35,493 bases of DNA from the NCBI GenBank assembly GCA_018821985.1, contig JAHJKP010000023.1:1-35493 (forward strand). The letters run 5' to 3'. This document shows, in pieces, positions 1 through 35,493 of this stretch; position 1 is the first letter of the stretch, and every line of letters starts with the position of its first letter. The notes beneath the pieces are model-generated. The model searched no databases. It worked only from the letters and a program-made list of their open reading frames with translations, and was not told the DNA's origin. The position numbers were made by a program, and so were the translations under genes. Source of the stretch: Pseudomonadota bacterium (lineage in GTDB: Bacteria > Desulfobacterota > Desulfobulbia > Desulfobulbales > Desulfocapsaceae).

Positions 1-313
1 AATATAATTATATATTATCATTTCAATATATTACAAGAAAAAAAGATTACGAAGACCAGACCTACCTTTCAAAAAAAAAAATACAAAATACACGTTCAGG
101 CCAGGAGAACTGTTAACCGCACGTGACATAGACATCTTCAAAACCTGACCATCCGTCCGTCATAGATTTATTTTCGACATTCACTCCAGCCTGTGATAAC
201 CTCCTTATATGGCTCGCCACGCCAGATTAACCATCAACAATGGTCACACCATATCATCCAACGCGGTCACAATCAGCAGGTGGTGTTTGCCGGATGACGG
301 CCCAGGTATTACC
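1..313. other. Non-coding left edge, no gene recognised
   Basis: The first 60 bases are very A+T rich, followed by an A-run near 70-80. Reading frames on both strands are broken or of low complexity, and I recognise no protein, tRNA or repeat family. The terminator at 314-336 faces right, so the 3' end of a plus-strand transcript (an upstream gene or a small RNA) may lie here, but nothing in the sequence identifies it. Confidence 0.5.
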
Positions 314-336
314 AGGAGACCTGTCTCCTTTTTTTT
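314..336 (+). terminator. Rho-independent terminator upstream of the K+ channel gene
   Basis: AGGAGA and TCTCCT form a perfect 6-bp stem around the loop CCTG, and a run of eight T follows directly. On the plus strand this is a classical intrinsic terminator. It sits about 65 bp before the channel start codon and isolates that gene from upstream transcription. What it terminates is not visible in the window. Confidence 0.75.
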
Positions 337-402
337 CTTGAGTCTAGAGCAGACGAGATTTCAGGTCTTCTGATTACACCCAACACCGACAGGAGCAAGA
401 CA

Positions 403-1245
<843 letters not shown>

Positions 1246-1319
1246 TAACGAATCCGCCAGGGCCTGTATAAGTGACACAATGCACCAAAGTAAGGGGAGA
1301 AATCGCAAAGGGGACGGAC

Positions 1320-2348
1320 ATGAAAGCAATGGTGTTAAAAGAACTCTGCAGTCTCGAAGAAAATCATAGCCCGCTGGAACTGATGGAGCTGCCGGATCCT
1401 GTCCCAGCGGAGGGTGAGATTCTAGTGAAGGTTTCAGCGTGTGGAGTTTGCCATACCGAACTGGATGAGATTGAGGGTCGAACACCCCCTCCATATTTGC
1501 CGATTATCCTTGGTCATCAAGTGATTGGCCGGGTCGAGGCAACCGGTAGCAAGGCCAGCGCCTTCAAAATCGGCGATCGGGTTGGCATCGCCTGGATCTA
1601 CTCTGCCTGCGGAAGATGCACGTTCTGTCTGGCAGGCAATGAGAATCTCTGCCCAGACTTCCAGGCCACGGGCAGAGATGTCAATGGCGGCTATGCCCAG
1701 TACATGAACGTTCCCCAAGGATTTGTCTATCGCATTCCCCAGAGTTTTACCGATTCCGAGGCGGCTCCTCTGTTGTGCGCCGGCGCCATTGGCTATCGAT
1801 CTCTAAGATTGACCGGTCTCAAAGATGGACAGAATCTCGGTCTGACCGGATTTGGGGCCTCCGGCCACCTCGTGCTCAAGATGGTGAAGCATCGCTACCC
1901 GAAGACTCAAGTATTTGTCTTTGCCAGAAGTGCGCAGGAAAGAGCATTTTCCCTGGAGCTTGGTGCGGTCTGGGCCGGGGGGGTTGCGGAGGAATCGCCG
2001 GAAAAACTGCACTGCATCATCGACACCACTCCTGCATGGGAACCAGTGGTTGAAGCCTTAAAGAATCTGGAATCCGGAGGAAGGCTGGTCATCAACGCCA
2101 TTCGCAAGGAAGAGAGGGACAAAGACTCTCTTCTGCGGATAGCCTACCCCACCCATCTGTGGCTGGAAAAGGAGATCAAGAGCGTCGCCAATATCAGTCG
2201 TGGCGACGTGAGCAAATTTCTGGCCCTGGCTGCTGAAATGGGCCTCAGGGCCGAGATTCAGGAATTCGCCCTGGAAAAGGCAAATGAGGCCCTGCTTGAA
2301 TTGAAGACGAAAAAGATTCGGGGGGCAAAGGTTTTGAGAATAGATTGA
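1320..2348 (+). CDS. Zinc-dependent alcohol dehydrogenase (MDR family, AdhP-like)
   Basis: A 342-aa NAD(P)-dependent medium-chain alcohol dehydrogenase expected to oxidise alcohols or reduce aldehydes in the cytoplasm. Catalytic zinc ligands are visible as C44 (in CGVCHTEL) and H66 (in GHQVIG), plus a cysteine in PLLCAGAIGY. The four structural-zinc cysteines are C97, C100, C103 and C111. The Rossmann region follows, with a GFGASG-type turn rather than the usual GxGxxG. I chose ATG 1320 because AAAGGGG lies 7 bases upstream and family alignment begins at MKAMV. A longer frame could start at a GTG at 1272, but that adds 16 non-homologous residues. GHQ in place of GHE is common in the propanol-preferring subgroup. 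The physiological substrate is unknown. Confidence 0.9.
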   Translation: MKAMVLKELCSLEENHSPLELMELPDPVPAEGEILVKVSACGVCHTELDEIEGRTPPPYLPIILGHQVIGRVEATGSKASAFKIGDRVGIAWIYSACGRCTFCLAGNENLCPDFQATGRDVNGGYAQYMNVPQGFVYRIPQSFTDSEAAPLLCAGAIGYRSLRLTGLKDGQNLGLTGFGASGHLVLKMVKHRYPKTQVFVFARSAQERAFSLELGAVWAGGVAEESPEKLHCIIDTTPAWEPVVEALKNLESGGRLVINAIRKEERDKDSLLRIAYPTHLWLEKEIKSVANISRGDVSKFLALAAEMGLRAEIQEFALEKANEALLELKTKKIRGAKVLRID

Positions 2349-2511
2349 CCCCAAGAGGTCTGCCATTTGCTTGAATGTTGTATTAGGGGAATATACCATG
2401 CAAATTGGACTTTCGATTGAACATGAGATATTCTCTATAAAGAAAGAATAAAGTTATACAAGCATACGATCAAAGGTAGAACATGTAAATAACGTTTAAG
2501 AGGTAACGTAG

Positions 2512-2554
2512 CTTTACAATTTAAAGAAATTTTACAGTTTAAAGAAGCTTTACA
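2512..2554. repeat. 18-bp tandem repeat upstream of the RND cluster
   Basis: Two full copies of an 18-bp unit (CTTTACAATTTAAAGAAA at 2512-2529 and TTTTACAGTTTAAAGAAG at 2530-2547) are followed by a 7-bp partial copy, CTTTACA, at 2548. The array ends 50 bp before the first RND start codon, in an A+T-rich 256-bp gap with no gene. Its position suits regulator binding sites for the downstream cluster, but I recognise no known operator. I saw no convincing -35/-10 pair in this gap. Confidence 0.6.
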
Positions 2555-2604
2555 TCTTCTCAACATCTTCCCGAGAAATATAAAGCGCACTGGGGGAGTC
2601 TATT

Positions 2605-5600
2605 ATGTTTCGTTGGATTATTGCCTCGAGCCTAAGATTCCGTTTTTTAGTGTTGGGTCTCGCCGTAGCGTTGCTCGTGTTCGGGACTCTCCAGCTTCGT
2701 AAAATGCCCATCGACGTCTTCCCCGAGTTCGCACCACCCAAAGTTGAAATTCAGACCGAAGGTCCTGGCATGACCTCCTCCGAAGTGGAGGAACTTATCA
2801 CCATTCCAATGGAGGATAATCTCCGGGGAGTACCGGGGGTTGAATACGTCCGCTCCTCCTCAGTGGTTGGACTGTCACAGGTCGTGCTCATTTTCGAGAT
2901 GGGAACCGATCTCATGGGGGCGCGGCAGCGGGTGGCGGAGCGCCTGGAATTGGCGATCGCCGAGTTGCCGCAGTCCTCCGGCATGCCAGTGATGCTCCAG
3001 CCCCTGTCGTCGACCAGCCGGGTCATGAAGATCGGACTCTCATCGAAGGTCTACGACATGATGGACCTTTCGATGATCGCTTACTGGAAGATCAGGTTTC
3101 GCCTCATGACTGTCCCCGGCGTGGCGAACATTCCCTTATGGGGCGAGCGGATCAAGTCGATACAGGTGCAGGTCGAGCCGAGCAAGATGCGCGCCCACAA
3201 CGTCACGCTCGACGAGGTCATGGAGACGACCTCGGATGCCTTGGACGTGGGCCTGCTGAGGTACAGCACCGCGGCGAAGACCCGTATCGACGGGATGTTC
3301 GACACCCCCAACCAAAGGCTCGTCATCCATCACAAGTCACCCGTCTTTTCGGTGGAACATCTGGCTGAGGTGCCGGTCGACCTGAAAAGAAGGCGCACCG
3401 AACCGCCGCGACTACGCGATGTCGCTACCGTGGCATGGGACACCTGGCCGATGGTCGGAGATGCCGTCATCAATGACGAACGCGGCCTGATGATGATAGT
3501 CGAGAAGCTGCCCTGGGCCAATACGCTCGAGGTGACGAGGGGGATCGAGGAGGCGCTGGCCGAAATGCGGCCCGGTCTGCCCGGCATCGAGATCGACTCC
3601 ACCATCTTCCGCCCGGCGACCTTCATCAAGGCGTCGATCGACAATCTGAAGATGGCGCTCATCTTCGGCTCCATCCTGGTGATCCTCGTCCTCGGAGCCT
3701 TCCTCTACGAATGGCGGGTGGCGTTGATCAGTGTCATCGCGATCCCGCTGTCCCTGATCGCCGCCGCTTTGGTTCTCTATCTCAGGGGCACCACGATCAA
3801 TACGATGATCCTGGCGGGTTTGATCGTCGCCATCGGTGACGTCGTGGACGATGCAATTATCGATGTCGAGAACATCGTGCGGCGCCTGCGCGAGTACCGC
3901 CAGGCGGGTAGCAAGCTATCGACGGCACGCATCATCCTGGATGCCTCGGTCGAGGTCCGCTCCGCCATCGTCCATGCGACGTTCATCGTCATACTGTGCG
4001 TGACACCGATCTTCTTCATGGGCGGATTGGCCGGCGCATTCTTCGAACCGCTGGCCCTCTCCTACCTCCTCGCAATGATAGCATCCATGGTGGTGGCGAC
4101 GACGGTCACGCCGGCGTTGAGCCTCCTGCTGCTCGACCGCGCCGCCATAGAGCAGCGGGAATCCCCGCTCGTCCCCTGGCTCAAAGGGCACTACAGTGCG
4201 ATTCTTTTACGGGTCGTCCAGGCGAAACGTGCGACCTTCGCCATTGCCGTCGTCCTTGTCATCACCGCCATCGGGGTCTACCCCTTCCTCGGCAGGGAGC
4301 TGCTTCCTGAGTTCAAGGAGAGGGATTTCCTGATGCACTGGGTTCCCGCCGAGGGAACGTCCCAACAGGAAACCTTCAGGATCACGCAACGGGCCAGCCG
4401 TGAGCTTCGGTCCATTCCAGGAGTCCGCAACTTCGGCGCCCATATCGGACGCGCCGTCGGTGGTGACGAACCCTATGGTATCAATTTTACTGAGAACTGG
4501 CTCAGCGTCGACCCCGAGGCGGACTACGACAAGACGCGTGGAAGCATCGAGGCCGCCGTCGCCGGATATCCCGGGCTCTATCGCGACGTGCAGACTTATC
4601 TGAAAGAGAGGATCAAGGAGGTCCTGACCGGCTCGAGCGACTCCATTGTCGTGCGTATCTTCGGACCCAAGCTACCGGTCCTTCGTGAAAAGGCGGCGGA
4701 AGTAGAGCACGCTTTGAAGGGTATCCCCGGCCTCGTCGATCTTCATGCCGAGCAGCAGGTGGATATTCCGCAGATTGAGGTCAAGGTGAACCTGGAAGCA
4801 GCCGGTCGCTTTGGACTCAAACCAGGCGACATCCGCCGGACGATGGCGGTTCTGACCAACGGCTTAGAAGTCACGGACATTCATCGAGAGGGTAAGGTAT
4901 ATGACGTCTTTGTCTGGTCGGTGCCGTCATCACGTCAAAATGAGGACGATCTTCGCGAGTTTCTGATCGACACGCCCTATGGGGGGAGCGTGCGGCTGGC
5001 TGAGGTGGCGGACGTAAGCATCGTAGCGGCACCGAACAAGATCAAGCGCGAAAACAACTCTCGGCGAATCGATGTTCAGGCCAACGTCAGAGGGCGTGAT
5101 CTCGGCGCGGTGGTCGAGGAAGTCGAGAAGCGGCTCGCGGGAATTTCTTTCCCGGTGGGGTACTACCCCGCCCTGCTGGGGGAATACAAGGAGCGTGAGG
5201 CTGCGCTGAAAAACTTTCGTATTCTCACGATTGCGGTTGTGGTCGCGGTCTTCCTCATTCTCCAGGCGACCTTCCGAAGCTGGCCGGTAGCCAGCCTGGC
5301 CTTTCTCGCCTTTCCGGCAGCGCTGGTCGGCGCAGTGCTGGCAGTCTTCGCGAGCGACCGTCTCATCTCGCTCGGTTCCCTCGTAGGGGTCATTACCATC
5401 CTGGGTATTACCGCCCGGAACGGCATCATGCTCATAGAGCATTATCGACATCTCGAGCTGGTTGAAGGTGAGCCGTTCGGACTCGGGCTGATCTTGCGCG
5501 GAGCGGGCGAACGGCTGTCTCCGATCCTGATGACAACCGGGTGCAGCGTATTAGCGCTGCTGCCGATCCTCTTTGGCGGCCGAATTCCCGGATATGAAAT

Positions 5601-5748
5601 CGAATACCCGATGGCGGTGGTCATTCTGGGTGGCGTCATGACGTCATCCATGTTGAGCCTGTTCGTCACGCCGCTCCTGTACCTCCGGTTCGGGTCCAGT
5701 TCCCCTAAAACGATCAATGATCCGCCCGCACAAGGGGTCTTGAGTTAA
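2605..5748 (+). CDS. Heavy-metal-type RND efflux permease, first copy (CzcA/CusA-like)
   Basis: This 1047-aa inner-membrane transporter belongs to the HME-RND family and would be the proton-driven pump of a trans-envelope efflux complex. It has TM1 at residues 12-30, a large periplasmic loop, TM2-6, a second loop and TM8-12. The TM4 acidic proton-relay motif VVDDAIIDVEN is present (D415, D416). Of the three CusA substrate methionines, only one equivalent (in FLMHW) looks possible. The other two positions are F and L in my alignment, so copper or silver specificity is doubtful. A GGGGGAG ribosome site precedes the ATG. It is followed after 17 bp by the gene at 5766. The N-terminus is nearly identical in style to the second permease at 7507, indicating duplication. 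Confidence 0.92.
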   Translation: MFRWIIASSLRFRFLVLGLAVALLVFGTLQLRKMPIDVFPEFAPPKVEIQTEGPGMTSSEVEELITIPMEDNLRGVPGVEYVRSSSVVGLSQVVLIFEMGTDLMGARQRVAERLELAIAELPQSSGMPVMLQPLSSTSRVMKIGLSSKVYDMMDLSMIAYWKIRFRLMTVPGVANIPLWGERIKSIQVQVEPSKMRAHNVTLDEVMETTSDALDVGLLRYSTAAKTRIDGMFDTPNQRLVIHHKSPVFSVEHLAEVPVDLKRRRTEPPRLRDVATVAWDTWPMVGDAVINDERGLMMIVEKLPWANTLEVTRGIEEALAEMRPGLPGIEIDSTIFRPATFIKASIDNLKMALIFGSILVILVLGAFLYEWRVALISVIAIPLSLIAAALVLYLRGTTINTMILAGLIVAIGDVVDDAIIDVENIVRRLREYRQAGSKLSTARIILDASVEVRSAIVHATFIVILCVTPIFFMGGLAGAFFEPLALSYLLAMIASMVVATTVTPALSLLLLDRAAIEQRESPLVPWLKGHYSAILLRVVQAKRATFAIAVVLVITAIGVYPFLGRELLPEFKERDFLMHWVPAEGTSQQETFRITQRASRELRSIPGVRNFGAHIGRAVGGDEPYGINFTENWLSVDPEADYDKTRGSIEAAVAGYPGLYRDVQTYLKERIKEVLTGSSDSIVVRIFGPKLPVLREKAAEVEHALKGIPGLVDLHAEQQVDIPQIEVKVNLEAAGRFGLKPGDIRRTMAVLTNGLEVTDIHREGKVYDVFVWSVPSSRQNEDDLREFLIDTPYGGSVRLAEVADVSIVAAPNKIKRENNSRRIDVQANVRGRDLGAVVEEVEKRLAGISFPVGYYPALLGEYKEREAALKNFRILTIAVVVAVFLILQATFRSWPVASLAFLAFPAALVGAVLAVFASDRLISLGSLVGVITILGITARNGIMLIEHYRHLELVEGEPFGLGLILRGAGERLSPILMTTGCSVLALLPILFGGRIPGYEIEYPMAVVILGGVMTSSMLSLFVTPLLYLRFGSSSPKTINDPPAQGVLS

Positions 5749-5765
5749 GGAAGGAGGAGAGAGGC

Positions 5766-6422
5766 ATGTTTAACATACGATTCCAACACATTGTGATCAT
5801 GTCAATAATTGTTATGGCACTGGGCATCCCTGCACGCGCACAAGAAGAGGAACCAGAACATATCCGCGGTCAAATCATCTCGGTAAAGAGACATTCGGAT
5901 CCCTCTTCGATGGTCATAAAGACCAGTGACGGCAAGACGATGTCCATTGAACTGCCGGACGATCTCACCGTTATCAGCCTGACCAAGGGAAGTTATACGA
6001 GGGTGGATTTCGGCGTCTACGTCGGTGCCGTCGCGGTAAAACTGGACCAATATAGCCCGATCGTCCGGGATTCGCTGAGCTGGCTGCACAAAGGCTTCGA
6101 ACTCCGGATCATCGACGAGGACTTGCGCGGCATCGCCCTGGGACACAAGAAGTGGGACCTGACGCTCGACAGCATCGTCGCCCACGGCTGGGTCGACGAT
6201 ATCGAAGACCGCGTCATCTCGATCAAGTACGGCCCCACCGAACTAGAGGAAACGGACGTGGAAGTACCGCGTGGCGTTCCTGTTCACCAAATGTCGCTTG
6301 GAGACAAGAGCCTGATAACAGCCGGGAAACACGTCTTTATCGGCGCGCAAAAAAAGGCTAACGGCGATCATGAGGCAGTCTTCATCTTCGTCGGCCAAGA
6401 CGACAGCTCCCCGGCACTATAA
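5766..6422 (+). CDS. Small secreted periplasmic protein of the RND cluster
   Basis: A 218-aa protein with an N-terminal signal peptide (hydrophobic residues 9-22, cleavage likely after ARA, about residue 25). The mature part is rich in beta strands. An opening segment (GQIISVKR...MVIKTSDG) resembles the small OB-like DUF5666 domains. A second region (SIVAHGWVDDIEDRVISIKYG) resembles an uncharacterised family sometimes mis-labelled as a metal transporter permease. There is no membrane segment after the signal, so a permease name would be wrong. A strong Shine-Dalgarno (AAGGAGGAGAG) and the 17-bp spacing from the RND gene indicate co-transcription. A periplasmic accessory or substrate-binding role is inference only. 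Confidence 0.8.
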   Translation: MFNIRFQHIVIMSIIVMALGIPARAQEEEPEHIRGQIISVKRHSDPSSMVIKTSDGKTMSIELPDDLTVISLTKGSYTRVDFGVYVGAVAVKLDQYSPIVRDSLSWLHKGFELRIIDEDLRGIALGHKKWDLTLDSIVAHGWVDDIEDRVISIKYGPTELEETDVEVPRGVPVHQMSLGDKSLITAGKHVFIGAQKKANGDHEAVFIFVGQDDSSPAL

Positions 6423-6580
6423 GACGCGACAGCTGAGCATGGAGTTAAATTTAAATAAGCATCTCATTTTTGGACGTATTGGACAACACAATTTTAATAT
6501 GAAGCACAGGGTTTAAAAGGGATCGGCGACCGCAAGCGTGGATTCGACACGGCTAGCAGTTAAAAAGAGGAGGTACTCGA

Positions 6581-7483
6581 ATGAAAGTAGAATCCATGGT
6601 CCCCATGAGGACAGATCGCAACGGGGCAATGTTCCCTGGCCGCTTGGTTGCCTTGGCCGCGGCGGCGACGCTCTTTCTGACCCCGGCAGTGGCCCATGCA
6701 GCGAATCAGAGAGTGTCAGGGTCGCACGACAAAAGCACTGCGGTCACGTTGGAGAGTATCCCGGGAAGCACCGCCAAGCGGGTCATTCTGAGCGCGAAGG
6801 CGGCCGAACGACTGGGGATCGGGACGGGCAAGGTAGGCGAGGAGGTGGTCGTCCTCAAGCAAATGGTCAGCGGTCTGGTCATCCCCCCGTTGGAAAAACT
6901 GCCGGACCCGAAGCCGGGTGGCAGTGGCGTGTTTGGAGGCTTCGGGCGGTTTGGGGTGGCACCAACACCACAGCAGCTCGCACCGCAGGCGACATCATCC
7001 ACAGCTGGCGAGGTCTGGGTGCTCGTGACGCTGTCCCCGGCGGAGTGGGACAGGATGGCGAAGGACAAGTCGGCGCGCCTGCTGCCACTGGCCACGCGCA
7101 ACAAGTTGGAAAAGGAGCTATGGGCACAGCCGTGCGGAATGCCACCGATTGAAGACATGAAGCGCTCGATGTTGTGGCTGTACTACATGGTACCCGGCAA
7201 GGATCACGGCCTGCTGCTGAAGGATCGCATACGCGTAGAGCTGCAGCTCTTGGGCAGCAACGAAAAGCAGAAGGTCGTGCCGTACAGTGCGGTCTATTAC
7301 GACGGCAAGGGCAACCCCTGGGTATACATCAACGGGAAACCGTTTACCTTCGAACGACAGCGCATCACCATTAAACGTATCGTGGGTGATCTGGCGGTGC
7401 TGTCCGACGGCCCGGCCATCGGAACCCCGGTGGTCACCATCGGCGCGGCTCTGCTCTACGGTGCCGAGATTTTTGGCAAATAG
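6581..7483 (+). CDS. Shortened RND periplasmic adaptor-like protein
   Basis: This 300-aa protein carries a signal peptide (hydrophobic residues 22-38, cleavage after AHA). Mature segments match both ends of a membrane-fusion protein. Near the N-terminus it has an ILSAKAAERLGIGTGKV segment, like the first strand of CusB/HlyD-type adaptors. At the C-terminus KVVPYSAVYYDGKGNPWVYI and the following GDLAVLSDGP and GAALLYGAE match the membrane-proximal beta domain. The long alpha-hairpin and the lipoyl halves usually between them are not evident. Instead there is a Gly/Pro-rich stretch (about 107-130). Family adaptors are usually 350-450 aa. AGGAGG precedes the ATG by 8 bases, and the gene ends 23 bp before the second permease. 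It probably links the pumps to the periplasm, but cannot reach an outer-membrane partner in the usual way. Confidence 0.78.
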   Translation: MKVESMVPMRTDRNGAMFPGRLVALAAAATLFLTPAVAHAANQRVSGSHDKSTAVTLESIPGSTAKRVILSAKAAERLGIGTGKVGEEVVVLKQMVSGLVIPPLEKLPDPKPGGSGVFGGFGRFGVAPTPQQLAPQATSSTAGEVWVLVTLSPAEWDRMAKDKSARLLPLATRNKLEKELWAQPCGMPPIEDMKRSMLWLYYMVPGKDHGLLLKDRIRVELQLLGSNEKQKVVPYSAVYYDGKGNPWVYINGKPFTFERQRITIKRIVGDLAVLSDGPAIGTPVVTIGAALLYGAEIFGK

Positions 7484-7506
7484 AGGCACGGAAGGAGGGT
7501 GAAAAC

Positions 7507-10500
7507 ATGTTTCGCTGGATAATTGGCTCGAGCCTGCAGTTTCGTTTCATGGTGTTAGGTGTTGCCGCTGCCTTGGTCGTGTTCGGGGCTCTCCAACTGC
7601 GGAAGATGCCCGTCGATGTCTTCCCCGAATTCTCGCCGCCCATCGTGGAGGTTCAGACCGAAGCGATCGGCTTGTCCGCCGAGGAGGTGGAAAGCCTGCT
7701 CACCCTCAATCTTGAGGAATTGCTGAGCGGCGTGCCCTGGCTCAATTCGATCCGCTCGCAGTCGGTGACCGGTCTATCGTCGATCGTGCTCACTTTTGAG
7801 CGTGGCACCGACATCATGAAAGCCCGACAGATGATTCAGGAGCGCCTCACCTTGGCTTATATGCTGCCGAACGTTTCCACGCCGCCAGTCATGCTCCAAT
7901 CCCTGTCGACGACCAGCCGCTTCATGATGATCGGAATTTCGTCGGACGATATCGAGCCGACCGAACTGTCGATGCTCGTCCGCTGGACGATCAAGCCGAG
8001 GTTACTGGGCGTGCCCGGGGTCGCCAACGTGGCGATCTGGGGTCAGAGGTTGCGGCAGCTGCACGTTCAGATCGATCCTGGTCGGTTGCATGACGCACGG
8101 GTTATCCAGCAGGACATCATCGCTGCCGCCGGTGACGCCCTGTGGGTATCGCCCTTAACGTTCCTCAAGGGATCGGCACCGGGGACCGGCGGATGGATCG
8201 ATAATCCGAATCAGAGACTCAGCGTTCAGCACACCATGCCGATCGTGTCGCCGGAGGACATGGCGAAGGTAGTTGTCACGCCACAACACCTGCTGATGAG
8301 CGGCAAGGCCATGTCTTTGGGTGAGATCGCCGAACTGACGTTCACGCACCCCCCGCTGATCGGTGACGCCATCCTCGATAACGGCACCGGCCTCATGCTC
8401 GTCGTCGAGAAGTTTCCCGCGGCCAACACGCTGGAAGTCACGCGCAACGTCGATCAGGCGCTCGCCGAGTTGAGTCGCGGCCTTCCCGGCGTCACGATCG
8501 ATGCCAATGTGTTCCGGCTGGCCTCTTACGTCGAAGATTCGATCGGCAATCTCAACCAGGCAATCATCATCGGCGCCTGCCTCGTCATTTTGGTCCTCGG
8601 CGCATGCCTTTTCAATTGGCGCAGCGCCCTGATCAGCGTGGTGGCAATCTCGCTGTCGCTACTGGCCGCTCTGGTCGCCCTCTACCTGAGTGGTGCAACC
8701 ATCAACACCATGATCCTTGCCGGTCTGGTGGTCGCCCTTGGCGTCGTCATCGATGATGTGGTTGTCGACGTGGATACGCTTCTGGGCCGGCTGCGCAGGC
8801 CCAAGGAAGGCAACGCCTCGGTCATGGCCGTCATCCATGAGACGACGCTGGAGTCGCAACGTGACGCCCTCTACGCCACTCTGATCGTCTCACTCGCCGT
8901 CATGCCTATTTTTTTCATGGGCGGCGTAGCGGGGGCATTCTTCGAACCACTGGCCCTGGCCTACCTGGTGGCGGTGGTGGCATCCATGGTGGTCGCCTTG
9001 ACCGTTACGCCCGCGTTATGCTGGATACTCCTTGGAAAAACACCGGCTATGGATCGCAACTCACCCATCGCGACCTGGCTTCTCGGCAGATACGATACCT
9101 GTCTCCGGCGTGTCGTCATGGCCCCAGGCAAGATCTTCCTTGCCACAGGCATCGCCGTGGTGGCCGGAGCCATGATTTGGCCTTTCCTCGGACAATCCTT
9201 ACTGCCTGCCCTCCATGAAGGGGTGCTGCTGGTCAATTGGGCCACCCCACCCGGTACGTCGTATAGCGAGACCTATCGCATCACCTCCAGGGTCAGTCAG
9301 GAATTGCGTTCGCTACCCGGGGTACGGAGCGTTGGCGCCCATATCGGACGCGCCGTGGGTGGGGATCAGGTGGTAGATATCAATTCAAGCCAGATTTGGG
9401 TCAGTATAAATCCCGAGGCCGACTACGACAAGACGGTTGCAGCCATTCGTGAGACCATCGACGGCTATCCGGGGATCGAGCGCAGCCTGCAACGTTATTT
9501 GCGCGACAAAGTCGGCGAAGCGCTGACGGGCGAGAGCAAGGCCATCGTCGTGCGCATCTACGGTCAGAAGCGTGAAATCTTGCGAGAGAAAGCCGAGGAA
9601 GTCAGACGGGCGCTTGCCGACATCCCTGGAATTGTCGATTTGTACGCCGAAAGCCAGGAAGAGAAGCCCCAGGTGCAGGTCAAGGTAAACCTCGATGCCG
9701 CTGGTCCCCTTAACGTCAAGCCGGGAGACGTGCGGCGCTCTTCGGCGACCGTCTTCTCCGGACTGGTTGTCGGCTATCTCTTTGAAGCGCAGAAGATCTT
9801 CGATGTGGTGGTCTGGGGGGCACCTGAAACGCGTCAGGACTTGAGCCATCTACACGATCTGTGGATCGAAAAGGCGGATCGCACTTACGTGCGTTTGGCC
9901 GATGTCGCCGACATGAGCATCGTGTCGACGCCGACGGTGATCAGGCACGAGCGCATTGCGCCTTACGTCGATGTTGTAGCCAACGTATCAGGGCGTGATC
10001 CCGCCTCGGTGGCTGACGAAGTCGAAGACAGGCTCGAGGGAATCGAATTCCCCCTTGAATACCACCCGGAGCTGTTGGGGGAATACGTCGAGCTGCAAAG
10101 TGCCAAGCAGCGCATTCTGGGTGTAGCCGTCGCCGCCTTGATCGGGATTTTCCTCCTGTTGCAAGCTTGCTTCAATAGCTGGCGCCTGGCACTGATCGCT
10201 TTTCTGGCGCTCCCGGCCTCCCTCATCGGTGGGGTGCTGGCGACGCTGGTCAGCGGCGACGTGATCTCGCTGGGCTCGATTGTCGGCTTTCTGGCGGTGC
10301 TGGGCATTGCCGCCCGGAACGGTGTCTCACTGATCGGTCATTATCAGTATCTTGAGACACAGGAAGGCGTACCGTTCGGCCTTGACCTCGTGCTGCGCGG
10401 CGCGCGGATACGACTATCGCCCATCCTGACGAGCTGCGCAGCGATTGTCGCCGCCTTGCTGCCGATTGTCGTTTTCGGGCAGATTCCCGGTCTCGAGATC

Positions 10501-10641
10501 GCGCAACCGACAGCAATCGTCATCATAGGAGGCATTGTCACCTCCACCCTGTTCACCTTGTTCGTCATGCCGGCCCTTTATCTGCTCATCGGCTCGGAAG
10601 AAAAACACCAGGAAGACTATGGCCTGACTGAGCCTAGTTAA
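7507..10641 (+). CDS. Heavy-metal-type RND efflux permease, second copy
   Basis: A 1044-aa HME-RND paralogue of the permease at 2605 with the same topology. The first 50 residues are strongly conserved between the two (MFRWII.SSL, LQLRKMP.DVFPEF). TM4 carries VVIDDVVVDVD with D416/D417, so the proton relay is kept, but the usual E-N of DVEN is D-T. None of the CusA substrate methionines is present at the aligned positions. The porter segment HIGRAVGGD is shared with the first copy, suggesting similar substrates or a heterotrimer, as in MdtBC-type pumps (inference). GGAGGG lies before the ATG. The outer-membrane protein gene follows after 16 bp. Confidence 0.9.
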   Translation: MFRWIIGSSLQFRFMVLGVAAALVVFGALQLRKMPVDVFPEFSPPIVEVQTEAIGLSAEEVESLLTLNLEELLSGVPWLNSIRSQSVTGLSSIVLTFERGTDIMKARQMIQERLTLAYMLPNVSTPPVMLQSLSTTSRFMMIGISSDDIEPTELSMLVRWTIKPRLLGVPGVANVAIWGQRLRQLHVQIDPGRLHDARVIQQDIIAAAGDALWVSPLTFLKGSAPGTGGWIDNPNQRLSVQHTMPIVSPEDMAKVVVTPQHLLMSGKAMSLGEIAELTFTHPPLIGDAILDNGTGLMLVVEKFPAANTLEVTRNVDQALAELSRGLPGVTIDANVFRLASYVEDSIGNLNQAIIIGACLVILVLGACLFNWRSALISVVAISLSLLAALVALYLSGATINTMILAGLVVALGVVIDDVVVDVDTLLGRLRRPKEGNASVMAVIHETTLESQRDALYATLIVSLAVMPIFFMGGVAGAFFEPLALAYLVAVVASMVVALTVTPALCWILLGKTPAMDRNSPIATWLLGRYDTCLRRVVMAPGKIFLATGIAVVAGAMIWPFLGQSLLPALHEGVLLVNWATPPGTSYSETYRITSRVSQELRSLPGVRSVGAHIGRAVGGDQVVDINSSQIWVSINPEADYDKTVAAIRETIDGYPGIERSLQRYLRDKVGEALTGESKAIVVRIYGQKREILREKAEEVRRALADIPGIVDLYAESQEEKPQVQVKVNLDAAGPLNVKPGDVRRSSATVFSGLVVGYLFEAQKIFDVVVWGAPETRQDLSHLHDLWIEKADRTYVRLADVADMSIVSTPTVIRHERIAPYVDVVANVSGRDPASVADEVEDRLEGIEFPLEYHPELLGEYVELQSAKQRILGVAVAALIGIFLLLQACFNSWRLALIAFLALPASLIGGVLATLVSGDVISLGSIVGFLAVLGIAARNGVSLIGHYQYLETQEGVPFGLDLVLRGARIRLSPILTSCAAIVAALLPIVVFGQIPGLEIAQPTAIVIIGGIVTSTLFTLFVMPALYLLIGSEEKHQEDYGLTEPS

Positions 10642-10657
10642 TAAAAGAGGGATTGTA

Positions 10658-12442
10658 ATGAGAAGAAAGATAGGGAGGTTCACAAGGACGAAAGCGAAGC
10701 TCAGCTTGATATGGTTAACGGTGCTCGCCGTCACGGTGGGTATGGGCCTGCCGGTTGCTTTCGCCGAAGTAACCAACAACAGGACTGATGGCGTTCCAGC
10801 CTCTGTGCTCCCGGTTTTGGCCGACCTCAGAGGGGAAGACCTCTGTTGCGGCGGCGTGGCAAGCACTGCCGAGCAGGCAGAAGAGGCAACAACGCAGGAA
10901 AGCTCACCCGGGAAGACCGGGGTGTCCGAGAAGATAGGAAGGAACGATTTCGATGGGGCGATGGATTCAAATGGCGGTAATCTTCCGACGGAACCGATAG
11001 CTGAGCACCTAAGTCCCGTCGAATCCGAGCTCCCTGTCGGGCATACGGCTGCCAAAACCGGTGCGGAGCGTTCGATCAAGGGCGGCCTAACCAAAGAACG
11101 GTTGGCGATGTTCGTGGTACCTCATCAGACGCCTAAGGGCATAACAACGAGGCGGCGGGAGATTGAGGCAATGCAGTTGCCCCAATCCTTAACGTATCAG
11201 TATGCATATGGCAGTGACACCACGGAAATTACTTACCTCAAGAACCGGGATCTCAATAGTCGCGTCCAGGACGATTCTGTTATCCTGGGGCCTAACTTAT
11301 TCGGTATAATTACTTATCGACCGAATGCCTGGCTGGAAACAACGCTGGAGATGAGAGTTGAGCAGCTGATCGCTGCCCAGGAGGAGACGCAGGTTATTCT
11401 TCCGGACGGGACAGTGCAGGTTGCAGAAAAGAAACGCTTGTCGCTGCTCGTTGATCAGGCTCATGTGACGTTCAAGGAAGTTGGTCCCTTCAACGTTACG
11501 GTAGGTCGCCGGAATTTCGAAGACGGACGTCTTTGGCTCTATGACGCGCCGCTGGATGGCCTCATAGTCAAGCTCAAGCAAGGCGACGTTCACACCGAAG
11601 CGAGCGTGACACGAGAGAATTATTTTGACGGGGAGCTGCTCTACAGCGCTCCGAGAGGCAAGATCAACAACTACATGTTGTACACTGAGTACCGGGGAAT
11701 CGAAGACTCTACCCTGGCAGCTTATGCAATTAAGCGTGATGACACTACGGGTCAGGAGGGGGAGCCTCTGCATCTTGGGATGCGCGCCTATGGCAGGCCC
11801 ACCGACAACTTCAACTACTGGACAGAACTTGGTTTTTCTCGCGGCAGGGACGAATTGAAACAGAAGTTGAAGGGCTACGCCTTCGATGTCGGTGGTACGT
11901 ATCGGTTCCTGGATCTCCCGCTCCAGCCGAGCGCCACCCTGCGCTACGCATTCGGATCAGGCGATAGCAGCCAGGACGACAACACGAACCATGAGTTCCG
12001 CCAAACCGGCCTGCAGTCGAATGAAGGGAAGTTTGGTGGTGTTACCCAATTCAAGACATACGGCGAGATGCTCGATCCGGAACTGACCAATCTCAAGATT
12101 CTTACGGCAGGTGTCGGCTGCCGGCCGGCAGAAAACACCTTTGTCGACCTTGTCTATAATCATTACCAGTTGGCCGAAATGGCCAGCGGCGAGCTTTTCA
12201 GCTCGGGGCTCACGGCCCTGATGAATCTGGATGACGAGCATTTAAGCAAGGACGTGGGGAGCGAGATCGACCTTATTCTCGGGTTTCGCAACTTGTTCGG
12301 CTTGCGGGGAGTCGGATTTGATCTGAGAATGGGCTGGTTCTTTCCCGGAAAAGCGTATCGCCTTACAGATGGAGATCCTGCTGACCCCACATTCCGCAAG
12401 GCGGATCAAGCGGTCAGCGTCCTTGCCGTGTTCATTTTTTAA
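10658..12442 (+). CDS. Outer-membrane beta-barrel, alginate-export (AlgE-like) family
   Basis: A 594-aa protein with a signal peptide (residues 15-36, cut after AFA). A variable, probably disordered region follows to about residue 150. A beta-barrel then runs to the end, with alternating hydrophobic strands, aromatic girdles and a C-terminal phenylalanine (VLAVFIF), the typical outer-membrane insertion signal. Segments such as VGSEIDLILGFR and VGRRNFEDGRLWLYD resemble the alginate_exp domain. An AGAGGG Shine-Dalgarno precedes the ATG, 16 bp after the second permease. Since no TolC-type factor is encoded nearby, this barrel may be the exit pore of the system. That is inferred from position only, and actual alginate export is not implied. 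Confidence 0.75.
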   Translation: MRRKIGRFTRTKAKLSLIWLTVLAVTVGMGLPVAFAEVTNNRTDGVPASVLPVLADLRGEDLCCGGVASTAEQAEEATTQESSPGKTGVSEKIGRNDFDGAMDSNGGNLPTEPIAEHLSPVESELPVGHTAAKTGAERSIKGGLTKERLAMFVVPHQTPKGITTRRREIEAMQLPQSLTYQYAYGSDTTEITYLKNRDLNSRVQDDSVILGPNLFGIITYRPNAWLETTLEMRVEQLIAAQEETQVILPDGTVQVAEKKRLSLLVDQAHVTFKEVGPFNVTVGRRNFEDGRLWLYDAPLDGLIVKLKQGDVHTEASVTRENYFDGELLYSAPRGKINNYMLYTEYRGIEDSTLAAYAIKRDDTTGQEGEPLHLGMRAYGRPTDNFNYWTELGFSRGRDELKQKLKGYAFDVGGTYRFLDLPLQPSATLRYAFGSGDSSQDDNTNHEFRQTGLQSNEGKFGGVTQFKTYGEMLDPELTNLKILTAGVGCRPAENTFVDLVYNHYQLAEMASGELFSSGLTALMNLDDEHLSKDVGSEIDLILGFRNLFGLRGVGFDLRMGWFFPGKAYRLTDGDPADPTFRKADQAVSVLAVFIF

Positions 12443-12565
12443 AGTTCACACGTCGGCCATCGAGGATGGTAAACGTATTATACTGCAGGATCGGTGTGTT
12501 GCAATGTGCATACATGCCGGAAGACCGGGAGCATGAATCTTATAAGATCCGAAGGAGGACATCCC

Positions 12566-13270
12566 ATGATGACGCAAACATTTCAATGTATCCTTACCGC
12601 TGCGGCGATATTCTCGTTTACCACGACATCTGTACAGGGCACGGAATCGAACCCGCCGTGGCAGGAGGAATTCGGCATCTCAAAATGTAATCTACTGACA
12701 ACAGGTCAAAATCCATACTTCGTTTTGGAGCCCGGCTTTCAGCTCATTTTGGGAGGGGGCGATACAAAACTCCAGATTACAGTCCTCAATGAAACCAAGA
12801 CGGTCGATGGGGTCATCACCCGTGTGGTCGAGGAGAAAGAATGGGTAGACGGAGAATTGCACGAAATCGCGAGGAACTATTTCGCCATATGCGAGGGAAC
12901 GAAGGATCTCTTTTATTTCGGTGAAGACGTGGATTTCTACGAAAAGGGCCAGGTGATCAAGCACGACGGCTCGTGGCTCGCGGGAGTGAACGGCAACAAG
13001 GCCGGTCTGATGATGCCCGGATCGCCAGTGGTGGGAATGAAGTATTATCAGGAGGTCGCGCCCGGGGTGGCGATGGACCGGGCGGAGATCGTCTCCCTCG
13101 ATGAGACATGCAAGACGCCCGCGGGCATGTTCTCCCGCTGCATGAAGGTGAAGGAAGGCACACCCATTGAAGTGTTTACCAAGGAGTACAAGTATCATGC
13201 TCCGGGGATTGGACTCATCAGGGATGATGACTTGTTGTTGATCCAGCACGGTTTTATCAACGACAAATAA
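12566..13270 (+). CDS. Uncharacterised secreted protein at the end of the RND cluster
   Basis: A 234-aa protein with a signal peptide (cleavage probably after VQG, about residue 25). I place the start at the ATG-ATG at 12566/12569, because GAAGGAGGAC lies 5-6 bases upstream and the signal peptide begins there. The open frame extends to 12494 but gains nothing recognisable. Mature sequence belongs to a widespread uncharacterised periplasmic family marked by YFGEDVDFYEKG, GVNGNKAGLMMPG and YYQEVAPGVAMDRAE. Function is unknown. It contains few cysteines (one in SKCNL, others in AICEG, ETCKT and RCMKV). The 123-bp gap after the porin may contain its own promoter, although same-strand position suggests a link to the cluster. 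Confidence 0.8.
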   Translation: MMTQTFQCILTAAAIFSFTTTSVQGTESNPPWQEEFGISKCNLLTTGQNPYFVLEPGFQLILGGGDTKLQITVLNETKTVDGVITRVVEEKEWVDGELHEIARNYFAICEGTKDLFYFGEDVDFYEKGQVIKHDGSWLAGVNGNKAGLMMPGSPVVGMKYYQEVAPGVAMDRAEIVSLDETCKTPAGMFSRCMKVKEGTPIEVFTKEYKYHAPGIGLIRDDDLLLIQHGFINDK

Positions 13271-13293
13271 GCCGATCACCGCGAGCCACGAGA

Positions 13294-13318
13294 GGAGTGA
13301 AGCAATCTGCTTTACTCC
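13294..13318. repeat. Hairpin upstream of the transposase remnant
   Basis: GGAGTGAAGCA and TGCTTTACTCC form an 11-bp stem with one G-T pair around the loop ATC. No T-tract follows on the plus strand, so it is a poor intrinsic terminator. It may end the preceding cluster, or be a leftover of an insertion-sequence end, since transposase-like codons begin 23 bp later. Confidence 0.5.
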
Positions 13319-13340
13319 CTCCGACAAACAGATTGTGTAA

Positions 13341-13494
13341 ATGGCCATCGAAAATGAACTGTTGGACCGCCTCTTTGCACAAGAAACATGAAGACTTGAC
13401 AGGGGAAGCCGGGTTGCTCAGACAAATCACCAACACGTCCCTCCATAAGCATAGGGAGGAGGCAGACAATCTGTCAATTGAGTATCCGGCGTAA
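13341..13494 (+). pseudogene. Decayed IS256-family transposase N-terminus
   Basis: ATG 13341 opens a frame reading MAIENELLDRLFAQ and then stops at 13389. A one-base shift recovers KKHEDLTGEAGLLRQIT. Joined, these match the start of IS256/mutator-type transposases, where a KKPEDLxGExGLLKQLT-like stretch follows a short helix. Homology stops after about 35 residues, and the rest of the gene is gone (the frame ends at 13494). The fragment is therefore frameshifted and truncated. The identification rests on remembered family features of a short segment, so it is moderate. It lies between the accessory RND block and the core genes starting at 13699. Confidence 0.55.
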
Positions 13495-13698
13495 CGGGTA
13501 CAACCATGGCAAAGCCCCCAAGGCATCAGCCACTTGCAGGAGAATGCCGCCTCTTTTATACCGCCTCATTTCGATCACCAATTTCCCCTTGCGCCAGGGT
13601 CACCATCTTTTTTTCACCAACCCCTCTTTTTTTCAATGCTTCCACAAGACTGCTTCAGTATAATAACAGGTCATCATCTCTTATACAGGAGCATTTTC
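13495..13698. other. Gap before the metallophosphoesterase gene, with a possible -10 box
   Basis: No convincing gene is seen here. T-rich and C-rich stretches dominate 13,585-13,635. A perfect TATAAT at 13659-13664 lies 34 bp before the start codon at 13699, at a sensible distance for a promoter, but no good -35 box is seen 16-18 bp upstream. Confidence 0.35.
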
Positions 13699-14214
13699 AT
13701 GATTCACGTCGGCATTCTTTCAGATACCCATCTGAACAGCTGTACAGATTCCTTTCGCAGACAGGTTGACACGATCTTTGCGGAATGCACCGTCATCCTC
13801 CACGCAGGAGACCTCTCTGACATCTCCGTCCTTGAGGCCTTCAACGGTAAAGAAGTCCATGCGGTCCATGGCAACATGTGCAATAGGGGAAGCCAACAGC
13901 TCCTACCAAACAGCAAACTGATCACGGTGGGCGGCTACCGCATCGGGCTGTGCCATGGCGCCTGGGGTCCCCGGAACACCATTGAAGAACGGGTCTGGGC
14001 CATGTTCCCCCAAGCCGACTGTATCGTCTATGGTCACAGCCATCAGGCAGTCTGCCATAAGGCCGGCGGCATCCTTTTCATCAATCCTGGCACCTTCCAG
14101 AGTACCGGCCCACATGGATCTCCCGGAACCTATGCCATTCTCCAGATCGACGAATACGCCGATAAAGATAAGGCCCTGCAGGCCGCCATCCACCAAGTAC
14201 CGAATCAGCCATGA
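13699..14214 (+). CDS. Metallophosphoesterase, YfcE/MJ0936 family
   Basis: A 171-aa cytoplasmic phosphodiesterase-like protein with a two-metal centre. The family signatures are in order: SDTH near the N-terminus, HAGDLSD, VHGNMC, LCHGAWG and YGHSH near the C-terminal third. These supply the Asp, His and Asn metal ligands. I place the start at ATG 13699 because ACAGGAGC precedes it and MIHVGILSDTH is the usual family N-terminus. The open frame reaches 13534, but that extension shows no homology. Its stop codon overlaps the mutS start in an ATGA arrangement, so the two are translationally coupled. Substrate is unknown; YfcE-type enzymes act on generic phosphodiesters in vitro. Confidence 0.88.
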   Translation: MIHVGILSDTHLNSCTDSFRRQVDTIFAECTVILHAGDLSDISVLEAFNGKEVHAVHGNMCNRGSQQLLPNSKLITVGGYRIGLCHGAWGPRNTIEERVWAMFPQADCIVYGHSHQAVCHKAGGILFINPGTFQSTGPHGSPGTYAILQIDEYADKDKALQAAIHQVPNQP

Positions 14215-16880
14215 CTCAGACTGTCAAAATCACCCCCATGCTCCAGCAATACCTTGAGATCAAACAGGGACATCCGGACGCCATTCTCTTTTACCGGATG
14301 GGGGATTTTTACGAGATGTTCTTTGAGGATGCCATTGTCGCCTCGAAGATCCTCGGCATCGCTCTTACCAGTCGCAACAATAAGGACGAGGCCAACAAGG
14401 TGCCCCTGTGCGGCTTCCCCTACCACGCGGCCCCGACCTATCTGGCCAAGCTGATCAAAGCGGGTCGGAGGGTGGCCATCTGCGAACAAATTGAGGATCC
14501 GGCCTTAGCGAAAGGGATTGTCAAACGGGAGGTGATACGGGTGGTCTCTCCGGGAGTGGTCACCGATGCCCAACTTCTGGACGACAAGAGCAATCTTTAC
14601 CTGGCCGCCATCAGCCGCCAGGAGCAGGCCAAGGCCGTGACCTATGGACTCAGCTTCCTTGATCTCTCCACCGGAGAATTTCTGGTCGGTGAATTTCGGG
14701 ACGACTCCGCCCCCGGTGATCTGATTCTCGACCAACTGACCCGGATGGCGCCGGCTGAGCTGCTGGTCAGCCACGACCAGGCCAAGGTCCTGGCCCCGCT
14801 GCTCCAGACCGCCCAGACCATGTTGCCGGGGCTTTGCATCACTGAACGGCCAGAATCCCTGTTCCACTTTCCCAGCTGTGAGGAACTGCTGACCGATCAT
14901 TTTCAGGTGCTGAACCTGGCAGGTTTCGGCTGCGGGGCCATGACTCAGGGGATCGTCTGTGCCGGGGTGCTGCTTGACTACATCCGCGAGACCCAGAAGG
15001 CCGAGCTGGATCATATTGAGATATTGCGCCCAATAGACCTGGATGCCATCCTCCAGATTGACGAGTCCTCTCGCCGCAATCTGGAGCTGACCCAGACCAT
15101 CATCGGCACCCGGCGTGAGGGATCGCTGCTGGCCGTACTCGATCAGACCTGCACCCCCATGGGCGCCCGTCTGCTCCGGCATCACCTCCTCTTTCCGCTC
15201 CAGGATGTGGCCCGGATTACAGCCAGACTGGACGCGGTCGGCGCGCTGTTCAAAGACAGCACCCTGCGCCAGGAATTCCGGGCGCAGTTGGCCACCATCT
15301 ATGATCTTGAACGGTTGAACAGCCGGATGGTGCTGGGCAATTCCAACGGCCGGGACATGCTGGCCATGCGCCAGTCACTGGCCATACTGCCCGCCATCAA
15401 AGCGCTGCTGGCACAAGGCCGCGCCCCACGACTCCTGACCATAGGCGTAGAGCTTGACCCCTTGGAAGAGCTGCATCAACTGCTGGCAGACGCCATCCAT
15501 GAGGATGCCCCCATCACCCTGCGTGATGGCAACCTGATCCGCCCGGGCTACAACCAGGAACTGGACGAACTGGTTCACCTGCTCCGGGACGGCAAACAGA
15601 TGATCCTGGAGCTGGAAAACAAGGAACGGGCAGCCACGGGTATCGCCAAGCTCAAGGTTGGTTTCAACAAGGTCTTCGGTTATTTTATCGAGGTAAGCCG
15701 CCTGCAGGCCGAAAAGGTTCCCGAACATTACATCCGCAAACAGACCCTTGTGAATGCCGAACGCTTCATCACCCCGGAGCTGAAGGAGTTTGAGGAAAAG
15801 GTGATGGGTGCCCAGGAGAAACGGCTGGAGCTTGAATACCAGCTCTTCACCCAGATCCGCAAACAACTGGCCGCTGAGAGCCCGCGCCTGCTCAAGACCG
15901 CGCAGTTGCTGGCCCAGGTTGATTTTTTTGTATCCCTTGCCGAATGTGCGCAGCGCTATCACTATCGCCGGCCTGAAGTGAACGACGGCGAGGCCATTGT
16001 CATCAGCGAGGGCAGGCACCCGGTAATTGAGCGTTCACTGCCTAGCGGTAAATTTGTGCCCAATGATGTCGTACTCGACCAGGAAAGCCAGGAGGTGCTG
16101 ATCATCACCGGCCCCAACATGGCCGGCAAGTCAACGGTGCTGCGGCAGACCGCGCTGATCGTGCTCATGGCCCAGATGGGTTCCTTTGTCCCGGCCGACA
16201 GCGCCATGATCGGGGTGGTTGACCGCATCTTCACCCGCGTCGGGGCCATGGACGATCTGCGGCGCGGCCAGTCCACCTTCATGGTGGAGATGAATGAGAC
16301 CGCCAACATCCTCAACAACGCCACCGAGCGCAGCCTGGTGATTCTCGACGAGATCGGCCGCGGCACCTCAACCTTTGACGGCCTCGCCATCGCCTGGGCC
16401 GTGGCCGAGGATCTGGTCCTCAAAAACAACAAGGGGGTGAAGACCCTCTTTGCCACCCACTATCACGAGCTCACCGATCTGGCCCGTACCCAAGCCCGGG
16501 TGCGCAACTATTCCATTGCCGTGCGGGAATGGAATGACACCATCATCTTCCTCCACAAGCTGGTGGAGGGCGGCACCAACCGTAGTTACGGCATCCAGGT
16601 GGCCGCTCTCGCCGGGGTACCTGCCCGGGTAGTAGCACGGGCCGGCGAGATCCTTACCAATATAGAGAGCGGGGAACTGGACCGGGACGGCACCCCCTGC
16701 ATCGCCCGTGATCGCGGCGAGAAGAAGGGCAAAAAGAAACAGCACCCCAGCCAGCTCTCTCTCTTTGCTCCGCCGGTAGACCCCCTGCGTGACTATCTGC
16801 AGAAGATCAAGGCTGATACCCTCTCGCCCCGGCAGGCCCTGGAAGTTTTGTATGAACTGGAGGCCCTGCTCAAAGAGTAA
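14211..16880 (+). CDS. mutS: DNA mismatch repair protein MutS
   Basis: An 889-aa MutS ATPase that recognises mismatches and recruits MutL. The mismatch-wedging Phe-x-Glu motif is F33-Y34-E35 (MGDFYEMF). Connector, core lever and clamp domains follow at normal spacing. The ABC ATPase carries Walker A GPNMAGKST (634-642), the signature region RRGQSTFMVEM, Walker B VILDEIGRG (D713-E714) and the switch histidines of THYHEL. A C-terminal lysine-rich linker is followed by a short helical dimerisation segment. Length is normal for MutS1. The start overlaps the metallophosphoesterase stop by 4 bases. No internal damage is visible. Confidence 0.98.
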   Translation: MTQTVKITPMLQQYLEIKQGHPDAILFYRMGDFYEMFFEDAIVASKILGIALTSRNNKDEANKVPLCGFPYHAAPTYLAKLIKAGRRVAICEQIEDPALAKGIVKREVIRVVSPGVVTDAQLLDDKSNLYLAAISRQEQAKAVTYGLSFLDLSTGEFLVGEFRDDSAPGDLILDQLTRMAPAELLVSHDQAKVLAPLLQTAQTMLPGLCITERPESLFHFPSCEELLTDHFQVLNLAGFGCGAMTQGIVCAGVLLDYIRETQKAELDHIEILRPIDLDAILQIDESSRRNLELTQTIIGTRREGSLLAVLDQTCTPMGARLLRHHLLFPLQDVARITARLDAVGALFKDSTLRQEFRAQLATIYDLERLNSRMVLGNSNGRDMLAMRQSLAILPAIKALLAQGRAPRLLTIGVELDPLEELHQLLADAIHEDAPITLRDGNLIRPGYNQELDELVHLLRDGKQMILELENKERAATGIAKLKVGFNKVFGYFIEVSRLQAEKVPEHYIRKQTLVNAERFITPELKEFEEKVMGAQEKRLELEYQLFTQIRKQLAAESPRLLKTAQLLAQVDFFVSLAECAQRYHYRRPEVNDGEAIVISEGRHPVIERSLPSGKFVPNDVVLDQESQEVLIITGPNMAGKSTVLRQTALIVLMAQMGSFVPADSAMIGVVDRIFTRVGAMDDLRRGQSTFMVEMNETANILNNATERSLVILDEIGRGTSTFDGLAIAWAVAEDLVLKNNKGVKTLFATHYHELTDLARTQARVRNYSIAVREWNDTIIFLHKLVEGGTNRSYGIQVAALAGVPARVVARAGEILTNIESGELDRDGTPCIARDRGEKKGKKKQHPSQLSLFAPPVDPLRDYLQKIKADTLSPRQALEVLYELEALLKE

Positions 16881-16951
16881 GACAAAAGAAACCGGTGGCG
16901 CTCTTGTCATCTCCACCAAAAGAACAAGCAGAGAGCCTCGCATATTTTCTT

Positions 16952-16980
16952 TTGCCATCCAGTCAGCTTTTATGTATAGT
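16952..16980 (+). promoter_or_regulatory. Sigma-70-like promoter for the amidase gene
   Basis: TTGCCA (16952-16957) and TATAGT (16975-16980) are separated by exactly 17 bp. The pair lies 102 bp before the amidase ATG at 17083, in the only sizeable gap after mutS. Predicted transcription would start near 16987 and cover the amidase and the DUF721 gene. Confidence 0.55.
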
Positions 16981-17082
16981 TTGCCTCAATTGGTTAATAA
17001 TACATTTTTTTTAATATGTAGCTCTTTCCCCTCAAGAACCACTGGTATTTTTTTACCACATACTAACCATGCCATCTAACTA

Positions 17083-19047
17083 ATGCGCCGTTTTATCGTC
17101 ATTTCTCTATTTGCCATCTTGAGTCTTTTGCAATTTACCGCCCCGCCTCTCTTTTGTGATGAAACAGTAGAAGGCAACGAGGCCCCTGACAACAGCATTG
17201 CAGAAGGAAATACGTCTCATCAACGAGGCGATCTGGCAAAAAAATTTAAGCAGGCCACGTCCTATTTTAGCGAACTGAAGGACGACAAAAAACGGGCTAG
17301 TTCCAAAGAAGACTGGGATACAGCCAGCAAGAACTTTCAAAAAATTCATGATCGCCAGCCCAAATCTGCATACGCCGCCGCCAGCCTCTTTATGCTTGGC
17401 AGAATAACGTACAGCAGATACCTGCAATTCAACGATGTAACCGATCTCGATAACTCCCTGAAATATTATCAGGATGTCACCACCCTCTTCCCCTGGCATC
17501 AACTGGCCGATGATTCCCTTTTCACTCAGGGGCGCATCCAGCTGGAAGACAAAAAAGCCCCACAGGAAGCCGCCAGGATATACGCTCGCATCACCTCCGA
17601 ATATTACACTGGTGAACTGATGAGCAAGGCCAGGGAAAAGCTGGAGATGCTGGCCAAGGACTTCAACATCCCTCTGCCCCCGGCAGTAGCAACAGTGCCT
17701 GCTGATAGTTCTCCACCTTCCACGAAAGACTCTCCGCCGGTGGATGTAAGCGAACTTCCAAATGTCAAAAATCGTTCCTATGTCCTGCCGGTAAAATACT
17801 GGTCTTCCAACAATTACACCAGGATTGTGATCAACACCTCACGCCCGGTCTCCTATAAGGAAGAATTACTGGAAAAGGTTGGAGAGCAACCCAGACGACT
17901 TTTTATCGATTTTGACAAGAGCTACATTGAACCCCAATACCGCGCTCCGATCCCCATCCAGGACGGTCTGCTCCAGCAGGTCCGCACCGCCCAATTCTCC
18001 CCGGATACGGTCCGGGTTGTTCTCGACATCGAGTCAATCAAAAGTTACAAGATCTACAGCCTTCCCGACCCGTTCAGGGTTATTGTTGACGTACATGGGC
18101 AAAGCAACTCCGCTGATGTTGCCGTCGTTGACAAATTAACACCACCAGAAAATCAGGCCAAGGATGGCATAGTGTCGCTCGAGCCAGGGATGGTGAAAGA
18201 GCGACCAAAGGCCAATCTGGATACGACAAACGATCAAGATACACCGATTCTAATCCTGCAGGATTACAAAAAAAACAAACTCTCTGCCAAAGCCAAAAAA
18301 CCTGCTCCGGAACTCAATGCTCCCCTCACCTCCCCAACACTCTCCCTCGCCCAGCAACTAAACCTTGGCGTCCGCCGTATCGTGCTTGATCCTGGTCATG
18401 GCGGAAAAGACCCCGGCGCCTCCGCCTTTGGCATGCTGGAAAAAGATATCGTCCTCAAGGTGGCAAAAAAACTGGCCGTCAAACTCAAAAAGGAGATGGG
18501 GTATGAGGTCATTCTTACCAGAAACGACGACACCTTTATCTCGCTGGAAGAACGAACCGCCATTGCCAATACCAATGGCGCCGACCTCTTTATCTCCCTG
18601 CACCTCAATGCCCATCCCTCCGCAAAGGTCTACGGTTTTGAAACCTATTATCTCAATCTGAGCACCGATAGCGAGGCGATCCGCGTAGCCGCCCTGGAGA
18701 ATGCAACATCGACCCATCAATTAAGTGACCTGCAGACCATTCTCTCCGATATCATGAAAAACTCAAAGATTGATGAGTCTTCACGGCTGGCCCAGAAAGT
18801 TCAGGATGCACTCTCCTCAGGACTCACTGACAGGAAATACCAGCAGGTAAAAAGTCTTGGGGTAAAACAGGCCCCTTTTTATGTCCTGATCGGCGCGGAG
18901 ATGCCCGCAATCCTGATTGAGATGGCCTTTCTCAGCAACAAGACAGATGCCCATCAAGTAAAAAAAGAAGGGTATCAGGACGCCTTAGCTGCGGAAATCG
19001 TCCAGGGGCTGCAGAAATACATCCGTACCATAACCGCCAGCCTTTGA
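17083..19047 (+). CDS. N-acetylmuramoyl-L-alanine amidase with AMIN domain
   Basis: A 654-aa periplasmic cell-wall hydrolase that cuts the bond between MurNAc and the stem peptide. It has a signal peptide (residues 1-26). A helical TPR-like region (about 50-205) is followed by a Pro/Ser linker, then an AMIN septal-targeting domain (about 232-345, YTRIVINTSRPVSYKEE onward). The zinc-dependent amidase_3 domain begins near 428. Zinc and catalytic residues are H439 (DPGHGG), E453 (LEKDI), H507 (SLHLNAH) and E613 (LIEMAFLSN). Domain order matches AmiC-type amidases, with an N-terminal repeat region common in delta-group bacteria. It is followed after 25 bp by the DUF721 gene. Probable role: daughter-cell separation. 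Confidence 0.94.
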   Translation: MRRFIVISLFAILSLLQFTAPPLFCDETVEGNEAPDNSIAEGNTSHQRGDLAKKFKQATSYFSELKDDKKRASSKEDWDTASKNFQKIHDRQPKSAYAAASLFMLGRITYSRYLQFNDVTDLDNSLKYYQDVTTLFPWHQLADDSLFTQGRIQLEDKKAPQEAARIYARITSEYYTGELMSKAREKLEMLAKDFNIPLPPAVATVPADSSPPSTKDSPPVDVSELPNVKNRSYVLPVKYWSSNNYTRIVINTSRPVSYKEELLEKVGEQPRRLFIDFDKSYIEPQYRAPIPIQDGLLQQVRTAQFSPDTVRVVLDIESIKSYKIYSLPDPFRVIVDVHGQSNSADVAVVDKLTPPENQAKDGIVSLEPGMVKERPKANLDTTNDQDTPILILQDYKKNKLSAKAKKPAPELNAPLTSPTLSLAQQLNLGVRRIVLDPGHGGKDPGASAFGMLEKDIVLKVAKKLAVKLKKEMGYEVILTRNDDTFISLEERTAIANTNGADLFISLHLNAHPSAKVYGFETYYLNLSTDSEAIRVAALENATSTHQLSDLQTILSDIMKNSKIDESSRLAQKVQDALSSGLTDRKYQQVKSLGVKQAPFYVLIGAEMPAILIEMAFLSNKTDAHQVKKEGYQDALAAEIVQGLQKYIRTITASL

Positions 19048-19072
19048 GTCCAGAACAGATCTCCTGCAAACG

Positions 19073-19543
19073 ATGAACAACAATGGCCATAATGATCCGC
19101 AAAACATCGCCACCCTGCTTTCCGGAATGACCAACGAGATGGGATGGAGGAAGCAACTGGATCTCCACAGCCTGTTTCTGCATTGGGATAAACTGGTGGA
19201 CACAAGCACCAGCACCCACGCCCGCCCTTTGAAGATCGTCAACAATATTCTCTGGCTTGAGATTGCCAACTCAGCTTGGATGCAGCAATTACAGTTCCAA
19301 AAGATCCATCTTCTGGAGATCTTGAATAAAAGGCTCCGCCTCTCCCGCCTGGAAGATATCAGATTCACCCTGATCAACAGCCACAAGACAGAAGAACCTA
19401 ACAAACAGACGGTTCGTTTTATCCAGCCCAGTCCCGCCGCCCAAGAGTCCTTCGAGAAGCAGATTGCCATCATTGAGGATGAAAAAATCCGGGATTCCTT
19501 AATGAGCCTCTGGTATCTGTCCCACTCCTGCCGGAAAAACTGA
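19073..19543 (+). CDS. DUF721 protein, DciA-like helicase operator
   Basis: A 156-aa cytoplasmic protein with the DUF721 fold: W-x-K-L-V near residue 38, HARPLKIVNNILWLEIANSA and a helix QLQFQKIHLLEILNKRL. Family knowledge: DciA assists loading of the replicative helicase DnaB in bacteria lacking DnaC. The tail after about residue 110 is variable. It lies 25 bp after the amidase and probably shares its promoter. The start ATG at 19073 has an upstream purine stretch (AGATCTCCTGCAAACG) but no strong Shine-Dalgarno. Domain assignment is good; the DciA function is inferred. Confidence 0.8.
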   Translation: MNNNGHNDPQNIATLLSGMTNEMGWRKQLDLHSLFLHWDKLVDTSTSTHARPLKIVNNILWLEIANSAWMQQLQFQKIHLLEILNKRLRLSRLEDIRFTLINSHKTEEPNKQTVRFIQPSPAAQESFEKQIAIIEDEKIRDSLMSLWYLSHSCRKN

Positions 19544-19576
19544 AGGAGTCATTGCCGGAGAAAGGACTTGACCGAT

Positions 19577-19679
19577 CAATTACGAATTACTAATTACGAA
19601 TTATGAATAAAAAACATTCTGGACTTCACTTCATAATTCGTAATTCATTCGTAATTTCTAATTCGTAATTCGTAATTTC
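19577..19679. repeat. A+T-rich inverted and direct repeats of ATTCGTAATT
   Basis: The 10-mer ATTCGTAATT occurs at 19636, 19647, 19661 and 19668, and its reverse complement at 19578 and 19592. A perfect 16-bp inverted repeat pairs 19592-19607 with 19630-19645 over a 22-nt loop. An outer 10-bp arm pairs 19578-19587 with 19647-19656. Together they make a long cruciform or RNA hairpin ending 13 bp before the cysK-cysS start codon. It contains no gene. It may be a dispersed small palindromic element or a leader structure. Confidence 0.85.
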
Positions 19680-19691
19680 TAAGGGATACTC

Positions 19692-22025
19692 ATGCTCTAT
19701 AACACAGTTCTCGAGGCCATTGGCAACACCCCTCTGATCCGGATAAATCGGCTGTGCCCCAATGACAAAGTTCGACTGTATGGAAAGCTGGAATCTGCCA
19801 ACCCGGGCGGCTCGGTAAAAGAACGTATCGCGCTTGCCATGATCGAGGCCGGTGAAAAAAGCGGTGAGCTCACGCCTGACAAGATCGTACTCGAAGCCAC
19901 CAGTGGCAATACCGGAATTGGACTGGCCATGGTCTGCGCGGCCAAAGGCTATCGCTGCCTGCTGATCATGTCTGAGTCCGCATCGCTTGAGCGCCGCAAG
20001 ATCATGCAGGCCTATGGTGCCGAAATCCTGCTGACCCCGGCCCACAGAAGCACCGATGGAGCCATTGAAAAGGCCTACGCCATGGCCCGTGAATACCCGG
20101 AACGCTATTTTCTCACTGATCAGTTTAATAATGAGGCCAACTGGCAGGCCCATTACACCAGCACCGCCCCTGAGATCTGGCAGCAGACGGAAGGGCAGGT
20201 GACCCATATTGTGGCAACCCTTGGCACCTCAGGCACGGTTATGGGACTCTGCGCCTGGTTTAGTGAGCATCAGCCGCATGTGCGGATCATCGCGGTCGAG
20301 CCCTTTCTCGACCATAAGATCCAGGGGCTGAAAAACATGAAGGAATCGTATCGGCCTGGGATCTTTGACAAATCAAAAGCCAGCGAGATCGTCAACATTA
20401 AAGACGAAGACGCCTTTCAAATGGCCAGGATGCTGGCCCGTAAAGAGGGATTGCTGGTGGGGATGAGCAGCGGTGCGGCCATGTTTACCGCCATTAACCT
20501 GGCCAAGAGACTAGAGGAAGGATTCATTGTCACTCTACTCCCGGACAGTGGCGAGCGCTATCTGAGTACCCCCCTGTTTACGCGCAAGACCCAGAACTCT
20601 GAGAAGACATCTCAATTACGTTTTTTTAACACACTCAGCAAGAAAAAAGAGATTTTCACGCCACAGATCGAAGGGAAAGTCACCTTTTACACCTGCGGGC
20701 CAACCGCCTACGAGCCGCCCAATCTTTCCCTCTGCCGCCGTTTCATCGTCACCGACCTGATCACCCGCTATCTTGAAAGCAAGGGACTGACAGTGGAGTC
20801 CTATATGAATTTCACGGATCTAGACGACAATACCATCGACGGTGCCAGCAAGGCCGGAGTCTCGCTAAGTGAATTTACCAGCAAATACATTGACGGCTTC
20901 ATGGAGGCCATCGATGCCCTGGGGGTCAAACGGGCCACGGGCTACCCCAAGGCCTCAGAGCATGTCGCCGACATGATCGAGATCAGCCATGAGCTCATCC
21001 ATAAAGGTTATGCCTATGAAAAACATGGTTCCATCTACTTTGATATCTCCAAATTCAAACGTTATGGCCGCCTGTCAGGTATTGACCTGAGCAAGATTCA
21101 GTTGGGCAGGACCGTTGATCTGGATAACTATGAAAAAGATAACCCCCGTGACTTCACCCTGCTCAAACGCTCCACCCTGGCAGAGCTGAAAAAAGGAATT
21201 TTTTTTGAGACCGATTGGGGTAATGTGCGGCCGGGCTGGCATATCGAGTGTTCTGCCATGTCCACCCGCTATCTGGGCACGACCCTAGATATCCACACCA
21301 GCAGCCGGAATCTGATCTTCCCGCACCACGAAAATGAAATCGCCATTGCCGAGGCCTTAACAGGTAAACCTCTGGCTAAATACTGGCTGCACTCCGAACT
21401 GCTGCTGGTGGACGGCAAGATGATGTCGGCTGAGGCCGGCAACATGGTGACCCTGAATGATCTGATCCTGCGCGGATTCACCCCGCGCGAGGTGCGCTTC
21501 ATGCTCCTCTCGGTCCACTACCGCAAGCCCTTGAATTTTTCCTTTAAAAGACTCATCAATGTCAGAACCGCCTTGCGCCGCATTGATGAGTTTACCTGCA
21601 AACTCCTCTGTCTGCCACCGGGTAAACCGCACCCAGAGATCGCCGCCTTTATCTCCGCCATGACCGAGCAGTTTTTTGAAGCCATGGATGATGACCTCAA
21701 CGTCTCAAAGGCTTTGGGTGCCGTCTATAAATTTATCAATATCGTCAACCCCATCCTCCACGTCAACCACCTTGACCATGACCAGAAAAAATATATCCTG
21801 GAAAGCTTTAACAAAATCAATCAGGTTCTCCATATCTTCAGGTTGAAGGGCTGCCCCCTGGCCCCGGCCGTGAACACCCTTATCTCCAGCCGTGAAAAGG
21901 CCAGGGCTGCAAAAGACTGGCAGGCCGCCGATGATGCTCGCGACGAACTACTGCGCCAGGGAATCCAGATCATCGACACGGCGACAGGGCCGGTCTGGAA
22001 ACCCATCGACGAAGAAAAAGAATAA
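19692..22025 (+). CDS. Cysteine synthase fused to degenerate cysteinyl-tRNA synthetase
   Basis: A 777-aa fusion. Residues 1-297 are a PLP-dependent cysteine synthase (CysK/CysM): Schiff-base lysine K43 (NPGGSVKER), TSGNTG 70-75, the GTSGT phosphate loop 178-182 and PDSGERYLST 284-293. Residues about 310-777 cover a full-length class-I CysRS, including zinc ligands C335, C520, H545 and E549 and the cysteine-binding W516. The ATP motifs are not intact: HIGH is replaced by NLSL (344-347), and KMSKS reads as MMSAE (577-581). The ORF is continuous, so this is not a decaying gene. AAGGGA precedes the ATG, just after the palindromic repeat. The synthase half should make cysteine from O-acetylserine and sulfide. 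The second half probably cannot aminoacylate tRNA and may sense or bind cysteine (inference). Confidence 0.93.
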   Translation: MLYNTVLEAIGNTPLIRINRLCPNDKVRLYGKLESANPGGSVKERIALAMIEAGEKSGELTPDKIVLEATSGNTGIGLAMVCAAKGYRCLLIMSESASLERRKIMQAYGAEILLTPAHRSTDGAIEKAYAMAREYPERYFLTDQFNNEANWQAHYTSTAPEIWQQTEGQVTHIVATLGTSGTVMGLCAWFSEHQPHVRIIAVEPFLDHKIQGLKNMKESYRPGIFDKSKASEIVNIKDEDAFQMARMLARKEGLLVGMSSGAAMFTAINLAKRLEEGFIVTLLPDSGERYLSTPLFTRKTQNSEKTSQLRFFNTLSKKKEIFTPQIEGKVTFYTCGPTAYEPPNLSLCRRFIVTDLITRYLESKGLTVESYMNFTDLDDNTIDGASKAGVSLSEFTSKYIDGFMEAIDALGVKRATGYPKASEHVADMIEISHELIHKGYAYEKHGSIYFDISKFKRYGRLSGIDLSKIQLGRTVDLDNYEKDNPRDFTLLKRSTLAELKKGIFFETDWGNVRPGWHIECSAMSTRYLGTTLDIHTSSRNLIFPHHENEIAIAEALTGKPLAKYWLHSELLLVDGKMMSAEAGNMVTLNDLILRGFTPREVRFMLLSVHYRKPLNFSFKRLINVRTALRRIDEFTCKLLCLPPGKPHPEIAAFISAMTEQFFEAMDDDLNVSKALGAVYKFINIVNPILHVNHLDHDQKKYILESFNKINQVLHIFRLKGCPLAPAVNTLISSREKARAAKDWQAADDARDELLRQGIQIIDTATGPVWKPIDEEKE

Positions 22026-22035
22026 CCCCCTTCCC

Positions 22036-22968
22036 TTACCCTCTGCACAACCTGCCAAAAGCACCGGGGATACTTCCGGATGACCAGAAGGCGCGACCCT
22101 GCTTGTAATCAACGAACCAGTATCCTCCCGGCTTCCGCTGGGCCGCTACAAATATAAAAGGCTGCTCTTTGGAAAAACAGGGATTCAGATAGAGCCCCTT
22201 GTTATTCATTTCCGGCTCCATGAGAGACAGGGCCTCTTCCATGGTCGGCAATCGCCAGTCATGAAATCCGGCAAATCCTTCCTTATTCAACTTCTCAATA
22301 TTACGTTGCATGGTACGATTGGAGGCGATGTCAAGCCCCGCCCGCTGCCACATAACTGAAGTCCGCTCATCAGTTACGGTGAGACTATCACCATTATCCA
22401 CCAGCGCGTTGTCAAAACTCCCCTGAAGATTGAGGGCGGAATCGAAAAAATTCCACTTTTTAATCAACGGTTCTATCTGATCATCATTGATGATGGCGAA
22501 ATCTGCTGGAAGGAGACATCTGGCACCGCTAAATGGCTGAACACCCTGTCGGGGAAGAGCGCCCATATCCTCAACCTCCCTGACAACATGGACAGGTTTT
22601 ACATAGGCGTCGCCATCGGCCTCCACCACATTATGGATCAGCCACTCTTTAATAACGCTGTTAATGGCATAGCTCTTCTCAAAGGCCGAAGAACTTCCCT
22701 GCTGCCGCACACACTCCTTTACCATCTCTACCGGGGCACCAATATCAGCCAGAACCCTGGCATGTTTCACTCCTCGCTCCATCAGACAGAGTTTGGGCTC
22801 ACTCCCCCAGTTATCAATGAAAAAATAGCAGATCCGCTCACTGTTATTCCGTACCCTTTCCCGTCCACCCCACGATTCAAAGGTACCGAAACTGAGATCA
22901 GGAGTCATCCCCCAGTCAATGGTCTTGATTGTGGAATCACTCATCGAAAGCCTTTTAAACATGCCCAT
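22036..22968 (-). CDS. DUF1566 (Lcl C-terminal-like) domain protein
   Basis: A 310-aa protein without signal peptide. The C-terminal 120 residues form a DUF1566 domain: VTDERTSVMWQRAG, then FAGFHDWRLPTMEEALSL, then YWFVDYKQG and a terminal GRLCRG. This fold is related to C-type lectin/formylglycine-type folds and is often found in exported or stress-related proteins. The N-terminal 190 residues are a less known region (MTPDLSFGTFESWGG, FFIDNWGSEPKLC). AGGAGG lies 5 bases before the ATG. Its stop is 10 bp from the convergent cysK-cysS stop. It is divergent from glgX. Function is unknown. Confidence 0.8.
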   Translation of the reverse strand: MGMFKRLSMSDSTIKTIDWGMTPDLSFGTFESWGGRERVRNNSERICYFFIDNWGSEPKLCLMERGVKHARVLADIGAPVEMVKECVRQQGSSSAFEKSYAINSVIKEWLIHNVVEADGDAYVKPVHVVREVEDMGALPRQGVQPFSGARCLLPADFAIINDDQIEPLIKKWNFFDSALNLQGSFDNALVDNGDSLTVTDERTSVMWQRAGLDIASNRTMQRNIEKLNKEGFAGFHDWRLPTMEEALSLMEPEMNNKGLYLNPCFSKEQPFIFVAAQRKPGGYWFVDYKQGRAFWSSGSIPGAFGRLCRG

Positions 22969-23008
22969 AGCAACCTCCTGATTATGGCTGCAGAATTTGA
23001 CAGCCCGA

Positions 23009-23031
23009 TTGAACGTTATTGTTCAGTTCAA
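23009..23031. promoter_or_regulatory. Operator-like inverted repeat between divergent genes
   Basis: TTGAAC (23009-23014) and GTTCAA (23026-23031) form a 6-bp inverted repeat with an 11-bp spacer. A nested TGAAC/GTTCA pair lies at 23010-23014 and 23021-23025. It sits in the 171-bp intergenic space between the DUF1566 gene and glgX, where a regulator could act on both. No regulator gene is adjacent, and the assignment is by shape only. Confidence 0.35.
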
Positions 23032-23045
23032 CAAAACATTTCTGC

Positions 23046-23073
23046 TTTACCCTTTCCTGGTGTATTCTATAAT
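23046..23073 (+). promoter_or_regulatory. Probable promoter of glgX
   Basis: TTTACC (23046-23051) and a perfect TATAAT (23068-23073) are separated by 16 bp, 66 bp before the chosen glgX start at 23140. The -10 box is consensus, and the -35 box matches at three positions. Confidence 0.5.
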
Positions 23074-23139
23074 GTACCTTCCAGGCTCTCTACCCATACA
23101 GTGAAACATCTTTATTTAATTATAGTTCTCATTCTTACA

Positions 23140-25257
23140 ATGTCCAAGAAAAAAAATCAAATTATTACCAGTAGAGGATTCGCCCTACCTACCGGCAGCA
23201 CTATCCTCAGTGAAGGTATTAATTTTTCAATCTTTTCCCGCCATGCCGAAACAGTGACGCTGGTCATTGATCTACCCGAAACTACAAAAAATATCTGGGA
23301 GCAGGTACAATTCCCTCTGGACCCGAGAATCAACAGGACCGGCGACCTCTGGCATATCCTGCTCAAAACCGACAGGGACGACCTTCGATATGGATACCGG
23401 ATCAAGGGGCCGGTATCTCAAAAGACAAATGGGCTGGTGTACAACAATAAGATCCTTCTCCTTGATCCCGAAAGCCATGTTCACCGCCCTCGTATCTGGG
23501 GTGAACATATCTCAGACAGGGACTCACCCATATGCGGCATCATCAAACACGATTTCGACTGGCAGAATGATCGGCCACTGAACATCCCCCTCGCCAAATC
23601 GATCATCTACGAGATGCATGTCCGCGGGTTCACCCGTCATCCAAGTTCAAAGGTGACCCATCCCGGTACCTACCATGGCATCATGGAAAAGATCCCCTAC
23701 CTGCAGGACTTAGGCATCACGGCCGTAGAACTGATGCCGGTCACCGAGTTCGATGAAAACGACAATATATTCAGAGACCCAGCAAGCGGTAAACTGCTTA
23801 AGAATTTCTGGGGCTACAACCCCACCTCCTTTTTCGCCTTAAAATCTGGCTATGCCGCCGACAGTGCCCAGCACATCAATGAATTCAAGGCCCTGGTGCT
23901 GGCCCTGCACCAGGCGGGAATCGAGGTCATCCTCGACATGGTCTACAATCACACTGGTGAGGGTGGCTACGACGGCACCACCAGCAGCTTCAGGGGTATT
24001 GACAACAGCATCTACTATCTGCTCGACAAGAAGACCCAGGAATATCTGAACTTTTCCGGCTGCGGCAACACCATGAACTGCAACCATCCAGTAGTCCGAG
24101 AGCTGATCAGGGATTCTCTGCGCTACTGGGTCATCGAAATGCACGTAGACGGATTCCGTTTTGACCTCGCCTCCATTCTGGGGCGGGATACCTCAGGGCA
24201 TCTCCTGGCCAATCCGCCCATGATCGAAATGATTGCCGAAGACCCGGTCCTGCGTAACACCAAGATCATTGCTGAGGCCTGGGACGCCGCCGGTCTCTAT
24301 CAGGTGGGCACCTTCTCCACCGATGCACGCTGGGCCGAATGGAATGGCAAGTTCCGCGATGATGTCCGCGCCTTCATGGCGGGCCATGACAATACCGTGG
24401 CCAACCTGGCCACGCGCATTGCCGGCAGCTCTGATCTCTACCAGTCCAGTTCACGCCACCCTTTCAACTCCATCAACTTCATCACCAGCCACGATGGATT
24501 CACCCTCTATGACCTGGTCAGTTTTAATGAAAAACATAATCAGCAAAACGGTGAAGAGAACCGTGACGGCGACAACCATAACATCAGCTGGAACAGCGGG
24601 GCGGAAGGGTTCACCCACAACAAGACCATACAGCAACTGCGCTTACGGCGGATGCGCACCATGATGCTGATCATGCTGCTCTCTCAGGGAGTCCCTATGA
24701 TCAACGCTGGCGACGAATTTGGGCACAGTAAAAAAGGGAACAACAACAGCTGGTGTCAGGACAATAATATAAACTGGCTCAACTGGGATCTTGTCGAAAA
24801 GAATAAGGGGCTGCTCCGTTTTTTAAAAAACTGTATTCACCTGCGCAAAGCCCACTCCATTTTCCAGCGGACACGTTTCTTCGAGCAGGGTGAAGATGGA
24901 CAATGCAGCGGAGACCATCTTGAGATCAGCTGGCACTCAACAAAGCCGTGTTTGGAGGACTGGGCTGCCGAATGTCACACCCTCGCCTTTCTCCTCCACG
25001 GCAGTAAAACAGAGGGCGACCGAAATGACCATTTTTTCATCATGCTCAACGGCAATAGAAAGAAAGATGCCCTCTTCACTTTGCCGCAGGTCCCCGGCAA
25101 TAAAAGTCAAAGTTGGTTTCAGATCATCGATTCCAGCCTGGATTCTCCTTATAATTTCCTATCCCTGCAACAAGCCCCGGTCAGGTTTCCCAACACAACG
25201 GTCAAGGTCAAATCAATGGGGGCTGTGGTCCTCCAGTCTCCTCTCTCAGCCACATGA
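23140..25257 (+). CDS. glgX: Glycogen debranching enzyme / isoamylase (GH13)
   Basis: A 705-aa cytoplasmic GH13 enzyme that hydrolyses alpha-1,6 branches of glycogen or limit dextrin. An N-terminal CBM48 domain (about 10-110, FSIFSRHAETVTLVI) precedes the TIM barrel. The four conserved regions are present: DMVYNHTG (from 266), GFRFDLAS with nucleophile D342, AEAWD with acid E379, and SHDGF with H451-D452. Length fits GlgX/TreX enzymes (650-720 aa). The open frame extends left to 22588, but that part is antisense to the DUF1566 gene and unrelated. I use ATG 23140, although no strong Shine-Dalgarno is seen there. Confidence 0.95.
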   Translation: MSKKKNQIITSRGFALPTGSTILSEGINFSIFSRHAETVTLVIDLPETTKNIWEQVQFPLDPRINRTGDLWHILLKTDRDDLRYGYRIKGPVSQKTNGLVYNNKILLLDPESHVHRPRIWGEHISDRDSPICGIIKHDFDWQNDRPLNIPLAKSIIYEMHVRGFTRHPSSKVTHPGTYHGIMEKIPYLQDLGITAVELMPVTEFDENDNIFRDPASGKLLKNFWGYNPTSFFALKSGYAADSAQHINEFKALVLALHQAGIEVILDMVYNHTGEGGYDGTTSSFRGIDNSIYYLLDKKTQEYLNFSGCGNTMNCNHPVVRELIRDSLRYWVIEMHVDGFRFDLASILGRDTSGHLLANPPMIEMIAEDPVLRNTKIIAEAWDAAGLYQVGTFSTDARWAEWNGKFRDDVRAFMAGHDNTVANLATRIAGSSDLYQSSSRHPFNSINFITSHDGFTLYDLVSFNEKHNQQNGEENRDGDNHNISWNSGAEGFTHNKTIQQLRLRRMRTMMLIMLLSQGVPMINAGDEFGHSKKGNNNSWCQDNNINWLNWDLVEKNKGLLRFLKNCIHLRKAHSIFQRTRFFEQGEDGQCSGDHLEISWHSTKPCLEDWAAECHTLAFLLHGSKTEGDRNDHFFIMLNGNRKKDALFTLPQVPGNKSQSWFQIIDSSLDSPYNFLSLQQAPVRFPNTTVKVKSMGAVVLQSPLSAT

Positions 25258-25403
25258 TTCTTGCATGAAGCGCATGTAGTACTGAAGAAAAACTTTGGCA
25301 GTGCATTTATCATATGGTATGTAGCCTAAACTATAAGAATCAGAAGCAACCCCTGTGGCGCCAAGCCATGTAATTCTATCATTACTATTCTTACTATACA
25401 GAG

Positions 25404-25928
25404 ATGAAACAGGGCAGACTACTTTTTCTCGGAGATTCCCTTCTGGCCGATTTTAACTGGCAGGAACGGATAACCCACTTTGAAGTCCTCAACTTAAGTG
25501 TTTTTGGTGAGACCGCACAGGGCCTTCTGAACAGGCTGCCATCGATCCAGGAGCAGGTCATTGATCCTCATATCATACTCATCATGACCGGCACGAATAA
25601 TCTTCTCATGGAGGATTATAATTTTACCGACACAATACGACAAATTGTCGTATCCCTGAGCCACTGTTACCCGACCGCAGAGGTTATTATCAACAGTCTG
25701 ATTCCACTCCAGATCCCCTGGCTGGACAGAGATGAAATGAAACGGATTAATAGCGCCATGGAGGCCTTATCCCTGCAATCCGGTTGTTGCTTTCTCAATA
25801 TGTATGAAAAATTCAGTATCGGCACCGGACTTTTCCAGGCGGATGGCATTCATTTCACCGAAAAAGGATACAATCTCTGGGCCAGATCAATCCTTGAATA
25901 TATTGCTTTTTTACTCGAAGATGACTAA
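25404..25928 (+). CDS. SGNH/GDSL-family hydrolase
   Basis: A 174-aa esterase-like protein without signal peptide. The four SGNH blocks are visible: LFLGDSLL with nucleophile S12, the glycine of LSVFGETAQG, the asparagine of TGTNNLL, and DGIHFTEKG with the C-terminal Asp-His. Closest in style to small GDSL lipase/acylhydrolases (TAP-like). It stands alone, 146 bp after glgX. Substrate cannot be deduced. Confidence 0.88.
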   Translation: MKQGRLLFLGDSLLADFNWQERITHFEVLNLSVFGETAQGLLNRLPSIQEQVIDPHIILIMTGTNNLLMEDYNFTDTIRQIVVSLSHCYPTAEVIINSLIPLQIPWLDRDEMKRINSAMEALSLQSGCCFLNMYEKFSIGTGLFQADGIHFTEKGYNLWARSILEYIAFLLEDD

Positions 25929-26012
25929 TTTAATTTTTCAGCTGTTCACGTATCAGTAATCATTCTTCTTGAGCTGACATAACCACACTCTTTCACCATG
26001 AGGAACCAACCA

Positions 26013-26936
26013 ATGAAGCAAAAATTTCTAAAATCTGCCCTTTGCCTTTGTCTCTTACTCCCCGCCTGCAACAACCAGCAGGAAGGCACGACCAGTAACC
26101 CCACCGCTGACAAAGCGACACCAGCAGCAAGCGCCGATACCCCGAATACTCCAGCTCCGGCGGCTACTGCAGCACAGGGCAATACCATCAGCGCCACCGT
26201 GCTGGAGACCATGAATGCAGGCGGATACACTTATCTGCAAGTAGATACCGGCAAGGTCCAGCAGTGGGTTGCCATCCCTGAATCCAAGGTAAAGGTGGGC
26301 GATAAGGTCTCTTATTATGACGGCATGGCCATGCCTAATTTCACCAGTAAATCATTGAACAGGACATTTGAATCCATCATATTTTCTCCCGGCCTTGTGG
26401 GCCAGGGAGCACCTCAGGCAGGTCCTCATGCTATGAACAGCACAATTAAAAATGACACGCCTAATCCTCATGCCGCAATGCCTGAAGCAGGTAAACCGGC
26501 GGGAACTGATTCCTTTGCAAGCGCAGTTCAGGCCGAGGCCCCCCCAGCCACCATGCAGAAGATGACTGCATCAGGAGGCAGCCTTGGAGCAATCGCCCCG
26601 TATACCGAGATCAAGGTGGAAAAAGCAGCAGGAGAGAATGGATACAATATAGAAGAGATCTTTGCCGGCAACACCAAACTTGACGGCAAGACCATTCGCG
26701 TCCAAGGTAAGGTAGTAAAATTCAGCCCCAATATTATGGGCAAGAACTGGATTCACCTTCAGGATGGCAGCGGAGACCCTTTAAAAAATACCCATGATCT
26801 GGTCATTACTACCAGCGCCGAGCCACCAAAAGACAAAGAGGTCATTACCATAGAAGGGACTGTGAGGGCCAATAAGGATTTTGGCGCTGGATACAGCTAT
26901 GTGGTCATTGTTGAAGAGGCAAAGATCATACAATAA
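26013..26936 (+). CDS. OB-fold lipoprotein, NrfJ-like
   Basis: A 307-aa lipoprotein. The signal peptide ends in the lipobox LLPAC, with lipidated C19. I prefer ATG 26013, since GAGGA lies about 9 bases upstream; ATG 25998 is possible and adds five residues. A Thr/Ala/Pro-rich linker (about 20-55) leads to a first beta domain (SATVLETMNAGGYTYLQVDT, WVAIP, VGDKVSYYDGMAMPNF). A second spacer is followed by an OB-fold (DGKTIRVQGKVVKFSPNIMG, NWIHLQDGSGD). Both segments resemble NrfJ-like proteins found next to cytochromes in delta-group bacteria. No cytochrome is nearby. Residue 21 is Asn (the +2 position after Cys), which permits outer-membrane sorting. Function is unknown. Confidence 0.72.
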   Translation: MKQKFLKSALCLCLLLPACNNQQEGTTSNPTADKATPAASADTPNTPAPAATAAQGNTISATVLETMNAGGYTYLQVDTGKVQQWVAIPESKVKVGDKVSYYDGMAMPNFTSKSLNRTFESIIFSPGLVGQGAPQAGPHAMNSTIKNDTPNPHAAMPEAGKPAGTDSFASAVQAEAPPATMQKMTASGGSLGAIAPYTEIKVEKAAGENGYNIEEIFAGNTKLDGKTIRVQGKVVKFSPNIMGKNWIHLQDGSGDPLKNTHDLVITTSAEPPKDKEVITIEGTVRANKDFGAGYSYVVIVEEAKIIQ

Positions 26937-26957
26937 CAACCTTGGACTTCTGTCCCA

Positions 26958-27917
26958 ATGCGTATCGCCATCGTAGGCCCGGGAGCCTTGGGTTGTCTGT
27001 TCGCCTCTCTGCTTGCCCCCAAAAAGCAGCTGGAAAGAGACAGCCTCAGGCTCCTTGACCATAACCGGGAAAGGGCTGACCTGCTGAACAGGCAGGGGAT
27101 CGTCTACGAAACAGGCAGCAAGCAGGAACGAAGCATGATTCCTGTCTCCGTTGAGCTCGAGCCCTTGGCGCTCAGCCCGATAGACGTAGTTCTGTTCTGT
27201 GTCAAATCTCATGATCTGCAGAGTTGTGTACAATTTTACCTGCCCCTGCTCTCTCCCCAGACACTAATTGTATTCCTGCAAAACGGGATCGGCCATCTCG
27301 ACATTCAGACACGGCTGAATCTCCCCACCACTCCGGCCTTTGCGTGCAGCTCTGAAGGCGCCACCCTCCTAAGCCCAGGTCATGTCCTGCATGCAGGACG
27401 GGGTAGCACTCACCTTGGTTTTCTCCAGGATGCCACAGGGTTACAACAGCAACAACTGAAAGAACTTACACAGAATCTTCAAGAGGCGGGCATCGAGGCC
27501 TCTCTGTCTGAAGATATTCGCAGCCAGCTCTGGGCCAAACTCTTCATCAATGCCGGGATCAACCCGCTCACCGCCCTTTACAAGCGTACCAACGGCCAGC
27601 TTCTTACCTCCTGCGCCGCCCGTAGCAGACTGAAGAACATTGTCAGGGAGGCAGAGGCTGTGGCCAGAGGCTGTGGAATCACCATTAATGTTGATCCGGT
27701 TCAGGCAACCCTTGCCGTCTGTAAAAGTACGGCCAGGAACATCTCCTCCATGCTCCAGGACCGGCGCAACAAGCGGCCAACCGAGATTGATGCCATCAAC
27801 GGCGCAGTGGTCAAAGAAGGAAAAAGACTTGGCATCTCCACCCCATTCAACGACGAAGTGGTGGAGCAAATAAAGAAGATGGAAAATGAATACAACTTAG
27901 GGACCGTAACGAAATAA
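26958..27917 (+). CDS. panE: 2-dehydropantoate 2-reductase (ketopantoate reductase)
   Basis: A 319-aa NADPH-dependent enzyme of pantothenate/CoA synthesis that reduces ketopantoate to pantoate. An N-terminal Rossmann motif, VGPGALG (G7, G9, G12), is followed by FLQNGIGH. In the C-terminal helical domain K194 and N198 (WAKLFINAGINPLTAL) have the Lys-x3-Asn spacing of the family. Length is normal. It starts 21 bp after the OB-fold lipoprotein gene and probably shares its transcript. A family member acting on another 2-oxo acid is possible, as PanE paralogues are common. Confidence 0.85.
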   Translation: MRIAIVGPGALGCLFASLLAPKKQLERDSLRLLDHNRERADLLNRQGIVYETGSKQERSMIPVSVELEPLALSPIDVVLFCVKSHDLQSCVQFYLPLLSPQTLIVFLQNGIGHLDIQTRLNLPTTPAFACSSEGATLLSPGHVLHAGRGSTHLGFLQDATGLQQQQLKELTQNLQEAGIEASLSEDIRSQLWAKLFINAGINPLTALYKRTNGQLLTSCAARSRLKNIVREAEAVARGCGITINVDPVQATLAVCKSTARNISSMLQDRRNKRPTEIDAINGAVVKEGKRLGISTPFNDEVVEQIKKMENEYNLGTVTK

Positions 27918-28055
27918 CCATTACATTCCTGGCATTTTCGTTACGATGGCCAGGGATGGATGAAGAGCGACCGGCTCCTTATGTTGATTACAGTATTTCA
28001 ATGTCGTGATTATTTTTTCAAGAAAGAGCCGGGACAAGGCAAGGACAGAAGAGAG

Positions 28056-28628
28056 ATGAAGATCCAAAGCGGAGAGATTGGTTTTGACCTGGATGGAGTT
28101 ATTGCCGATACGGCTGAGGCCTTTATCCGTCTGGCTTGCAATGAGCATGCCTTCTGCTCTTTTACCCTGGAAGAGATCACCACCTTCCAAGTGGAGGATT
28201 GTCTGAATATCCCCATCCCGGTGGTGGAGGAGATCTTTAACACCATCCTCCACGATTCTTTGGCAACGGGCCTGCAACCCATGGAAGGAGCTGTGGATGT
28301 CATCACAGAAATGACATCAGCCGCGCCGGTGACCATTATCACTGCCCGCTCACTGCAACAACCCGTGGAAGATTGGCTGCAACATTTCTTTCCCGCCTCA
28401 GTCTGCGCCAATATTCGCCTGGTAGCCATGGGCCGTCACGACGATAAGGCACGCTACATTCACGAACACAGACTTCGTTACTTTATCGATGATCGAGCCG
28501 AGACCTGCCTGCAACTAGCAGATGCTGCCATCACCCCTTTTGTTTTTTCCCAACCATGGAATCAGGGGAAGCATGATCTGCAGAGCGTGAAGAGCTGGCT
28601 GGAGATCCACGCCATGCTGGCCCTATAA
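28056..28628 (+). CDS. HAD-superfamily 5'-nucleotidase-like phosphatase
   Basis: A 190-aa cytoplasmic protein. Motif I is GFDLDGVIADT, with nucleophile D11 and acid D13. Motif II is the TIITARS region. Motif IV is YFIDDRAETC, with the DD pair. This arrangement fits the 5'(3')-deoxyribonucleotidase/NT5C-like HAD group, with a helical cap after motif I. I start at ATG 28056, since MKIQSGEIGFDLDG gives the usual short lead before motif I. The frame is open back to 27960, but those 32 residues are unlike the family. The substrate is uncertain. Confidence 0.75.
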   Translation: MKIQSGEIGFDLDGVIADTAEAFIRLACNEHAFCSFTLEEITTFQVEDCLNIPIPVVEEIFNTILHDSLATGLQPMEGAVDVITEMTSAAPVTIITARSLQQPVEDWLQHFFPASVCANIRLVAMGRHDDKARYIHEHRLRYFIDDRAETCLQLADAAITPFVFSQPWNQGKHDLQSVKSWLEIHAMLAL

Positions 28629-28698
28629 ACCGGAATAATGACTTTTTCTGCGCCTCAGCGGGAGAAGAAACAACGATGCAAGCACACAACAAAGGCCC

Positions 28699-29154
28699 AT
28701 GAACTGTCCTCACTGCCACTCCGAGATCCCCGTTTTTCGCAATCCGGTTCCCACCGTCGATATTATCATCGAGATTGAGGAAAAAATCGTGCTCATAAAA
28801 CGACAAAACCCGCCATACGGCTGGGCCTTGCCGGGCGGGTTTGTCGATTATGGCGAGTCATACGAACATGCTGCACTACGTGAAGCAGTTGAAGAAACAG
28901 GCCTTGCAGTACAGAATCTGACTCAGTTTCACACCTATTCCGATCCAGGCCGTGATCCGCGGCAGCATACGGCCTCAACAGTCTTTATCGGCCAGGCCCG
29001 CAACAAACCCAAAGCAGGGGATGACGCGGCAGAGGCCGGATTGTTTTCAGAAAATAATCTCCCTGATCTGGTCTTTGATCATGCCAGAATCCTGGCGGAT
29101 TATTTCGCAGCCAAAAGAAGCAAGGCCATCTGGCTATTAAAAAAAACGACATAA
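28699..29154 (+). CDS. Nudix hydrolase with N-terminal zinc knuckle
   Basis: A 151-aa protein. The Nudix box is complete at residues 47-69: G47, E53, R61-E62 and E65-E66 in [24 protein letters not shown] order (positions given). An N-terminal CPHCH motif (residues 3-7) resembles a half zinc ribbon. The family hydrolyses nucleoside diphosphates linked to another group, and this shape is close to the ADP-ribose/NADH type. It ends convergently with the small UGA-containing ORF on the minus strand, with 42 bp between stops. Confidence 0.92.
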
Positions 29155-29155
29155 A

Positions 29156-29198
29156 AAGAGCCATAACGAAAGAGTTTAATTCTTTCGTTATGGCTCTT
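29156..29198 (-). terminator. Intrinsic terminator of the typA transcript
   Basis: A perfect 18-bp inverted repeat (29156-29173 with 29181-29198) has a 7-nt loop. Read on the minus strand it is followed by TTTTTATGTCG and a further T-run, as expected for a terminator of typA and the small ORF. On the plus strand the hairpin is followed by A, so it is weaker for the Nudix gene. The stop codon of the small ORF overlaps the first arm by two bases. Confidence 0.8.
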
Positions 29199-29358
29199 AA
29201 AAAATAGTCCGCAGTATCCAGAACACAACAAGCCCCATACCTATGGAGCCGTAAAGCATCAGTCAAGGGATACAGTCACTGCCATATTTCCTGGCAATGA
29301 ACCCGAAGGTCGCCACCCCAACTACCCCGGAGACGATAAAAATCAGCAGATCCTTCAT
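29197..29358 (-). CDS. Candidate small selenoprotein, two-helix membrane protein with CxxU
   Basis: On the minus strand, ATG 29358 begins 9 bases after the typA stop. It reads MKDLLIFIVSGVVGVATFGF, then IARKYGSDCIP, then TGA (29263-29265). The same frame continues as LMLYGSIGMGLVVFWILRTI-F to TAA (29197-29199). If UGA is selenocysteine this is a 53-aa protein with two hydrophobic helices (about 4-22 and 37-52) and a loop containing C29-I-P-U32, a CxxU redox motif. A hairpin fitting a bacterial SECIS follows the UGA (29232-29249). UGA ends other genes here normally (13699, 17083 and 23140 frames), so it is not a reassigned Trp codon. Alternatives are a 31-aa peptide ending at UGA, or a point-mutated gene. 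No family is recognised. Confidence 0.6.
29232..29249 (-). promoter_or_regulatory. SECIS-like hairpin after the in-frame UGA
   Basis: On the minus strand GCUCCAU (29249-29243) pairs with AUGGGGC (29238-29232): seven pairs, one of them U-G, with loop AGGU. Twenty bases separate the UGA from the loop, and a G is among the first two loop bases. Both match my recollection of published bacterial SECIS rules (loop about 16-37 nt after UGA). No bulged U as in E. coli fdhF is seen. Folding was done by eye. Confidence 0.5.
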
Positions 29359-29367
29359 CCCCTGGCA

Positions 29368-31170
29368 TTACCCCCTGATCCGCACGTCACTTTTTTTCCG
29401 CAGCCGGATTGACATCGGTGTTACCTCAACCAGTTCATCGTCATTGATATAGGCAATACAATCTTCCAGAGTCAGAGCCCGGGGAGGGGTCAGGATTACC
29501 GCCTCGTCCGAACCGGAGGCCCGCATATTGGTCAGCTTCTTGCCCTTACCCGGATTGACCACCATATCTCCTCCACGAGAACTTTCACCAATGATTTGTC
29601 CAGTGTACAGGGGCGCACCGGGATGGATAAAGAGTGTGCCCCGCTCCTGGAGATTGAAGAGGGCGTAAGCCACCGCTGTGCATGGTTCTTTAACCAGCAA
29701 TACCCCATTGAGCCGGTTCTTTATCTCTCCGGCATAAGGGCCATACTCGGCAAAGACATAACTCATCATCCCCATACCTTTGGTGTCGGTCATGAACTCG
29801 GAACGATAGCCCAGCAGACCGCGAGTCGGGATCTTGAACACCATCCGCATCATCCCGCCATGACCGGTGCTCATCTCTTCCATCTGTCCCTTCAGTCTAC
29901 CTAGCTTTTCAATAACCGCCCCCTGATACTTTTCGTCCACATCTATGGTAAGCGATTCGAAAGGTTCCATGATTTTGCCATTTTCCTCTTTCATGATCAC
30001 CTGCGGCCGGGTTACCTGAAGTTCATAGTCTTCACGGCGCATCTTCTCAATGAGGATGGAGAGATGCAGCTCACCTCGACCGGATACCCGATAGCCGACC
30101 GCATCAGTCAGGGGTTCATAATGCAGTGCCACATCGGAAAGGACCTCACGGGCCAGACGCTCTTCAATATGTCTGGAGGTCACAAACTTCCCCTCTTTGC
30201 CGGCAAAGGGTGAATCATTGGGGATAAAATTCATGGAGATGGTGGGCGGATCAATGGCGACCAGGGGCAGAGGCATTGGATTGTCCAAAGAAGTAAAGGT
30301 GACTCCCACGGTCACGTCATCCATACCGGCAACGGCTATAATCTCTCCGACCCCAGCGCTGTCGATGGGCACCTTGCCATCAGATTCAAAGCGATAGATC
30401 TTGGAGATCCGCACCGGTTTGATAGAGCCATCACGACGAGCCACTGCCAAAGGCTGATTAATGGAGATAGTACCATTAAGCACCTTACCAATACCCAAAC
30501 GTCCAAGATACTGGGAATAATCAATGGTGCTTATCTGCAACTGCAGGGGAGCATCTGGTGAACCTGTGGGGGCTGGAATATGCTCGGTGATCATCTTGGA
30601 GATAATCTGCATCCCCATGCCGCCCTCTATCGGGTCATCAGGATCAGCCATGGCATACCCATCCTTGGCTGAGGCATAGACAACCGGAAAATCAAGGACA
30701 TCGTCCGGGGCATCGAGCTTGACAAAAAGGTCAAAGACCTGATCGAGAACCCAGGGACAGCGTGCCGCGGGTTTATCGATCTTGTTAATCACCACAATAA
30801 CCGGGAGTTTATTCTCAAGGGCCTTTTTGAGTACAAAATAGGTCTGAGGCATGGGCCCTTCCTGGGCATCAACCAGCAGCAGCGCCCCGTCAGCCATACG
30901 CAGCACCCGCTCGACCTGGCCGCCGAAATCGGCATGGCCCGGGGTATCAATGATATTGATGGAAAAGTCTTCGTACTGATACGAGCCATTCTTGGCAGTG
31001 ATGGTAATACCTCGCTCCCGCTCCAAATCCCCGGAATCCATGAGTCTTTCAGCCACATCCTGATTATCACGGAACATCCCGGAATATTTGAAAAGCTGAT
31101 CAACCAGTGTGGTCTTGCCATGGTCAACATGGGCGATAATGGCCACGTTACGAATTTTTTCCTGTTTCAT
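29368..31170 (-). CDS. typA: Ribosome-associated GTPase TypA/BipA
   Basis: A 600-aa translational GTPase that acts on the ribosome, mainly under stress or cold. The G-domain motifs are present: AHVDHGKTTL (G1), DTPGHADFG (G3), NKIDKP (G4) and SAKDG (G5). Beta-barrel, EF-G III/V-like and C-terminal BipA domains follow, with LGYRSEFMTDTKG and the GKGKKLTNMRASGSDE region in usual order. I choose ATG 31170, preceded by GGGAAGAGGAA. A TTG at 31197 is in frame but gives a nine-residue extension not found in the family. An intrinsic terminator lies only 30 bp upstream, so its promoter arrangement is unusual. A small UGA-containing ORF follows after 9 bp. Confidence 0.97.
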   Translation of the reverse strand: MKQEKIRNVAIIAHVDHGKTTLVDQLFKYSGMFRDNQDVAERLMDSGDLERERGITITAKNGSYQYEDFSINIIDTPGHADFGGQVERVLRMADGALLLVDAQEGPMPQTYFVLKKALENKLPVIVVINKIDKPAARCPWVLDQVFDLFVKLDAPDDVLDFPVVYASAKDGYAMADPDDPIEGGMGMQIISKMITEHIPAPTGSPDAPLQLQISTIDYSQYLGRLGIGKVLNGTISINQPLAVARRDGSIKPVRISKIYRFESDGKVPIDSAGVGEIIAVAGMDDVTVGVTFTSLDNPMPLPLVAIDPPTISMNFIPNDSPFAGKEGKFVTSRHIEERLAREVLSDVALHYEPLTDAVGYRVSGRGELHLSILIEKMRREDYELQVTRPQVIMKEENGKIMEPFESLTIDVDEKYQGAVIEKLGRLKGQMEEMSTGHGGMMRMVFKIPTRGLLGYRSEFMTDTKGMGMMSYVFAEYGPYAGEIKNRLNGVLLVKEPCTAVAYALFNLQERGTLFIHPGAPLYTGQIIGESSRGGDMVVNPGKGKKLTNMRASGSDEAVILTPPRALTLEDCIAYINDDELVEVTPMSIRLRKKSDVRIRG

Positions 31171-31200
31171 TTCCTCTTCCCTGACCCCTTGGATCAAAAT

Positions 31201-31231
31201 AAAAAAAGCACCCGTAAAAAGACGAGTGCTT
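31201..31231 (-). terminator. Intrinsic terminator just upstream of typA
   Basis: On the minus strand AAGCACTCGT and ACGGGTGCTT form a 10-bp stem (one T-G pair) around CTTTTT, followed by TTTTT-A-TTTT. It ends about 30 bp before the typA ATG. It could end the helicase transcript (stop at 31476) or act as an attenuator in the typA leader. A CATAAT box lies just upstream, near 31237-31242 on the minus strand. Confidence 0.7.
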
Positions 31232-31475
31232 ACCGATTATGACTCATGTAAACGCAATACAATGATGGATTCACAAGAACACAAACACACCTGGCAACAG
31301 TTTCAATTACTGCTGACACTACGGATAGATAGGCTAACAAATACTTCAATAACCATGCAAATCGCTGGTACTGAGCAAACACCCTAGTCCCCGTAGCAGT
31401 ACTCACAAAAACTTTTTCTTATACCAGAGAATCGCTTACTTTGCAAGGAAATAGCTAAAAGAGCGACAAAACCAC
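31232..31475. other. Intergenic region between helicase and typA
   Basis: About 240 bp with no convincing gene. A 41-codon plus-strand frame from 31262/31265 (MMDSQEHKHTWQQF) and a 17-codon minus-strand frame show no recognisable features. A weak CATAAT -10-like box on the minus strand lies next to the terminator at 31201-31231, so typA promoter elements may be here. Confidence 0.4.
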
Positions 31476-32825
31476 CTATAAAGCAGCCAGCACCTTTCTT
31501 CTGCTCTCCGCTGAACGGCGCAGCACCGGCATTAATTCATCCACATAATCATAGACCTGGGCGGATTTTCCGGCAGCTGGCCGCATAATCCGCCCCAGGA
31601 CCTGAAGCAGTCGGCCTTCAAAGGTAATGGGTGTGGTCAGAAAAAGTGTACTCAGTCCCGAACAGTCAAAGCCTTCACCAATGAGCTGTAAAGTAGCCAC
31701 CAGAATCCGCAGCTCTCCATTCTGGACATCCTTAACAATCTGAGACCTCTGGTCAGGCTGGGTCTGGCCGGTGAGCAGGGCCACACTCTGGCCCCGCTGA
31801 GCAAGCTGTTCTGCTAGCACCTCACAGTGACTGACCCGGTCAGAGACCACAAGCAGGACGCCGGTTGTGGCACTGCCTGCCGCCTTGATAACATCCTCGA
31901 CAATCTGCAGATTTCTGCCTTGATGAGAGGTAAGGGCGCTAACCAGGGACTGATAATCACCGCGATAATGATGGCTAAAGAGCGTGGGACGCCGGATCAG
32001 TTCAGGTTTAACAATAGCGCCCGAGGCCTGCAACTGGGCCTGATCAACCTGATGAATCCGGTCTCCCATGAAAATGGAGATCAATCTGGTGGTTCCTTCA
32101 TCACTCCTGAAGGCAGTGGCGGAAAGACCCAGCAGATAATGACAGTCAAAACGGCTGACCACATCAGTAAACAAGGCAGCCGGCACTCGATGACACTCAT
32201 CAACAACGAGATGGCCGAACAAGGGTGCCAGCTCATCCACCCTTTTGCGGACGCTGTTGACAATAGCCACGGTGACCGGTTGAATATCAAGACACCCGTC
32301 ACCAATAAGACCGACACTCCGGCCGAGGAACTCCTGAGTCCGCTGCTGCCACTGGTACAACAGCTCCTTGGTATGAACAATAATCAGGGCTGGCTGCCTG
32401 CGGGCAGCAATAATGGCCAGGGCCATGACCGTTTTTCCGCTGCCGGTTCCAGCCTCAAGCACACCAAATGAACGGCTTGCTACCTGGCCTACGGCAAGTT
32501 CCTGATAAGGACGCAGGCAACCGCTGAAGGAAAAATCCACCTCAGCCAGCAACCGCCGTTGCTCAACTATCTGCGGTGATTCACCCATATGTTCCCGACA
32601 GAGCATAATTGCCTGATTGGCAAATCCACGGGGAAAAAGAAGACCGGCGGGGACTGGCTCATAATATTTTAAAAATGGCTGCAACTTCTTCCCCACCCAA
32701 CGACCATAGCGTTTAGCTGAGGTATATTTGGGATTATCAATGGTCAGCCGACCTTTTATGGCCTTCTCGAGGGGAAGTGAGATGCCGGTAAGCAGGCAGT
32801 TCGATGACACCGTCAGGGTAAGCAT
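31476..32825 (-). CDS. SF2 DEAD/DEAH helicase, XPB/RAD25-like
   Basis: A 449-aa helicase with an N-terminal region of about 100 residues (with LLFPRGFANQAI, a segment common in this group), then RecA domain 1: CLRPYQELAV, Walker A GTGSGKT (126-132), Walker B VVDECH (208-212, DECH rather than DEAH) and SAT 235-237. Domain 2 includes LIGEGFDCSGLST and motif VI QVLGRIMRP. It lacks the damage-recognition extension of eukaryotic XPB and any fused nuclease. Likely a nucleic-acid translocase in repair or defence, but no partner gene is adjacent. The start ATG lacks a clear Shine-Dalgarno. Confidence 0.88.
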   Translation of the reverse strand: MLTLTVSSNCLLTGISLPLEKAIKGRLTIDNPKYTSAKRYGRWVGKKLQPFLKYYEPVPAGLLFPRGFANQAIMLCREHMGESPQIVEQRRLLAEVDFSFSGCLRPYQELAVGQVASRSFGVLEAGTGSGKTVMALAIIAARRQPALIIVHTKELLYQWQQRTQEFLGRSVGLIGDGCLDIQPVTVAIVNSVRKRVDELAPLFGHLVVDECHRVPAALFTDVVSRFDCHYLLGLSATAFRSDEGTTRLISIFMGDRIHQVDQAQLQASGAIVKPELIRRPTLFSHHYRGDYQSLVSALTSHQGRNLQIVEDVIKAAGSATTGVLLVVSDRVSHCEVLAEQLAQRGQSVALLTGQTQPDQRSQIVKDVQNGELRILVATLQLIGEGFDCSGLSTLFLTTPITFEGRLLQVLGRIMRPAAGKSAQVYDYVDELMPVLRRSAESRRKVLAAL

Positions 32826-32983
32826 AGAAGACCATAAAGAAAAAAGGCAGGATCAAATCTCGGAATTGACGCCCGGCTCAAAAAAGAGTAAAAAAATCAA
32901 GGTGATTCATTCTATCCCTTACGAATCTGTCAACAAAGAAGGGAAGCAGTTACCATAAGCACACTCATTCAACCAACTATCCA

Positions 32984-33874
32984 TTGACCGTGCCCAACAC
33001 CCTCGTCCATATCGGCATCCAGGGGCCGCTAAACACTCTTTTTGGCAAAGGGACAAACCCCCAATGGATGCTGCTTGGCTGCATTATCCCGGACATACCC
33101 TGGATCTTGCAGCGGATACTGAATTTTATTCCGGGCATTGATCCCTACACCTTGCGGCTCTACAGCCTGAATCAAGCCAGTCTTTTCTTCTGCCTCTTCA
33201 TGGCCGCAGCCCTTGCCTTGAGCACCAGAAGATCGTTGCACATCTTTCTACTCCTCAGCCTGAACTGCCTTCTCCATCTACTTCTCGACGCCACCCAGAT
33301 AAAGTGGGCAAACGGGGTCCAGCTCCTGGTCCCGTTTTCATGGTCCATGCTCCGCTTTGACTGGTTCTGGCCGGAACACATTTCCTCCTATGCGGCCACA
33401 ATGGCCGGCCTGCTTTTCCTGGCATTCAACTGGCGGAAAATAGCAGCCACTGACCTGGATATCACGCGCCCGACGGCAGGAAAAACAACTATAATACTCT
33501 GCCTCCTGCTCTTTTACGGTGCCGGCCCTTTTCTTTTTTTCAAACATGCACTTGCCGCAGACAATCATTTCTGTCGCACCCTGATGGCTCAGAGCGACAA
33601 AGCAGGTAAGAACATAGAACTTGACCGGGTCCCTTTTTCCAGCGAAAGCAAGAGCGTCAGACCATTCAGTGGAAAGGCATTCACCCTGCACGGCAAACTC
33701 CCTGACAAAAGCGGTCTCATCTCGGTCCAAGGATATTTTATCGACACCGACACCATCCAGGTGACAGGATACCACCAGCATAACCACTATCGGGCAATGG
33801 CCACATCCCTCGGACTCCTGCTGATTGCAGCCTTATGGATTCAGTCACTGATATTTAGGAGTCACAGGAAATAA
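32984..33874 (+). CDS. YdjM-like membrane-bound putative metal-dependent hydrolase
   Basis: A 296-aa inner-membrane protein. The N-terminus has the family pattern of a histidine (NTLVHIGIQ), then PDIPWI, then HLLLDATQ: the conserved H...D...H...D pattern of the YdjM (PF04307-type) family. Several TM helices lie at about 58-75, 83-100, 140-155 and 170-190, with one more near the C-terminus, and a soluble segment at about 195-265 between the last two. The start is uncertain: TTG 32984 or GTG 32990, neither with a clear Shine-Dalgarno. Enzymatic activity of this family is unproven. It is divergent from the helicase. Confidence 0.65.
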   Translation: MTVPNTLVHIGIQGPLNTLFGKGTNPQWMLLGCIIPDIPWILQRILNFIPGIDPYTLRLYSLNQASLFFCLFMAAALALSTRRSLHIFLLLSLNCLLHLLLDATQIKWANGVQLLVPFSWSMLRFDWFWPEHISSYAATMAGLLFLAFNWRKIAATDLDITRPTAGKTTIILCLLLFYGAGPFLFFKHALAADNHFCRTLMAQSDKAGKNIELDRVPFSSESKSVRPFSGKAFTLHGKLPDKSGLISVQGYFIDTDTIQVTGYHQHNHYRAMATSLGLLLIAALWIQSLIFRSHRK

Positions 33875-33990
33875 CCTCTATTTTTTGACCATTTCGTAGT
33901 TTCACCATTCAGATGATATTTTATTTTACGACAACGGCTCAGGAATTTTCGACACCGACCCAGCACCCCTCATCCACAAGGAACCTTACC

Positions 33991-34632
33991 ATGATTCGTT
34001 CTGCCTTCTGCTTACTGCTTCTGCTCAACCTTCTACTGCCAGGCCACCTCTCTGCCACAACCAGAAAAATGATAACCCTCACCGTCCCGGACAGTGTCTT
34101 GAGTCAGGCTCTGGATAAATCCCTGCCGATTTCCGTCGACACCGAATCCAGCACCCTGAGCGGGGCCATCACCATTGTCAAAATAAGCAACCTCCAGATA
34201 CACGATCAAGGGATTGCCTGCCGTATCGCCCTCCAAGGAAATGACATGCACCTCAATACTGAGATTGGCGGACATGTCATCAAACTCAAGGTCGGCTCCC
34301 TTCAACTGGACCTCCAGTGCAACGCAGTCCTGCGCTTTGATCCCGCCAGACAGATGCTCTATGTCAAACCGGTCATCAGCGATCTGCAGGCGTCATCCAC
34401 CACCGCCCAAGGCGACATCGACGCACTGCTCCTTGCCTTCCTGAACAACCGTGAGTTTCCGGTGAAGATGAAACAGATGGAACCCCTCATTGCTGAAACC
34501 AGTGGCAAGACAATCAATATCAATATGAATATTGTGGGCATCCGCACCCAACACGGGGTCCTGCAATTTGACATCCTGCCCCAGATTCAGAGCACAAGCC
34601 ATAGTACAAAAAAGAAACAAAAGGGATCTTGA
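33991..34632 (+). CDS. Secreted YceB/TULIP-like lipid-binding-type protein
   Basis: A 213-aa protein with a signal peptide (residues 1-21, cut near LSA). Mature sequence begins with MITLTVPDSVLSQALDKSLP and continues as long amphipathic strands (LSGAITIVKISNLQIHDQGI, HVIKLKVGSLQLDLQCNAVL). This resembles the tubular lipid-binding DUF1439 (YceB) fold. The tail is Lys-rich (KKKQKGS). I prefer ATG 33991, with AAGGAA upstream; the frame is open to 33913. There is no lipobox, so it would be periplasmic. The fold assignment is tentative. Confidence 0.6.
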   Translation: MIRSAFCLLLLLNLLLPGHLSATTRKMITLTVPDSVLSQALDKSLPISVDTESSTLSGAITIVKISNLQIHDQGIACRIALQGNDMHLNTEIGGHVIKLKVGSLQLDLQCNAVLRFDPARQMLYVKPVISDLQASSTTAQGDIDALLLAFLNNREFPVKMKQMEPLIAETSGKTININMNIVGIRTQHGVLQFDILPQIQSTSHSTKKKQKGS

Positions 34633-34647
34633 GACAGCGTCCGGGGA

Positions 34648-34682
34648 AACTTTCCCTCTGTGGCTAAAGGGGGAGTTTTTTT
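34648..34682 (+). terminator. Intrinsic terminator between convergent genes
   Basis: AACTTTCCCT (34648-34657) pairs with AGGGGGAGTT (34668-34677) through 10 pairs, two of them T-G, over a 10-nt loop, followed by a T-run to 34682. It ends the plus-strand transcript of the secreted protein and lies directly before the end of the convergent hemD gene. Confidence 0.75.
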
Positions 34683-34683
34683 C

Positions 34684-35493
34684 TTATTCCTGCTCACTTT
34701 TCGCGTACGACTGAACAATGGCATTGACCAGATCGGGGATGGTAAATGTTTCCGGCACCACATCAACAGTCAGACCATTATCGGTTATGGTCTTGGCCGT
34801 AACAGGCCCAATGGCTGCAATCTTCACCCCGTGTAGCAGCCCCTTGAGCTCTTCCTGGCTGGCAGCATCAAGCATGGAGAGGAAATGAGTGACGGTGGAA
34901 GAACTGGTAAAGGTAATCATATCAAGTTTTCCCCCTTCCAGTTCAGCCCGTAACTCCTCCTTACATCCTTGCGGCGGGACATTCTGATAAACAGGCGCCA
35001 CAGTTACCTGAGCGCCAGCCCCACGCAGAGTCTCGGGCAGAAACTCACGGGCCTTTACCGCTCTCGGAATCAGAATATTGCGTCCCTCAACCCCAAAATC
35101 TAGAAGACCCTCTGCCAGCCCCTCAGCAGTATAGACGGCAGGAATCAGATCAGCGACAATACCATAGTGCAACAAGAAGTCGGCAGTTGCCTTCCCCACT
35201 GCCGCTACATCCGGCCCTTTCAGGCTTCGAGCATCGAGCCCTTTCGCATACAAGCGATCAAAAAAGTATTGCACGGCATTGATGGATGAAAAAAGGATCC
35301 AGTGATACTCGTTCAGACGCTCCAGCTCTTCATCAAGGACGGCATACGACTCCAAAGGTTCCACCTGAATAGTTGGATATTCAAGACAGTCGGCCCCATA
35401 TCCCTCCAAGGCAGCCACGAGCTCCGATGCCTGCTCACGCGTCCTGGTCACGGCAATCCGTTTCCCGAACAGAGGTCTTTTTTCAAACCAGTC
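34684..35493 (-). CDS. hemD: Uroporphyrinogen-III synthase (C-terminal part, incomplete)
   Basis: The frame is open to the window edge, so the gene is cut at its 5' end; about 269 codons are seen. The segment is a complete HemD domain: KRIAVTRTREQASEL at the start, then LFSSINAVQYFFDRL, VAAVGKATADFL, LIPRAVKAREFLP, FTSSSTVTHFL and IAAIGPVTAKTI. It closes and inverts the D ring of hydroxymethylbilane in tetrapyrrole synthesis. The preceding DWFEKRPLFGK is the linker usually seen when HemD is fused to the uroporphyrinogen methyltransferase CobA, so a CobA-HemD fusion is likely, but that half is outside the window. An internal GTG at 35451 is probably not the real start. Confidence 0.9.
   Translation of the reverse strand, partial: DWFEKRPLFGKRIAVTRTREQASELVAALEGYGADCLEYPTIQVEPLESYAVLDEELERLNEYHWILFSSINAVQYFFDRLYAKGLDARSLKGPDVAAVGKATADFLLHYGIVADLIPAVYTAEGLAEGLLDFGVEGRNILIPRAVKAREFLPETLRGAGAQVTVAPVYQNVPPQGCKEELRAELEGGKLDMITFTSSSTVTHFLSMLDAASQEELKGLLHGVKIAAIGPVTAKTITDNGLTVDVVPETFTIPDLVNAIVQSYAKSEQE

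Follow-up and report, generated by a model that had tools for sequence, protein, structure and literature searches.

In membrane thiol oxidoreductases of the DsbB/VKOR type, one CxxC-type pair is located where a membrane helix ends; these proteins have at least four helices and possess a second Cys pair. The mercuric transport protein MerT comprises about 116 residues and three helices. The gene product described here has 53 residues and a predicted Cys-x-Pro-Sec (CxPU) motif. In the accessible text of PMC13188914, the predicted CxxU selenoproteins AhpD-like, SELENOW-like, and GrdA combine Cys-x-x-Sec with an in-frame UGA and a SECIS hairpin located within the coding sequence, features that the 53-residue protein shares, but it differs from all three in its length, its two predicted membrane helices, the absence of an NCBIfam or Pfam match, and the occurrence of Cys forms in one genus only. 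Like the Sec-containing putative MerT listed in the same source (PF02411; C/SxxU), it is small, predicted to be a membrane protein, and has Sec after Cys; unlike MerT, none of 29 members matched PF02411. It also resembles the hypothetical selenoproteins DG, DW, and DF of deep-Sep (PMC12013277) in its occurrence in Desulfosediminicola and Desulfosarcina and in having no known domain, but its CxPU motif differs from the GUxG of DG and the GxU of DW listed in the PMC13188914 catalogue, which gives no motif for DF. We conclude on comparative grounds that the 53-residue frame almost certainly encodes a selenoprotein, with Sec being inserted, as we infer, in the living cell. The comparison of sequences showed that coding continues across the UGA, that a hairpin and the Sec machinery are present, and that Sec and Cys are exchanged between orthologues at one locus.

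The window, i.e., the whole stretch of DNA analyzed, is 35,493 nucleotides long. The putative selenoprotein gene is on its minus strand at 29197..29358, running from an ATG through 53 codons to a TAA stop, and its predicted product is MKDLLIFIVSGVVGVATFGFIARKYGSDCIP-U-LMLYGSIGMGLVVFWILRTIF. The initial annotation had described a 53-codon minus-strand frame with one in-frame UGA, starting 9 bases after the typA stop and ending at the typA terminator, and each of these points was confirmed. Codon 32 is TGA (29263..29265, minus strand), the Sec codon of the CxPU motif, and its counterpart in the orthologues from genomes G037 and G050 is TGC (Cys). The codon for Cys29, the partner of Sec32, is at 29272..29274 on the same strand and is invariant in 29 aligned members. 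The ATG is 9 bases past the stop of typA (bipA; 29368..31197, minus strand), which was identified with TIGR01394 (850.6 bits, over the cut-off) and whose true start may be inside the listed ORF. The frame runs up to the border of an inverted repeat with a T-run (29156..29198, both strands) that probably serves as a terminator in either direction, and a NUDIX-domain gene (PF00293; 28699..29154, plus strand) converges on the selenoprotein gene from the other side. typA and the selenoprotein gene are probably in one transcript.

Across the 29 aligned members, C29, P31, U32, Y36, G40, and L49 are invariant. In 13 congeners the mean DNA identity was 0.768 for the part preceding the UGA, 0.858 for the part following it, and 0.356 past the terminal stop, with pN/pS values of 0.27, 0.36, and 0.90, respectively, and mismatches tracked codon position inside the frame only (0.156, 0.044, and 0.227 for the three positions after the UGA). 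The terminal stop varies, being TAA in 51, TGA in 37, and TAG in 25 of 113 distinct sequences, whereas the inner stop was TGA at all 47 places found in a search of 58 genomes. Bacterial selenoproteins are recognized by a conserved in-frame UGA at one position with coding that continues beyond it, and this is the pattern observed. If translation instead terminated at the UGA, the product would be a single-helix peptide of 31 residues and the conservation downstream would have some other cause. The downstream hairpin is conserved too, so RNA structure could explain part of the DNA conservation, but substitutions after the UGA follow the in-frame codon positions, four of the six invariant residues are at or after the UGA, identity drops to 0.356 past the terminal stop, and orthologues in genus g19 have an uninterrupted frame. 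We therefore regard termination at codon 32 as hardly credible. Homologues ending at position 31 and unrelated residues after the UGA were two observations that the initial annotation held to speak against a selenoprotein; the part after the TGA proved to be conserved in homologues, with Y36, G40, and L49 invariant in the 29 members.

A UGA-aware search for homologues had also been proposed, and when the genome itself and 57 relatives were searched in six frames, relatives retaining the TGA were found, with a match at an E value of ≤0.0021 in 45 of the 58 genomes. Such recurrence goes well beyond what chance would give. The matches represent 47 places, a few of them partial (e.g., in G013 at a contig end), and 47 of 47 have exactly one stop, always TGA. 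Weaker rows above an E value of 0.0021 were rejected or set aside; those of G037 and G050 among them are the Cys orthologues. In one genome, G027, the selenoprotein gene occurs three times (C1:178732-178890, C41:44205-44351, and C42:1825-1971), two of the copies being apparently identical. In the order Desulfobulbales, 211 of 257 genomes matched at an E value of ≤0.01, including 134 of 148 good-quality genomes, and matches were obtained in 59 of 69 genera. Among the matches listed, each contains a single in-frame TGA, which falls at position 32 in the CxPU motif; one of the 211 matching genomes is that with the G050 Cys form. Judged by these genome searches, the predicted selenoprotein family is near-universal in one order. 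It is rare in the rest of the phylum: of 395 genomes, 22 gave a match, and 15 of these belong to the order. Among the seven outside it, G096 alone held a family member on translation, and the matches in G059, G103, G148, G183, G199, and G272 were non-members.

A scan of GTDB species genomes for the TGA pattern returned 107 stretches, and 78 of the 80 examined belong to the selenoprotein family, the other two (L143 and L157) being chance pattern matches that were dropped. The stretches are labeled mostly as Desulfobulbaceae, as relatives, or only as "Deltaproteobacteria" or "Proteobacteria," with one labeled Desulfonatronovibrio and one Desulfovibrio; viral contigs contained no match to the pattern. 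Desulfofustis glycolicus and Desulfogranum mediterraneum, both of the order Desulfobulbales, are among the cultured carriers. For further comparison, 134 loci were drawn from two overlapping sources (54 plus 80, with 19 shared), leaving 113 distinct loci after removal of duplicates and the two chance matches. typA is upstream at 70 of the 113 and mtnA downstream at 28, never both, and neither is present at 15, some of which are near contig ends (with duplicates included, 83, 31, and 20 of 134). The NUDIX gene is present at 75 of the 83 typA-type loci. No functional link is read from the typA and mtnA neighbors.

Whether orthologues carry Cys or Sec at position 32 was a further point raised in the initial annotation. 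Both occur: G037 and G050 (family f2, genus g19) have CPMC and CPAC, respectively, with Cys codons and no stop, and the Sec codon is found elsewhere. The two Cys genes are upstream of mtnA (named by TIGR00512), an arrangement that they share with 28 of the 113 distinct loci carrying TGA. Homologues with Cys at the Sec position are another mark by which selenoproteins are recognized, and G037 and G050 provide them at the mtnA locus. Neither of these two Cys orthologues has a SECIS-like hairpin. They (L063 and L064) no longer have Tyr36 or the Gly-Ser-x-Gly stretch either, and therefore the conservation after Sec may partly serve the hairpin and not the protein. Use of a Cys orthologue as the query against the 257 genomes gave matches in 39; the two from g19 are Cys forms, most other rows are the TGA family, and there was no further convincing Cys member. 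The odd rows in that search were G559 (no stop, within a 355-aa frame, E value of 0.004), G506 (one TAG), and G532 (two TGA). A pattern scan of genome contigs for Cys at position 32 gave 25 matches and no relative, a narrow negative since the flanking residues specified are unlike those of the real Cys orthologues.

The predicted bacterial SECIS-type hairpin is at 29231..29250 on the minus strand. Its position and its AGGU loop (29242-29239), starting 20 nt after the UGA, are as given in the initial annotation, but the stem has 8 bp and not 7 bp. With an energy of −9.8 kcal/mol, it was evaluated against the limits for bacterial SECIS elements printed in the accessible text of PMC13188914, and 83 of the 113 distinct sequences were within these limits, compared with 209 of 2,260 synonymous randomizations. 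The energy limit was missed by 30 of the 113, and 5 had no hairpin in a scan that counted unbroken stems only. In 82 of the sequences the distance from the UGA to the start of the loop is exactly 20 nt, and in 50 the loop reads AGGU.

Two of the stem pairs, 18/33 and 21/30, join third codon positions. Watson-Crick pairing was found in 75% of the sequences at columns 18/33 versus 36% in shuffles and in 88% versus 74% at columns 21/30, and in each case none of 1,000 shuffles reached the observed value. Columns 22/29 and 23/28 covary as well and 20/31 are invariable, while the outer stem pairs 19/32, 17/34, and 16/35 showed no covariation among the 113 sequences. When the partner was shifted by one or two columns, the summed excess fell from 0.73 to between 0.02 and 0.10. 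On a tree built from the N-terminal part, using the 110 sequences complete there, double Watson-Crick changes and breaks numbered 20 and 14 for 18/33, 7 and 9 for 21/30, 13 and 14 for 22/29, and 3 and 3 for 23/28, compared with 0 to 6 double changes for four control pairs of third positions. Codons 39 (29244-29242) and 41 (29238-29236) of the minus-strand gene face each other in the stem, and because they pair there, residues 39 and 41 vary jointly, the commonest combinations being Ile-Met (36), Ile-Val (13), Val-Thr (12), and Ala-Ala (10). The SECIS stem thus couples two amino acid positions, a clear case of RNA structure shaping its host protein.

The genome contains selB (391.5 bits), selA (628.5 bits), and selD with one TGA (380 bits), all over the cut-off. 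Among the 58 genomes, selB was over the cut-off in 51 and tRNA-Sec in 52. Of the 45 gene carriers, 40 have selB (not G011, G012, G013, G026, and G055), and 42 have tRNA-Sec over the cut-off (not G011, G026, and G041). Among the carriers without selB, completeness is only about half for G011 and G013, and a piece of selB is present in G012, while G026 and G055 have no such explanation. The initial annotation had suggested a check for the sel genes, which accordingly turned up selA, selB, and selD, but canonical selC was not found in the assembly although it is present in most congeners. In G002 and G012, selC is within a conserved region (86% identity over 2,286 bp) that contains glyQ (TIGR00388). 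In G002 (C7, L039) it is found at 1472-1565 beside glyQ at 460-1356, a region that appears to be missing from the present assembly despite a stated completeness of 99.85%. The assembly matches just a 46-base stretch of this 3-kb glyQ-selC region, while its typA is 98% identical to that of G002. Since glyQ should be essential, the missing region is likely to be an assembly gap. With this caveat regarding selC, the proposal of a small membrane selenoprotein with a CxxU motif is supported, none of the three observations named as speaking against it (the two given above and absence of selB and selC) having been borne out.

Cys-type opal tRNAs (selC*/ReC) have a tRNA-Sec-like body, U73, and a UCA or GCA anticodon and are charged by CysRS. 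The only UCA tRNA over the cut-off in the assembly is 99 nt long, scores 58.7 bits as tRNA-Sec, and ends in U73-CCA. It is located at L037:1566-1664 (G000:C6:147365-147463) between hdrA-like and mvhD-like genes. Near-identical copies occur in G012 and G016, and canonical selC is also found in G006, G009, G012, and G016. From its sequence, the 99-nt tRNA may be a Cys-accepting opal tRNA. In the accessible text of PMC7609411, selC* tRNA-Cys is Cys accepting with U73 as a Cys identity element, in some cases with UCA, and has an 8/4 shape; the 99-nt tRNA shares the tRNA-Sec-like body, UCA, and U73 but was read as 7/5 or 8/5. In G044 (C104:7084-8328), a second, shorter selB (289 bits) adjoins a second tRNA-Sec-like gene (89 nt), like published selB*/selC* pairs.

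These observations bear on whether a Cys-type opal tRNA, working with SelB and the hairpin, might read the UGA as Cys, always or at low selenium, to give a CxPC product. Such a reading would fit the fact that the sole UCA tRNA over the cut-off in the assembly is the U73-bearing gene, as well as the tolerance of Cys at position 32 in the G037 and G050 orthologues. We nevertheless consider it quite improbable: most gene-bearing genomes among the 58 have canonical tRNA-Sec; selA and the TGA-containing selD, needed by Sec users only, are retained; the 99-nt tRNA, as read here, does not show the 8/4 shape described for selC* (PMC7609411, accessible text); and if Cys sufficed, drift from TGA to TGC or TGT would be expected, which was seen in g19 only. 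A more elaborate form of the Sec reading is conceivable, though unlikely in its entirety. An almost Sec-only, order-core family would have residues 39 and 41 dictated by the hairpin (Ile-Met, Val-Thr, or Ala-Ala), and where a Cys-type opal tRNA is also present, the UGA would be filled by Sec or Cys according to the selenium supply, making the change from CxPU to CxPC a selenium-sensing switch.

Hydropathy analysis of 109 members revealed two membrane stretches and a charged loop with a mean net charge of +1.39, compared with +0.09 and +0.71 at the termini; because of this charge balance, a cytoplasmic loop is weakly favored. An AlphaFold2 model placed helices at residues 2 to 25 and 30 to 52, and CxPU falls where the second helix starts (mean pLDDT of 73.8, pTM of 0.42). 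The two-helix membrane topology put forward in the initial annotation is thus backed by hydropathy and by a model of moderate confidence, and the protein is predicted to sit in the membrane. It resembles DsbB/VKOR in the predicted placement of a CxxC-type pair at a membrane helix end but differs in its two predicted helices, in having no second Cys pair, in the absence of a sequence match, and in the loop orientation weakly favored by charge. Since a C-x-P-C motif that opens a helix is commonly a thiol redox site, a membrane thiol/selenol switch is favored, and the CxPU protein would be thiol-redox active. Given that it is a selenoprotein, we place the chance that it is a redox switch rather than something else at about even.

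In the proposed mechanism, the SECIS hairpin just downstream would guide SelB in delivering selenocysteinyl-tRNA, allowing the UGA at codon 32 to be passed. The product would fold into a membrane hairpin of two helices, with the Cys-x-Pro-Sec pair where the second begins. Sec32 would react with an oxidant or with the disulfide of a partner, and Cys29 would resolve the resulting selenenylsulfide, making the protein a membrane-bound thiol/selenol redox switch. No gene neighbor at the 113 loci points to a redox partner. The main functional rival is the binding or passage of a soft metal or metalloid (Cu, Hg, or As) through Cys29 and Sec32 in place of disulfide chemistry, a role that we consider possible but on the unlikely side. 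Several transport-linked selenoproteins have been connected with resistance to metals or metalloids, Sec being the proposed ligand (PMC13188914, accessible text), and 1 of the 29 members touches an FeoB-associated Cys-rich family at noise level (E value of 0.07). However, no metal gene was a repeated neighbor at the 43 loci without an adjacent typA that were examined, and the only invariant residues of ligand type are Cys29, Sec32, and Tyr36.

Searches of Pfam and NCBIfam with one member or with 29 members gave no match beyond noise, the best being an E value of 0.001 for one member to a channel accessory family, and PDB sequences gave no match (best E value of 0.78). There was likewise no match to the NCBIfam or Pfam models of the 119 catalogued prokaryotic selenoprotein families, some of which have no model in either library, or to NF049953, NF041197, and NF049942 (DG, DW, and DF) in the NCBIfam scans, provided that the library includes those models. 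No fitting entry was found in the accessible parts of the 2026 catalogue of 119 families (PMC13188914) or of the 2022 list (PMC9312934), and literature searches, with most subscription journals outside their scope, found no report of the 53-residue protein. The family is therefore likely to be absent from print. According to the accessible text of PMC12013277, the deep-Sep method was applied to Desulfosediminicola ganghwensis, where its five new families are other proteins, and its authors noted that selenoproteins without Cys homologues may be missed, though all known ones seemed to have them.

As far as the accessible parts of the PMC13188914 and PMC9312934 catalogues extend, this is a widespread predicted selenoprotein family missing from both, a new family of a known kind of protein. 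Ordinary gene reading splits the gene at the UGA, and its product has therefore been invisible so far, so that in an order of sulfur-cycling bacteria a gene matched in 134 of 148 good-quality genomes was overlooked. With Cys forms in one genus only, within the genomes searched, the family also illustrates the blind spot acknowledged by the deep-Sep authors. At 53 residues, the product could be made by chemical synthesis, and the family leads to a question open to experiment: what role selenium plays in the membranes of these anaerobes.
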